Assembly (NCBI GenBank): GCA_036495095.1
Contig: DASXNK010000058.1
Location: 1 to 48,865, forward strand
DNA: 48,865 nt
From: Candidatus Dormiibacterota bacterium
GTDB lineage: Bacteria > Chloroflexota > Dormibacteria > Aeolococcales > Aeolococcaceae
Reading direction: 5' to 3'
Below, in pieces: positions 1 to 48,865 of the stretch. Numbering within the stretch: position 1 is the first letter of the stretch; every line of letters begins with the position of its first letter. The position numbers were made by a program, and so were the translations under genes. Under the pieces are notes generated by a model. The model was given only the letters and a program-made list of their open reading frames with translations. It made no database searches and was not told where the DNA came from.

Positions 1-352
1 GCTCGGGCTCGCCGTCACCTTCACGGTGGCGGCGCTCGCGGTGCTGCGCCTGGGACCCCGGGTGCCGCGCCAGGTCCTCGTGGCGGCCGCGGTCGCCTCC
101 CTGCTCGGGGTCGGGTTCGCGCTCAACCTCGCGCTGCTGGCCGGCGACCCCGCCCCCTGGACCCTCGGCGATCCCTTCGGCAGCGGCGTCGCCCTCGAGT
201 ACCTGCTGGCCGGTCTCAGCGGCGCCACCGCGGTGGCGGCGATCTCCAGCGTGCGCCGCGGCGCGCACCTCCACGCCGTGGTCGCCGCGGATCAGCGCCC
301 GGCGCCGGTCCGCTCGCTGACCAGGACCCGCCACGGGGAGATCACCAGATGA
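1..352 (+). CDS. C-terminal part of an unidentified membrane protein (cut by window edge)
   Basis: The reading frame is open from base 2 and ends in TGA at 350-352, so only the last ~116 residues are visible. They contain two or three hydrophobic stretches, roughly residues 1-15, 24-45 and 65-85 of the visible part, joined by short Arg-rich or Gly/Pro-rich loops. The tail is basic and probably cytoplasmic. A GTG at 26 lies inside a hydrophobic segment and is unlikely to be the true start. The stop overlaps the start of the haloperoxidase remnant (ATGA at 349-352), so the two were probably co-transcribed. I do not recognise the family from this fragment. Confidence 0.55.
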   Translation, partial: LGLAVTFTVAALAVLRLGPRVPRQVLVAAAVASLLGVGFALNLALLAGDPAPWTLGDPFGSGVALEYLLAGLSGATAVAAISSVRRGAHLHAVVAADQRPAPVRSLTRTRHGEITR

Positions 353-1298
353 CCAGAAGGGCCACGACCGCACTGGCGGTGACCGCGTCGGTGGTCGCCG
401 CGATCGGCGGCTCGGTGATCGCACGCACGGGTGGGACGGCTCCCGCGGCCGCCGCGGCACCGGTGGGCTCGGGCGCCGTCGTCGTCGACTGGAACCGGGA
501 GCTGCTGCGGATCGTGCGCACGCCCGGCGCGCAGCCGGCGACCGTGCAACCCACCCGCAATTTCGCCATCCTGCACGCCGCCATCGAGGACGCCGTGCTC
601 CACGCCGGCCGGGACGCGCGGCTCGACGCGGCCGCGGCCGAGGCTGGCCACGACGCGCTCCTCGGGCTGTACCCGGCCCGGCGGGAGGAGCTGGACCGCC
701 GGCTGGCCGCCGAGCTCGGCGCGATCCCCGACGGCGCCGCACGGCAGCGGGGCGTCGACGGCGGCCGCCGCGCCGCCCGGCGGCTGCTGGGGTCCCGCGC
801 GGGCGACGGGTCGGCGAACCCGCCCCCAGCGCTCCCGGCGGGCACCGCACCCGGCGAGTACCGACCCACGCCGCCGGGCCTGGCCAGGGCGGCGTTCACC
901 CACTGGGCGGGGGTGACCCCGTTCGTGCTCGAGGACGCCGCGCAGTTCCGTCCCGAGCCTCCGCCCGACGTGACCAGCCCCGAGTACATCGCCGCCATCA
1001 CCGAGGTGCGGGACCTCGGTCGCGACTCCAGCACCATCCGGACGGCCGACCAGACCGTGGCCGCCCGGTTCTGGAGCGCGCCGATCTGGAGTTCTTCGGC
1101 GATCACACCGCGATCACGGTGAGCTCCGAGCTGCTTCCCGGCGTGACCCGCAGCTTCCCGGGGTTCCACGAGGCGGCCATCGAGGCAGGGGTCAGCCGCA
1201 TCCTCGCCGGCGTGCACACCCGGATCGACCACGAGGCGGGCCTTCGGCTCGGGCACCGGGTGGCGGCCCTCGTGCTCGAGCACGCGTCGCCCGGCTGA
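349..1298 (+). pseudogene. Vanadium-dependent haloperoxidase / PAP2-like protein, internally deleted and frameshifted
   Basis: The first part (349 to about 1085) encodes a signal-peptide-like N-terminus and a helical domain typical of secreted vanadium haloperoxidases of the PAP2 superfamily (VVDWNRELLRIVRTPGAQPA, then ARFWSAPIW). After that motif the frame drifts and stops at 1122. A second frame, 1086-1298, resumes with the C-terminal end of the same family: LEFFGDHTAITVSSELLPGV, then SRILAGVHTR at 1194-1223, which is the conserved SRxxxGxH vanadate-binding motif. The intervening ~100 residues, which in intact relatives carry the KxxxxxxRP and PSGH motifs, are missing. The protein cannot be catalytically competent as read. 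The junction sequence around 1073-1091 can be read as both flanks, suggesting deletion between short repeats, or a collapsed assembly. Confidence 0.8.
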
Positions 1299-1485
1299 GG
1301 AGGGGCTTCCCCCCGGATTCCTGCGATCGCTTTCCGGTCTGCGCGCCGCATTCACTGCGCGACCGCCGGTGACGAGCACGTGCACGCCATCCCTCGCCTG
1401 CTCTACAACATTCCTGTACGTCTTGGCGCATTCGGAGGTACGATCGAGCCCGCGACAGTCAGCGAGGCAGATTCGTATGTGTGGG

Positions 1486-1511
1486 GCATGCACGGCTCTG
1501 TGCAGCCATGC
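1486..1511 (+). promoter_or_regulatory. Imperfect palindrome in the leader of the sugar-transport operon
   Basis: The 234-base gap before the binding-protein gene holds an interrupted inverted repeat: GCATGCAC at 1486-1493 and GTGCA-GC-CATGC at 1500-1511, around a GGCTCT loop. It ends 9 bases before the gggggag ribosome-binding site at 1521-1527. A TACGAT hexamer at 1439-1444 could be the -10 box. An operator for a sugar-responsive repressor is possible, but nothing identifies the regulator. Confidence 0.3.
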
Positions 1512-1532
1512 GTCTCGACAGGGGGAGCACCG

Positions 1533-2642
1533 ATGAAGTTCGTGCGTCTACTCGCCGGGGTGGGAGCGCTCACCGTCGTGGCGGCCTGTGGGTCCTCCGG
1601 CTCGACCGGCGGCACCCCCGGCGCGGGCGGCAGCTCGGCCCCGACTGGAAAGATCGCGCTGCTCCTGCCCGAGACGAAGACCGCCCGCTACGAGGCCTCC
1701 GACCGGCCCGACATCACCGCGCGGCTGAGGGCGCTCGGCTACGACACCAGCCAGCTCATCTACAGCAATGCGAACCAGGACGCCGCCACCCAGCAGAACC
1801 AGGCGGACGCGGCGATCACCAACGGCGCCAAGGTCCTCATCCTCGACCCCGTCGACTCCAAGGCGGCCGGTGCGATCGCCACCAAGGCACAGGCGGCGGG
1901 CGTTCCGGTGATCGCATACGACCGGCTCATCAAGGGCTCGGCCGGCGTCACCGCATACGTCTCCTTCGACAACGTCAAGGTCGGCGAGCTCCAGGCGCAG
2001 AGCCTGATGAGCGCGCTGACGGCGGCGGGGAAGACCAGCCCGCACATCGTGATGATCAACGGCTCGCCCACCGATGCCAATGCGGCCTCGTTCAAGAAGG
2101 GCGCGCACAACGTGTTCGACCCGCTCGTGGCCAGCGGCAAGCTGACCATCGACAAGGAGTACGACACCCCCGACTGGAGCCCCGACCAGGCGCAGAACGA
2201 GATGCAGCAGGCGCTGACCGCGCTCGCGGGCAAGGTCGACGGCGTGTACTGCGCGAACGACGGCACCGCCGGCGGCGCCATCGCCGCCCTCAAGGCGGCG
2301 AACGTCAGCCCGCTCCCGCCGGTGACGGGACAGGACGCCGAGGTCGCCGGGGTCCAGCGCGTGCTCGCCGGCGAGCAGTACATGACCATCTACAAGGCGG
2401 TGCGGCCGGAGGCCGAGCTCGCCGCCCAGGCGGCTCTCGACCTGCTCGGCGGCAGGACGCTGAGCGGCTTCGACAGCAAGACCAACAACGACAGCATCGA
2501 CGTGCCCTCGCACCTGCTCAATCCGGTGGCCGTCACCAAGAGCAACGTGAAGGACACGATCATCGCCGACCAGTTCCACAGCGTCGCCGAGATCTGCACC
2601 GCGCAGTACGCGGCGGCGTGCAAGGCTGCGGGCATCCAGTGA
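1533..2642 (+). CDS. Sugar ABC transporter substrate-binding lipoprotein (XylF/ChvE type)
   Basis: This 369-residue exported lipoprotein should capture a monosaccharide, most likely xylose or a similar pentose/hexose, for the ATPase and permease encoded next. The ATG at 1533 follows a gggggag ribosome-binding site and gives a short signal peptide ending in the lipobox VAAC (Cys19). A Gly/Ser linker follows, then the periplasmic-binding-protein type I fold (Peripla_BP_4): KIALLLPETKTARYEASDRP, a duplicated Rossmann-like core, and VIAYDRLI, which is characteristic of the XylF group. The length matches the family. The stop overlaps the ATPase start (GTGA at 2639-2642), so the three genes form one operon. 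Exact sugar specificity cannot be read from the sequence. Confidence 0.88.
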   Translation: MKFVRLLAGVGALTVVAACGSSGSTGGTPGAGGSSAPTGKIALLLPETKTARYEASDRPDITARLRALGYDTSQLIYSNANQDAATQQNQADAAITNGAKVLILDPVDSKAAGAIATKAQAAGVPVIAYDRLIKGSAGVTAYVSFDNVKVGELQAQSLMSALTAAGKTSPHIVMINGSPTDANAASFKKGAHNVFDPLVASGKLTIDKEYDTPDWSPDQAQNEMQQALTALAGKVDGVYCANDGTAGGAIAALKAANVSPLPPVTGQDAEVAGVQRVLAGEQYMTIYKAVRPEAELAAQAALDLLGGRTLSGFDSKTNNDSIDVPSHLLNPVAVTKSNVKDTIIADQFHSVAEICTAQYAAACKAAGIQ

Positions 2643-3496
2643 CCGAGGTGGGTGCCGCCGCGGGGAGATCCCCCGCGGCGGCAGCCGCGTCCGACCCGGC
2701 GCGGCGCTCGCCGCTCCTCGAGCTGCGGCGCACCTCGAAGACGTTCGGGGCGGTGCAGGCGCTGTCGGGTGTCGACTTCGAGGTGTTCCCGGCGGAGGTG
2801 GTCGCCCTCGTCGGTGACAACGGCGCCGGCAAGTCCACGCTCGTCAAGATCATCGCCGGTGTCTACCGGGCCGATGAGGGCGAGTACATCTTCGACGGGC
2901 GGCCGGTCACCGTGCGCGGGCCACGCAGCGTCACCGATCTGGGGATCGCCACCGTCTACCAGGACCTCGCGCTGTGCGACAACCTCGACGTCGTCGCGAA
3001 CCTGTACCTGGGCCGCGAGGAGGAGATCGGCCGCGGGCCGCTGGGCGTCGTCGACGAGGTTCCCATGGAGCGGCGCGCCATCGAGGTGCTCCGCGATCTG
3101 TCGGTGAAGATCCCCTCGGTGCGCACCCAGGTCGCCTCCCTGTCCGGCGGCCAGCGCCAGTCGGTGGCGGTGGCCCGCGCGGTGATGGGCGATGCCCGGG
3201 TGGTGCTGCTCGACGAGCCCACCGCGGCGCTCGGGGTGGCGCAGACCCGCCAGGTGCTCGACCTGATCATGCGACTGCGCGAGCAGGGTCTCGGTGTGGT
3301 GGTGATCAGCCACAACCTCGCGGACGTCTTCGAGGTCGCCGACCGCATCGTCGTGCTGCGCCTGGGCCGCCGCATCGCCTCGTTCGACGCCCCGACGGTG
3401 CGGCGCGACGAGGTGGTCGCCGCGATCACCGGCGCAGGCACCGATGGAGCGGCCGCGGCGGACGGGCCGGCCGCGGGCACGGACGCGGCGTCATGA
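2639..3496 (+). CDS. Sugar ABC transporter ATP-binding protein, single ABC domain
   Basis: This 285-residue protein energises uptake of the sugar bound by the preceding lipoprotein. It has Walker A GDNGAGKST (59-67), signature LSGGQ (168-172), Walker B VVLLDEP (188-194) and switch His225. The GTG start at 2639 overlaps the previous stop by four bases, and its own stop overlaps the permease ATG, so translation is coupled. Classical XylG/RbsA/MglA proteins are about 500 residues with two ABC domains; this one has only one. It would have to act as a homodimer. Residues 1-24 and the last ~25 are Ala/Gly-rich and probably disordered. Confidence 0.9.
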   Translation: MTEVGAAAGRSPAAAAASDPARRSPLLELRRTSKTFGAVQALSGVDFEVFPAEVVALVGDNGAGKSTLVKIIAGVYRADEGEYIFDGRPVTVRGPRSVTDLGIATVYQDLALCDNLDVVANLYLGREEEIGRGPLGVVDEVPMERRAIEVLRDLSVKIPSVRTQVASLSGGQRQSVAVARAVMGDARVVLLDEPTAALGVAQTRQVLDLIMRLREQGLGVVVISHNLADVFEVADRIVVLRLGRRIASFDAPTVRRDEVVAAITGAGTDGAAAADGPAAGTDAAS

Positions 3497-4737
3497 GCAC
3501 GATGGTCGACGACCCCCGCCTGGCACTGGAGCGGGGCGGCTGGGCGGGCCTGGTGAGGCTCGGACTTCGCCGCCTGCGTCAGGGCGAGCTCGGACCCGTC
3601 CCGGTGATCGTCGGGCTGGTGGTCATCGCCGCGGTCTTCCAGCTGCAGAACCCGAACTACCTGACGGCGCTGAACCTCACCAACCTGCTGCAGCAGATCG
3701 TTCCCGTCGGCGTGCTCGCCGTCGGGGTGGTCCCGGTGCTGCTGCTCGGCGAGATCGACCTCTCGATCGGCCCCCTGAGCGGGTTCTGCGGGGGCGTGCT
3801 CGCGGTGCTGTCGGTGAACCACGGAGTGCCCGGTCCGGTGGCGGTGCTCGCCGCGCTCGCGGTCGGTGCGGTGGTGGGCCTGTGCATCGGCCTGATCCGC
3901 ACCAAGCTGCAGGTGCCGTCGTTCATCGTGAGCCTGGCGGGGTTCATCGGCTTCCAGGGCGCGCTGCTCTACGTGCTCGGCACCAGCGGCACGATCAACC
4001 TCAACGACAGCTTCATCCTGGCGCTCATGAACCGGCTGCTGCCGGTGTGGCTGGGATGGGTGGTGGGCCTCGCCTTCGTCGCCGCCTACGCGCTGGGCGG
4101 GCTGTGGAACCGCCGGCGGCGGCTGCGGGCCGGCCTGCTGGTGCCGCCGATCAGCCTGTTCGCCGTCCGGCAGGCGGTGATCGCCCTGCCCGTGCTCGCG
4201 GTGGTCGGGCTGATGAGCACCAACCGCGGCCGCGGGGTGATCCCGGTGTCCGGCGTGCCCCTGGGCGTCGTGATCCTGCTCGGCCTGGTGGTGCTGTTCG
4301 ACGTCATCTGCGGGCGGACGACCTTCGGCCGCCACCTCTACGCCACCGGGGGCAACGCGGAGGCGGCCAAGCGCGCCGGCATCCCCGTCGACCGCATCCG
4401 GGTGGTCGTGTTCGTGCTCTCGTCCACCCTCGCCGCGTGCGGCGGAGTGCTCGCCGCCTCGCGCCTCTTCGCGGTGAACCAGGGCTCGGGCGGGGGCAAC
4501 TTCACCCTCGACGCGATCGCCTGCGCGGTGATCGGCGGCACCAGCCTCTTCGGCGGCCGCGGCAGCGTGTGGTCGGCGCTCCTCGGCGCCCTGGTGATCG
4601 GCTCCATCGCCAACGGCATGGATCTCCTGGCGCTGCCGTCGTCGGTGAAGTTCATGATCGAGGGCGGCGTGCTGCTGGTCGCGGTCACCATCGACGCGGT
4701 GTCGAGGCGGGGGAGGCAGGCCGCGGGGCGGGTGTAG
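3493..4737 (+). CDS. Sugar ABC transporter permease (XylH type)
   Basis: This 414-residue inner-membrane permease belongs to the ribose/xylose branched family (BPD_transp_2). It has a cytoplasmic N-terminus, then about ten hydrophobic segments. The conserved signature GEIDLSIGPLSGF, typical of RbsC/XylH/MglC, lies near residues 86-98, and GGTSLFGGRGSVWS lies near the C-terminus. The ATG at 3493 overlaps the ATPase stop (ATGA). Together with the two preceding genes it forms a complete importer. It ends only four bases before the convergent oxidoreductase gene, with no obvious terminator between them. Confidence 0.9.
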   Translation: MSTMVDDPRLALERGGWAGLVRLGLRRLRQGELGPVPVIVGLVVIAAVFQLQNPNYLTALNLTNLLQQIVPVGVLAVGVVPVLLLGEIDLSIGPLSGFCGGVLAVLSVNHGVPGPVAVLAALAVGAVVGLCIGLIRTKLQVPSFIVSLAGFIGFQGALLYVLGTSGTINLNDSFILALMNRLLPVWLGWVVGLAFVAAYALGGLWNRRRRLRAGLLVPPISLFAVRQAVIALPVLAVVGLMSTNRGRGVIPVSGVPLGVVILLGLVVLFDVICGRTTFGRHLYATGGNAEAAKRAGIPVDRIRVVVFVLSSTLAACGGVLAASRLFAVNQGSGGGNFTLDAIACAVIGGTSLFGGRGSVWSALLGALVIGSIANGMDLLALPSSVKFMIEGGVLLVAVTIDAVSRRGRQAAGRV

Positions 4738-4741
4738 CCGG

Positions 4742-5563
4742 TCAGCGGCCTGCGAGCATCTCCACCACCGGTGCCATCTGCTCGAGGAAGGCGCCGTTGA
4801 CGCTGATGTAGGACACGCCGAGGATCTCGCGGCGGCGTTGCAGCTCGTCGGCCATCTCCTGGGTGGTGCCCCGGAGCATGGTCAGGGAGTCGCGCTCGAT
4901 CAGCGTGGCCGCGTCCACCGGGAAGAACCGCTCGGTCCCCGGAGCGAGCTGGTCACCCACCACGAACAGGTTCATCGCCAGCTCGATCGCATCGACCCGG
5001 GGCCCGGCCAGGTCGCGGACCTCGGCGGCCATCCGGGCCACCTCGTCGCGGGTGGCGAGCGGATCGGCGGCCAGGGTGATGATGTCCGCGTGGGCGGCGG
5101 CGAGCGCACGTGCCCTGGGGCCGCCGGCGGCGATCAGCACGGGGGTGTGCCCGTCACCGTCGAGGACACGCAGGTGCTCGATGGTCTCGGCCACCTGGGC
5201 GAGGCGCTCGACGGCCGACCCGTAGGGCAGGCCGAGCTCCTCCGTGAACGGGCGCACGTCGGGCCGCCCGGTGCCGATCCCGAGCTCGAAGCGGCCGCCG
5301 GTCAGCACCGACAGGCTGTGCGCCTCCCAGGCCGCCGAGCGCGGCGGGCGCAGCGGACCGGCCAGCACGAACGTCCCGACCCGCAGATCGGCCACCGCGG
5401 CGGCCATCGCGAGGGACGGGAAGGGCGCGAGCAGCTGCGGGACGTCGGGCATCAGGAGGGTCGAGTAGCCGAGCTCCGCCACCCGCCGCGCCGTGGACAG
5501 CCAGTCCTCGCCGCCGCCGCGCGGGGCCGCAACCACTCCGAAGCGAAACCGCCGGTCGGGCAT
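4742..5563 (-). CDS. LLM-class flavin/F420-dependent oxidoreductase
   Basis: The 273-residue product has the luciferase-like monooxygenase TIM-barrel pattern: RRFRFGVVA at the start, an ADLRVGTFVL strand, then RFELGIGTGRP and the later AAGGPRARALAAAHAD segment. Such proteins use FMN or coenzyme F420 to reduce or oxidise small organic substrates. It most resembles the F420-linked subgroup common in Actinobacteria, but the substrate is unknown. The ATG at 5563 has a well-placed GGAGGGTGA ribosome-binding site. It is separated from the upstream DUF899 gene by a strong hairpin, so it is probably transcribed separately. It converges on the sugar permease. Confidence 0.8.
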   Translation of the reverse strand: MPDRRFRFGVVAAPRGGGEDWLSTARRVAELGYSTLLMPDVPQLLAPFPSLAMAAAVADLRVGTFVLAGPLRPPRSAAWEAHSLSVLTGGRFELGIGTGRPDVRPFTEELGLPYGSAVERLAQVAETIEHLRVLDGDGHTPVLIAAGGPRARALAAAHADIITLAADPLATRDEVARMAAEVRDLAGPRVDAIELAMNLFVVGDQLAPGTERFFPVDAATLIERDSLTMLRGTTQEMADELQRRREILGVSYISVNGAFLEQMAPVVEMLAGR

Positions 5564-5602
5564 TCGGTCACCCTCCGTTCAGGGTCGGACGAGCAGGTGG
5601 AA

Positions 5603-5660
5603 CTGACCCCGGGTCGAGCCGGCGGCCGGCTCGACCCGGAGCCCGTGCGTCTGGGGTCAG
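5603..5660 (-). terminator. Nested inverted repeat downstream of the DUF899 gene
   Basis: A perfect 13-bp inverted repeat (5611-5623 with 5625-5637, one central base) sits inside a second perfect 8-bp pair, CTGACCCC at 5603-5610 and GGGGTCAG at 5653-5660. The outer arm covers the DUF899 stop codon. No T-run follows on the minus strand. The position suggests an intrinsic-type or Rho-assisted terminator that isolates the ArsR operon from the LLM gene. Confidence 0.55.
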
Positions 5661-6376
5661 GGCGTCGCCGGGGCGGTGGGGTAGCGATCGTGGTGGCGCA
5701 CCCAGGCCATGGTGAAGTCGAGGGCGTCCTCGTCGCGACCCTTCGGGACGAGGTCCATCAGGTTGTACGCGCCGACCAGCATGTCGAGGCCGCGCGCGTA
5801 GGTGGAATAGGTGTGGAGGACGTCGCCGTTCTCGTCGCGGGTGAAGACGCTCAGACCGGGAAGCTCGTCGCTCGTGAACCGCCGCCGGCCGAAGTTGTAG
5901 TCGACCTCGCCCGCGGCCCGATCCTGGTCGGTGAACGACACGTGGTGGTCGTGGTTGAAGTCGCTCCCGTACGACGACACCCACCGGAAGCGCCAGCCCA
6001 TCCGCCCCCTGAACGCCTCGATCTGGTCGAGGGGGGCGCGGGAGACCGCCACCAGGGTGATGTCGCGCTGGGCGAGGTGGACGGTCGCGCCGTCGAAGTG
6101 GTCGGAGACCAGCGAACAGCTCCGGCACCCCTCCTCCCAGCCCGGTCCGAACATGAAGTGGTAGACGATCAGCTGACCGCGACCGTCGAAGAGGTCGGCG
6201 AGCGTCCGGGGGCCGTCCGGGGTGTCGAAGGTGTAGGTCGTGTCGACCCGCACCCAGGGCAGCGCGCGCCGCTCCGCGCTCAGCTGATCACGGAGCTTCG
6301 AGAACTCCTTCTCGCGACGGAGGTGCTCCGTGCGCGCCGCCAGCCACTCGTCCCGCGACACCACCGCGTGCTTCAC
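5657..6376 (-). CDS. DUF899 thioredoxin-fold protein
   Basis: The 239-residue protein belongs to the DUF899 family, thioredoxin-like proteins related to AhpC/TSA. It keeps the family pattern: MKHAVVSRDEWLAAR at the N-terminus, VYHFMFGPGWEEGCRSCS with the paired cysteines C84 and C87, VSRAPLDQIEAFRGRMGW, and DHHVSFTD further on. The CxxC pair suggests a redox role, but no reaction is established for the family. The GTG start at 6376 overlaps the SRPBCC stop (GTGA), so it is the third gene of an ArsR-SRPBCC-DUF899 operon. This arrangement is frequent in Actinobacteria and related groups. Confidence 0.85.
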   Translation of the reverse strand: MKHAVVSRDEWLAARTEHLRREKEFSKLRDQLSAERRALPWVRVDTTYTFDTPDGPRTLADLFDGRGQLIVYHFMFGPGWEEGCRSCSLVSDHFDGATVHLAQRDITLVAVSRAPLDQIEAFRGRMGWRFRWVSSYGSDFNHDHHVSFTDQDRAAGEVDYNFGRRRFTSDELPGLSVFTRDENGDVLHTYSTYARGLDMLVGAYNLMDLVPKGRDEDALDFTMAWVRHHDRYPTAPATP

Positions 6377-6849
6377 GCCGTCGCCTCCACGATCTCGGCG
6401 GCGAGGCGGTCCAGGATCTGCGACCAGCCGTTCCGATGGTTCTCACACTCGACCGCGTCGCCGAAGCGCGCGTGGTGCAGAGTGAGCGCAGTCCGGGTGC
6501 CCTGCTCCTCGAAGGTCACGGTGAGCACGGTCTCGCGGCCGGAACTGCCGTCGGGCTCCTCCCAGGCCCAGGTGGTCACCAGCCGCTCCGGCTCCACGAC
6601 CTCGCGGTAGACGCCCCACACCCAGTGATCGACGCCGTCGGGTCCGCGCATGCAGATGCGCCAGGCGCCGCCGGGACGGACGTCCATGGTGCACGAGGGG
6701 GTGGTGAAGCCCTTCGGACCCCACCAGCGGACCAGGTGCTCGGGGTCGGTCCAGGCGCGGAAGACGAGCGCGCGGGGGGCATCGAGGACGCGGGTGAGCA
6801 GCAGCTCCCGGTCTGCCGAGGTCGTGCTCTCACTGGTCGTCGGGGCCAT
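6373..6849 (-). CDS. SRPBCC / AHSA1-like domain protein
   Basis: The 158-residue protein has the START-like SRPBCC ligand-binding fold of the AHSA1 family: RVLDAPRALVFRAWTDPEHL, RWWGPKGFTTPSC, then the C-terminal helix NGWSQILDRLAAEI. The ligand is unknown. The ATG at 6849 is preceded by GGAGGAG with good spacing; a longer reading upstream would enter the ArsR gene. It overlaps the end of arsR by 20 bases and its stop overlaps the DUF899 start. ArsR-SRPBCC pairs usually form a self-regulated unit in which the ArsR protein represses both genes. Confidence 0.88.
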   Translation of the reverse strand: MAPTTSESTTSADRELLLTRVLDAPRALVFRAWTDPEHLVRWWGPKGFTTPSCTMDVRPGGAWRICMRGPDGVDHWVWGVYREVVEPERLVTTWAWEEPDGSSGRETVLTVTFEEQGTRTALTLHHARFGDAVECENHRNGWSQILDRLAAEIVEATA

Positions 6850-7195
6850 GGGTCTCCTCCTTCGTCGTGCTCTGCAGCTCACGCAGGTAGTCGTCCAGGC
6901 GACCGAGGCTCTGCTCCCAGAACTCACGGTAGCCGTCCAGCCAGTCGGAGGCGTCCTTCAGCGGCCCCGCCTCCAGCCGGCAGGGCCGCCACTGGGCCTC
7001 GCGACCGCGCGCGATGAGACCGGCGCGCTCCAGCACCTTGAGGTGCTTGGAGATGGCGGGAAGGCTCATCGCGAACGGCTTCGCCAGCTCCGTCACGGGG
7101 GCCTCGCCGCCGGCGAGACGAGCCAGGATGGCGCGCCGGGTGGGGTCGGCGAGGGCCGCGAAGGTGGAGCTGAGCTGATCGGGCGACATATCCAT
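6830..7195 (-). CDS. ArsR/SmtB-family transcriptional regulator
   Basis: The 121-residue protein is a winged-helix repressor: STFAALADPTRRAILARLAG leads into the recognition region MSLPAISKHLKVLERAGLI (about residues 43-61). It lacks the CxC metal-binding motif of ArsR/CadC, so it is not an obvious metal sensor. It is the partner type typically found with SRPBCC/AHSA1 genes. The ATG at 7195 has no clear ribosome-binding site; ATG at 7189 is an alternative. The gene overlaps the following SRPBCC gene by 20 bases. Two tandem AT-rich operator-like sites lie immediately upstream, which suggests autorepression. Confidence 0.9.
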   Translation of the reverse strand: MDMSPDQLSSTFAALADPTRRAILARLAGGEAPVTELAKPFAMSLPAISKHLKVLERAGLIARGREAQWRPCRLEAGPLKDASDWLDGYREFWEQSLGRLDDYLRELQSTTKEETHGPDDQ

Positions 7196-7197
7196 TG

Positions 7198-7230
7198 TGA
7201 ACTACTCGGTTAAATAACTAGATGGTTTAA
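7198..7230 (-). promoter_or_regulatory. Tandem operator-like repeat upstream of arsR
   Basis: Two 17-bp sites repeat with a 16-bp period at 7198-7214 and 7214-7230. On the plus strand each reads as (T/A)(G/T)AACTA, three variable bases, GGTT(A/T)AA. Each is itself partly palindromic (AACYA...TRGTT). The stretch is strikingly AT-rich against the surrounding >70% GC sequence. It abuts the arsR start codon, so bound ArsR would block transcription of the operon. Confidence 0.6.
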
Positions 7231-7283
7231 TACAGCACCCAGGACGGCATGTCAAGGGCCTCCGCCGATGGAGCAGGCGGCTC

Positions 7284-7874
7284 TCAGCCGCCGGCGGGAC
7301 GCACCGCACGGAAGCGCAGCCGCCCGTCCCGCACCACGCTGACCTGCTCGAAGCCGGCCCGGCGCAGCCGCTCCGGAAGCCCGGCCGCGTCCACCAGCAC
7401 CATGGTGTCGCGCACGTGGAGCAGGCGGAACACCAGGGTGCCACCGACGCTGTCGCTGCCGGCGAGCACCCCGCCGGGGCGGAGCACCCGGCACGTCTCC
7501 GCGAGCAGCCGGTCCTGCAGCGCCGCGGAGGGGACGTGGTGGAGCATGGTGAAGCAGACCACCGCCGAGAAGCGGCCGTCGGGAAAGGGCATCGCTGTGC
7601 CGTCGCCGTGCACCACCTCGACGCCGGTGCCGCGCATCCTCAGCGCCAGCGCGGCGGCGAGCCGCGCGTCGATCTCCAGCGAGGTGAGCCGGGGGACGCG
7701 CCGACGCAGCAGGTCGGTGGTGCGGCCAGGTCCCGGCCCGACCTCGAGCACGTCGTCACCGAGGTCGACGCTCTCGAGCGCCGGTGGGATCACCCGGCCG
7801 GCGACGGTCCGCGCCCAGCGCTCGGAGCGGCAGTAGCGTCGATGGAGGAGGTTCACGGCCGCCGATGGTAGCAT
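7284..7874 (-). CDS. Class I SAM-dependent methyltransferase
   Basis: The 196-residue protein has the Rossmann-type methyltransferase core: DDVLEVGPGPGRTTDLLRRR (motif I, SAM binding), TSLEIDARLAA (acidic end of beta-2), VVHGDGTAMPFPDGRFSAVV and TMLHHVP (motif IV region), then CRVLRPGGVLAGSDS. The substrate is not predictable. ATG at 7874 is chosen; ATG at 7907 would run into the divergent TetR gene. Only nine bases separate its start from the tetR start, so the two genes share a promoter region and the TetR protein is a likely regulator. Confidence 0.82.
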   Translation of the reverse strand: MLPSAAVNLLHRRYCRSERWARTVAGRVIPPALESVDLGDDVLEVGPGPGRTTDLLRRRVPRLTSLEIDARLAAALALRMRGTGVEVVHGDGTAMPFPDGRFSAVVCFTMLHHVPSAALQDRLLAETCRVLRPGGVLAGSDSVGGTLVFRLLHVRDTMVLVDAAGLPERLRRAGFEQVSVVRDGRLRFRAVRPAGG

Positions 7875-7883
7875 CACAGATGC

Positions 7884-8549
7884 ATGGGTGAAACGCCAAC
7901 GTTGCATAGCACCGAGGACGAGGCGGCCGGTGGGGCCGTCGACGATCCCCTCCTGCTCGACGCCGCGCTGCGTGCCCTGGCAGCCTGGGGATGGGAGGGG
8001 ATGACCCTCGACCGCATCGCCTCCGAGGCGGGCCGGTCGCGGGTCACGCTGTGGCGTCAGGGGGTGCGGCGGGACGGCATCTCCGCGGGGCTGCTGCTGC
8101 GCCTCGCCGCCTCCCACCGCCAGGCGCTCTGGCCGGTGGTGACCTCGACCGGTACGCCGCGAGCACGGCTGGAGGACGCGCTGGCGGCGCTCTGCCGGGT
8201 GGCCGACGACAACCTCGTCCTCCTCTCCGGCTGCGACACCGCGTTCCACGACGCCGAGACGGCGGGGCTGGTGCCGCGCGGCGAGTTCAGCCGCCCGCTC
8301 GAGCGCATCCTCCGCGACGGTGTCGCCGACGGCACGCTGCGCCCGGGCTCGAGCCCGGAGGAGACCGCCTCGGTGCTCTTCAACGCGGTGTGCTGGACCC
8401 ACGTGCACCTGCGCGCACGCCACCGCTGGTCACCGGAGCGCGCCCGCCGCAGTGTGCTCGGCCTGGTGCTGCACGGCGTGGTCGCGGATCAGGCGCCGGT
8501 GGTGCCGAAGAGCCGGTCGCCGAAGTCGCCGAGGCCGGGGACGATGTAG
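7884..8549 (+). CDS. TetR-family transcriptional regulator
   Basis: The 221-residue protein carries an N-terminal helix-turn-helix: LLDAALRALAAWGWEGMTLD, then RIASEAGRSRVTLWRQG (about residues 49-65), followed by an all-helical ligand-binding domain. The effector is unknown. A TAGCAT box at 7869-7874 lies nine bases before the ATG, which fits a near-leaderless transcript; this box overlaps the start codon of the divergent methyltransferase. A 12-bp palindrome, AACG-CCAA-CGTT, lies at 7892-7903. The last 61 bases overlap the 3' end of upp on the other strand, giving a Ser/Pro/Lys-rich tail that is probably not part of the fold. Confidence 0.82.
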   Translation: MGETPTLHSTEDEAAGGAVDDPLLLDAALRALAAWGWEGMTLDRIASEAGRSRVTLWRQGVRRDGISAGLLLRLAASHRQALWPVVTSTGTPRARLEDALAALCRVADDNLVLLSGCDTAFHDAETAGLVPRGEFSRPLERILRDGVADGTLRPGSSPEETASVLFNAVCWTHVHLRARHRWSPERARRSVLGLVLHGVVADQAPVVPKSRSPKSPRPGTM

Positions 8550-9115
8550 GCGCTGCTGTTCAGCCCGTCGTCGAGGGCGGCGGTGAAGACGCTCACGTCG
8601 GGATGCGCCTCCTCGAGCCGGCGGACCCCCTCCGGGGCTGCCACCACGCAGACCAGCCGGGTGCCGAGCCCCCCGGCCGCGGTGATGAGGTCGAGCGCCT
8701 GGGCGGCGGAGCCGCCGGTGGCGAGCATGGGGTCGAGAAGGAGCGGCAGCTTGCCCGCCATCGGCGGCAGCTTGCGGTAGTAGATGCGTGCCACCGCGGT
8801 GGTCTCGTCACGCTCGAGGCCGAGGTAGCCGACGCTCACCCGGGGCAGCAGGTCGAGCACCGGCGGCAGCAGTCCGAGGCCGGCGCGCAGCACCGGGATG
8901 GCGACCACCTCGCCGTCGAGGTACGACGCCGCCGCCTCGGTCATCGGCGTGGTCACCGTCGCCTCGCGGGTGGGCAGCCCGGCGGTCGCCTCGTAGAGCA
9001 GCAGGGTCATGATCTTGCGCGCCAGGCTGCGGAACTCCTCGGGACCGGTGCGGTGGTCGCGGAGCCCGGCGAGGCAGTCGAGCACCACCGGGTGGGTGCT
9101 GACGTGGAGCGGCAT
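8489..9115 (-). CDS. upp: Uracil phosphoribosyltransferase
   Basis: The 208-residue enzyme converts uracil and PRPP to UMP in pyrimidine salvage. It aligns along its whole length with bacterial Upp: EFRSLARKIMTLLLYEA, VAIPVLRAGLGLLPPVL, the PRPP-binding loop LLLDPMLATGGSAAQAL, and the C-terminal uracil-binding segment YIVPGLGDFGDRLFGT. The length is normal for the family. ATG at 9115 is chosen because the family N-terminus (VSTHPVVLDCLAGLRD) begins just after it. It stands alone and divergent from a small proline-rich protein gene; its 3' end overlaps tetR tail-to-tail. Confidence 0.95.
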   Translation of the reverse strand: MPLHVSTHPVVLDCLAGLRDHRTGPEEFRSLARKIMTLLLYEATAGLPTREATVTTPMTEAAASYLDGEVVAIPVLRAGLGLLPPVLDLLPRVSVGYLGLERDETTAVARIYYRKLPPMAGKLPLLLDPMLATGGSAAQALDLITAAGGLGTRLVCVVAAPEGVRRLEEAHPDVSVFTAALDDGLNSSAYIVPGLGDFGDRLFGTTGA

Positions 9116-9163
9116 CGCGGGATGCTTAGCACACGGCCGCCCCGAACAGCCGTTCCTCGGGAG

Positions 9164-9169
9164 TACACT
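9164..9169 (+). promoter_or_regulatory. TACACT -10 box for the small Pro/Thr-rich protein gene
   Basis: TACACT lies six bases before the GTG at 9176, with no ribosome-binding site between them. This spacing puts the transcription start on the GTG and implies a leaderless mRNA, as at several other genes in the window. Confidence 0.5.
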
Positions 9170-9175
9170 GCGCGC

Positions 9176-9457
9176 GTGACTCGAACCCAGCGCATCAGGG
9201 TGGTGAAGCGCATCGCTGGGGCGGTGACCGCGACGGTCGCGATCGGCGGGGCGGTCGGCGCCGTGGTCGACGCGTCGGGACGCAGCGCCGGGCCCGGGGT
9301 GCCGGCGAGCACGCCGTCGGCGCCGCACAGCCCCTCGGCTCCGCACGCGTCGCACATCGCCGGGACGGGGCCGGCGACCGCCGGCGCCACCCCGGTCCCG
9401 GGGGCCACCCACCGGCCCACCCACCGCCCCACGCCGACCCCGCTGCCGACGCCGTGA
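9176..9457 (+). CDS. Small membrane-anchored Pro/Thr/His-rich protein of unknown function
   Basis: The 93-residue product has a basic N-terminus (TRTQRIRVVKRIAG), one hydrophobic segment at about residues 12-32, and a low-complexity extracellular tail rich in Pro, Thr, Ala and His that ends in THRPTHRPTPTPLPTP. The composition resembles a cell-wall-spanning linker. No catalytic or binding domain is visible. GTG at 9176 is preferred because a -10 box sits at the right distance. The gene converges on the SDR gene and ends eight bases before that gene's stop. Confidence 0.5.
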   Translation: MTRTQRIRVVKRIAGAVTATVAIGGAVGAVVDASGRSAGPGVPASTPSAPHSPSAPHASHIAGTGPATAGATPVPGATHRPTHRPTPTPLPTP

Positions 9458-9464
9458 GCGAGGT

Positions 9465-10340
9465 CTAGCCGCCCTCCGCGGTCCTGGCCGGCTCGACCGC
9501 AGCCGGCGGCGGCGACTCCGCCAGGCGGATGGCCTCGTGCAGGCGCCGATCGCGAGCGAGCATCCCGTCGAGGCCGGCGATGACCCCGCGGAGCACCAGC
9601 GCCGGCGCCACCCACCCCGGCGCGGTCATCCGGGCGGCGCGGCGCTCGACCCCGCGGGCGATCGCCTCGCCGGCGAGTCCCACCTCGACCGGCCTGGTGA
9701 GCCAGCCGGGCAGCGCCTTCCGGACCGCCCCGACCGTCTCCGACGCGAAGGCGCGGCGCACCAGGTCGGTGTCGACGAAGCCGAAGTAGGCCACCCCGGC
9801 GGTCGCGCCGTGGGGCGCCAGCTCGGTGCGCAGCGCCCGCCCCAGCTGCTCGACCGCCGCCTTGCTGGCCGCGTACGGCGCCGCCATGGTCCCGTTCATG
9901 AACGCGTAGGCGGAGGCCACCACCACCACGTGTCCGCGGCGTTCGACGACATGGGAGAGCGCGGCCTTCACGGTGTGCCAGACCCCGTGGAGGTTGACCG
10001 CCAGCACCCGGTCGAAGTCGGCCCGGTCGACCGAGAGCATCGTCGCCGGCGGCGGCTCGATGCCGGCGTTGGCGATGACCACGTCGATGCCGCCGAGGCG
10101 CTCGACCACCCGCTCCACCGCGGCGGTGAGCGCCTCGGCGTCGGTGACGTCGACGGTGCCGGCGATGGCGCCGCCGCCCAGCTCCGCGGCGGCGCGCTCG
10201 GCCTCGGCGCCGTCGATGTCGAGCAGCGCCAGCCGCGCGCCCCGCGCCGCCAGCCGCCGGGCGGTGTCGAGGCCGATGCCGCGGGCGCCGCCGGTGACCA
10301 GCACCACCCGTCCGGCGACGTCGAGGGCCGGGCGCCTCAT
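9465..10340 (-). CDS. Short-chain dehydrogenase/reductase (SDR)
   Basis: The 291-residue enzyme is a classical SDR with the NAD(P)-binding motif TGGARGIG (16-23), DID at the end of beta-2 (41-43, suggesting NAD(H) preference), NAGI (91-94), and catalytic Ser143, Tyr156 and Lys160 (YAASK). A C-terminal extension of about 60 residues is longer than in minimal SDRs. The ATG at 10340 overlaps the stop of the esterase-monooxygenase fusion (ATGA), so the two are co-translated. The inferred role is oxidation of an alcohol to the ketone used by the monooxygenase, or of the alcohol released by ester cleavage. Confidence 0.88.
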   Translation of the reverse strand: MRRPALDVAGRVVLVTGGARGIGLDTARRLAARGARLALLDIDGAEAERAAAELGGGAIAGTVDVTDAEALTAAVERVVERLGGIDVVIANAGIEPPPATMLSVDRADFDRVLAVNLHGVWHTVKAALSHVVERRGHVVVVASAYAFMNGTMAAPYAASKAAVEQLGRALRTELAPHGATAGVAYFGFVDTDLVRRAFASETVGAVRKALPGWLTRPVEVGLAGEAIARGVERRAARMTAPGWVAPALVLRGVIAGLDGMLARDRRLHEAIRLAESPPPAAVEPARTAEGG

Positions 10341-12751
10341 CCCGCGGCCCCCGCCGATTCGGGCTGCGCCACCGCGGTCGCGGCGGGATCGGGGGCAAGC
10401 ACCCGGTAGACGGCGGGGTCGAATCGCCGGGTGCGGCGGCGGTACTCGGACATCAGCCCCGGCCAGTTGTTGACGACGCGCCCGGACGGGGTGCGGTACC
10501 AGCTGGTGCACCCGCTCTGCCACACCGAGGTGCGCAGCCGCTCCTGCACCTCGCGGCCGAAGGCGTCCTGGACGCTGTCGCGGAGGTCGAGGGACACGCC
10601 GGGGCGGCGGGTCATCTCCCGCAGCGCTCCCAGCACCCAGCTGATCTGGCTCTCGAGCATGTGGATGATCGACCCCGACCCGAGGTTGGTGTTGGGCCCG
10701 TAGAGGATGAAGAGGTTGGGGAAGCCGGTGACGCTCAGCCCCAGGTACGCCTCGGCGCCGTCACGCCAGACGTCGTCGAGCGAGCCGCCGCCGAGCCCGC
10801 GGATCCGGATCGGCGCAAGGAAGGCGTTGGCGGTGAACCCGGTGCCGTAGACGATGGCGTCGACCCTGCGCTCGGTACCGTCGGCGGTGACCACGCCGTC
10901 GCGGGTGACCTCGCGGACCGTGTCGGTGACCACCTCGAGGTTGCTCCGCGCCATCGCCCGGTAGTAGTGGGAGGAGATCAGCACCCGCTTGCAGCCCATC
11001 TCGTAGTCGGGGACGAGCCGGGAGCGCACCGCCCGGTCGCGCACCTGCAGCCGCAGCATCGCGCGCGACGTCAGCCGCAGCGGGGTGACCATCCAGCGGG
11101 CCCGGGTGAAGCCGAGGGCGGCCGTCTCGAAGAAGAGGAACCAGCCGGCGCGGGCCGCCAGCGGCCACAGCGGCAGCCACCGGAAGAGGCGCCGGTGCCT
11201 CGCCCGGTAGGGCGCGTCGAGCTTGGGGATCACCCACGGCGCGCTGCGCTGGAAGAGGTGCAGCCGCTCGACCCGCTGGGCGATCTCGGGCACGAACTGG
11301 ATCGCGCTCGCGCCGGTGCCGATCACCGCCACCCGCTTCCCGGTCATGTCATAGGAGTGATCCCACCGCGCGGAGTGGAAGGCGGTGCCGGCGAAGCGCT
11401 CGATGCCGGGGATGGCGGGCAGGGCGGGCCGGCTCAGCTGGCCGCAGGCGGTCACCAGCACGTCCACCTCGACGGTCTCGCCGGCGGTGGTGCGCAGCCG
11501 CCAGCGCCGGGTCGGCTCGTCGAAGTCGGCGGAGGCGATCTCGGTGCCGAGCCGCAGGTGGGGCCCGAGCCGGTACCGGCGGACGCAGCCGTCGAGGTAG
11601 GCGAGGATGTCGCGCTGGGGCGAGAAGCGGCGCGACCAGTCGCGGCTGCGCTCGAACGAGTACGAGTAGAGGTGGGAGGCGACGTCGCAGGCCGCCCCCG
11701 GGTAGGTGTTCTCGCGCCAGACCCCGCCGACGCTGCCCGCCTTCTCGAAGAGGGTGAAGTCGGCGAGGCCGCTCTGCTTGAGCTGGATCGCCATCCCCAC
11801 GCCGGCGAAGCCGCCGCCGACGATGGCGACGCGGGGCGGCCGGGGCGAGCCCTCGATGCGGGTGCGCAGGAACGTCCCCAGCCGGGTGATCGCGGGGCCG
11901 GCGGCGGCGAGCAGCCCGGCGAGCACCTGGAAGTCGTGCCACATCCCCTCGACCCGGTCGTGGTCGACGCTCACCCCGGCGGCCCGGGCGCGATCGACGA
12001 AGCGGTCGGCGTCGCTGACCAGGACGTCGTTGGCGCCGCCCTGGACCATGACGGGCGGCAGCCCGCGGAGGTCGGCGAAGAGCGGCGACACCGTGGGGTC
12101 GTCGAGGGCGCGGTCGCCCGCGTAGCGGCGGGCGCACAGGCGCAGCCAGGAGGGCTGGAGCAGGGGGTCGCCCGAGGCCTCCGCGACCACCGACCGGCCG
12201 CTCAGGGTGAGGTCGAGCCATGGGGAGATCAGGCCGAGCGCCGGGGGCGGTGGCGCGCCGGTGTCACGCAGGCGCAGCGCCGCGGCCATGACCAGGTTGG
12301 CGCCCGCGGAGTCGCCGGCGAGGGCGACCCGCTCCGGGCGCAGGCCGGAGGCGAGCAGCGCGCGGTGGGCGGCGAGCGCGTCCTCGAGGGCCGCGGGGCA
12401 GGGATGCTCGGGGGCCAGCCGGTAGCGCGGCACGTAGACGGGACACCCGGCTGCGAGCGCGAGATGGGCGGCGAGGCTGCGGTGGGTGACCGGCGAGAGC
12501 GTGGTGAAGCCGCCGCCGTGGAGGTAGAGGATCGCCGCGGAGCGGTCGGCGCCGTCGTGCTCGACCACCTCGGTGGAAACCCCGCCGAGGTCGACCGACC
12601 GGATCCGCGCGCCCAGGGTGACCGCCAGCGGGCGGAGCAGCGCCTCGGTGACCGGCCGCTGCACCCGCGGCGGCACGGCGACGCTCAGCACCGGGCGGAA
12701 CGTGGTGCGCACCACGGCCCGCAGCACCGGCGCGGGGATGGTCACCCGCAT
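10337..12751 (-). CDS. Fusion of HSL-type esterase and Baeyer-Villiger flavin monooxygenase
   Basis: The 804-residue protein joins two enzymes. Residues ~1-300 are an alpha/beta-hydrolase of the hormone-sensitive-lipase family: HGGG oxyanion hole (78-81), GDSAG nucleophile elbow with Ser148, and likely acid and base Asp242 and His272. Residues ~305-785 are a flavin monooxygenase: GGGFAG (312-317), the Baeyer-Villiger fingerprint FAGTAFHSARWD (453-464), and the NADPH-binding GTGASA (478-483). The monooxygenase half would turn a ketone into an ester, and the esterase half would hydrolyse it. ATG at 12751 has a GGAGGGAG ribosome-binding site. The frame is continuous with no internal ribosome-binding site seen at the joint. 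It is coupled to the downstream SDR. Confidence 0.88.
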   Translation of the reverse strand: MRVTIPAPVLRAVVRTTFRPVLSVAVPPRVQRPVTEALLRPLAVTLGARIRSVDLGGVSTEVVEHDGADRSAAILYLHGGGFTTLSPVTHRSLAAHLALAAGCPVYVPRYRLAPEHPCPAALEDALAAHRALLASGLRPERVALAGDSAGANLVMAAALRLRDTGAPPPPALGLISPWLDLTLSGRSVVAEASGDPLLQPSWLRLCARRYAGDRALDDPTVSPLFADLRGLPPVMVQGGANDVLVSDADRFVDRARAAGVSVDHDRVEGMWHDFQVLAGLLAAAGPAITRLGTFLRTRIEGSPRPPRVAIVGGGFAGVGMAIQLKQSGLADFTLFEKAGSVGGVWRENTYPGAACDVASHLYSYSFERSRDWSRRFSPQRDILAYLDGCVRRYRLGPHLRLGTEIASADFDEPTRRWRLRTTAGETVEVDVLVTACGQLSRPALPAIPGIERFAGTAFHSARWDHSYDMTGKRVAVIGTGASAIQFVPEIAQRVERLHLFQRSAPWVIPKLDAPYRARHRRLFRWLPLWPLAARAGWFLFFETAALGFTRARWMVTPLRLTSRAMLRLQVRDRAVRSRLVPDYEMGCKRVLISSHYYRAMARSNLEVVTDTVREVTRDGVVTADGTERRVDAIVYGTGFTANAFLAPIRIRGLGGGSLDDVWRDGAEAYLGLSVTGFPNLFILYGPNTNLGSGSIIHMLESQISWVLGALREMTRRPGVSLDLRDSVQDAFGREVQERLRTSVWQSGCTSWYRTPSGRVVNNWPGLMSEYRRRTRRFDPAVYRVLAPDPAATAVAQPESAGAAG

Positions 12752-12791
12752 CAACCTCACTCCCTCCCGCACGGCCCGACGGTCGCGTCCA

Positions 12792-12797
12792 AGTCTA
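12792..12797 (-). promoter_or_regulatory. Possible -10 box for the esterase-monooxygenase/SDR operon
   Basis: On the minus strand TAGACT occurs about 40 bases upstream of the ATG at 12751. It leaves a short leader that contains GGAGGGAG. No convincing -35 box is seen. The rest of the 277-base gap to the next gene (12752-13028) shows only GC-rich sequence and no further feature I can support. Confidence 0.35.
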
Positions 12798-13028
12798 GGT
12801 GCTGCCGGGCACGCGACCGCCTCGCCGCCTCGGGTCGGCGGCCGCCGGGTCGGCGGGTCACCGGCCAGAGCCGTCCACACCCCGCCGCGGGACGTCGGCT
12901 AGGGTGGCGCGGGGCCCGCGGGGCGCAGGCTCTCGGACACGGTCGCCGCGGAGGTTACACGGTGGTTATGCCGAACGGCCCAGACTGGTCGAAAGCGTCC
13001 CGCCCCGATCGAGAGGAGAAGCACGTCG

Positions 13029-13340
13029 ATGTTCACCAGGCCGGCCTTCCGGGGCTCGGGCCCAGGGTTCCATCAGGTCAGCGAGTGGCAGCTGGTGCTG
13101 GCCACGGTGCTGCGCTTCGTCGCCGTCCTGCTGGTGATCGCGGCCGCCGTCTACGTGGCGCGCTCGTTCCTGCAGGCCCGCGCGCAGACGCCCCACCACA
13201 CCCCGCCGCCGCCCCGCTCGCCGGGGCTCGACGAGCTCGACATGCGCTACGCCCGCGGCGAGGTGACCCGCTCCGAGTATCTCGAGCGCCGCGGCGACCT
13301 CGGCGGGACCGCGCCTCCGCCTCCGCCGCCGGTGGCCTGA
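13029..13340 (+). CDS. SHOCT-domain small membrane protein
   Basis: The 103-residue protein has a 20-residue N-terminal tail, one transmembrane helix (about residues 22-46, LVLATVLRFVAVLLVIAAAV), a Pro-rich linker, and a C-terminal SHOCT motif: LDELDMRYARGEVTRSEYLERRGDL. SHOCT motifs are short helices found at protein termini and thought to mediate oligomerisation; no activity is assigned. The ATG follows a gagaggagaag ribosome-binding site. The alpha/beta hydrolase gene begins 13 bases after its stop, so the two are probably co-transcribed. Confidence 0.78.
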   Translation: MFTRPAFRGSGPGFHQVSEWQLVLATVLRFVAVLLVIAAAVYVARSFLQARAQTPHHTPPPPRSPGLDELDMRYARGEVTRSEYLERRGDLGGTAPPPPPPVA

Positions 13341-13353
13341 CCGGGGCCGCCGG

Positions 13354-14169
13354 GTGACGGCGCTGCGGGGTCACTCCCTGCAGCGCCCCTGGGGACGGCT
13401 GCGGGTCTGGAGCGGGGGCTCCGGACCCGTGGTCGTCGCCGTCCACGGCCTGGGCGGCTCGGGCCGGTACTTCGACGGCCTCGCCGCCCTGGCCCGCGAC
13501 CGGTTCACCGTGGTCGCCCCCGACCTCGGCGGCTTCGGCCACTCCGACAAGCCCGCGGTCGACTACGGCCGCCGCTTCCACCTCGACAACCTCGACGCCG
13601 TCGTCGACGAGGCCGCCCCCGGCGGGCGGGTGGTGGTGGTGGGCCACTCGCTCGGCGGGGTGCTCGCCGCCCTCTGGACGGCGCGCCGGCCGGAGCGGGT
13701 GGCCGCGCTCGCCCTCGTCGCCACCCCCTTCCCCGCCACCGGGAGGGGCATGCCGGCGGCGAGCCGGCGCACCCACGCCGCCGACCGGCGTCCCGGCCGC
13801 CGGCTGGTGTACGGCGCGCTCCAGGCGGCCTGGCCGGTGATCACCCTGCCGGTGCGCTCGCGCACCTTCCCACGCGCCGTCATCGCCGACTACCTGCGCC
13901 ACACCCTGCCCAGCTACTGGGGCACCGCCGGCGCCGTCCTCTGGGACCCGTCCACCGAGGCCGAGCTCGCCGGCCTGGCGGCCTGGCCGGGATCGCCGGC
14001 CCTGATCCTCACCTCCCCCGAGGACCGCAGCGTCGCCGCCGCCGACGCCGACCGCTGGGCGGCGCTGCTGCCGCGGGCCGGGCGGCAGGGCGCGGCGGGC
14101 GGCCACCAGCTGCTGCTGCGCACCCGCTTCGCCGCGCTGCTCGCCTGGCTCGACCGGCTGGCTCTTTAA
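13354..14169 (+). CDS. Alpha/beta-hydrolase fold protein
   Basis: The 271-residue protein has the fold's hallmarks: HGLGG oxyanion motif (31-35), VVAPDLGGFGHSDKP, the nucleophile elbow GHSLGG with Ser99, a cap region rich in Arg, and a likely catalytic His251 (GGHQLLL). The acid residue is probably in the EDRSVAAAD segment. Substrate cannot be assigned; esterase, lipase or C-C hydrolase activity is possible. It starts with GTG at 13354, close behind the SHOCT gene, and is followed after 36 bases by the 2-hydroxyacid dehydrogenase, which has its own strong ribosome-binding site. Confidence 0.82.
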   Translation: MTALRGHSLQRPWGRLRVWSGGSGPVVVAVHGLGGSGRYFDGLAALARDRFTVVAPDLGGFGHSDKPAVDYGRRFHLDNLDAVVDEAAPGGRVVVVGHSLGGVLAALWTARRPERVAALALVATPFPATGRGMPAASRRTHAADRRPGRRLVYGALQAAWPVITLPVRSRTFPRAVIADYLRHTLPSYWGTAGAVLWDPSTEAELAGLAAWPGSPALILTSPEDRSVAAADADRWAALLPRAGRQGAAGGHQLLLRTRFAALLAWLDRLAL

Positions 14170-14205
14170 CATGGGCCCGGCGGGCTCACGACCAGGAGGT
14201 GCGAC

Positions 14206-15213
14206 ATGGCGGGTGGCGACGGCCGGCGGTTGAGGCTCGCGGCGCTGGCCCCCGCCGTCCCTCCCGAGATGATCACCCTGCTCGACGGCGCCGGCATCGA
14301 CGTGGCCCTGCCGCCGAGCCGCGACCAGGACGGGGTGCGCGCCGTGCTCGGCGGCGCCGACGTGGTGCTCGCCGACTGGAGCGGCACGCTGCGGCTGGGA
14401 GCGGCGGAGGCCGCGCTCGCCTCCGGCATCGGCTACATCCAGAACGCCGGGGCGGGGACCGACTCGATCGACCTCGCCGCCTGGGCCGCGGCGGGCGTGC
14501 CGGTGGCGAGCACCCCGGGGGCGAACGCCACCGGCGTCGCCGAGTGGTGCGTCGCCGCCGCGCTGTCGGTGCTCCGCTCGATGACCTGGGCGGACGCCGA
14601 GGTGCGCGCCGGGCGGTGGCCACAGCTGGAGGCGGCGGAGCGCGGCTGCCGCGAGCTCGGCGCCCAGCGGGTCGGGATCGTCGGCTTCGGCGATATCGGC
14701 AGCCGCTGCGCGGTGCGCTTCGGCGCCTTCGGGTGCGACGTCTCGTACTGGTCGCGGCGCCGCCGTCCCCCCGAGGAGGAGCACGGCGCCACCTGGCGCG
14801 AGCTCGACGACCTGGTCCGCGGCAGCGACGTGCTGGTGCTCGTCGTCCCGCTCACCGCGGAGACCCGCGGGCTGCTCGATGCCGGCCGGCTGGCGCGGAT
14901 GCCCCGCGGGGCGGTGGTCGTCAACGGCGGCCGCGGCGGGCTGGTCGACGAGGGGGCGCTGATCGCCGCGCTCGACTCCGGCGCCCTGGGCGGCGCCGCG
15001 CTCGACGTCTTCGCCACCGAGCCGCTCGCCGCGGACTCGCCGCTGCGGCACAGCGACCGGGTGCTGCTCTCGCCGCACATCGGCGGCGCCACCGCCGAGT
15101 CGCGGATGCGCATCTTCTCGATGATCGCCGGCAACCTGACCCGGGCGATGCAGGGAGAGCCGCTGCAGGGGGTGGTGAACGGCGCCTCCCCGCAGGTGCG
15201 CTGGCGCAGCTGA
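14206..15213 (+). CDS. D-isomer-specific 2-hydroxyacid dehydrogenase
   Basis: The 335-residue NAD(P)-dependent dehydrogenase has the cofactor fingerprint GFGDIG (160-165) and the catalytic trio Arg243 (NGGRGG), Glu272 (TEPL) and His291 (SPHIGGAT). The catalytic domain precedes and follows the Rossmann domain as in phosphoglycerate dehydrogenase and glyoxylate reductase, but there is no ACT domain, so it is not a full-length SerA. The substrate is unknown. ATG at 14206 follows a strong aggaggtg ribosome-binding site. Its stop (TGA 15211-15213) overlaps the probable start of the DNA methyltransferase. Confidence 0.87.
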   Translation: MAGGDGRRLRLAALAPAVPPEMITLLDGAGIDVALPPSRDQDGVRAVLGGADVVLADWSGTLRLGAAEAALASGIGYIQNAGAGTDSIDLAAWAAAGVPVASTPGANATGVAEWCVAAALSVLRSMTWADAEVRAGRWPQLEAAERGCRELGAQRVGIVGFGDIGSRCAVRFGAFGCDVSYWSRRRRPPEEEHGATWRELDDLVRGSDVLVLVVPLTAETRGLLDAGRLARMPRGAVVVNGGRGGLVDEGALIAALDSGALGGAALDVFATEPLAADSPLRHSDRVLLSPHIGGATAESRMRIFSMIAGNLTRAMQGEPLQGVVNGASPQVRWRS

Positions 15214-16121
15214 GCGCCCTCCCCGCACCGCCGCTCGCGCTCCCCGGCCCCGGCCGCGGCCGCGTCCATCTCGCCGACAACCTCGAGGTGCTGCGGCGGC
15301 TGCCCGACGCCGAGATCGCGCTCGTCTACATCGACCCGCCGTTCAACACCGGGCGGGTGCAGCGGCGCACGTCGATGCGCACCGTGCAGAGCGAGGCCGG
15401 CGGCGACCGGACCGGCTTCGGAGGCCGCCGCTACCGCACCGAGACCACCGGCACCCGCGCGTACACCGACGCCCACGACGACTACCTCGCGTTCCTCGAG
15501 CCCCGGCTGCGCGAGGCGTGGCGGGTGCTGGGCCCCGCCGGCACCCTCTACGTGCACCTCGACTACCGCGAGGTGCACCACGTCAAGGTGCTCCTCGACG
15601 GTCTGGTCGGCCGTGACCGCTTCCTCAACGAGATCATCTGGGCCTACGACTACGGGGCCCGCAGCCGGCGGCGGTGGCCGGCCAAGCACGACAACATCCT
15701 CGTCTACGTGAAGGACCCGGACGCGTACTGGTTCGACAGCACGGCGGTCGACCGCGAGCCCTACATGGCGCCCGGGCTGGTGACCGCGGCGAAGGCGGAG
15801 CTGGGCAAGCTGCCCACCGACGTCTGGTGGCACACCATCGTCTCGCCGACCGGGCGGGAGAAGACCGGCTACCCCACCCAGAAGCCGGAGGCGGTGCTGC
15901 GCCGCATCGTCACCGCCTCGACCCGCGCCGGCGACTGCGTGCTCGACTTCTTCGCCGGCAGCGGCACCACCGGCGCCGTCGCCCGCCGGCTGGGACGCCG
16001 CTTCGTCCTCGTCGACTGCAACCCCGAGGCGTTCGAGGTGATGCGCGATCGGCTGGGGGGCACGGACATCGACTATGTGCGAGGATCGGACCCGGTGGGC
16101 GAGGCGGGGGAGGACCCATGA
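15210..16121 (+). CDS. Site-specific DNA methyltransferase (N6-adenine/N4-cytosine, beta-type order)
   Basis: About 303 residues. The catalytic motif IV DPPFNTG (42-48) precedes the target-recognition region, and SAM-binding motif I FAGSGTT (248-254) is near the C-terminus, the order of beta-class amino-methyltransferases. HLADNLEVLRRLPD matches the conserved N-terminal block. No restriction endonuclease is adjacent, so it appears solitary. The start is unusual: the first in-frame ATG (15375) lies after DPPF, and GTG at 15288 would remove the N-terminal block. CTG at 15210, overlapping the previous stop (CTGA), fits best but is a non-standard choice. The stop overlaps the queC ATG (ATGA), which couples it to 7-deazaguanine biosynthesis genes. 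Confidence 0.82.
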   Translation: MSALPAPPLALPGPGRGRVHLADNLEVLRRLPDAEIALVYIDPPFNTGRVQRRTSMRTVQSEAGGDRTGFGGRRYRTETTGTRAYTDAHDDYLAFLEPRLREAWRVLGPAGTLYVHLDYREVHHVKVLLDGLVGRDRFLNEIIWAYDYGARSRRRWPAKHDNILVYVKDPDAYWFDSTAVDREPYMAPGLVTAAKAELGKLPTDVWWHTIVSPTGREKTGYPTQKPEAVLRRIVTASTRAGDCVLDFFAGSGTTGAVARRLGRRFVLVDCNPEAFEVMRDRLGGTDIDYVRGSDPVGEAGEDP

Positions 16122-16843
16122 CCGGAGAGCCGGGCGCCACGACGGAGGCGGGGGCCCGGGCGGGCGGTGCGGTGGCGCTGGTCTCCGGGGGTCTCGACTC
16201 GGTGACCCTCGCCCACCTCCTCCACCACCGTGGCCACGCGCCGCTCCACCTCGTCTCCATCGACTACGGCCAGCGCCACCGCCGCGAGCTCGACGACGCC
16301 CGCGCCTGCGCGGAGCGGCTGGGGGCGCGCTGGGACTGCGTCGACCTCGGCTCCCTCGGGGTGCTGCTCGGCGGGTCGGCGCTCACCGATGCCGCGGTCG
16401 AGGTGCCCGACGGCCACTACGCCGACCAGACCATGCGAATCACGGTCGTGCCCAACCGCAACGCGGTGATGCTCACCGTCGCCCACGCCGTCGCCGTCGC
16501 CGGGGGCGCCGCGACGGTGGCCGCGGCCTTCCACGCCGGCGATCACCCCGTGTACCCCGACTGCCGCCCCGCCTTCGTCGACGCCTACCGGCGGATGCAG
16601 ACCCTGGCCACCGAGGGCTTCGCCCCCGCGGACATGCTGGTCACCCCCTTCCTCCACCTCGACAAGGCGGCGATCGTGCGCGCCGGCCACCGGCTCGGCG
16701 TGCCCTTCGAGCGCACCTGGTCGTGCTACCGCGGGGGCGAGCGCCACTGCGGGCGCTGCGGCACCTGCGTGGAGCGGCGCGAGGCCTTCACCCTCGCCGG
16801 CGTGGCCGACCCCACCGCGTACGAGACCGCCCCCGGGGGCTGA
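16118..16843 (+). CDS. queC: 7-cyano-7-deazaguanine synthase
   Basis: The 241-residue enzyme makes preQ0 from 7-carboxy-7-deazaguanine and ammonia using ATP. It has the PP-loop SGGLDS (23-28), IDYGQRHRRELDDA, VPNRNAVML, and the C-terminal zinc site formed by Cys203, Cys211, Cys214 and Cys217 (WSCYRGG...CGRCGTC). The length is typical. ATG at 16118 overlaps the methyltransferase stop, and queE follows two bases after its stop. QueD, FolE and QueF are not in the window. The preQ0 could feed tRNA queuosine, a secondary metabolite, or DNA modification. Confidence 0.95.
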   Translation: MTGEPGATTEAGARAGGAVALVSGGLDSVTLAHLLHHRGHAPLHLVSIDYGQRHRRELDDARACAERLGARWDCVDLGSLGVLLGGSALTDAAVEVPDGHYADQTMRITVVPNRNAVMLTVAHAVAVAGGAATVAAAFHAGDHPVYPDCRPAFVDAYRRMQTLATEGFAPADMLVTPFLHLDKAAIVRAGHRLGVPFERTWSCYRGGERHCGRCGTCVERREAFTLAGVADPTAYETAPGG

Positions 16844-16845
16844 GC

Positions 16846-17529
16846 GTGCTCACCGTCGCGGAGGTCTTCGGGCCGACCCTCCAGGGCGAGGGGCCGTCGC
16901 TGGGGCGCCGCTGCGCCTTCGTGCGGCTGGGCGGCTGCAACCTCGACTGCTCCTGGTGCGACACCCCCTACACCTGGGACTGGAGCCGGTTCCGCCCGGA
17001 GCGGGAGCTGCGCCGCCTCGACACCGCCGCGGTGCTGAGCGCGGTCGAGGCGATGGCCGTCGACATGCTGGTGGTGACCGGCGGCGAGCCGCTGCTGCAG
17101 GCGCGGGCGCTGCTCCCCCTGCTGACCGGAGCCGGGGAGCGGGGATGGCGGGTCGAGGTGGAGACCAACGGCACCGTCGCCCCCCCGCCGGAGCTCGCCG
17201 CGGGGGTGACCGCCTTCAACGTCTCCCCCAAGCTCGCCAACTCGGGGATCGCCGAGGCGGTGCGCATCCGCCCGGCGGCGCTCGCGGCGCTGCGCGGCAC
17301 CGGCCGGGCGGTGTTCAAGTTCGTGGTCACGACCGCGTCCGAGCTCGACGAGGTCGCGGCGGTGGCCGCGGCGCACCGCCTGGAGCCGGTGTTCGTGATG
17401 CCCGAGGGGACCACCGCCGAGGTGGTGGTGGCGCGGATGCGCGAGCTCGCCGGGCCGGCGCTCGAGCGCGGCTTCCACCTCACCCCGCGGCTGCACATCC
17501 TGCTGTGGGGCGACCGGCGGGGCCGCTGA
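16846..17529 (+). CDS. queE: 7-carboxy-7-deazaguanine synthase (radical SAM)
   Basis: The 227-residue radical SAM enzyme rearranges 6-carboxytetrahydropterin to 7-carboxy-7-deazaguanine, the step before QueC. It shows the family N-terminus VAEVFGPTLQGEGPSLGRR, the [4Fe-4S]-binding CxxxCxxC as Cys31, Cys35 and Cys38 (CNLDCSWC), the TGGEPLLQ glycine-rich motif, VEVETNGT, and the FNVSPKLANSG segment typical of QueE. The start is GTG at 16846, two bases after the queC stop. A perfect hairpin follows 16 bases after the stop and probably ends this operon. Confidence 0.94.
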   Translation: MLTVAEVFGPTLQGEGPSLGRRCAFVRLGGCNLDCSWCDTPYTWDWSRFRPERELRRLDTAAVLSAVEAMAVDMLVVTGGEPLLQARALLPLLTGAGERGWRVEVETNGTVAPPPELAAGVTAFNVSPKLANSGIAEAVRIRPAALAALRGTGRAVFKFVVTTASELDEVAAVAAAHRLEPVFVMPEGTTAEVVVARMRELAGPALERGFHLTPRLHILLWGDRRGR

Positions 17530-17545
17530 CCCCGGACGCGGCGAA

Positions 17546-17574
17546 GGGAGGGGGCCCGCGGTGGGCCCCCTCCC
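17546..17574 (+). terminator. Perfect 12-bp hairpin after queE
   Basis: GGGAGGGGGCCC at 17546-17557 pairs perfectly with GGGCCCCCTCCC at 17563-17574 around a GCGGT loop. There is no T-tract after it. Its position just past the queE stop makes termination the likely role. Confidence 0.75.
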
Positions 17575-17592
17575 CTCGAGGTCGTGCCGTTC

Positions 17593-17640
17593 GGTGCGGC
17601 GGTGACCGGCGGCCACGCCGGCCGGGGCCACCACCGCACC
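17593..17640 (-). terminator. Hairpin downstream of the DUF4214 protein gene
   Basis: Arms at 17593-17604 and 17629-17640 pair with one mismatch (GGTGCGGCGGTG against CACCACCGCACC), and an inner CCGGC/GCCGG pair strengthens the structure. It lies 11 bases beyond the minus-strand stop at 17652 and probably terminates that gene. Confidence 0.55.
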
Positions 17641-17651
17641 TTGCGGAGGAT

Positions 17652-19406
17652 CTAGTACCGGGCGTTCGCGAAGAAGTACTCGTCGCAGCTGAGCAGGTTC
17701 ACCGCGCCCACGTCGTCGCTCTGACCGTGGTCGAGGTTGCCGGTCCAGTACGCGAGCCCGGGGGCGTCGGCGGTGCGGTGGAGGTACTTGGAGTACCAGC
17801 CGTTCGCCACCGTGCCGTGGAACTCGTGGGAGTAGGCGAAGTTGTTGCCCATCGCCGAGCGCGGGGTGCCGGTGGCGATGGCGTGGACCCAGTAGTCGGT
17901 CTCGGGCTGCTTCGGGCCGCGGTTGAGGAAGACCTGGTACAGGGCATTGACGAAGGCGGTGTCGTTGCCCTGGCCCCGGTTGGCCGCGTTGTAGAACTCG
18001 GTGCTGCCGCCGATGAGGCCGAGCAGGGCCTCGTTGTAGTCTCCGGCGTTCAGCCGGCCGATCCAGTAGGCGCGGCCCCCGGGGTCCGCGGGCCGGCCCA
18101 GCACCAGCTGGTAGTCGGCGTCGACGATGTGGCCGTGGGCCTCGGTCGAGTCCACGAAGAAGTTGGCGACGCTGGCGCGGCTGGCGCCGCCGTCCAGCTT
18201 CTGGGTCCAGTAGGTGATGCCGGCGGCGTCACCGTTGCGGCCGAGGACGTCGTGGTAGAGGTTGCCGACGAAGCTGCCGTTGCCGGCGGGGACGACGACG
18301 CTGCCCACCGCGATGACGGTGGAGCCGCTCATCGCCCTGATGGTCTGGGTGCCGGGATGGCCGAGCACGACGGTGAAGCTGTTGGGGCCACCGAGCACGG
18401 TCATCAGGTTCTCGGGCTGGGGGTTGCTGCTGGCGTCCACGTAGGTGCTGGTCAGCGACTGGGCGGCGCCGCCGCTGGACAGGCTGATGGTGAAGGGCTC
18501 GAAGGCGCCCGGCGAGGACGTCGACGGGGTCAGCGAGATGGAGATCAGGTGCGCCGGCACGGCGACGGGGTTGGTGTCGCACTGCCAGGGGAAGCCCACG
18601 CCATTCCAGGCGGGGTTCTGGGTGAACGCGATCGGGCTCGTGCACTTGCCCTCGTTCGCCGGGGTCTCGCGGCAGGAGCTGCTCGGGGTGCCCGTCGACC
18701 AGTCGTCGGCGTCAGCGGGAGTCCCGTCGGGGGCGCTGGCGCCGGCGCTGTCGCACGGGGTGCTGGCCACGCCGCCGGCCGGGGCGTACCCGGGATGGGC
18801 CAGGCCGAAGTCGTGGAAGACGATCGGGTCGGCGGCGGTCGCCGAGAAGTACTTGGCGTGGTTGGGATCGTTGGGGAACTGCGCGGCCTTCCCGGTGGGG
18901 GCCATGTTGGTGACCTGGGCGGCGACGGTGCCGTCGTTGTTGACGGTGACGTCGGCGGTCTGCCACTGGCAGGCGCTGCCGCTGTTGCAGGGGGCGTAGC
19001 CGTCCGGGTTGGTGTTGTTGCCGGCCGGGGTCTGGGTCTGCTTCAGCCGGTAGTCGCCGGCGGGCACGCCCTTGAACACCAGGCAGCCCTTGCTGACCGT
19101 GGCGCAGTTGCCCTGCTGCAGCACGCAGGTCCCGACCAGACCGCCCGTGCCCGACGGGAAGGTGACCGCGGTCGTCGGGAGCGCGGTGCCGGTCGCGGTG
19201 GTGAGGACGTACCTGGCGCCGTCGAGGGGCGTCCTGCAGGAGTCCATGGTCTGGACGACGACGTCGTATGGGGCGCTGGTGTTGGACGCCACCGGGGTGG
19301 CGGCTCGCACCGAGGCGCCGTCGCTCCCGATGGCCGACACCACGGACGCGGCGCTGATCAGCAGCGCCGTGAGCCCCATGGTGAACCTGGAACCGGACAG
19401 TCTCAT
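17652..19406 (-). CDS. Secreted protein with SpaA-like N-terminal domain and four DUF4214 repeats
   Basis: The 584-residue protein starts with a signal peptide (about residues 1-36). Residues ~45-170 resemble a SpaA/prealbumin-like beta domain (GARYVLTT, GDYRLKQTQTPAG). A Cys- and Pro-rich middle region and a possible Ig-like segment (~285-375) follow. The C-terminal 200 residues hold four repeats of the DUF4214 type at about 378-422, 428-472, 483-530 and 534-580, each with a pattern like YxxVLGRxxDxxGxxYW. DUF4214 is seen in secreted and surface-layer proteins; its function is not established. The ATG at 19406 has an AGGAAGGGAG ribosome-binding site. It is divergent from a DedA gene. Confidence 0.75.
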   Translation of the reverse strand: MRLSGSRFTMGLTALLISAASVVSAIGSDGASVRAATPVASNTSAPYDVVVQTMDSCRTPLDGARYVLTTATGTALPTTAVTFPSGTGGLVGTCVLQQGNCATVSKGCLVFKGVPAGDYRLKQTQTPAGNNTNPDGYAPCNSGSACQWQTADVTVNNDGTVAAQVTNMAPTGKAAQFPNDPNHAKYFSATAADPIVFHDFGLAHPGYAPAGGVASTPCDSAGASAPDGTPADADDWSTGTPSSSCRETPANEGKCTSPIAFTQNPAWNGVGFPWQCDTNPVAVPAHLISISLTPSTSSPGAFEPFTISLSSGGAAQSLTSTYVDASSNPQPENLMTVLGGPNSFTVVLGHPGTQTIRAMSGSTVIAVGSVVVPAGNGSFVGNLYHDVLGRNGDAAGITYWTQKLDGGASRASVANFFVDSTEAHGHIVDADYQLVLGRPADPGGRAYWIGRLNAGDYNEALLGLIGGSTEFYNAANRGQGNDTAFVNALYQVFLNRGPKQPETDYWVHAIATGTPRSAMGNNFAYSHEFHGTVANGWYSKYLHRTADAPGLAYWTGNLDHGQSDDVGAVNLLSCDEYFFANARY

Positions 19407-19599
19407 GAGCGTTCGTGCTCCCTTCCTGAAAAATCCGTCACGGGAGACCGGTGCCCGGTTCCCCTCCGCACTCGATTCAACGTGGCGTTGGTGGCGATCT
19501 TGCGTACCGACGCGCTTCTCGGCACTCCTCCGTCCCCCGTCCCTGCTCGTATCCTGGGGCGGGCCACGGCCCGTCCACCGCACACGACACGAGGTCCCG

Positions 19600-20559
19600 G
19601 TGAACTTCCTCAACGGGCTGAACGGCACCGTCGCCACCCTGCTTCTCTGTGCCCTCCTCTACCTCGACGAGGTGGGGGTGCCCCTGCCCTTCGCGCCGAA
19701 CGAGGTGCTGCTGGTGCTCGCCGGCCTGCTGATCGGGACCGGCGCGGTGTCGCCCTGGATCTTTCTCCCGATGGCGCTGATCGTCATGGTCGCGGGGTCG
19801 CTCAGCGGCTTCGGCTGGGCGCGCGCCCTCGGCGCCGAGCGGCTGCGTGCCGTCGCCGAGAAGCTCCACGCCGAGAGGGCGTACGACCGCGCCACCCGCC
19901 GGGTCCAGCAGGCCAGCGCCCGCTCGATCGCGGTCACCCGCCTGATCCCCGGGGTCCGCACCTACGCCACCCTGGTGGCCGGCGCCAGCGGCCTGCCGGT
20001 GCGGGTCTTCGCCACCGGCGCGATCCCCGCCCTGGTGGTCTGGGTCGCGGTGTGGGTCGGGCTCGGGGTCGCGGTGGGCGCCCCGGTCGAGCTCTTCCTC
20101 AGCCACTTCGAGCGCCTCGCCACCAGCGGCCTGCTCCTGATGGCCGCGGGAGCCGGGGCCTACCTGGCCATCCGCAGGGTCCCGAGCGCGGACGAGGAGA
20201 TCGAGGGGATGATCTCCCGGGTGCCGAGCGCCGGCCGGCTGGCCCTCGCCCTCATCCTCGACTTCGGCGTGGTGGCCACCATCGTGAGCGGCGCCGATCG
20301 CATCATCCGGGCGGCGGCCCACTTCCACCACGTCGGCCTCCGCGACTTCCTGGTGCTGATCGGCGCGGTGATCGTCGTCTACGTGGTGATCACCCGGCGG
20401 GGCCCGGGCGGCACCGCGGGCGAGCGCCTGGTCAAGGTGACCTACCGGGTGCGCCTCCGCCGGTCGCGCCGGGAGCGGCGCGGTCGCGCGGCGCCGGCGA
20501 CACCGCCGGAGGACGCGGACCCCAGCCCCTCGGAGCCGCGGGAGGCGGCGAGCCGCTAG
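19600..20559 (+). CDS. DedA-family (VTT domain) membrane protein
   Basis: The 319-residue integral membrane protein has the VTT/SNARE-associated domain: YLDEVGVPLPFAPNEVLLVL near the N-terminus and the VTRLIPGVRTYATLVAGASG segment that carries the conserved Arg and Gly residues of the family. DedA proteins are linked to phospholipid flipping and membrane homeostasis. Two or three further hydrophobic segments follow, then a basic, disordered C-terminus. GTG at 19600 fits the family N-terminus; a longer reading would enter the divergent secreted-protein gene. A paralogue with the same architecture lies at 41656-42546. Confidence 0.85.
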   Translation: MNFLNGLNGTVATLLLCALLYLDEVGVPLPFAPNEVLLVLAGLLIGTGAVSPWIFLPMALIVMVAGSLSGFGWARALGAERLRAVAEKLHAERAYDRATRRVQQASARSIAVTRLIPGVRTYATLVAGASGLPVRVFATGAIPALVVWVAVWVGLGVAVGAPVELFLSHFERLATSGLLLMAAGAGAYLAIRRVPSADEEIEGMISRVPSAGRLALALILDFGVVATIVSGADRIIRAAAHFHHVGLRDFLVLIGAVIVVYVVITRRGPGGTAGERLVKVTYRVRLRRSRRERRGRAAPATPPEDADPSPSEPREAASR

Positions 20560-20565
20560 CCGCGC

Positions 20566-20997
20566 CTAGGGCGTCATCCCGAGGGACGGATCGGTGCTGC
20601 CCGGCTGGTTGGGGGCGAGCACCGTGCCCGAGCTGTCGGTGGGGCCGAACTGACCCTCGGGGTCGTCGGCGGCGTTGGGGTCGGTGGTGGGGGCGGTGAT
20701 GCCGTCGGAGGCCGAGGTGCCGTCGACGCCGGGGTCGCCGCCCGCGGTGGTGCCGTCGCTCCCCTCGGTCCCGGGGGCGCCGATGGCGCCGGGGTCACCG
20801 GCGTTGGCGGCGGCGGCGAGCGGTGCGGAGACGGCATGGCCGGAGACCGCGGGCACCCTGACCGCGGCCGGCAGAGGGCCGGGACCGGCGGCGGACGCCC
20901 TCGCCGAGGCGACCATCACCACCGCGACCACGGCCACGGCGATCAGCCCGGTGACCAGGGTGAGAAGGCGGCGCCGGCGGTGCTCGGAGGCGTCCAT
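20566..20997 (-). CDS. Single-pass membrane protein with Gly/Ala/Asp-rich exterior, function unknown
   Basis: The 143-residue protein has a basic cytoplasmic start (MDASEHRRRR), one transmembrane helix at about residues 11-34, and a long low-complexity tail rich in Gly, Asp, Pro, Ser and Thr with no cysteine. Nothing in it matches a domain I know. It converges on the DedA gene, with six bases between the two stops. Confidence 0.6.
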   Translation of the reverse strand: MDASEHRRRRLLTLVTGLIAVAVVAVVMVASARASAAGPGPLPAAVRVPAVSGHAVSAPLAAAANAGDPGAIGAPGTEGSDGTTAGGDPGVDGTSASDGITAPTTDPNAADDPEGQFGPTDSSGTVLAPNQPGSTDPSLGMTP

Positions 20998-21116
20998 GAC
21001 GCTCCCATGGTACGGCCGTGTCCGGCCCGTGAAGCCACCGTCACCGGATCACCACACCGCGGGCGGCCCGCTGGGGGCCTCCGCGCGAGCCCGCCGCGCC
21101 GGTGCATCATGGCGCC

Positions 21117-22016
21117 GTGAGCAGCGCCCCGCTCGCGGTCATCCGCATCGGCATCGACCCGGTCTTCCACATCGGCCCGGCGGCGATCCACTGGTACGGC
21201 GTCATGTACGCGGTTGCCTTCTACGTGGGCTACCGGGTGGCGGTGGTCCCCTACCTCACCCGCCGCGGGGTCGACCGGCCGACCATCGACCGGCTGATCA
21301 CGTGGACGATCATCATGGGGCTGCTCGGCGCCCGCCTCTACTACGTGGTGCAGAGCGGCCTCGGCTACTACCTCAGCCACCCCCAGCACATCCTCGCCTT
21401 CTGGGAGGGGGGGATGGCCTTCTTCGGGGCCATCCTCGGCGCCTTCGCCACCCTCGCGGTGCTCGGCCGGCGCTACCACATCTCCTTCTGGGTGCTGGCC
21501 GACGCCGCGGTGCTCTTCGGGGTGGTGGGGCAGCCGATCGGCCGCATCGGCAACCTGATCAACGGCGACATCCTCGGGGGCCCCAGCACCCTGCCCTGGG
21601 CGACCGCCTACACCAACCCCGACGCCATCCTCCAGACTCAGCAGGGCTTCAGGTTCTGCGACCCCAACGCGGTGGTCTGCACCGCCTACCAGCCGGCGGC
21701 GGCGTACGAGGCGATCGGCACCATCCTCATCGGCCTGGTGCTGCTGGCACTGCTGCGCCGGGGGGTCAGGGACGGCGTCCTCGCGATCACCTACGTGGCT
21801 CTGTACGCGGTCAGCCAGATCGTCATCTTCCGCTGGCGGGAGAGCGAGCCGGTGATCGCCCTCGGCCTCAAGCAGGCGCAGCTCACCGCCATCGTCGTGC
21901 TCGTGGTCGGGGTGCCGCTGCTGCTGCTGCTCCGCCGCCGCAGCCGGGGCGACGCCGAGGTCCGCGGCGGCCGGCCGGTGACGGAGTCGACCCAGCCGGC
22001 GGAGCCGGTGGCATGA
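21117..22016 (+). CDS. lgt: Prolipoprotein diacylglyceryl transferase
   Basis: The 299-residue inner-membrane enzyme transfers diacylglycerol from phosphatidylglycerol to the lipobox cysteine of prolipoproteins such as those at 1533 and 36949. It has seven or so hydrophobic segments, the early IHWYGVMYAVAF motif, an FWEGGMAFFGAILG segment, and the Lgt signature GRIGNLINGDILGGPS. Length and topology fit the family. GTG at 21117 is preferred; GTG at 21102 is also possible. A yggT gene with its own promoter follows on the same strand. Confidence 0.93.
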   Translation: MSSAPLAVIRIGIDPVFHIGPAAIHWYGVMYAVAFYVGYRVAVVPYLTRRGVDRPTIDRLITWTIIMGLLGARLYYVVQSGLGYYLSHPQHILAFWEGGMAFFGAILGAFATLAVLGRRYHISFWVLADAAVLFGVVGQPIGRIGNLINGDILGGPSTLPWATAYTNPDAILQTQQGFRFCDPNAVVCTAYQPAAAYEAIGTILIGLVLLALLRRGVRDGVLAITYVALYAVSQIVIFRWRESEPVIALGLKQAQLTAIVVLVVGVPLLLLLRRRSRGDAEVRGGRPVTESTQPAEPVA

Positions 22017-22042
22017 GCCCCGGCCGCGTCATCGTCGCAGGG

Positions 22043-22048
22043 TAGGAT
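22043..22048 (+). promoter_or_regulatory. TAGGAT -10 box for yggT
   Basis: TAGGAT sits eight bases before the ATG at 22057 with no ribosome-binding site between them. The start of transcription would fall at or next to the ATG, so the mRNA is probably leaderless. Confidence 0.5.
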
Positions 22049-22056
22049 CGCGGACC

Positions 22057-22638
22057 ATGCATGAGCTCGCCCAGATCGTCGCCCTCCTCGTCCGGATCGA
22101 GATCATCCTGATCTTCGCCCGGGTGCTGCTCTCATGGTTCCCGGGGATCCCTCCCTGGCACCCGGCGGTGCGCCTCCTCAGCGCCGTCACCGATCCGATC
22201 CTGATGCCCTTCCGGCGGATGCTGCCCAGCATCGGCGGGCTCGACTTCTCGCCGATCGTCGCGATCGTGGCGCTGCAGGTGGTGGGCGGGTTCCTCGTCG
22301 ACCTGATCGAGCCGCGCGGCGGATCGCTCGCGCTCTCGCTCGCCATCGCGCTGCGCGACGTGGTCCACACCGTCCTGCTCGTGCTGGTGATCATCGTGCT
22401 GCTCCGGGTGGTGATCTCCTTCATGAAGGTGAGCCCCTTCCATCCCGCGGTGCGGCTGATCCGGGACATGTCGTCACCCCTGGTGCGGCCCTTCGCCGGG
22501 GTGGGCGCGCGCAGCGCCGCCGCCGACGTCCCCGCGCTCGTCGCCCTCGCGGTCTACGTGATCCTGCTCATCGTCGCCGGCCGCCTGCTCGACCAGCTGG
22601 TGCTGAGCATCGCCGGGCAGACCGTCATCGTCGGCTGA
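22057..22638 (+). CDS. YggT-family membrane protein, two YggT domains
   Basis: The 193-residue membrane protein contains two copies of the YggT unit. Both have a hydrophobic helix followed by a HPAVRL segment and a PxxxPFR-type loop: WHPAVRLLSAVTDPILMPFR in the first half and HPAVRLIRDMSSPLVRPF in the second. YggT proteins are small integral membrane proteins tied to cell division or osmotic stress in some bacteria; the molecular role is unclear. The gene follows lgt by 40 bases. Confidence 0.88.
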   Translation: MHELAQIVALLVRIEIILIFARVLLSWFPGIPPWHPAVRLLSAVTDPILMPFRRMLPSIGGLDFSPIVAIVALQVVGGFLVDLIEPRGGSLALSLAIALRDVVHTVLLVLVIIVLLRVVISFMKVSPFHPAVRLIRDMSSPLVRPFAGVGARSAAADVPALVALAVYVILLIVAGRLLDQLVLSIAGQTVIVG

Positions 22639-22699
22639 GCCCGGGGGTCGGCACCTCGTGGCCGGACGGGTGCGCCCGGGCCGGCCGTGCCGGGTCCGG

Positions 22700-23614
22700 T
22701 CAGGCGGCCGCCCACCAGCGCAGCAGGGGGACGAGGTCACCGGCCTCGCGGAGGGTGACGTCGACGCCGAGGGGGCGCAGCGCCTCGGCCTCGCCGCCGA
22801 CGATGACGCCGCGCACCGGAGGACCGCCGGGACGCTCGGCGCGGTGACGGCGCACCAGCTCCCAGTCGTCGCGCACGTCCCCGGCGTACACGGCGGCGCT
22901 CGAGCCGCAGGCGTCGAGCACCCGCTCGAGGCAGGCGGGGTCGGGCTTGCGCAGCTGGTCCCCGGTGACCACCGCGTCGACGTCGGCGAGCGACCAGCCG
23001 AGCAGCTCGAGCGCCGCCTCGAGCTCGGGCGGGGTGCGGCCGGTGATCAGCGCCACCCGGGCGACCTGCGCGGTCTCGCGCAGCCGCCGGGGCAGGTCGG
23101 CGGCGACCAGCGGGCGCTCGGCGTCGACCAGCCCGGCGGCGGTGGTGACGTGCCGCGGATCCTCGCCGAAGACGGCGCGGAAGCGGTCGGCGCCCCAGTA
23201 GTGCTCGTCGAAGACACGGACGCAGAGGCCGCCGTCCACCCGGGGCAGCTCCGGCGCCGCGGCGCGGAGCCCGGCGAGCCCGCCCCCGGCGGCCTCGACC
23301 GCGGAGAGCAGCGCCTCGAGGCGGCCGGCCGCCCCGCCGGCGCCGACCGCGGCGAGGGCGATGCTGCTGTGGATGTCGTCGTTGAAGCCGCCGGCCCGCT
23401 TGAGCTGCGCGATCTCGGCGTGGCTGGGCGTCCACGGCCGCTCCACGCCCATCAGCCGCTGCAGCGCGGCCACGGTGTGCCGCACCGCCTCGCGGAAGGA
23501 GGGCTCGACGTCGACGAGGACGCCGTCGACGTCGAGCGCCACGGTATCGGGGTGGAACGGCATGGCCGCCGCCGCGGTGAGCCGGGCTCCCGGAGGGAGG
23601 GCCGCCGCCCCCAT
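22700..23614 (-). CDS. HAD-superfamily hydrolase
   Basis: The 304-residue protein is a haloacid-dehalogenase-like phosphatase. It shows motif I as VALDVDGVLVD with the nucleophile Asp and the acid/base Asp two residues later, motif II near VALITGRTP, and the motif III/IV region LRKPDP...YAGDVRDDWE. A helical cap lies between motifs I and II. The substrate is unknown. ATG at 23614 overlaps the dnaE stop (TGATG), which couples the two; ATG at 23573, nearer to motif I, is an alternative. Confidence 0.8.
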   Translation of the reverse strand: MGAAALPPGARLTAAAAMPFHPDTVALDVDGVLVDVEPSFREAVRHTVAALQRLMGVERPWTPSHAEIAQLKRAGGFNDDIHSSIALAAVGAGGAAGRLEALLSAVEAAGGGLAGLRAAAPELPRVDGGLCVRVFDEHYWGADRFRAVFGEDPRHVTTAAGLVDAERPLVAADLPRRLRETAQVARVALITGRTPPELEAALELLGWSLADVDAVVTGDQLRKPDPACLERVLDACGSSAAVYAGDVRDDWELVRRHRAERPGGPPVRGVIVGGEAEALRPLGVDVTLREAGDLVPLLRWWAAA

Positions 23615-26600
23615 CAGGGGGGAGGTGCCCCGCCGTTGCGGCCGCGGACGCGTCGGGGATCGCGGGGGGCGGCGCGGTCCCGGCGCAGCTCCAGCCGGTA
23701 GGAGCCCTCGCCGAGCAGCGCGGTCACCGCCCGCTCCAGCGGCGGACCGGGGTCGACGCCGAAGCCCTCGGCCAGGCTGACCTGGTCGACCTTCTCGGGA
23801 AGCTCGACGTGGAGCACCACCGGGGCGTCCCCGCGGTGCAGCTCGAGCGCCTCGCGCAATGGTCCCAGCAGCGGGACGTGGGCGGCGCCGAGCGCAAGGT
23901 GCACGGTGGCGTTGCGCCGCCAGGTGAGCAGCCGCGGGTCCTCGAGCCCGAACACCGCCTCGGCGATGATCTTGGCGGGCTCGGGCTCGCCGCCACGCTC
24001 GTCGTCGTCGCCGCGCGACTGCGCCTCCACCTTGCCCCGCACCACCACCACGCTGTCCGGGGTGAGCAGCGACGCGCACTCCTCGAAGGTGCGTGCGAAC
24101 ACCACCACCTCGCAGCTGCCGCTCATGTCCTCGATCTGAAGGAAGGCCATCCGCTGCCCGGTCGAGCTGCGCCGCGGCACCACGGTGCGCAGCTCGCGCA
24201 CCGCCCCGCCGATCTGCACCATGAGGCCGTCGAGGTGCGGCCCCAGCTCGCCGATCGTGGTGTCGCAACGGGTGCGCAGGGTGTCGTTGATGCGCCGCAG
24301 CGGATGGTCGCTGAGGTACATGCCGAGCAGCTCGCGCTCCCAGCGCAGCCGGTCCTCCTCGGCGGCGGGCACCACCCCGACCGGGGTGAGGTCCTCCACC
24401 GGCAGCGGGGCGGGGCCGTCACCGCCGCCGTCGCCATCGGAGGGCATGCCGAACAGCGAGGTCTGCCCCTGCTCGCGCTCGCGCCGCACCTGCGCGGCGC
24501 GGTCCATGGCACGGTCGATGACGGCGAGCAGGGTGGCGCGGTCGCCGAGGCTGTCGCAGGCGCCGCTGCGCACCAGCGCCTCGAGCACCCGCCGGTTGAG
24601 GTCGCGTCCGCCGGCGCGGAGGCAGAGGTCGAGCAGCGAGGTGAACGGCCCGCCCTCGTCGCGGGCGACGAGCAGGGTCTCGACCACCTTCTCGCCGACG
24701 TTCTTGATGTGGGAGAGCCCGTAGAGGATCTCGCGCTTGTCGGTCTCGCCGACCACGAACCCGGTGCCGCTGCGGTTGATGTCCGGGGGACGCACCACCA
24801 GTCCCCGCGCATGGGAGTCGAGGATGGCCTGCTTGAGCTTGTCGAAGTCGCCCGCCTTGCTGTTGAGCAGGGCGGTCATGTACTCGAGCGGATGATTCGC
24901 CTTCAGGTAGGCGGTCTGGTACGAGATGAGCGCGTAGCTGAAGCTGTGCGCGGCGTTGAACCCGTACCCCGCGAAGTACGCCATCAGGTCGAAGAGCTCC
25001 TCGGCCCTGCGCGCGTCGACACCGCGACCGGCTGCGCCCGCGAGGAACTTCTCCCGCTGCAGCGCCATCTTCGCCTTGTCCTTCTTGCCCATCGCGGCGC
25101 GGAGGATGTCGGCCTCGCCGAGGGTGAAGCCGGCCACGGCGGAGGCGATCTTCATCACCTGGTCCTGGTACACGATCACGCCGTACGTGCTGGACAGGAT
25201 CGGCTCGAGCTCGGGAAGCACGTACTCGACCGGCTCCTCGCCGCGCTTGCGCTTCATGTACAGGTCGATGAGGCCGCCCTCGATCGGGCCCGGCCGGTTC
25301 AGCGCCGATGCGGCGCTGATGTCGTCGAGGGTCTGCGGCTGCATGTCGAGCAGGATCTTCTTCCCGCCCACCGCCTCCAGCTGGAAGACCCCGAGGGTGT
25401 CGGCCCTCCCCAGCAGGGCGTACGTCGCCGGATCGTCGAGGGGCAGGGTGTCGATGTCGAGCTCGATGCCGGTCGTGTGCCTGATGTTCTCGACCGCCGA
25501 CTCGATGACGCTGAGGTTGGTGAGGCCGAGGAAGTCCATCTTCAGCAGGCCGATGGTCTGCACCCCGTTCATGTCGAACTGGGTGACCATGGCGTCGCGA
25601 TCGTTGGTGGATCGCTGCAGCGGGACGATGTTCTCCAGCGGCTCGGGGGCGATCACCACCCCGGCGGCGTGGGTGCTGGCGTTGCGGCAGATGCCCTCGA
25701 GGCGCCGGGCGTTGTCGATGATCGACTTCGCCCAGGGCTCGTTGTCGTACACCTCGCGCAGCTCGCGGTTCTCGAGGGCCTTCTCCAGGGTGATGCCGAT
25801 CTGCGCGGGCACCAGCTTGGCGAGGCGGTCGACGTCGGCGAGCGGTACGTCGAGGACGCGGCCGACGTCGCGGATGGCGGCGCGGGCCGCCATCGTGCCG
25901 AAGGTGATGATCTGGGCGACCCGGTCGCGCCCGTACTTCTCCTGCACGTACTCGATGACGCGGTCACGGCGGCGGTCGTCGAAGTCGATGTCGATGTCGG
26001 GCATCGACACCCGCTCGCGGTTGAGGAAGCGCTCGAAGATCAGCCCGTACCTCAGCGGGCAGATGTTGGTGATGCGCAGTACGTAGGCGACCAGCGAGCC
26101 GGCCGCGCTGCCCCGGCCCGGCCCCACCTTGACGCCGTCGCAGCGGGCGGCGCGGATGAAGTCCCAGACGATGAGGAAGTAGGCGGCGAAGCCGGTCTCG
26201 CGGATGACGTCGAGCTCCATGGCGAGCCGCTCGCGGGCCTCGCGGGTGGGCTCGGGATAGCGCTCGCGCAGGCCCTGCTCGCAGAGCTCGCGCAGGTAGG
26301 AGTCGGCGTCGAGGCCCTCGGGGATGGGCGAGTAGCGGGGCAGCAGGGTCCTGCCCATGGGCAGCTCGAGGCTGCAGCGCGCCGCCACCGCCAGGGTGTT
26401 CGACGCCGCCTCGCTGTAGGCGGCGAAGCGCTGCGTCATCTCGGCGCCGCCGGCCATGTAGAACTGGGGCCCGTGGAAGCGGAAGCGCTTCTCCTCCTGC
26501 CGCCGGGCGCCGGTCTGGAGGCAGAGGAGGATGTCGTGGGCCTCGGCGTCCTCGGCCCGGACGTAGTGGGAGTCGTTGGTGCAGACAAGCGGCAGCCCGG

Positions 26601-27288
26601 TGCGCCGCGCCATCTCCACCAGCCCGGCGCGGATCTCCACCTCCTCGGGGATGCCGTGGTCCTGGAGCTCGAGCAGGTAGTTGTCCGGGCCGAAGATCTC
26701 CATGTGCTGCCGGGCCACCGACTCGGCGGCGTCCATGTCGCCGCGGAGGATCGCCTGGGGCAGCTCACCGCCGATGCAGGCGCTGAGGCAGATCAGCCCC
26801 TCGGCGTGCTGGGCGAGCAGCTCCTTGTCGATGCGCGGCTTGTAGTAGTGGCCCTCGAGGTGGGAGCGGCTCACCAGCCGGACCAGGTTGCGGTAGCCGG
26901 TGAGGTCGCGCGCGATCAGCACCAGGTGGTTGGGATCGCGGTCGGCCTTGCCCTCCTTGTCGTGGCGCGACCGCGGCGCCATGTACATCTCGCAGCCGAT
27001 GATCGGCTTGATCCCGGCCCTGCGCGCCGCGGTGGTGAACTCGACCGCGCCGTAGAGCACCCCGTGGTCGGTGATCGCCACCGCCGGCTGGCCCATCCGC
27101 TTCGCCGTGTCGACCAGCTCGCCGATCCGCGCCGCGCCGTCGAGCAGCGAGTACTCGGTGTGGGTGTGGAGGTGGACGAACGGCTCGGACGGGTCGCCCG
27201 CGCCGGTCGGCGCGGCGGGCGCGGGGTGAGGATGGGTGGCGATGATGGGTCCTCGGAAGGGGGGGCGGGCGCCGGCGGAGGCGAACAT
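23614..27288 (-). CDS. dnaE: DNA polymerase III subunit alpha
   Basis: The 1224-residue replicative polymerase begins with the PHP domain: FVHLHTHTEYSLLDGAARIG (residues ~37-56) with an intact HxHTH metal site. It has the palm catalytic region PDIDIDFDDRRRDRVIEYV, the helix-hairpin-helix region, the clamp-binding motif QTSLFG, and a C-terminal OB fold (EDMSGSCEVVVFARTFEEC). This layout is the DnaE1 type. The extra ~35 N-terminal residues are low complexity. The ATG at 27288 lies four bases after a TACCGT box, consistent with a leaderless transcript. The HAD phosphatase gene overlaps its stop. Confidence 0.96.
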   Translation of the reverse strand: MFASAGARPPFRGPIIATHPHPAPAAPTGAGDPSEPFVHLHTHTEYSLLDGAARIGELVDTAKRMGQPAVAITDHGVLYGAVEFTTAARRAGIKPIIGCEMYMAPRSRHDKEGKADRDPNHLVLIARDLTGYRNLVRLVSRSHLEGHYYKPRIDKELLAQHAEGLICLSACIGGELPQAILRGDMDAAESVARQHMEIFGPDNYLLELQDHGIPEEVEIRAGLVEMARRTGLPLVCTNDSHYVRAEDAEAHDILLCLQTGARRQEEKRFRFHGPQFYMAGGAEMTQRFAAYSEAASNTLAVAARCSLELPMGRTLLPRYSPIPEGLDADSYLRELCEQGLRERYPEPTREARERLAMELDVIRETGFAAYFLIVWDFIRAARCDGVKVGPGRGSAAGSLVAYVLRITNICPLRYGLIFERFLNRERVSMPDIDIDFDDRRRDRVIEYVQEKYGRDRVAQIITFGTMAARAAIRDVGRVLDVPLADVDRLAKLVPAQIGITLEKALENRELREVYDNEPWAKSIIDNARRLEGICRNASTHAAGVVIAPEPLENIVPLQRSTNDRDAMVTQFDMNGVQTIGLLKMDFLGLTNLSVIESAVENIRHTTGIELDIDTLPLDDPATYALLGRADTLGVFQLEAVGGKKILLDMQPQTLDDISAASALNRPGPIEGGLIDLYMKRKRGEEPVEYVLPELEPILSSTYGVIVYQDQVMKIASAVAGFTLGEADILRAAMGKKDKAKMALQREKFLAGAAGRGVDARRAEELFDLMAYFAGYGFNAAHSFSYALISYQTAYLKANHPLEYMTALLNSKAGDFDKLKQAILDSHARGLVVRPPDINRSGTGFVVGETDKREILYGLSHIKNVGEKVVETLLVARDEGGPFTSLLDLCLRAGGRDLNRRVLEALVRSGACDSLGDRATLLAVIDRAMDRAAQVRREREQGQTSLFGMPSDGDGGGDGPAPLPVEDLTPVGVVPAAEEDRLRWERELLGMYLSDHPLRRINDTLRTRCDTTIGELGPHLDGLMVQIGGAVRELRTVVPRRSSTGQRMAFLQIEDMSGSCEVVVFARTFEECASLLTPDSVVVVRGKVEAQSRGDDDERGGEPEPAKIIAEAVFGLEDPRLLTWRRNATVHLALGAAHVPLLGPLREALELHRGDAPVVLHVELPEKVDQVSLAEGFGVDPGPPLERAVTALLGEGSYRLELRRDRAAPRDPRRVRGRNGGAPPP

Positions 27289-27331
27289 GTGTACGGTAGC
27301 GAGCCGGCGTGGGCTCCGGCAAGGGCGGTGG

Positions 27332-27538
27332 TCAGTCCTCGTCGATCATGAACTCGTCGTGGAGGTGGTCCATCTGCCAGACCAGGGCGGGGAGGTCGTA
27401 GGTGACCAGCTCGTCCCCCTCCCAGATCGCCCCCATCTCCTCGGCCAGCTCCACGTCGTTCAGGTCCTTGGGTTCGTTCCCGCTCCAGCGGAACCTCACC
27501 ATGCTGTTCTCACGCCGCCCCAGCACCAGTCTCTCCAC
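27332..27538 (-). CDS. Small acidic protein of unknown function
   Basis: The likely product is 68 residues starting at GTG 27538, which has a GGGAGG ribosome-binding site five to eight bases upstream. It begins VERLVLGRRENSMVRFRWSG and ends in an acidic stretch with DELVTYDLPALVWQMDHLHD. Such small acidic proteins are common in soil lineages but I do not recognise a family. It lies upstream of dnaE on the same strand with a 43-base gap that holds the dnaE promoter. Confidence 0.6.
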   Translation of the reverse strand: MERLVLGRRENSMVRFRWSGNEPKDLNDVELAEEMGAIWEGDELVTYDLPALVWQMDHLHDEFMIDED

Positions 27539-27633
27539 GGCCGTCACCTCCCGGTCCCATTGTCCCTCTCCCCGGGGGGGCGGTTGGAGATGCCCGAGCA
27601 CAGCAGCGCCCGTGTCAGATCAGCCGCGCATCT

Positions 27634-29016
27634 CTAGAACGCCGTGGTGCCGTTCGGCGTCCCCATCCCGGTGGGGCCGTCGTAGCCGGGGCCGGCGGCG
27701 CACTGGTAGCCGGAGAAGCAGAGGAGGGTGTTCGTCCCCGAGGTGACGTCGTTCAGCCCGCCGCTGTGGGCGTAGGGGTAGCCGGGGCCCGCGGTGGTCG
27801 CGTTCCCGGCGAGAACGAAGGCGCCCGCGATGACCGGGGCGGCCGCGCTGGTGCCGCCCGCGACCGACCAGCCGCTCGACTGGTAGGTGTCGTACACGCT
27901 CACCCCGGTGGCCGGGTCGGCGACCGCGGCGACGTCGGCGGTGGTGCGGTTCGAGCAGCCGGGGTCGTGCTGCCAGGCGGGCTTGGGCTCGTAGGCGCTG
28001 CAGCCGCTTCCCGACCCCGACCACGCGGTCTCGCTCCAGCCGCGCGAGCTCGATGCCCGCTGCAGGGTGGTGCCGCCCACGGCGGTGACGTACGGCGACG
28101 TCGCCGGGTAGACGGTGCCGAAGCCGCTGTCGCCCGAGGCGGCGACGATCGCGATGCCGGGGTGGTGGAAGTGCGCGTCCCAGCCCAGCTCGGCGGACTG
28201 CTCGCCGACGCCGAAGCTGTTGCTGATCGCCACCACCCCCGGCCAGGCGGCGGCGGTGTCCTCGGCGGCGGCGAGCACCGGCAGGTCGGGCGTCGCCGCC
28301 TCGACCAGCAGGATGTGGCAGTCGGGGCAGGCCGCCGAGATCATGTCGAGGTCGACCGAGACCTCCTTCGACCAGCCGGCGTCCGGCGGCGGATAGGCGG
28401 TGCCGCCGGTGCCGGCGATCTTGTGGAAGCAGCCGTTGGCGGTGGTGCACGCGGGCAGGCCGAAGGTGGAGCGGTAGACCGCCAGGTCGGCCTCGGCGTT
28501 GGGGTCGTCCATGGCGTCGACCACGGCGACGGTGCGTCCGCCGGATCCGCCGGCGGGCAGGCCGTAGGCGGAGTGGAGGTCGAACGGGTGGAGGCCGGGC
28601 ACCTGCGGCGCCGGGTCGGTGGCGGGCATCGGCGCCGGCGTGGTCACCGGCGACGCGGTGGGCGCGGGGCTGGGGGAGGCGGTCGGGCTCGGGGTCGCGG
28701 TCGCGGACGGCGACGGCTTCGGCGTCCGGCTCGGCTTCGCGGTCGGGCTCGGCCTGGGTGTCCGGCTCGGCTTCGGCGTCGGACTGGCCTTCGGCTTCTT
28801 CTTCTTGGCCAGCGGCTCGGCCTGGGTGCTGAAGAGCGCCAGGCAGCGGGCCTGACCGGGGCTGGCGACCGGGCACGCGGCCTGGAACACGTCGGCCGGG
28901 GGCGCGGCGGCGGCGAGCGAGGGGCTGGTGACGGCCACCGGCGCGCCACACCCGCACACGGCCAGCGCCAGCGTCAGCGTCGCGATCGCAACGCTCAGTG
29001 CCCGTGCTCCGCGCAT
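27634..29016 (-). CDS. Sedolisin-like S53 serine-carboxyl peptidase, exported
   Basis: The 460-residue protein has a signal sequence with a possible lipobox at Cys21-Cys23 and a long Pro/Ser/Thr/Lys linker (about residues 71-135) that would span the wall. The catalytic domain follows: Glu218 and Asp222 (KEVSVDLDM), Asp296 in SGDSG, and nucleophile Ser390 in GGTSAAAP, the Ser-Glu-Asp set of sedolisins. Such enzymes are active at acidic pH. The usual S53 pro-domain is absent or replaced by the linker, which is odd. The ATG at 29016 has a GGGAGGGG ribosome-binding site. It is divergent from the response-regulator gene. Confidence 0.85.
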   Translation of the reverse strand: MRGARALSVAIATLTLALAVCGCGAPVAVTSPSLAAAAPPADVFQAACPVASPGQARCLALFSTQAEPLAKKKKPKASPTPKPSRTPRPSPTAKPSRTPKPSPSATATPSPTASPSPAPTASPVTTPAPMPATDPAPQVPGLHPFDLHSAYGLPAGGSGGRTVAVVDAMDDPNAEADLAVYRSTFGLPACTTANGCFHKIAGTGGTAYPPPDAGWSKEVSVDLDMISAACPDCHILLVEAATPDLPVLAAAEDTAAAWPGVVAISNSFGVGEQSAELGWDAHFHHPGIAIVAASGDSGFGTVYPATSPYVTAVGGTTLQRASSSRGWSETAWSGSGSGCSAYEPKPAWQHDPGCSNRTTADVAAVADPATGVSVYDTYQSSGWSVAGGTSAAAPVIAGAFVLAGNATTAGPGYPYAHSGGLNDVTSGTNTLLCFSGYQCAAGPGYDGPTGMGTPNGTTAF

Positions 29017-29142
29017 CCGGCGTCCCCTCCCTTCCCCGCGGCATCAACCCGCGACCTCTGATATGACGGACGAGCGGGCGGAACCGTGCGCGATCTGGCG
29101 TTCGTCGCGATCGCCGCCCCGGCGGCGTCCGACAATGCGGCC

Positions 29143-29886
29143 ATGGACACCGCGCCCGCCGTGGAGCCGCTGCGCATCCTCGTGGTCGAGGACGACCGCG
29201 CCCTCCGCGGCATGCTCGTCTCCGCCGCCGAGGGGGCCGGCTACGCCGTGGTCGCCGTCGGCGACGGCCTCGCCGCCGGCCGCGAGCTGCGCACCCGCCT
29301 CTTCGACGCGGTGCTGCTCGACATCGGCCTCCCCCTGGTCGACGGCTGGCACATCCTCACCGATCTGGAGGGCCGCGGCATCCCGCCGGTGATCGTCATC
29401 AGCGCCCGCGGCGAGGAGCGCGACAAGGTGCGCGCCCTCGACCTCGGCGCCGACGACTACCTGGCCAAGCCGTTCGGGTCCGAGGAGCTGCTGGCGCGGC
29501 TGCGCGCCGTGCTCCGGCGCGCCCGCCCGCCCGCGGAGCCGTCGCGGCTCGTCCACGCCGGCGACGTCACCGTCGACCTCGGAGCACGCACCGTCGTCCG
29601 CGCCGGCGCCGAGGTGCGCCTCACGCCCACCGAGCGGGCGCTGATCGTGGAGCTGGCGCGCCACGCCGGCCGCGTCGTCGACCACCGCAGCCTGCTGCGC
29701 CGGGTCTGGGGGCCTGAGTACGCGGGCGAGCGGAACTACCTGCGCACCTTCGTCCAGCGGCTGCGCCTCAAGCTCGAGGCCGACCCCGCCGAGCCGCGGC
29801 TCATCGTCACCGTCGACCGCGAGGGCTACCGCTTCGGAACGCCCGCGCCGCTCCCGCCCCGGACTACCCCGGCACCGGGAGGCTGA
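29143..29886 (+). CDS. OmpR/KdpE-type response regulator
   Basis: The 247-residue regulator has a receiver domain with acidic pocket EDD (16-18), phospho-acceptor Asp60 and Lys109, and a C-terminal winged-helix DNA-binding domain (RLTPTERALIVELARHAGRV...RNYLRTFVQRLRLKLE). The winged-helix segment with RNYLRTFVQRLRLKLE is of the KdpE type. ATG at 29143 lies six bases after a GACAAT box (29131-29136). It overlaps the 3' end of a KdpD-like kinase gene on the opposite strand by 23 bases. The mirror-symmetric operator at 33192-33243 is a candidate target. Confidence 0.9.
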   Translation: MDTAPAVEPLRILVVEDDRALRGMLVSAAEGAGYAVVAVGDGLAAGRELRTRLFDAVLLDIGLPLVDGWHILTDLEGRGIPPVIVISARGEERDKVRALDLGADDYLAKPFGSEELLARLRAVLRRARPPAEPSRLVHAGDVTVDLGARTVVRAGAEVRLTPTERALIVELARHAGRVVDHRSLLRRVWGPEYAGERNYLRTFVQRLRLKLEADPAEPRLIVTVDREGYRFGTPAPLPPRTTPAPGG

Positions 29887-31012
29887 AGGCGAACCGGGCC
29901 CCGCCACCGGGTGCGTCCTCGAACCAGACCCGGCCCCCCTGCGCCTCCACCAGGCCCCGGACGATGGCCAGCCCCAACCCGGTGCCGGGGGCGGCGCCGT
30001 CGCCGCGGACGAAGCGGTCGAAGATGCGCTCGCGGTGCTCGGCCGGCACCCCCGGGCCGTGGTCGGCGACGCCGATCACCACCGCGCCGCCGCCGGCGCC
30101 GACGTCGACGGTCAGCGGCGTCCCCGGCGGCGCCAGGCGGTCGGCGTTGCCGAGGAGGTTGTCGAGGATCTGCGCCAGCCGGTCCCAGTCGGCGAGGACC
30201 CGCACCCCGGCGGCGCCCTCCCCGTCCCAGGCGACCGGCCGCCCCGGGCTGTGCCGGTGGAGGCGGTCGACCGCCGCCTGCACCGCCTCGGCGGCGTCGG
30301 TGGGCTCGCGCTGGAGGTCGAGCGCGCCCCCCTCGATCCGCGCCATGTCGAGCATGTCGCCGACCAGCCGGCCCAGCCGCCGTGCCTCGGCGGCGATGGA
30401 GGCGAGCTCGTCGCGCGCCGGCGCCAGGTCGGCGCGGCCGAGCAGCGCGGTGCTGCCGGTGAGGATGCTGGCCAGCGGGGTGCGCAGCTCGTGGGACACG
30501 TTGGCGAGCAGGTCCTGCCGGGCGCGGTCGGTCTCCTCGAGGATGTGCACCTGGCGCTGGGTGCGCTCCAGCTCCAGCGCCACCCGCGCCGCCTCCTCCT
30601 GGTCGCGGTTGCGCCGCACCAGCTCCGCGTTGGCGAGGCTGAGCTCCCCGGCCAGCGCCACCGCGCGCCGCTGCGCCCGGCGCCGGCGCGAGACCAGGCC
30701 GCCGACCAGGAGGGCGGTCCCGGCGAGCATGGTGAGGTTGACGAGGTCGAACTCGTCGAACAGGGTCAGGGTGCGGACCGGCGGGACGAAGTAGTAGTCC
30801 GCGAGCAGGAAGCCGGCCCCCGCGGCGAGCAGCGCCGGCCAGAGCCCTCCGAGCACGCCGATGACCGCGACGTACGCGAGGTAGACGAACACGTACTCGC
30901 GGGGGCGGCTGGAGATCGACAGCAGCGGGCCGGTGAGCGCCACCGGTCCGCCGACCGCGGCGGCGATCGCGAGCACCGCCCGGACCGCGCGGCGCCGCCC
31001 CGAGCCCGGCAT
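29864..31012 (-). CDS. KdpD-like sensor histidine kinase, short form
   Basis: The 382-residue kinase starts with a four-helix DUF4118 membrane domain like that of KdpD (about residues 10-108, with the ADYYFVPPVRTLTLFDEFD loop). A coiled linker follows, then the H-box NVSHELRTPLAS with His174, N-box NLLGNADRLAP, and G-boxes DHGPGVPAEHRERIF and GTGLGLAI. It lacks the ~400-residue N-terminal KdpD and USP domains. The ATG at 31012 follows GGAGGAGG, 11 bases after the stop of the APC transporter gene, so the two are one operon. Its natural partner is the convergent response regulator. Confidence 0.9.
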   Translation of the reverse strand: MPGSGRRRAVRAVLAIAAAVGGPVALTGPLLSISSRPREYVFVYLAYVAVIGVLGGLWPALLAAGAGFLLADYYFVPPVRTLTLFDEFDLVNLTMLAGTALLVGGLVSRRRRAQRRAVALAGELSLANAELVRRNRDQEEAARVALELERTQRQVHILEETDRARQDLLANVSHELRTPLASILTGSTALLGRADLAPARDELASIAAEARRLGRLVGDMLDMARIEGGALDLQREPTDAAEAVQAAVDRLHRHSPGRPVAWDGEGAAGVRVLADWDRLAQILDNLLGNADRLAPPGTPLTVDVGAGGGAVVIGVADHGPGVPAEHRERIFDRFVRGDGAAPGTGLGLAIVRGLVEAQGGRVWFEDAPGGGARFAFSLPVPG

Positions 31013-31023
31013 CACCCTCCTCC

Positions 31024-33165
31024 TCAGAGCGCCTCGTCCTCGTGGTGGGTGCGGTGGCGCACCGGCTCGAGCGGGCGGAGGTGGTAGGGGACGTTGACGG
31101 TCACGATCCCGGGGCGGAAGAGCAGCGCCGCCTTGAGGCGCAGCGCGCTCTGGTTGTGCAGCACCTGGTGCCACCAGCGGGTCGCCACCAGCTCGGGGAG
31201 CACCACCACCACGGTGGCGTCGTGACGCTGCCGCTGGATGGCGGCGACGTAGGTGAGCAGCGGGCGCACCAGCGAGCGGTAGGGGGAGTCGATGATCTCC
31301 AAGGGCACCCGGTTGCCCCAGGCCTGCCAGCGCGCCCGGAGGTCGGCGATCTCCTGGAGGTTGTCGCTGACGTGCACGGCGATGACCGAGTCGGAGATGC
31401 CCCGGGCCAGCGCCAGGCTCTGCAGCGCCACCGAGTTCAGGCCGGCGATCGGCACCACGCACACGATGTGCACGTCGCCCGGCGCCATCGGCGTCTCCGT
31501 CTTGATGTACGAGCCCACCTCGCGGTAGTGGCGGTTGACGGCGCGGCAGGTGAGCACCAGCAGGGGCACGATGACGACGATGATCCACGCCCCGCGGGTG
31601 AGGTTCGAGGCGCCGGTCACCAGCAGCACGGTGGCGCAGGTGACGGTGCCGAGGATGTTCAGCGGCAGCCCCCGATGCCAGCCCGGCTCGCGCCGCCGCA
31701 GCCAGCGCGCCACCATCCCCGCCTGGGACATGGTGAAGGCGGTGAAGACCCCGACCGCGTAGAGCGGGATCAGCCGCGACACGTCGCCGTGGAAGCCCAC
31801 CAGCAGCAGCACCGCCAGCGCCGCCAGGAGGACGATGCCGTTGCTGTACGCGAGCCGGTCGCCGAGGCGGGCGAACTGGTGGGGCGCGAAGTCGTCCCGG
31901 GCCATGAAGAAGAGCAGCCGGGGGAAGTCCGAGAAGGCGGTGTTGCCGGCGAGCACGAGGATGCCGGTGGTGGTCACGGCGATGTAGAGGTAGGCGGCGC
32001 CGGAGCCGAAGGCGGAGTGGGCGAGCTGGGAGATGACGGTCTGGTAGCCGGCCCTGGCGGGGTCCTCGGGCACCACCCCGAGCACGTGGGTGCAGAGGGT
32101 GATGCCGAGGAACATCAGCCCGAGCAGCACCCCCATGGTGGTCAGGGTGGTGCGCGCGTTCACCCACTCCGGCGGCTTGAACGCGGGCACCCCGTCGCTG
32201 ATCGCCTCCACCCCGGTGAGCGCGGTCGCCCCCGAGGCGAAGGCGCGCAGCACCAGGAACAGGCCCAGGCTCTGGGTGGCGTGCTCGATGTGCGGCGGCG
32301 CCCCGTGGAGCGAGCCGGTGGCGAGGCGCACGCCCATCGTCACCACCATCACCAGCATCCCGGCGATGAACAGGTAGGTGGGGGCGGCGAAGAGGCTCCC
32401 CGACTCGCGGATGCCGCGCAGGTTGCCGACCAGCAGCACCAGGGTGAAGCCGACGCAGAGCTGCACCCGGAACGCCTCCAGGCCGGGGGCGGCGCTGATG
32501 ATGGCGTCGACGCCGCTGGCCACCGAGACCGCCACCGTCAGCGTGTACGAGGTCATCAGCGCGCATCCCGCCACCAGGCCCGCGAGATGGCCCAGGTTGT
32601 CGCTGGCGACGATGTACGAGCCGCCGCCGTGCGGATACGCCTTGATCGTCTGCCGGTAGCTGAGCACCACCACCGCGAGCAGCGCCAGGGTGGCGCCCAT
32701 GATCGGCAGCAGGGCGCCGTAGGCGACCGCGCCCGCGGTCACCAGGACCACCAGGATCTGCTCGGTCGCGTAGGCCACCGAGGAGAGCGCGTCGGAGGAG
32801 AGCACGGCAAGCGCCTTCACCCGGGTGAGGCGCTCGTGCACCGCCTGCGAGGAGGCGAGCGGCGCCCCGATCAGGGCATGGCGGACCCGGTGCATCACGT
32901 GGGCGAGGCCGGTGGGGGGCGCGCTCGCCTCGGCGGTGGCCTGGAGCACCCCGGGCGCCACCGGCTGGAACCCCTGCCGCCGGGGACGCACCCCACGCAC
33001 GTACCTGTCGCCGGGGAGGGTGCCGCGGCGCTCGTGGCCGCGCAGGTCGGGGTCGACCGAGTCGGCGGCGGGGAAGTCGCTCCAGGCACGTCCCGCCTCG
33101 CGGAGGGCGTGCGCCTCCGCCGCGTCGAGGCGAGCCTCGGGGGTGGCGCCGGGTGCCGCATCCAC
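31024..33165 (-). CDS. KimA-like APC-superfamily transporter (putative potassium importer)
   Basis: About 713 residues. After a ~100-residue soluble N-terminus comes RLTRVKALAVLSSDALSSVA, the hallmark first helix of KimA/YdaO-type APC transporters, then about 12 transmembrane segments with YPHGGGSYIVASDNLG. The C-terminal ~150 residues form a cytoplasmic USP-like domain (GDVHIVCVVPIAGLNSVALQ). KimA imports K+ in Bacillus, so K+ uptake is a fair inference, strengthened by the KdpD/KdpE-like genes next door; amino-acid transport is the alternative. GTG at 33165 lies nine bases after a TACTCT box; GTG at 33171 is also possible. It is co-transcribed with the kinase gene. Confidence 0.78.
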   Translation of the reverse strand: MDAAPGATPEARLDAAEAHALREAGRAWSDFPAADSVDPDLRGHERRGTLPGDRYVRGVRPRRQGFQPVAPGVLQATAEASAPPTGLAHVMHRVRHALIGAPLASSQAVHERLTRVKALAVLSSDALSSVAYATEQILVVLVTAGAVAYGALLPIMGATLALLAVVVLSYRQTIKAYPHGGGSYIVASDNLGHLAGLVAGCALMTSYTLTVAVSVASGVDAIISAAPGLEAFRVQLCVGFTLVLLVGNLRGIRESGSLFAAPTYLFIAGMLVMVVTMGVRLATGSLHGAPPHIEHATQSLGLFLVLRAFASGATALTGVEAISDGVPAFKPPEWVNARTTLTTMGVLLGLMFLGITLCTHVLGVVPEDPARAGYQTVISQLAHSAFGSGAAYLYIAVTTTGILVLAGNTAFSDFPRLLFFMARDDFAPHQFARLGDRLAYSNGIVLLAALAVLLLVGFHGDVSRLIPLYAVGVFTAFTMSQAGMVARWLRRREPGWHRGLPLNILGTVTCATVLLVTGASNLTRGAWIIVVIVPLLVLTCRAVNRHYREVGSYIKTETPMAPGDVHIVCVVPIAGLNSVALQSLALARGISDSVIAVHVSDNLQEIADLRARWQAWGNRVPLEIIDSPYRSLVRPLLTYVAAIQRQRHDATVVVVLPELVATRWWHQVLHNQSALRLKAALLFRPGIVTVNVPYHLRPLEPVRHRTHHEDEAL

Positions 33166-33174
33166 GAACACCAG

Positions 33175-33260
33175 AGAGTACTCACCGGAGCGTCAACGGA
33201 GCATCAACGCCGCCACCGGCACGGCTGTTGATCGTTCGTTGACGGTTCCCCCCGTAGCCT
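33175..33260. promoter_or_regulatory. Mirror-symmetric bidirectional promoter/operator
   Basis: Between the KimA-like gene (minus) and the USP gene (plus) are two arms, 33192-33208 and 33227-33243, inverted relative to each other with 14 of 17 matches. Read outward, each is GTTGAT, five bases, GTTGAC, which is an 11-bp direct repeat as bound by OmpR/KdpE-type regulators. Eleven bases beyond each arm is a -10 box: TACTCT (33180-33175, minus) and TAGCCT (33255-33260, plus). No good -35 box is present, as expected for activator-dependent promoters. Confidence 0.7.
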
Positions 33261-33267
33261 CGCGGGA

Positions 33268-34872
33268 ATGGATGCCCGTCCCCGCCTCGAGGTGCTGCCG
33301 CGGGAGCGCCCGCAGCCGCTCCGGCGGCTCTGCGTGATCGCGGGGGTGGACGGCTCGCCACTCTCCGACCGGGTGCTGCGCTGGTGCGCCTCGCTCGCCG
33401 CCGTCGCCGATCTCGAGGTGGTTGCGGTGTACGCGCTCGAGGAGCGGAGCTACCCGCCCCACTTCCACCACCGGCTGCCCCGCGCCGCCGACCGCACCCA
33501 CGCCGGCTGGCGGGACGAGATCCGCGCCCGCATCGACCTGGAGTGGTGCGCGCCGCTGCACCTTCCCGGGGTGCGCCGCCGCATCGTGGTCGGCGACGGC
33601 CGCCCCTGGGAGGTGCTGGCCCGGGCGGCGCGGCGCCACGACGCCGACCTCGCGGTGGTGGGCTGCCGCCCCCGGGGCACGCTGGTCGAGGCGCTCCGTC
33701 CGGGGGTGTCGCGCCGGCTCCCGCGGCGGTCGCCCTGCCCCGTCGTGGTGGTGCCCGAGGCCCCCGCCGGGCTCGAGGACACCGGCCCCGTCGCGCCGCC
33801 GCTGGAGCGGATCCTGGTCGGCTCCGACGGGGGGGCCGCCGCCGCCGCCGCGCTGGGCTGGGCCGCCGGCCTGGCCGCCGACCTCGACGCCGAGATGGTG
33901 GTGGCGCGGGTGATCGCCGCCGGCGACGCCCCTCCCCAGCCGGCGGCGGGCACGGCCCGGCGGCCGCGGGTCGTCGACGACGTCACCGCCACCCTCGAGC
34001 AGGAGTTTGCCGCCCTCGGCTCCGGGGTACGACCTCGTCGCCGGACCGCGGTGCTGGTGGGCGACGCCCCGGCGATGCTCCTGGCCCTCGCCGAGTCCGA
34101 GACCGCCGGCCTGGTGGTGCTCGGCGTCGAGGAGGGCCGCCGGCCCTCGTGGCTGCGAGCCGGGGCGGTGGTGTCCCGGCTGACGCGCAGCGCTCCCTGC
34201 CCCGTGGCGCTGGTGGCCTCCGGCGCCGCATCCACCGAGAACGGATCCTCACGGAGAACAGACGACATGAGCACCGAGACCCAGCGCCCCCGCGGCGTCC
34301 GCTTCGCCGCGGGCACGGTGGTGAGCCCGGGCGAGTACCGCAACTGCGACACCGGCACGGTGCGGTACTTCGACGGCCACACCCCGCTCCCCGGCGGCGT
34401 GAACTCCGCCTCCTGGCAGCAGGTGAGCGACCACCACCATCCCTCGGCCGCCGCCCGTCCCTCCCGCGGCACGATGCCGGAGACCGCCGCCCACCCGGTG
34501 CGGTTCGCCGCCGGCGCGATGGTGAGCCCGGGCGAGTACCGCAACTGCGACACCGGGGCGGTGCGCTACTTCGACGGCACCACCCCGCTCCCCGGAAGCG
34601 CCAACTCGGCCTCCTGGCAGCAGGTGTCCGACCACCAGCACCCCTCGAGCGCGGGGCACCAGCCCGAGCAGCGGCACTCGATGCCCGACACCGCGTCGCG
34701 GCCGGTGCGCTTCCCCGCCGGCACCATGGTCAGTCCCGGCGAGTACCGCAACTGCGAGACCGGCGCGGTGCGCTACTTCGACGGCAGCACCCCGCTTCCC
34801 GGGGGCAGCAACGCGTCCTCCTGGCAGCAGGTCTCGGACCACCACCACCCCGGGGCGCCGGCGCGCTCCTGA
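33268..34872 (+). CDS. Tandem universal stress protein fused to three 49-residue repeats
   Basis: The 534-residue protein has two USP domains (~18-165 and ~178-318). The first starts CVIAGVDGSPLSDRVLRW; the second starts RILVGSDGGAAAAAALGW. The ATP-binding GxxGx9GS motif is degenerate in both. A linker leads to three repeats at 344-392, 411-459 and 480-528, each with SPGEYRNC(D/E)TG, VRYFDG, TPLPG and SWQQVSDH(H/Q)HP. Each repeat has one cysteine and a His cluster, so metal binding or disulphide linkage is conceivable. An in-frame ATG at 34267 with upstream GGAG could also release a 201-residue repeat-only protein. The gene shares a symmetric promoter with the KimA-like transporter. Confidence 0.82.
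   Translation: MDARPRLEVLPRERPQPLRRLCVIAGVDGSPLSDRVLRWCASLAAVADLEVVAVYALEERSYPPHFHHRLPRAADRTHAGWRDEIRARIDLEWCAPLHLPGVRRRIVVGDGRPWEVLARAARRHDADLAVVGCRPRGTLVEALRPGVSRRLPRRSPCPVVVVPEAPAGLEDTGPVAPPLERILVGSDGGAAAAAALGWAAGLAADLDAEMVVARVIAAGDAPPQPAAGTARRPRVVDDVTATLEQEFAALGSGVRPRRRTAVLVGDAPAMLLALAESETAGLVVLGVEEGRRPSWLRAGAVVSRLTRSAPCPVALVASGAASTENGSSRRTDDMSTETQRPRGVRFAAGTVVSPGEYRNCDTGTVRYFDGHTPLPGGVNSASWQQVSDHHHPSAAARPSRGTMPETAAHPVRFAAGAMVSPGEYRNCDTGAVRYFDGTTPLPGSANSASWQQVSDHQHPSSAGHQPEQRHSMPDTASRPVRFPAGTMVSPGEYRNCETGAVRYFDGSTPLPGGSNASSWQQVSDHHHPGAPARS
34297..34851 (+). repeat. Three tandem in-frame DNA repeats coding the C-terminal 49-residue units
   Basis: Units lie at 34297-34443, 34498-34644 and 34705-34851, with periods of 67 and 69 codons. 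They are nearly identical in protein and closely similar in DNA. The spacers between units differ and are rich in Ser, Ala, His and Pro. Confidence 0.85.
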
Positions 34873-34882
34873 GCGGCTGAGC

Positions 34883-34912
34883 GCGCGACCCGCCGGTCAC
34901 GGCGGGTCGCGC
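34883..34912. terminator. Perfect 12-bp hairpin between convergent genes
   Basis: GCGCGACCCGCC (34883-34894) pairs with GGCGGGTCGCGC (34901-34912) around a GGTCAC loop. The loop contains the minus-strand kinase stop codon. It can serve transcripts from both sides, though no T-run follows in either direction. Confidence 0.65.
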
Positions 34913-36176
34913 CGCGCCAGCACCAGGCGGAACACCGGCCCGGGTCCGGCGCGCTGCAGCAGCAGCCGGCCGCCCTCGGCCTCGGCGAGGGAGCGCGCCA
35001 GCGCCAGCCCGATCCCCCTGCCCCCGCCGCCGGAGGCGCGGCGGGCGAACACGAGGGCGGGGTCGAGCACCCCGTCGCCCTCGTCGCCGACGTCGACGTG
35101 GACGCCCCCGGGGAGCTCGCCGGCCACCACCCGCACCGCCCCGGCGCCGTGGACGGCGGCGTTGTCGAGGAGCACGTCGAGGATCTGGCGCATCGCCGAG
35201 GCCGAGGCCGGCACCGGCGGCAGCGCGGACGGGAGCTCGAGCCGCAGCGGCCGGTGAACGGCGGCGAGCGCCGCCCGCCAGCGGCCCTCCTGCTCGGCGC
35301 AGAGGGCGGCGAGGTCGAGAGGCCGGCGGTCGCCGGGGGCGTCGCGGGCGAGCTCGAGGAGCTCCTCGACGGTGCCCTGCAGCCGGTCGATCTCCTCGAG
35401 GGCCGCGGCCACCGCGGGGGCCAGCCCGTCACCGGCGAGGAGGCCGCCCTCGAGACGCAGCCGGAGCGCGGTGAGCGGGGTGCGCAGCTGGTGGGAGGCG
35501 TCGGCGCTGAAGGCGCGCTCGCGTTCGAGGACCACGGCGAGGCGGGCCGCGGTGGCGTTCAGCGACCCCGCCACGGTGTCGATCTCGGCCACCCCGCTGG
35601 GCGGCACCTGCACCGAGAAGTCGCCGCCGCCGAGCCGTACCGCCGCGGCGCCGAGGGCGTCGAGGGGACGGCTGAGCCGGCGCGCCTGGAGGACGGCGAC
35701 CGCGGCGGCGAGGCCGACCGCCGCCAGCCCCAGCCCGCCGAGGATCAGCCAGGCGCGGTGGACCCTGCCGTCGACGGTCGCCTGGGCGAGCGCCGAGCGC
35801 ACCGCCCCGACCACCTGCTCCTGCGACCCCACCGGCACCGCGGCCACCACCTCCGCCCCCACCGAGGCGGCGCCGACATGGCCGCCCAGGGCCATCCGGG
35901 TGACCGGGTCGGCGGCGGCGGGCCCGGGTCCGGAGAGCCGGTGGCCATCGGCGGCGTAGAGGGAGAGCCGGGCGCCGTCCTCCGGGCTGGGCAGCTCGGC
36001 GGGGTCGGCGGCGGTGAGCGGGGCGGGGACCAGGGTGGCCGCCTGGGTGGCATCGTCGACCAGCCGGCGCACCGCCTCGTCGCGGTAGACGCTGGCCACG
36101 GCGAGGCCCAGCGGCACCGAGAGCACCACCACCGCGAGCGCGGTCACGCCGACGATGGCGCGGAGGATGCGCCCTC

Positions 36177-36180
<4 letters not shown>
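34897..36180 (-). CDS. Two-component sensor histidine kinase
   Basis: The 427-residue kinase has two transmembrane helices (~8-30 and ~143-166) enclosing an extracellular sensor of about 110 residues with few aromatic residues. A HAMP linker (RRLSRPLDALGAAAVRLGGG) follows, then the H-box ADASHQLRTPLTALR with His230, N-box DVLLDNAAVHG, and ATP-lid glycine motifs DEGDGV and GGRGIGLALA. The ATG at 36180 overlaps the response regulator stop (ATGA). The divergent lipoprotein-ABC operon is its likely target through the shared regulator. Confidence 0.92.
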
Positions 36181-36860
<680 letters not shown>

Positions 36861-36869
36861 GTGGCGGCG

Positions 36870-36942
36870 AGCCTACTCCACCTCCGCCCCACCGCCCGCT
36901 GACCCGGTCTTGACCGTCCCCTGACCTGGCCCCACGTAGGCT
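36870..36942. promoter_or_regulatory. Divergent promoter with triple 11-bp-spaced direct repeat
   Basis: CTGACC at 36899-36904, TTGACC at 36910-36915 and CTGACC at 36921-36926 repeat with an exact 11-bp period, one helical turn, typical of OmpR-class operators. TAGGCT boxes lie on both sides: 36875-36870 for the response regulator and 36937-36942 for the lipoprotein gene, the latter ten bases past the last repeat and six bases before its GTG. A bound regulator could control both directions. Confidence 0.68.
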
Positions 36943-36948
36943 GGCGCG

Positions 36949-37623
36949 GTGATGACCCCCCGCCGCCTCGCACTCCTCACCGCGCTCACCGCGCTCACCG
37001 CGCTCACCGGGCTCACCGGGCTGCTCGCCGCCGGCTGCGGCTCGGCCACCGCCCCGTCCGCCTCGACCGCCGCGGGATCGCCCGCGCCGGTCACCTCGGC
37101 GAGCCCCGGCGCCGCCGCCTCCACCTCGGCGGCGCCGAGCCCGGCGCTCGAGGTCAACCCCGCCGGCGACATCCCCGACAACCAGGCGTACGTCGCCTAC
37201 AGCCTCCCCTCCGGCGCCTTCAGCGTCCGCGTCCCCGAGGGCTGGGCCCAGGCGGGCGGCGGCGGTGCGGTGACCTTCACCGACCACTACAACAGCATCC
37301 GCCTGGAGACCGTCCCCGCGGCGGCGGCGCCCACCGTCGACTCGGCGCGGCAGAACGAGCTCCCCGCCATCCGCCAGCAGGCCTCGGGGGTGAGCAACGA
37401 GGCGGTGAGCACCGTGACCCGCACCGCCGGGACCGCGGTGCTGATCACCTACCAGGCGACCTCGGCCCCCAACCCGGTCACCGGCAAGGTGGCGCGGCTG
37501 GCGGTCGAGCGCTACGAGTTCTGGCGGAACGGCTCGGAGGCCGTCCTCACCCTCTCGGCCCCGGTGGGATCCGACAACGTCGACCCCTGGAAGACGGTCA
37601 CCAACGGCTTCCGCTGGTCGTGA
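36949..37623 (+). CDS. Lipoprotein of unknown function, first gene of an ABC operon
   Basis: The 224-residue protein has a signal peptide with lipobox LAAGC (Cys30), a disordered Ala/Ser/Pro linker to about residue 63, and a compact C-terminal domain (SLPSGAFSVRVPEGWAQAGG, then YEFWRNGSEAVLTLSAPVG) that resembles PsbP-like or DUF1795-type lipoproteins only loosely. GTG at 36949 is preferred over ATG at 36952 because it sits six bases after TAGGCT. The stop overlaps the start of the first ABC ATPase (GTGA), so the protein is probably a partner of that transporter. The hydrophobic core of the signal peptide is coded by a 9-bp tandem repeat. Confidence 0.78.
   Translation: MMTPRRLALLTALTALTALTGLTGLLAAGCGSATAPSASTAAGSPAPVTSASPGAAASTSAAPSPALEVNPAGDIPDNQAYVAYSLPSGAFSVRVPEGWAQAGGGGAVTFTDHYNSIRLETVPAAAAPTVDSARQNELPAIRQQASGVSNEAVSTVTRTAGTAVLITYQATSAPNPVTGKVARLAVERYEFWRNGSEAVLTLSAPVGSDNVDPWKTVTNGFRWS
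36976..37020 (+). repeat. Five tandem 9-bp repeats in a signal-peptide coding region
   Basis: CTCACCGSG is repeated five times without a break (three CTCACCGCG, then two CTCACCGGG), coding LTALTALTALTGLTG. Copy-number change by slippage would stay in frame and only alter signal-peptide length. Confidence 0.85.
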
Positions 37624-38285
37624 GCGAGCCCGCCCTCGACGCCCGCAGCCTCTACCGCTTCTTCCACGCCGGCGACGACGAGACCCTCGCCCTGCAGGGC
37701 GTGTCGCTGCGGGTCGAGGCCGGCGAGATCGTGGCGGTGGTCGGGCCCTCCGGGTCCGGCAAGTCGACCCTGCTCGCCTGCCTGGCGGGGATGGACGACC
37801 CCGACGGCGGCACCGTCCACGTCGGCGGCGAGCGGCTCTCCCGCCGCCCCGAGCGGGAGCGGCGGGCGCTGCGCGGCCGTCACATCGGCATGCTCTTCCA
37901 GAGCGGCAACCTCCTCGACCACCTCACCGTGACCGAGAACGTCGACCTCGCCCAGCGCCTCGCCGGGCGCCGCGACCCGCGCCGGGCCGCCGCCGTGCTC
38001 GAGGAGCTCGGCCTCACCGCCCGCGCCGGCGCCCTCCCCGGCCGGCTGAGCGGCGGCGAGCTCTGCCGCGCCGGGATCGCGGTCGCGGTCGCCAACGATC
38101 CCACCGTGCTGCTCGCCGACGAGCCCACCGGCGAGGTCGACTCGGTGACCGGCCAGCGGGTGCTCGACCTGCTCGAGGACCGCGCCCGCCGCGGCGTCGC
38201 GGTGGTGGTGGTCACCCACAGCGAGGTGGTGGCGGCGGCCGCGGACCGGGTGGTCGCCCTCGCCGACGGCCGGGTGGTCGGGTGA
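37620..38285 (+). CDS. ABC transporter ATP-binding protein (MacB/LolD type), first of two
   Basis: The 221-residue ATPase has Walker A GPSGSGKST (42-50), Q-loop MLFQSGNLL, a signature LSGGE (143-147) in place of the usual LSGGQ, and Walker B VLLADEPTGEVDS with a following His switch (VVVTHSE). It belongs to the MacB/LolD/FtsE group that pairs with FtsX-like permeases. GTG at 37620 overlaps the lipoprotein stop and its own stop overlaps the second ATPase gene. The two ATPases probably form a heterodimer with the permease encoded next. Confidence 0.92.
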   Translation: MSEPALDARSLYRFFHAGDDETLALQGVSLRVEAGEIVAVVGPSGSGKSTLLACLAGMDDPDGGTVHVGGERLSRRPERERRALRGRHIGMLFQSGNLLDHLTVTENVDLAQRLAGRRDPRRAAAVLEELGLTARAGALPGRLSGGELCRAGIAVAVANDPTVLLADEPTGEVDSVTGQRVLDLLEDRARRGVAVVVVTHSEVVAAAADRVVALADGRVVG

Positions 38286-38962
38286 GCGCGCCCGGGGTGG
38301 GCGCCGAGGTCGTGGCGCGCTGCGAGGCCGCCGGCCGCTGCTACGGCTCCGGCGCCGGCGCCGTGGTGGCGCTGCAGCGGGCCTCGTGCGCCGTGCGCGC
38401 CGGCGAGCGGATCGTCGTCACCGGGCCCTCCGGCTCGGGGAAGTCGACCCTGCTCCACCTCCTCGCCGGCCTGGAGACCCCCTCCGAAGGGGTCGTCGAC
38501 TGGCCTGCCATCGGGCCGCGGGACCGGCTCCGGCCGCTCGCCGTCGCCACCATCCTCCAGGGTCCCAGCCTGCTGCCGCCGCTCGACGTGCTCGAGAACG
38601 TGGCCCTGCCGCTGATGCTCGGCGGCATGGCCGAGGCCCGGGCGCTCGCCGCCGCCGCCGCCGCGCTCGAGGCCCTGGGGCTCGGGTCGCTCTCCGGCCG
38701 CCTCCCCGAGGAGATCTCCGGCGGCCAGGCGCAGCGGGTGGCGGTTGCCAGGGTGCTCGCCGGCTCCCCCCGGCTGGTGCTCGCCGACGAGCCCACCGGC
38801 CAGCTCGACGGCGCCACCGGGACCCAGATGCTCGACGTGCTCGACGAGGCGGTCGCCCGCCTCGGGGCGGCGCTCGTGCTCACCACCCACGACCGCCGCG
38901 TCGCCGCCCGCTTCGACACCGCCTGGACGATGGCCGACGGCCGCCTGACCGGGGCGGCGTGA
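38282..38962 (+). CDS. ABC transporter ATP-binding protein (MacB/LolD type), second of two
   Basis: The 226-residue ATPase has Walker A GPSGSGKST (48-56), Q-loop ATILQGPSLLPP, signature ISGGQ, Walker B LVLADEPTGQLDG and His switch LTTHDRR. It is more regular than its neighbour, which has LSGGE. GTG at 38282 overlaps the stop of the first ATPase. Its stop overlaps the permease ATG (TGATG at 38960-38964). Having two different ATPases for one fused permease suggests an asymmetric transporter. Confidence 0.92.
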   Translation: MSAPGVGAEVVARCEAAGRCYGSGAGAVVALQRASCAVRAGERIVVTGPSGSGKSTLLHLLAGLETPSEGVVDWPAIGPRDRLRPLAVATILQGPSLLPPLDVLENVALPLMLGGMAEARALAAAAAALEALGLGSLSGRLPEEISGGQAQRVAVARVLAGSPRLVLADEPTGQLDGATGTQMLDVLDEAVARLGAALVLTTHDRRVAARFDTAWTMADGRLTGAA

Positions 38963-41622
38963 TGCTCGGCGTGCTCTGGATGCGCGGGCTGCTCGCCCGC
39001 CGCCGCGGCCGGCTCCTCGCCACCGCCACGGGCATCGCCATGGCGGTGGCCCTGCTCGCCTCGATCGGCGCATTCCTCAGCAGCTCGTCGGCGACGATGA
39101 CCCGGCGCACCGCCGCCAACGTCCCCGTCGACTGGCAGGTCGAGACCCAGCCCGGCGCCGACCCCGCCGCGGTGCTCGCCGCGGTGCGGGCCACCCCGAC
39201 GGTGACGGTCGCGCTGCCGGTGGGGATGGCGACCACGACCGGCCTCACCGCCGAGACCGGCGGCACCACCCAGACCACCGGCGCCGGGGTCGCGGTGGGC
39301 CTCCCGGACGGCTACGCGGCCCGGTTCGGCGGCGAGATCCGCCCGCTGGTGGGCGCGGCGACCGGGGTGCTGGTCGCCCAGCAGACCGCCGCCAACCTCC
39401 ACGTCCGCCCCGGTGACACCGTGAGCGTCGGGCGCGCCGGCTCGCCCGCGGCCACCCTGACCGTGGACGGAGTGGTCGACCTGCCCCACGCCGACAGCCT
39501 GTTCCAGAAGGTGGGCGCGGCCCGCGGCTCGCAGCCGAGCGCACCGCCGGACAACGTCCTGCTGGTGCCGCTGGCCACCTGGCACCAGCTCTTCGACCCG
39601 GTCGCCGCCGCCCGGCCCGAGCAGGTGCGCCAGCAGGTGCACGTCCACCTCGACCGCGCCCTCCCCGCCGCCCCCGGCGACGCCTTCGACCGGGTCACCG
39701 GCCTGGCCCGCAACCTCGAGAGCCGGCTGACCGGCGCCGGCCTGGTCGGCGACAACCTCGGCGCCGCCCTCGACGCCGCCCGCGGCGACGCCGCCTACGC
39801 CACCGTGCTCTTCCTCTTCCTCGGCCTCCCCGGGGCGGTGCTCGCCGGCCTGCTCACCGCGGTGGTGGCCGGCACCGGCGCCGACCGCCGCCGCCGCGAC
39901 CAGGCGCTGCTCCGCGCCCGCGGCGCCGGCACCCGCACCCTGGTCGCGCTGGCGCTGCTCGAGGCGCTGGCGGCGGGCGCGGTGGGGGGGGCCGCCGGGC
40001 TGCTGCTCGCCGCGCTCACCGGCCGGCTGGCCTTCGGCGGCGCCGGGTTCGGCGGCGACGCCGCCACCGCGCTGTGGGACGCGCTCGCGGTGGGCGCCGG
40101 CCTGCTCATCGCCGCCCTGGTGGTCGCGGTCCCGGCGATGCGCGACGCCCGCCGCCTCAGCGTCGCCGGCGCCCGCCGGGTCGAGGGCCGCCGCGACCGC
40201 CCGATCTGGCCGCCCGCGGCCGCCGGCGTGGTCCTGCTCGGAATCGCGGTGGCGACGTACCTGGTCACCAGCCGGCAGGGCTACACCCTGGTGCTCGCGC
40301 CCGAGGGGGTGCCGAGCATCTCCGTCGACCACCTCGCCCTCGCCGGGCCCGCCAGCCTCTGGCTGGCCACCGCGCTGATCACCTGGAGCCTCGCCGAGCT
40401 GCTGCTGCGCCGCGGCCGCGGCCTCCTCACCCGGGCGGTGCGGCCGCTCGCCGGCCCGCTCGCCTCCAGCGTGTCCGCATCGCTGAGCCGGCAGCGCCGC
40501 CTGCTCGCGCCCGGGCTGGTGCTGGTCGGCCTGACCGCCGCCTTCGCCGCCTCCACCTCGGTCTTCAACGCCACCTATGCCCAGCAGGCCGAGGTCGACG
40601 CCCGGCTCACCAACGGCGCCGACGTCACCGTCACCGAGCCCCCGGGCGCACCCGCCGCGAACGGCACGGAGGCCCGCCTCGCCGCCCTCGCCGGGGTGCG
40701 GGCGGTCGAGCCCCTGGTGCACCGCTTCGCCTACGTGGGCGCCGACCTCCAGGACATCTTCGGGGTCCGCCCGGGGACGATCACCGCCGCCGCCAGCCTC
40801 CAGGACGCCTACTTCATGGGTGCCACCGCCGCCCAGCTGATGGGGCGGCTCGCCGCCCAGCAGGACGCCATCCTGGTCAGCGCCGAGACCGTGAAGGACT
40901 TCCAGCTCCAGCCCGGCGACCACCTCACCCTGCGCCTCCAGGACCGGCGCAGCCAGGCGCTCGTCCCGGTCACGTTCCGGTATGCCGGGATCGCCTCCGA
41001 GTTCCCCACCGCCCCGCGGGACAGCTTCCTCGTCGCCAACGCCTCGTACATCGGGGCGATGACCGGCGACCCGTCGGCCTCCACCTACCTGGTCGACACC
41101 ACCGGCACCCCGCCCGCCGGGGTGGCGGCGGCGGCCCGCGGGGTGCTCGGGGTGGGACCGGTGGTCACCGACATCACCACCACCCGCCGGGTGGTCGGCT
41201 CCAGCCTCACCGCCGTCGACCTCGACGGCCTCACCCGAGTCGAGCTCGCCTTCGCGCTGATCTTCGGCGCCGCCTCGACCGGGCTGCTGCTCGCCCTCGG
41301 GGTGATCGAGCGGCGGCGCACCTTCGCCCTCGCCGCCGCGCTGGGGGCGAGGCCCCGGCAGCTCGCCGCCTTCCTCTGGGCGGAGGCGGGCATCGTCGTG
41401 GCCGGCGGTCTCGCCGCCGGCGCGCTCGCCGGGTGGGCGCTCTCGCGGATGCTCGTGGCGGTGCTCTCCGGGGTGTTCGACCCGCCGCCGGCGGCGCTGC
41501 GCGTCCCCGGGCTCTACCTGGGGTCGGCGACCGCGGTGGCGGTGCTCGCCGTGGCCGCGGTGGTGCTGGTGTTCAGCCGCCGGCTGACCCGGCTCACCGG
41601 GGCGATGCTCCGCGAGCTCTGA
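38962..41622 (+). CDS. FtsX-like ABC permease, two-lobed
   Basis: The 886-residue membrane protein has the layout of a duplicated FtsX/MacB permease: an N-terminal helix (about 18-40), a large extracellular domain (~45-270), a three-helix FtsX block (~280-400), further helices (~415-480), a second helix with a second extracellular domain (~520-730), and a final three-helix block. Such proteins move lipids, lipoproteins or peptides, or transmit mechanical signals, rather than importing nutrients. It is coupled to the ATPase gene by TGATG. With the adjacent two-component system the set resembles antibiotic- or envelope-stress modules, but the cysteine, peptide or lipid substrate is unknown. Confidence 0.88.
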   Translation: MLGVLWMRGLLARRRGRLLATATGIAMAVALLASIGAFLSSSSATMTRRTAANVPVDWQVETQPGADPAAVLAAVRATPTVTVALPVGMATTTGLTAETGGTTQTTGAGVAVGLPDGYAARFGGEIRPLVGAATGVLVAQQTAANLHVRPGDTVSVGRAGSPAATLTVDGVVDLPHADSLFQKVGAARGSQPSAPPDNVLLVPLATWHQLFDPVAAARPEQVRQQVHVHLDRALPAAPGDAFDRVTGLARNLESRLTGAGLVGDNLGAALDAARGDAAYATVLFLFLGLPGAVLAGLLTAVVAGTGADRRRRDQALLRARGAGTRTLVALALLEALAAGAVGGAAGLLLAALTGRLAFGGAGFGGDAATALWDALAVGAGLLIAALVVAVPAMRDARRLSVAGARRVEGRRDRPIWPPAAAGVVLLGIAVATYLVTSRQGYTLVLAPEGVPSISVDHLALAGPASLWLATALITWSLAELLLRRGRGLLTRAVRPLAGPLASSVSASLSRQRRLLAPGLVLVGLTAAFAASTSVFNATYAQQAEVDARLTNGADVTVTEPPGAPAANGTEARLAALAGVRAVEPLVHRFAYVGADLQDIFGVRPGTITAAASLQDAYFMGATAAQLMGRLAAQQDAILVSAETVKDFQLQPGDHLTLRLQDRRSQALVPVTFRYAGIASEFPTAPRDSFLVANASYIGAMTGDPSASTYLVDTTGTPPAGVAAAARGVLGVGPVVTDITTTRRVVGSSLTAVDLDGLTRVELAFALIFGAASTGLLLALGVIERRRTFALAAALGARPRQLAAFLWAEAGIVVAGGLAAGALAGWALSRMLVAVLSGVFDPPPAALRVPGLYLGSATAVAVLAVAAVVLVFSRRLTRLTGAMLREL

Positions 41623-41643
41623 GCCACCCCGGTGCGGCCGCCG

Positions 41644-41649
41644 TAGGCT
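41644..41649 (+). promoter_or_regulatory. TAGGCT -10 box for the second DedA gene
   Basis: TAGGCT lies six bases before the GTG at 41656 with no ribosome-binding site between, indicating a leaderless mRNA. The same hexamer and spacing occur before the lipoprotein gene at 36949. Confidence 0.5.
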
Positions 41650-41655
41650 TGCCAG

Positions 41656-42546
41656 GTGAGCCTGCTCAACGCCGTCCACGGCTGGTCCGCGCTGATCGTG
41701 CTGTGCAGCCTCATCTTCGTGGAGGAGGCGGGGGTGCCCCTGCCGATGGCCCCCGGCGACCTGCTGCTGGTCGGCGCCGGGGTGCTGATCTCCACCGGCG
41801 GCCTCGACCCGGTCACCTTCCTCCCCCTCGCCTTCCTCGCGTCGCTGAGCGGGGCGATGGTCGCCTACACCTGGACCCGCGCCCTCGGCGCCCGGGCGCT
41901 CTCGTCGCTCGCCGAGCGGCTGGGCGCCGGCCGGCACCTCGAGCGGGCCGCCGAACGGCTGCGCAACGCCGGCCCCTGGACGATCCTGGTCGCCCGCCTC
42001 ATCCCCGGCCTGCGGATCAACACCAACCTCATGGCGGGTGCGCTCCAGGTGCCGCGGCGCACCTTCCTCGCCGGCCTGATCCCGTCGATCCTCATCTGGG
42101 AGGTGGTGTTCGTCGGCCTCGGCGCCGCCGTCGGCACGCCCGTCGAGCACTACCTCGGCCGCCTCGAGCACCTGATGCTGCGCGGCGCCGTGTTCATCCT
42201 CATCGGCCTCGCCGGCTACCTGGCGGTGCGCCACATCCCCATCCCCGACGCCCCCGGCGAGGAGGCGCCGCCGCCGCGCCGCTTCCACGCGCTCCGGCTC
42301 GTGCTCGCCGTGGTCGTCGACCTGTCGGCGATCGCGCTCATCGTCAACGGGCTCGACAGCATCGTCGACGGGGTCCTCGGCGCCGGCAGGCAGGTCAACG
42401 AGTCGGTCCTGCTCAGCGTCCAGGTGGCGGTCTCGGTGGCCGTCTACCTCGCCCTCTCCCGCACCCTGAGCCGCACCACCCTCGGCGAGGCGCTCTTCCG
42501 GGTCACCTACCGGGCGCGGCGGAGCCCGCGGCTTCGCGCCGGGTAG
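41656..42546 (+). CDS. DedA-family (VTT domain) membrane protein, second copy
   Basis: The 296-residue membrane protein parallels the DedA protein at 19600-20559: FVEEAGVPLPMAPGDLLLVG near the start, a VARLIPGLRINTNLMAGALQ segment with the family Arg and Gly residues, and the same extra C-terminal helices ending in GEALFRVTYRARRSPR. Role in phospholipid or membrane homeostasis is known for the family only. GTG at 41656 has a -10 box six bases upstream. The gene ends seven bases before the stop of the convergent epoxide-hydrolase-like gene. Confidence 0.85.
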   Translation: MSLLNAVHGWSALIVLCSLIFVEEAGVPLPMAPGDLLLVGAGVLISTGGLDPVTFLPLAFLASLSGAMVAYTWTRALGARALSSLAERLGAGRHLERAAERLRNAGPWTILVARLIPGLRINTNLMAGALQVPRRTFLAGLIPSILIWEVVFVGLGAAVGTPVEHYLGRLEHLMLRGAVFILIGLAGYLAVRHIPIPDAPGEEAPPPRRFHALRLVLAVVVDLSAIALIVNGLDSIVDGVLGAGRQVNESVLLSVQVAVSVAVYLALSRTLSRTTLGEALFRVTYRARRSPRLRAG

Positions 42547-42553
42547 CCGGCGA

Positions 42554-43471
42554 TTAGAGCAGCGAGCGCACCGCGTCCACCAGCGCCCCGGGCGCCTCGA
42601 GGGGGATGAAGTGGCCCACCCCCGGCAGCACCCGCAGCCGGTGGGCGCCGAGGGTGCGGTCCAGCCCCTCCGCCCAGTCGGGGGGGAAGAGCGGGTCGGC
42701 CTCGCCCCAGAGCACCTCGGTGGGGTGCGGCAGCGGCGGCGGGGCGGGTGCGGGCTCGGCGGCGGCGTGGCGTGCCGTCTCCAGGGTTCCGGCGCCCGAC
42801 CGGTACCAGTTCAGGCTGGCGTCGAGCGCGCCCGGCACCGCGTAGACGTCGACGATGGCGGCGAGCTCGGCCTCGCGCACCGCCTCCTGGCGTCCGGTCC
42901 AGTGCCGGTAGAAGTGGCGGAGATAGGTCTCCACCGAGGTGCGGTCGCGGCCGGCGAGCTCGACCGCGAGGGGGAGGCGGTGGAAGTCCTGGTACCAGAA
43001 CTCCCGCTGGTGGACGGGCAGCAGCGCGCGGGCGCCCGAGCCGGGGTGCAGCGGGGCGCCGAGCACGAGGCCGCGGACCCGCCCGGGGGCGAGCCGGGCC
43101 ACCGTCTGGGCGACCGCGGAGCCGACGTCATAGCCGGCGAGGACGGCGCGCTCGAGGTCGAGCGCGTCCATGAGGTCGAGCACCACCCGGGCCTGGGCCT
43201 CGCGGCCGTAGCCGGTCGCGGCGGGCAGGTCGGGGGCGTCGGAGGCGCCGAAGCCGCGCAGGTCGGGAGCGACCACGTCGACCTCGGCGCCGAGTGTGGG
43301 AATGACGCGCCGGTTGTCGTACCAGAACCCCGGCCACCCGTGGAGGAGCACCACCGGGGCACCGCCGCCGCTGCGGACGTAGTGCACCCGGTGGCCCTGC
43401 CGGTCGGTGCAGAGCCCGTGACCCCAGGCCGGGTCACTCGGGGGCAGGTCGAGAAATGCGTCGTGGGCCAT
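42554..43471 (-). CDS. Epoxide-hydrolase-like alpha/beta hydrolase
   Basis: The 305-residue protein resembles epoxide hydrolases: HGWPG oxyanion motif (44-48), DLRGFGASD, nucleophile elbow GYDVGS with Asp115 instead of Ser, cap-domain tyrosines (Y183, Y210 or Y223 are candidates for ring opening), acid Asp259 (WGEADPLFP) and base His287 (GVGHFIPLE). Asp as nucleophile excludes ordinary esterases; haloalkane or fluoroacetate dehalogenases are the other option. It is the last gene of the copper monooxygenase operon, 17 bases after the small D gene. Its inferred job is hydrolysis of epoxides formed when the monooxygenase acts on alkenes. Confidence 0.82.
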   Translation of the reverse strand: MAHDAFLDLPPSDPAWGHGLCTDRQGHRVHYVRSGGGAPVVLLHGWPGFWYDNRRVIPTLGAEVDVVAPDLRGFGASDAPDLPAATGYGREAQARVVLDLMDALDLERAVLAGYDVGSAVAQTVARLAPGRVRGLVLGAPLHPGSGARALLPVHQREFWYQDFHRLPLAVELAGRDRTSVETYLRHFYRHWTGRQEAVREAELAAIVDVYAVPGALDASLNWYRSGAGTLETARHAAAEPAPAPPPLPHPTEVLWGEADPLFPPDWAEGLDRTLGAHRLRVLPGVGHFIPLEAPGALVDAVRSLL

Positions 43472-43488
43472 GCGGGGTGGCTGCGGGT

Positions 43489-43785
43489 CTAGTCGGGCTC
43501 CTCGGGCGGAGTCCCGGTGGAGGCGGCGGCCTGGCTCTCAGGGGGCCCGGAGGAGGCCGCCGCCCGGGAGGGTTTGGTGCTGCCGTTGGTGTTCGCCCGG
43601 GTCTCGTCGCCGCGGATGGGGTGGTGCTGGTACCGCTCACCCTGGGTGCGCACGATCGGCCCGATGACGAGCACGGCGCCGGCGCCGAAGACGATGGCGA
43701 AGGGCCCGATGAGCGCGAGGATCTCCCAGATGCTCTGCGCCATGCTGTGCGCGAGGACGGCTCGCGCCAGGACCTCCTGCATCAC
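43489..43785 (-). CDS. Small one-helix membrane protein in the D position of the monooxygenase operon
   Basis: The 98-residue protein has one transmembrane helix at about residues 19-46 (IWEILALIGPFAIVFGAGAV) and a hydrophilic tail rich in Ser, Pro, Glu and Thr. It has no cupredoxin domain and no Met/His copper motif, unlike PmoD/AmoD. GTG at 43785 or the adjacent ATG at 43782 follows GGAGAAC. It lies 35 bases after the B subunit gene, where actinobacterial hmo/bmo operons also carry a fourth gene. It may stabilise or regulate the membrane complex; the evidence is only position and topology. Confidence 0.65.
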   Translation of the reverse strand: MMQEVLARAVLAHSMAQSIWEILALIGPFAIVFGAGAVLVIGPIVRTQGERYQHHPIRGDETRANTNGSTKPSRAAASSGPPESQAAASTGTPPEEPD

Positions 43786-43820
43786 GTTCTCCGGCGATCC
43801 GGCGGCCGTGTCATGTCAGC

Positions 43821-45065
43821 TCACGTGGACGTCGGGTTGAGCGACGTGTTGATGGTGTCGAAGTTGCGGTTGCCCTCCGTGTCGGTGAGCTCCACCACGC
43901 CGGCGACGACGTACTGCGCCTGGCCCAGCGGGAGCAGCTCCTGTTGCTTGAGCACCGATCCGGGGATGCTGAGGGTGACCTTCGCGGTCTGGCCGGGGTC
44001 GATGGCGGCCTCGGGGTTCACCTTCATCTGGTACTCGTAGTCGCCGTGCGGCAGCCCGGCGAGCGGGTTGAGGAAGGTGAGGTTGCCGGTCCTGAAGGCG
44101 CGCACCGTGAGCGGGGTCTTGGCGGTGTTGGTCACCGTGGTGACGATGTCGAGGGTGTCGGTGGCCGGGTTGTAGATGGCGTCGGTGGCCTGCGCGACGG
44201 CGAGCTGCGCCTCCACCGGCGGGGCCGGCGGCTTCACCCACTGCACCTGCAGCGGGATGTTCCCCGAGTAGTGGCTCGAGGCCCAGACGAAGCCCACCCC
44301 CACCAGCACCACCGTCGCGCCGGTGATGTAGGCCATGTGGCGGTGGTCGCGACGGGTGATGATGCCCACCGCGGGGCCGCCGTCCTGGTTGAGCGGCAGC
44401 TCGTTGGCGACCCGCAGCCGGGTGATGGTGCGCTTGATGCCGCCCGGCACCGTCCAGTACAGCATCCACCACATCCCCAGCACCAGCGTGACCGCCGAGA
44501 AGCCGAGCACCAGCCAGGTGCCGTAGCCCTCGACGTCGATGTTCTTGCCGTTCAGCAGGGTGATCGGGAAGCTGAACCCGGACGGGCTCGAGCTGATGTT
44601 GACGTACTGGCCGGGGCCGATGAGGGTGCCCGACTCCTTGACCGCGAGCGCCGGGTGGACGTGCCAGTTCCCCGGGTCACGGGCGCGGAGGGTCATCGAG
44701 AAGTTGTAGACGCTGCCCTTGCTGCAGAAGAAGGACTGCGGCGACTCCATGCCGTTGATCTTGCGGTCGACGAGCACGAACCGCGCCCCCGGCTCGACCA
44801 CCGTGAGGTAGCAGACCTCGGGGTTGCCGTTGCTCATGTTCGACGGCCAGGTCTCCAGCAGCTTGGTGGTGCCGCTGATGACCATGTTGTCGTTCTGGGT
44901 GAGGTCGGACTTCGAGAACTTGACGTCCCACCAGCCGACCGCCTCCATGCGGACGAACCCCTCCTGGGCGATCTCGCCGTGGGCGGACACCGAGGTGGTG
45001 CGCAGCCCGGTCATCGCCGCCGCTCCGAGGAGGGCGACGAGGGCAATGAGGATGAACCGTCTCAT
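43821..45065 (-). CDS. hmoB: Copper membrane monooxygenase subunit B (PmoB/AmoB/HmoB)
   Basis: The 414-residue protein has a signal peptide cleaved before His29 (SVSAHGEIAQEGF), placing His29 at the mature N-terminus as in PmoB. His135 and His137 (GNWHVHPAL) complete the CuB site equivalent to His33/137/139 of Methylococcus PmoB. Two cupredoxin domains are exposed outside: ~29-180 and ~290-410. Two transmembrane helices (~186-210 and ~252-271) lie between them. C85 and C114 could form a disulphide. The ATG at 45065 is preceded by GAGGAGGGGAG. It is 16 bases after the A gene, in the usual C-A-B order. Confidence 0.93.
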   Translation of the reverse strand: MRRFILIALVALLGAAAMTGLRTTSVSAHGEIAQEGFVRMEAVGWWDVKFSKSDLTQNDNMVISGTTKLLETWPSNMSNGNPEVCYLTVVEPGARFVLVDRKINGMESPQSFFCSKGSVYNFSMTLRARDPGNWHVHPALAVKESGTLIGPGQYVNISSSPSGFSFPITLLNGKNIDVEGYGTWLVLGFSAVTLVLGMWWMLYWTVPGGIKRTITRLRVANELPLNQDGGPAVGIITRRDHRHMAYITGATVVLVGVGFVWASSHYSGNIPLQVQWVKPPAPPVEAQLAVAQATDAIYNPATDTLDIVTTVTNTAKTPLTVRAFRTGNLTFLNPLAGLPHGDYEYQMKVNPEAAIDPGQTAKVTLSIPGSVLKQQELLPLGQAQYVVAGVVELTDTEGNRNFDTINTSLNPTST

Positions 45066-45081
45066 CGCTGCTCTCCCCTCC

Positions 45082-45855
45082 TCAGTACTGCTTGAGGTAT
45101 TTGAAGATCGGCCACACCGCCAGCCGTCTCCCCAGGAACTGCCCCACCCAGTAGCCGAAGACACAGAGGGTGGTGCCGAACGCGAGCGACACGTACTGGG
45201 TCTCCTGCAGGAAGGTGCGCAGCGAGCCGTGCTCGATGATGCGGAGGTACTCGGGGGTCTGCGCCCGGATGTAGCCGATGCCCTGGACGTCGGCAACGGT
45301 CAGGGTGTGCCCCATGAACCGGGTCGGCTGGAGGTAGGGCAGCTGCATGATGTAGTTGGACATCCAGAAGCCCATCGTCCAGACCGCGGAGCCGATCAGC
45401 GAGGTGAGGATGAAGCTCCGCGACTTCAGCAGCACGTAGTCGGTGAGGATGCCCGCGGGGATCCAGGTCGCCGACCAGACGAAGTTGATCGGCATGTTGA
45501 TGAAGTACTTCCACTGCAGCAGCCGGCCGATCCAGGTGCAGAAGAAGAGACAGACCGCCGTGTAGGTGGCCCCGGTGGGGAACCTCCACGCTCTCCACTG
45601 GATGTACTGCAGGGCGGAGGGGATGATGATGGTGGCGAACGGCGTGATCGTCATCCACCACTGACGGTCCTTCCAGTCGGTCCAGAAGTCCCAGTCACCA
45701 GCGAAGAGCAGGTGGGTGATGTTGGCGGCGGCGCCGACCACGAAGCCGGCGGTCACCCAGAACATCAGGTCCCACTTGCGGTCGATGAACTTGTACCTGC
45801 GCTCGGCGATCTCCCGGAGCCGCAGCGCCTCGAGGTCGATGGTCGCGGTTGCCAT
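45082..45855 (-). CDS. hmoA: Copper membrane monooxygenase subunit A (PmoA/AmoA/HmoA)
   Basis: The 257-residue integral membrane subunit has about seven hydrophobic segments and the family landmark GDWDFWTDWKDR (GDWDFW at 53-58), plus TPEYLRIIEHGSLRTF near the C-terminus, which matches PEYxRxxExGxLRTF of PmoA. The final LRRLAVWPIF tail is short. It forms the membrane core of the trimer with subunits B and C. ATG at 45855 follows the C stop by three bases. Residues after LRTF (LQETQYVSLAFGTTLC) differ from methanotroph and nitrifier consensus, supporting the hydrocarbon-oxidising branch rather than methane or ammonia oxidisers. Confidence 0.94.
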   Translation of the reverse strand: MATATIDLEALRLREIAERRYKFIDRKWDLMFWVTAGFVVGAAANITHLLFAGDWDFWTDWKDRQWWMTITPFATIIIPSALQYIQWRAWRFPTGATYTAVCLFFCTWIGRLLQWKYFINMPINFVWSATWIPAGILTDYVLLKSRSFILTSLIGSAVWTMGFWMSNYIMQLPYLQPTRFMGHTLTVADVQGIGYIRAQTPEYLRIIEHGSLRTFLQETQYVSLAFGTTLCVFGYWVGQFLGRRLAVWPIFKYLKQY

Positions 45856-45858
45856 TGG

Positions 45859-46749
45859 TCAGCCCCCGCCGACCGGCGCGCCGCTGGTGGGCACGGCCGC
45901 GGGCGCGGTGTCGCGCGCATCGGCCGCCTCCTCGTCCTCGATCTGGTAGAGACGCAGGATCGTCTCCCCCCAGAGGGCGAAGATGCCGCTGGCCAGCCAG
46001 CCGTAGAGCACGAACGGCCAGTGGAACCAGACCGCGAAGAACTCCTCGGCGCCGGCGTTGCCCAGGTTCACGCTGTGGCCCCACTCGTTCATCGCCACCT
46101 GCGCCACCTCGGTGACGGTCGCGGAGATGAGCAGGAAGAACGACCACGGGAAGCCCTTGTCGGGGCCGTAGACCGCGGGGATCCGGGTGCGCCCGTAGAG
46201 GTAGGTGCCGACCGCGAGGGTGACCCCCAGCGGGAAGAACAGGTAGAACATCGGGATGTGCGAGACGGTGAACGCGGTGTCCCGCACCAGGGTCTGGTGG
46301 AAGGCGCCGTCCTGGTTGGGCCAGAAGCTGGCCTCGATGTACAGGTTGACGCTGGTGGCGCCGATCAACCCCCAGAAGACGGCGATGCGCCGTACCTCCT
46401 CGCGGCGGCTGATGCGCTGGGGTAGGCTCCTCGCGCTCTGGAGGATCCATCGCCACCACAGCACGGTGAAGATGCCGACCCCCAGCAGGAAGGCGACGAC
46501 CAGCATCCGCCACATCCAGAAGAACTGGGTGGTCGAGGAGTCGAGCCCCCAGGGGAAGACGGCGAACGCCTGATAGATGCGGATGGCGATGGCCAGTCCC
46601 AGCAGGATCAGCGGGGAGATGAGGCCCCACTTCCACCCCCCCAGCCAATCGATCGGGCCCCTGCCCGGGATGTCCGGCGGGTCGTAGACGGCGGGGGCGA
46701 CGCGCTCCGGCGCCCCGTGCAATTCGGGTGTTGCCACTTGCTCGGTCAC
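45859..46749 (-). CDS. hmoC: Copper membrane monooxygenase subunit C (PmoC/AmoC/HmoC)
   Basis: The 296-residue subunit carries the putative active-site copper ligands: Asp147, His151 and His164 (EASFWPNQDGAFH, then SHI), and Asn221, His225 and His243 (NEWGH, then FHW). These correspond to the CuC and CuD ligands of Methylococcus PmoC. Five or six transmembrane helices are visible. The soluble N-terminal ~35 residues and acidic C-terminal tail are longer than needed for the core. It starts with GTG at 46749, with GGAG eight bases upstream. A 64-base gap with a small hairpin (46781-46793) separates it from the alcohol dehydrogenase gene. Confidence 0.93.
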   Translation of the reverse strand: MTEQVATPELHGAPERVAPAVYDPPDIPGRGPIDWLGGWKWGLISPLILLGLAIAIRIYQAFAVFPWGLDSSTTQFFWMWRMLVVAFLLGVGIFTVLWWRWILQSARSLPQRISRREEVRRIAVFWGLIGATSVNLYIEASFWPNQDGAFHQTLVRDTAFTVSHIPMFYLFFPLGVTLAVGTYLYGRTRIPAVYGPDKGFPWSFFLLISATVTEVAQVAMNEWGHSVNLGNAGAEEFFAVWFHWPFVLYGWLASGIFALWGETILRLYQIEDEEAADARDTAPAAVPTSGAPVGGG

Positions 46750-46813
46750 GTCTCCATCTCCAAGTACCTCTCCTCCGTGAGGCGGTCACCGCCCCCCTGT
46801 GCCGTCGCCGTGC

Positions 46814-47902
46814 TCACGGCATCGCCGTGCTGTACTCGGTGGACCCGGCCGCCGCGGTCGAGGCGGCGCCGTTCGCCGCCGGCAGCACCACGCCGCGGCC
46901 GGCGATGCGGCCGTGGTCGAGGTCGTCGATCGCGGTGCCGATGTCATCGAGGGCGTACCGCTGCGTGTGCAGCTTCACCCTGCCCTGCGCCTGGAGGGTC
47001 ATCAGCTCGGACAGCTCGGTGTGGTTGCCCACCAGGCTGCCGACGATCGCGATCTCCGAGAAGATCACGTCGATGGTCGGCACCTCCACCCGGCCGCCGT
47101 AGCCGATCACGATGTTGGTGCCGCCCTGCCGCAGCATCGCCACCGCGTCCCTCTCGGCGCCACGCTCCCCGACGAAGTCGAGGACGACGTGGGCGCCGCC
47201 GCCGGTGAGCTCGTGGACCGCCTCCACCGCCTCCGCGCCGACCGCCCCCACCACCTCGTCGGCCCCCAGCTCGCGCGCCAGCGCCTGGGCGGTGGGGGAG
47301 GGATCGACGGCGATGACACCGGCGGCGCAGAGGTTCTGGACGCACTGCATGGCGATGTGACCGAGCCCGCCGATGCCGATCACCACCGCCCAGTTGCCGG
47401 GGCGCAGCAGCCCGGCCGCCTTCCTCGCCGCCCGGAACGCGGTGATGCCGGCGTCGGCGTAGGGGGCGACGTCGATCGGGTCGATGCCCTCGGCCAGCTT
47501 GACGAGAGCGCGGTCGGAGGTGCGCAGGTAGTCGGCGAAGCCGCCCTCGGCGTTGATCCCGGGGAAGCTGCCGCTGGCGCAGTACATGTCCTCGCCCCGG
47601 CGGCAGGCCTCGCAGTACCCGCAGGTGACGAGCGGGTGGACGATGACCGCCTCGCCCTCGCGCACGCTGGTGACGGCACTGCCGATCGCCTCCACCCAGC
47701 CGGCGTTCTCGTGGCCGAGGGTGTAGGGCAGCTCGACCTCGACCTTGCGCTGCCAGATGCCCTCGATGATGTGGAGGTCGGTCCGGCACAGCCCGGCGCC
47801 GCCGATCCGGACGATCACGTCGTGGGGCCCGCTGAGCTCGGGCGCCGCCACCTCGTCGACCTGGAGTGGCTGGTTGTAGGCGTGGAGCCGGGCCGCCCTC
47901 AT
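46814..47902 (-). CDS. Zinc-dependent alcohol dehydrogenase (SDIMO-cluster type)
   Basis: The 362-residue medium-chain dehydrogenase has catalytic-zinc ligands Cys39, His64-Glu65 and Asp150 (ADAGITAF), structural-zinc cysteines 94, 97, 100 and 108 (CGYCEACRRGEDMYC), and the NAD(P) motif GIGGLG (176-181). It should oxidise primary or secondary alcohols from alkane hydroxylation. The ATG at 47902 overlaps the DUF59 gene stop (ATGA), so it is translationally coupled to the genes that usually flank soluble propane monooxygenases. The C-terminal ~20 residues are an Ala/Thr/Ser tail. Confidence 0.93.
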   Translation of the reverse strand: MRAARLHAYNQPLQVDEVAAPELSGPHDVIVRIGGAGLCRTDLHIIEGIWQRKVEVELPYTLGHENAGWVEAIGSAVTSVREGEAVIVHPLVTCGYCEACRRGEDMYCASGSFPGINAEGGFADYLRTSDRALVKLAEGIDPIDVAPYADAGITAFRAARKAAGLLRPGNWAVVIGIGGLGHIAMQCVQNLCAAGVIAVDPSPTAQALARELGADEVVGAVGAEAVEAVHELTGGGAHVVLDFVGERGAERDAVAMLRQGGTNIVIGYGGRVEVPTIDVIFSEIAIVGSLVGNHTELSELMTLQAQGRVKLHTQRYALDDIGTAIDDLDHGRIAGRGVVLPAANGAASTAAAGSTEYSTAMP

Positions 47903-48597
47903 ACCGGGGTCTCCTCGTGTCGGGGGTAGCGGGTGGCGTGGAGGCCTCCGCACAGGCTGCCGTTGGCCTCCATGCACACCCGGGTCATGCGGGCACGGGT
48001 GAGATACGAGTCGAGCCGCTCCACCGCGATCGGCTGGCCGTTGGGATGGACGGCGACCGGCGCCTCCGCCGCGGTGGAGATGCCGAGCCGCACCCGCCGC
48101 TCCAGGTACGCCCCGGTCTCGGGGTCGGCGGTGTCGAGGTCGCCGACCCGCAGCGCGCACACGTCGCCGTCGGAGCGCCCCTCGGCGAGCAGCCGGTGGA
48201 GCAGCACCTCCTGGCGGGCGGTGAAGGCCTTGACCCAGAAGAAGCGCCGCAGCGCCTCGAGCCCGGCGCCGTCGGTGTGCTCGGGAAAGGCCTCGTCGAA
48301 GGAGCGCCCGGCGTTGACGCTGGCGGTCACCTCGTCGGCGACGAAGTGGTCGACGAGGCGGACGGTGACCGAGCGCACCCCGGGCACCGCGGCGACGGCG
48401 TCGCGGGCGTCCGCCGCCATCAGGTAGGCGAAGTTGGCCGCACACCAGAAGGTGGGCAGGCGCAGCTCCACCAGGGCGCGGCCGGCGTCGTCGACGGCCG
48501 CCCGGGCGAATCCGAGCTCGACCACCGACCGGTCGAGCTCGGGGTCGGTGACAGAGTCGAGCGCCCCGGTGACGCTCGCCGTCAGGTCGCTGGCCAC
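47899..48597 (-). CDS. DUF59/MIP18-like iron-sulfur assembly-type protein
   Basis: The 232-residue protein begins with a MIP18/DUF59 domain: TGALDSVTDPELDRSVVELG, then VELRLPTFWCAANFAYLM with Cys52 at the position where the family usually has CP. The C-terminal ~130 residues are specific to the subgroup found in soluble di-iron monooxygenase clusters (RVCMEANGSLCGGLHATRYP). Related proteins aid Fe-S or di-iron centre assembly; that role is inferred here. Start GTG 48597 lies ten bases after the amidohydrolase stop. Its stop overlaps the alcohol dehydrogenase start. Confidence 0.82.
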   Translation of the reverse strand: MASDLTASVTGALDSVTDPELDRSVVELGFARAAVDDAGRALVELRLPTFWCAANFAYLMAADARDAVAAVPGVRSVTVRLVDHFVADEVTASVNAGRSFDEAFPEHTDGAGLEALRRFFWVKAFTARQEVLLHRLLAEGRSDGDVCALRVGDLDTADPETGAYLERRVRLGISTAAEAPVAVHPNGQPIAVERLDSYLTRARMTRVCMEANGSLCGGLHATRYPRHEETPV

Positions 48598-48607
48598 CCC
48601 CGTGTCC

Positions 48608-48865
48608 TCACACCGCAGCCGGCGCCGCGGCGGCCAGCTGCAGGTCGGCCGGGACCTCGAGGTCGTAGAGCTTGGCGGCGTTGAGGCCGAGGATCTTGCG
48701 CTTGCCCTCGATGGTCAGGTCGACCCCCTTCTGCTCCTTGATGTCCTCGGGCATCTGGAAGTCGACGAACTTCTCGACGATCCAGCGCGGGCTCCACAGG
48801 GCGTAGTCGGAGGCGAAGGTCAGCCGGTCCTCGCCGACCCACCAGAGCAGCTCGCTCAGCACCTC
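48608..48865 (-). CDS. C-terminal end of an amidohydrolase-family protein (cut by window edge)
   Basis: The last 85 or so residues of a gene that continues beyond the right edge; the frame is open to the border. LTFASDYALWSPRWIVEKFV contains the conserved Asp of the amidohydrolase-2 metal site (FASDY), and LGLNAAKLYDLEVPADL is the typical C-terminal helix. This amidohydrolase subtype is known from the propane/MimABCD-type soluble monooxygenase operons, where it sits directly upstream of the DUF59 and alcohol dehydrogenase genes. It ends ten bases before the DUF59 start. The catalytic role there is unproven. Confidence 0.8.
   Translation of the reverse strand, partial: EVLSELLWWVGEDRLTFASDYALWSPRWIVEKFVDFQMPEDIKEQKGVDLTIEGKRKILGLNAAKLYDLEVPADLQLAAAAPAAV

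Follow-up and report, generated by a model that had tools for sequence, protein, structure and literature searches.

A predicted hydrocarbon-oxidation operon of a soil Chloroflexota bacterium pairs a copper membrane monooxygenase with a portable amidohydrolase-DUF59-alcohol dehydrogenase module

The window analysed here is the whole of one contig (48,865 nucleotides) from a soil Chloroflexota bacterium, and at its right end genes for a copper membrane monooxygenase (CuMMO) adjoin genes for an amidohydrolase (AMH), a DUF59 protein and an alcohol dehydrogenase (ADH). In a sequence-only reading this trio was named as the set that follows soluble di-iron monooxygenases (SDIMOs) of the prm type, which holds for R. 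aetherivorans and for published prm clusters, where groEL comes after the set (PMC4428276). The locus raises the question whether two oxidation systems share one operon, whether the copper enzyme captured the accessory genes of a soluble one, or whether the trio does not belong to SDIMOs as an accessory set at all.

Results

Gene content of the operon

As that reading had it, eight collinear genes with small gaps or overlaps occupy positions 42554-48865 of the minus strand, and each was verified by open reading frame and Pfam analysis. The first is an AMH of the Amidohydro_2 family, of which the C-terminal 85 aa are present (48608..48865; PF04909, E = 3e-11) and the 5' part falls beyond the contig end; the fragment shares 87% identity with its full-length counterpart of 340 aa in a same-genus contig (L016:1131-2153). 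It is followed by a 232 aa protein with a DUF59 domain, a C-terminal domain and two invariant Cys (47899..48597; PF01883, E = 3e-14; alignment of 10 relatives), and by a Zn-dependent medium-chain ADH (46814..47902; PF08240 and PF00107), whose start overlaps the DUF59 stop by 4 nt and whose nearest solved structure is the alcohol dehydrogenase 1h2b (E = 6e-102). The three orthologous genes of the trio are adjacent in the window. Next come the CuMMO genes hmoC (45859..46749; AmoC PF04896, E = 2e-36), hmoA (45082..45855; AMO PF02461, E = 4e-56) and hmoB (43821..45065; Monooxygenase_B PF04744, E = 2e-74), with hmoC placed 64 nt after ADH in the position that groEL takes behind the prm-type set, as had been proposed. 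The last two genes encode an HmoD-like small protein of 98 aa with one hydrophobic segment (43489..43782; without a Pfam family, aligned with actinobacterial small proteins 3' of hmoB) and an alpha/beta hydrolase resembling soluble epoxide hydrolases (42554..43471; PF00561). In the latter an Asp aligns at the nucleophile position and the best solved relative is the isobutylene epoxide hydrolase 9c2g (E = 3e-47; 1ehy, E = 3e-45), from which epoxide hydrolase activity is predicted. Among the CuMMO and trio loci examined, this gene was seen in the window's genus only.

The gaps between successive genes are 10, -4, 64, 3, 16, 38 and 17 nt, near-identical to those in L016 (11, -4, 64, 3, 16, 43 and 19 nt). 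None of the genes contains an internal stop, and the differences between the window and L016 lie mainly in third codon positions, a purifying pattern. A sigma-70 and terminator scan, which is weak and uninformative in GC-rich DNA, gave no promoter-like or terminator-like sites in the operon, including the 64 nt gap between ADH and hmoC. The eight genes are probably transcribed as a single unit.

Among characterised enzymes the copper monooxygenase is closest in sequence to actinobacterial hydrocarbon monooxygenases (HMO)

The subunit order C, A, B is that of CuMMOs, and alignment to solved pMMO bore out the claim that the CuB, CuC and CuD ligands are complete. The three CuB histidines of HmoB are one His and the WHVH motif (3rfr, 3rgb); in HmoC (4phz chain K) the CuC ligands follow D-x3-H-x12-H (QDGAFH...SHI) and those of CuD are found in NEWGH...FHW, with a 4-residue insertion preceding the last His. 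HmoA is 98% identical to that of Chloroflexi RYN_343 and 64% identical to that of Rokubacteria AR15.

Since the best NCBIfam matches of the three subunits are the bacterial AmoA/B/C models, the enzyme could be taken for an ammonia or methane monooxygenase whose neighbour genes are incidental. Every one of these matches, however, falls below the cut-off of its model, and among characterised enzymes the nearest in sequence are the actinobacterial (mycobacterial) HMO, with 44-45% identity in HmoA versus 35-37% to methanotroph enzymes. The linkage to ADH is moreover conserved in three Chloroflexota lineages and in Rokubacteria, and we regard an ammonia or methane monooxygenase as improbable. The tree calculated for clade placement contains few references and its deep forks are unresolved.

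The actinobacterial hmoCAB(D) operons (Mycolicibacterium chubuense NBB4; the M. dioxanotrophicus plasmid) share with the window the CAB order and a small protein 3' of hmoB. The small protein of M. dioxanotrophicus is 26% identical to the one in the window and has in common with it an AH..Q start and a hydrophobic segment. In NBB4 an AcoR-like (AcoR/Fis-type) regulator precedes hmoCAB, as in the relatives of the window described below, and both alkanes and alkenes of C2-C4 are substrates of its HMO (PMC8784404). Unlike the window, the actinobacterial operons have neither AMH-DUF59-ADH nor the epoxide hydrolase. Within the order of genome G427, the closest HMO relatives likewise lack the trio, from which it follows that the trio is dispensable for such enzymes in general.

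Relatives show the same linkage with no SDIMO upstream

Linkage of a CuMMO to the trio was seen in three lineages of Chloroflexota and in a single genome of Rokubacteria. The gene order matches that of the window in L016, in genome G270 (L083) and, across a contig break, in genome G232 (L081 and L082). In the same-genus genome G008, contig C29 carries regulator-AMH-DUF59-ADH and runs to the contig end, its AMH having a frameshift, and contig C127 starts 22 nt ahead of hmoC; the two are likely to join with about 370 nt, mostly of ADH, missing. The contig with xmoCAB of Rokubacteria AR15 (QHTD01000303) has the window's order, regulator-AMH-DUF59-ADH-hmoC-A-B. There the regulator is a genuine sigma-54 activator and, unlike in the window, another hydrolase lies 3' of hmoB. 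The AR15 XmoA has been described, with the xmoABC cluster alone reported in the available part of the source (PMC8780371).

These contigs bear on the suggestion that a prmABCD-like SDIMO directly precedes AMH past the contig edge, with both oxygenases in one operon. Such proximity has a precedent in M. chubuense, where hmoCAB adjoins an SDIMO cluster (PMC8784404), and in the genome that the window comes from, PF02332 genes occur on five further contigs, the one on C155 being cut by the contig end. No SDIMO was found, however, upstream of AMH in L016 (1.1 kb) or in G008:C29 (5.8 kb), where the di-iron hydroxylase alpha and beta subunits, the reductase and the coupling protein are all absent and the longer region holds an AcoR/Fis-type regulator; G270, G232 and the Rokubacteria contig likewise have no SDIMO in front of AMH. 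The idea that the window continues in C155, whose sequence breaks off within a beta subunit, was considered and rejected, given that the same-genus contigs have a different upstream region. The missing 5' part of AMH, or a second AMH, was sought in the window's genome and none was found, the sole fragment being that of the window. The sequence-only reading had itself named an upstream region lacking a soluble monooxygenase as evidence against its proposal, and in close relatives this is what was found, which tells against the version with both systems in one operon. We therefore consider that version very improbable, and the upstream region of the window presumably resembles that of its relatives.

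Ahead of AMH, L016 and G008 have in common a conserved pair of 13-nt direct repeats with a spacing of 86-87 nt. No sigma-54 (-24/-12) sites were found ahead of AMH in L016 or L018, and the few matches to such sites in G008 and in the operon are all inside genes.

The trio is a portable module

The prm/mim (group V) SDIMO operons of Rhodococcus, Caballeronia, Bradyrhizobium and Paracoccus contain AMH-DUF59, often with ADH, in the same order as the window, and a regulator of Fis or sigma-54 type, which is a further likeness to the window's relatives (PMC4428276). They differ in having a soluble di-iron oxygenase before AMH and GroEL after the set, whereas the window has a CuMMO after ADH and no GroEL. 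The identical AMH-DUF59-ADH order behind the Rhodococcus prm genes (PMC4428276) would be expected if the trio were an SDIMO accessory set that the copper enzyme captured and re-used. Against such a capture, the CuMMO-linked AMH fall outside the SDIMO-linked clade, and a clade joining CuMMO-linked and SDIMO-linked sets was rejected (p = 0.005 for AMH alone, p = 8.6e-5 for the concatenated trio). The set also mostly stands alone: most Chloroflexota loci, Thermomicrobium and haloarchaea have a trio with neither CuMMO nor SDIMO nearby, and SDIMO was absent from 28/30 trio-bearing genomes checked. Capture from an SDIMO system thus has little probability. A single clade of the CuMMO-linked sets was marginally rejected (p = 0.043).

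The trio is instead a portable module that pairs with an SDIMO, a CuMMO or neither, and the window is a new pairing of a copper enzyme with this widespread module, not a fusion of two oxidation systems. Stand-alone trios share the three genes with the window and sometimes have an IclR regulator; their other neighbours include molybdenum hydroxylases and a pyridine-nucleotide-disulphide oxidoreductase, with no consistent pathway. In Peribacillus AMH-DUF59 occurs alone.

Discussion

We read the locus as a regulator-controlled operon for short-hydrocarbon oxidation, built on a CuMMO that probably belongs to the HMO clade, together with the portable trio and an epoxide hydrolase (probability roughly 0.7). 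HmoCAB would hydroxylate a short alkane or epoxidise an alkene, with HmoD as a putative small membrane accessory; the Zn-ADH would oxidise the resulting alcohol to the corresponding aldehyde or ketone, AMH and the two-Cys DUF59 protein may perform a further or supporting step in the alcohol/ketone route, and the epoxide hydrolase would open alkene-derived epoxides. The AcoR/Fis-type regulator expected beyond the window edge probably controls a promoter ahead of AMH. The substrates, and the role of AMH and DUF59, are inferred.

For AMH and DUF59 another role can be argued, namely that they are maturation or metal-delivery factors of the oxygenase, with DUF59 as a metallocluster assembly protein, and not metabolic enzymes. 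PF01883 is named for Fe-S assembly, this DUF59 family has the two invariant Cys, and the AMH-DUF59 pair adjoins GroEL in SDIMO operons. The pair nevertheless persists with ADH in genomes that have neither SDIMO nor CuMMO, so that it cannot serve such oxygenases alone, and AMH retains the His/Asp residues of the metal site, as an enzyme would. We consider a maturation role unlikely. Profile searches against the PDB gave for AMH a sole match, the uncharacterised protein 3irs (E = 9e-4), and for the DUF59 protein matched the DUF59 domain alone; an AlphaFold model of AMH, built on two sequences, was of low quality (pLDDT 48). Tentatively, and at somewhat less than even odds, AMH and the two-Cys DUF59 protein carry out an undescribed step in short alcohol/ketone metabolism that is portable with ADH in bacteria and archaea, and that was joined independently to di-iron and copper oxygenases, possibly repeatedly to copper ones.

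CuMMOs in soil Chloroflexota are mentioned in passing in the available text of one paper (PMC12533140), and no description of the window's gene order was found in the open-access literature, in agreement with the remark that no described operon of this exact order is known. On our reading, these bacteria have a copper hydrocarbon monooxygenase together with a dedicated downstream pathway. The reading also turns the annotation 'SDIMO accessory gene' into a testable hypothesis. If the trio works without such an oxygenase, its biochemistry is accessible in cultured species that have the trio only, e.g. Thermomicrobium roseum. A comparable arrangement is the acetone-oxidation cluster of Methylacidiphilum, in which, like in the window, a divergent CuMMO (pmoCAB3) lies beside genes for alcohol/ketone processing; its partners are a GMC oxidoreductase, a glyoxalase and a lactate dehydrogenase, with no amidohydrolase mentioned (PMC8630023).

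Conservation of the gene row

The window is the entire contig C58 (48,865 bases) of a Chloroflexota genome of 4.4 Mb, and its relatives are Chloroflexi MAGs. All eight genes named in the sequence-only reading were found in the order and on the strand stated (minus strand, 42554-48865): amidohydrolase (AMH, interrupted by the contig end), DUF59 protein, Zn-alcohol dehydrogenase (ADH), hmoC, hmoA, hmoB, a small HmoD-like protein and an epoxide hydrolase. None contains internal stops, the intergenic gaps (10, -4, 64, 3, 16, 38 and 17 nt) are almost identical in L016, a locus of the same genus, and differences between window and L016 are mostly at third codon positions. The order AMH-DUF59-ADH-hmoC-A-B also occurs on a single contig in G270, across a contig break within DUF59 in G232 and, preceded by a sigma-54 activator gene, in Rokubacteria AR15. 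The pairing of the first three genes (the trio) with a copper membrane monooxygenase (CuMMO) is present in three CuMMO-bearing Chloroflexota lineages (the window's genus, G232 and G270) and in one Rokubacteria genome. No AMH was found in the genomes checked from the order of G427, which holds the nearest HMO relatives apart from these (HmoA identity up to 65%), and no trio near the actinobacterial HMO or Methylomirabilis pMMO loci examined. In that order, G522-G530 each carry two divergent CuMMO copies, with subunit A about 64% identical to that of the window in one and about 37% in the other.

The trio-HMO arrangement is real and conserved. HMO in Chloroflexota has already been mentioned (PMC12533140) and the XmoA of AR15 was already known (PMC8780371); no description of this gene order was found in the open-access literature searched.

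The region upstream of AMH

One of two readings proposed earlier was that a soluble di-iron monooxygenase (SDIMO) beyond the contig edge shares this operon. In the loci examined, and in published clusters (PMC4428276), prm-type SDIMOs are indeed followed by AMH, DUF59, often ADH, and GroEL. L016 (Chloroflexi RYN_343), whose HmoA is 98% identical to that of the window, has a complete AMH and 1.1 kb before it, without SDIMO. In the same-genus genome G008, contig C29 carries a regulator (about 600-640 aa), a frameshifted AMH, DUF59 and ADH and then ends, and C127 starts 22 nt ahead of hmoC, from which we infer that the two adjoin, ADH to hmoC. Since no SDIMO is seen before AMH in L016, G008, AR15, G270 or G232, a shared operon is very unlikely, as read from the upstream regions of relatives. 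SDIMO genes (PF02332) of the window's own genome are on five other contigs (C155, C116, C142, C206 and C196; L009-L013), and on C155 a truncated subunit adjoins a molybdenum hydroxylase-like cluster.

The G008 regulator combines a Fis-type HTH with an AAA lid, its sigma-54 activation domain scoring below the Pfam cut-off, and resembles in this the AcoR-type regulator before hmoCAB of M. chubuense. Between regulator and AMH, L016 and G008 both keep a pair of GCTCACCATCTGAAC copies, spaced 86-87 nt apart. These direct repeats (TCACCATCTGAAC), found in two species of the genus, lie at L016:929-941 and 1015-1027 and at L168:5667-5679 and 5754-5766 (the G008 locus, one copy with one base different), and are candidate operators for the upstream AcoR/Fis-type regulator. 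A small divergent gene (L168:5377-5592, minus strand, and the matching L016 stretch), coding for about 72 aa with one hydrophobic segment and four Cys, is also conserved between regulator and AMH.

The trio as a portable module

AMH relatives were found in 37 of 400 Chloroflexota genomes, and in the phylum sample CuMMO matches over the cut-off were confined to the window's genome, G232 and G270. Most sampled trio loci have neither SDIMO nor CuMMO nearby, and 28/30 AMH-bearing genomes tested lack any SDIMO gene. The trio, or AMH-DUF59, occurs without monooxygenase in Thermomicrobium, haloarchaea, Peribacillus and a Rhizobium (plasmid gene tables being incomplete). The AMH tree groups the proteobacterial SDIMO-linked genes in a single clade (97/93) and leaves the CuMMO-linked genes outside it, and a joint clade of CuMMO-linked and SDIMO-linked genes was rejected (p = 0.005). 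With the concatenated trio the joint clade was also rejected (p = 8.6e-5) and a clade of CuMMO-linked sets alone gave p = 0.043; the AMH-only test is the safer result, because the ADH taken in some SDIMO loci may not be an orthologue. From the stand-alone loci, the genomes without SDIMO and the rejected joint clade, the trio is a portable module with several partners rather than a borrowed SDIMO kit, and the earlier framing of the row as a hybrid of two systems is not supported. In the CuMMO tree one supported group holds both trio-linked and trio-less enzymes, and a single trio-linked clade was not rejected (p = 0.24).

Haloarchaeal plasmids L029 and L157 carry AMH-DUF59-ADH, and genes for thiolase, an OB-fold protein and citrate/methylcitrate synthase lie near the trio of L029. 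Stand-alone trios at L086:11125-14996 and L088:5460-7559 adjoin CO-dehydrogenase-like molybdenum hydroxylase genes, and others adjoin IclR regulators. In L145 (G107:C64) SDIMO and GroEL genes are about 7 kb from an opposite-strand trio, linked and not operonic.

Predicted functions

The copper ligands reported earlier are present in alignments to solved pMMO, as His and WHVH in subunit B and as QDGAFH...SHI and NEWGH...FHW in subunit C. The copper enzyme would make an alcohol or epoxide, ADH (closest solved relative 1h2b) would oxidise the alcohol and the epoxide hydrolase would handle epoxides. AMH is probably an active metal enzyme, because the His/Asp pattern of the family is kept (H16, H179, H181, H216 and D274 invariant in 16 relatives). 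Persistence of the trio without SDIMO or CuMMO, the two oxygenase families examined, favours a metabolic role over one in oxygenase maturation. Besides its DUF59 domain, the DUF59 protein has a further domain, and two of its cysteines are invariant. The small protein of the window aligns weakly with the mycobacterial small protein after hmoB, and the last gene codes for a soluble epoxide hydrolase relative whose best solved match is isobutylene epoxide hydrolase.
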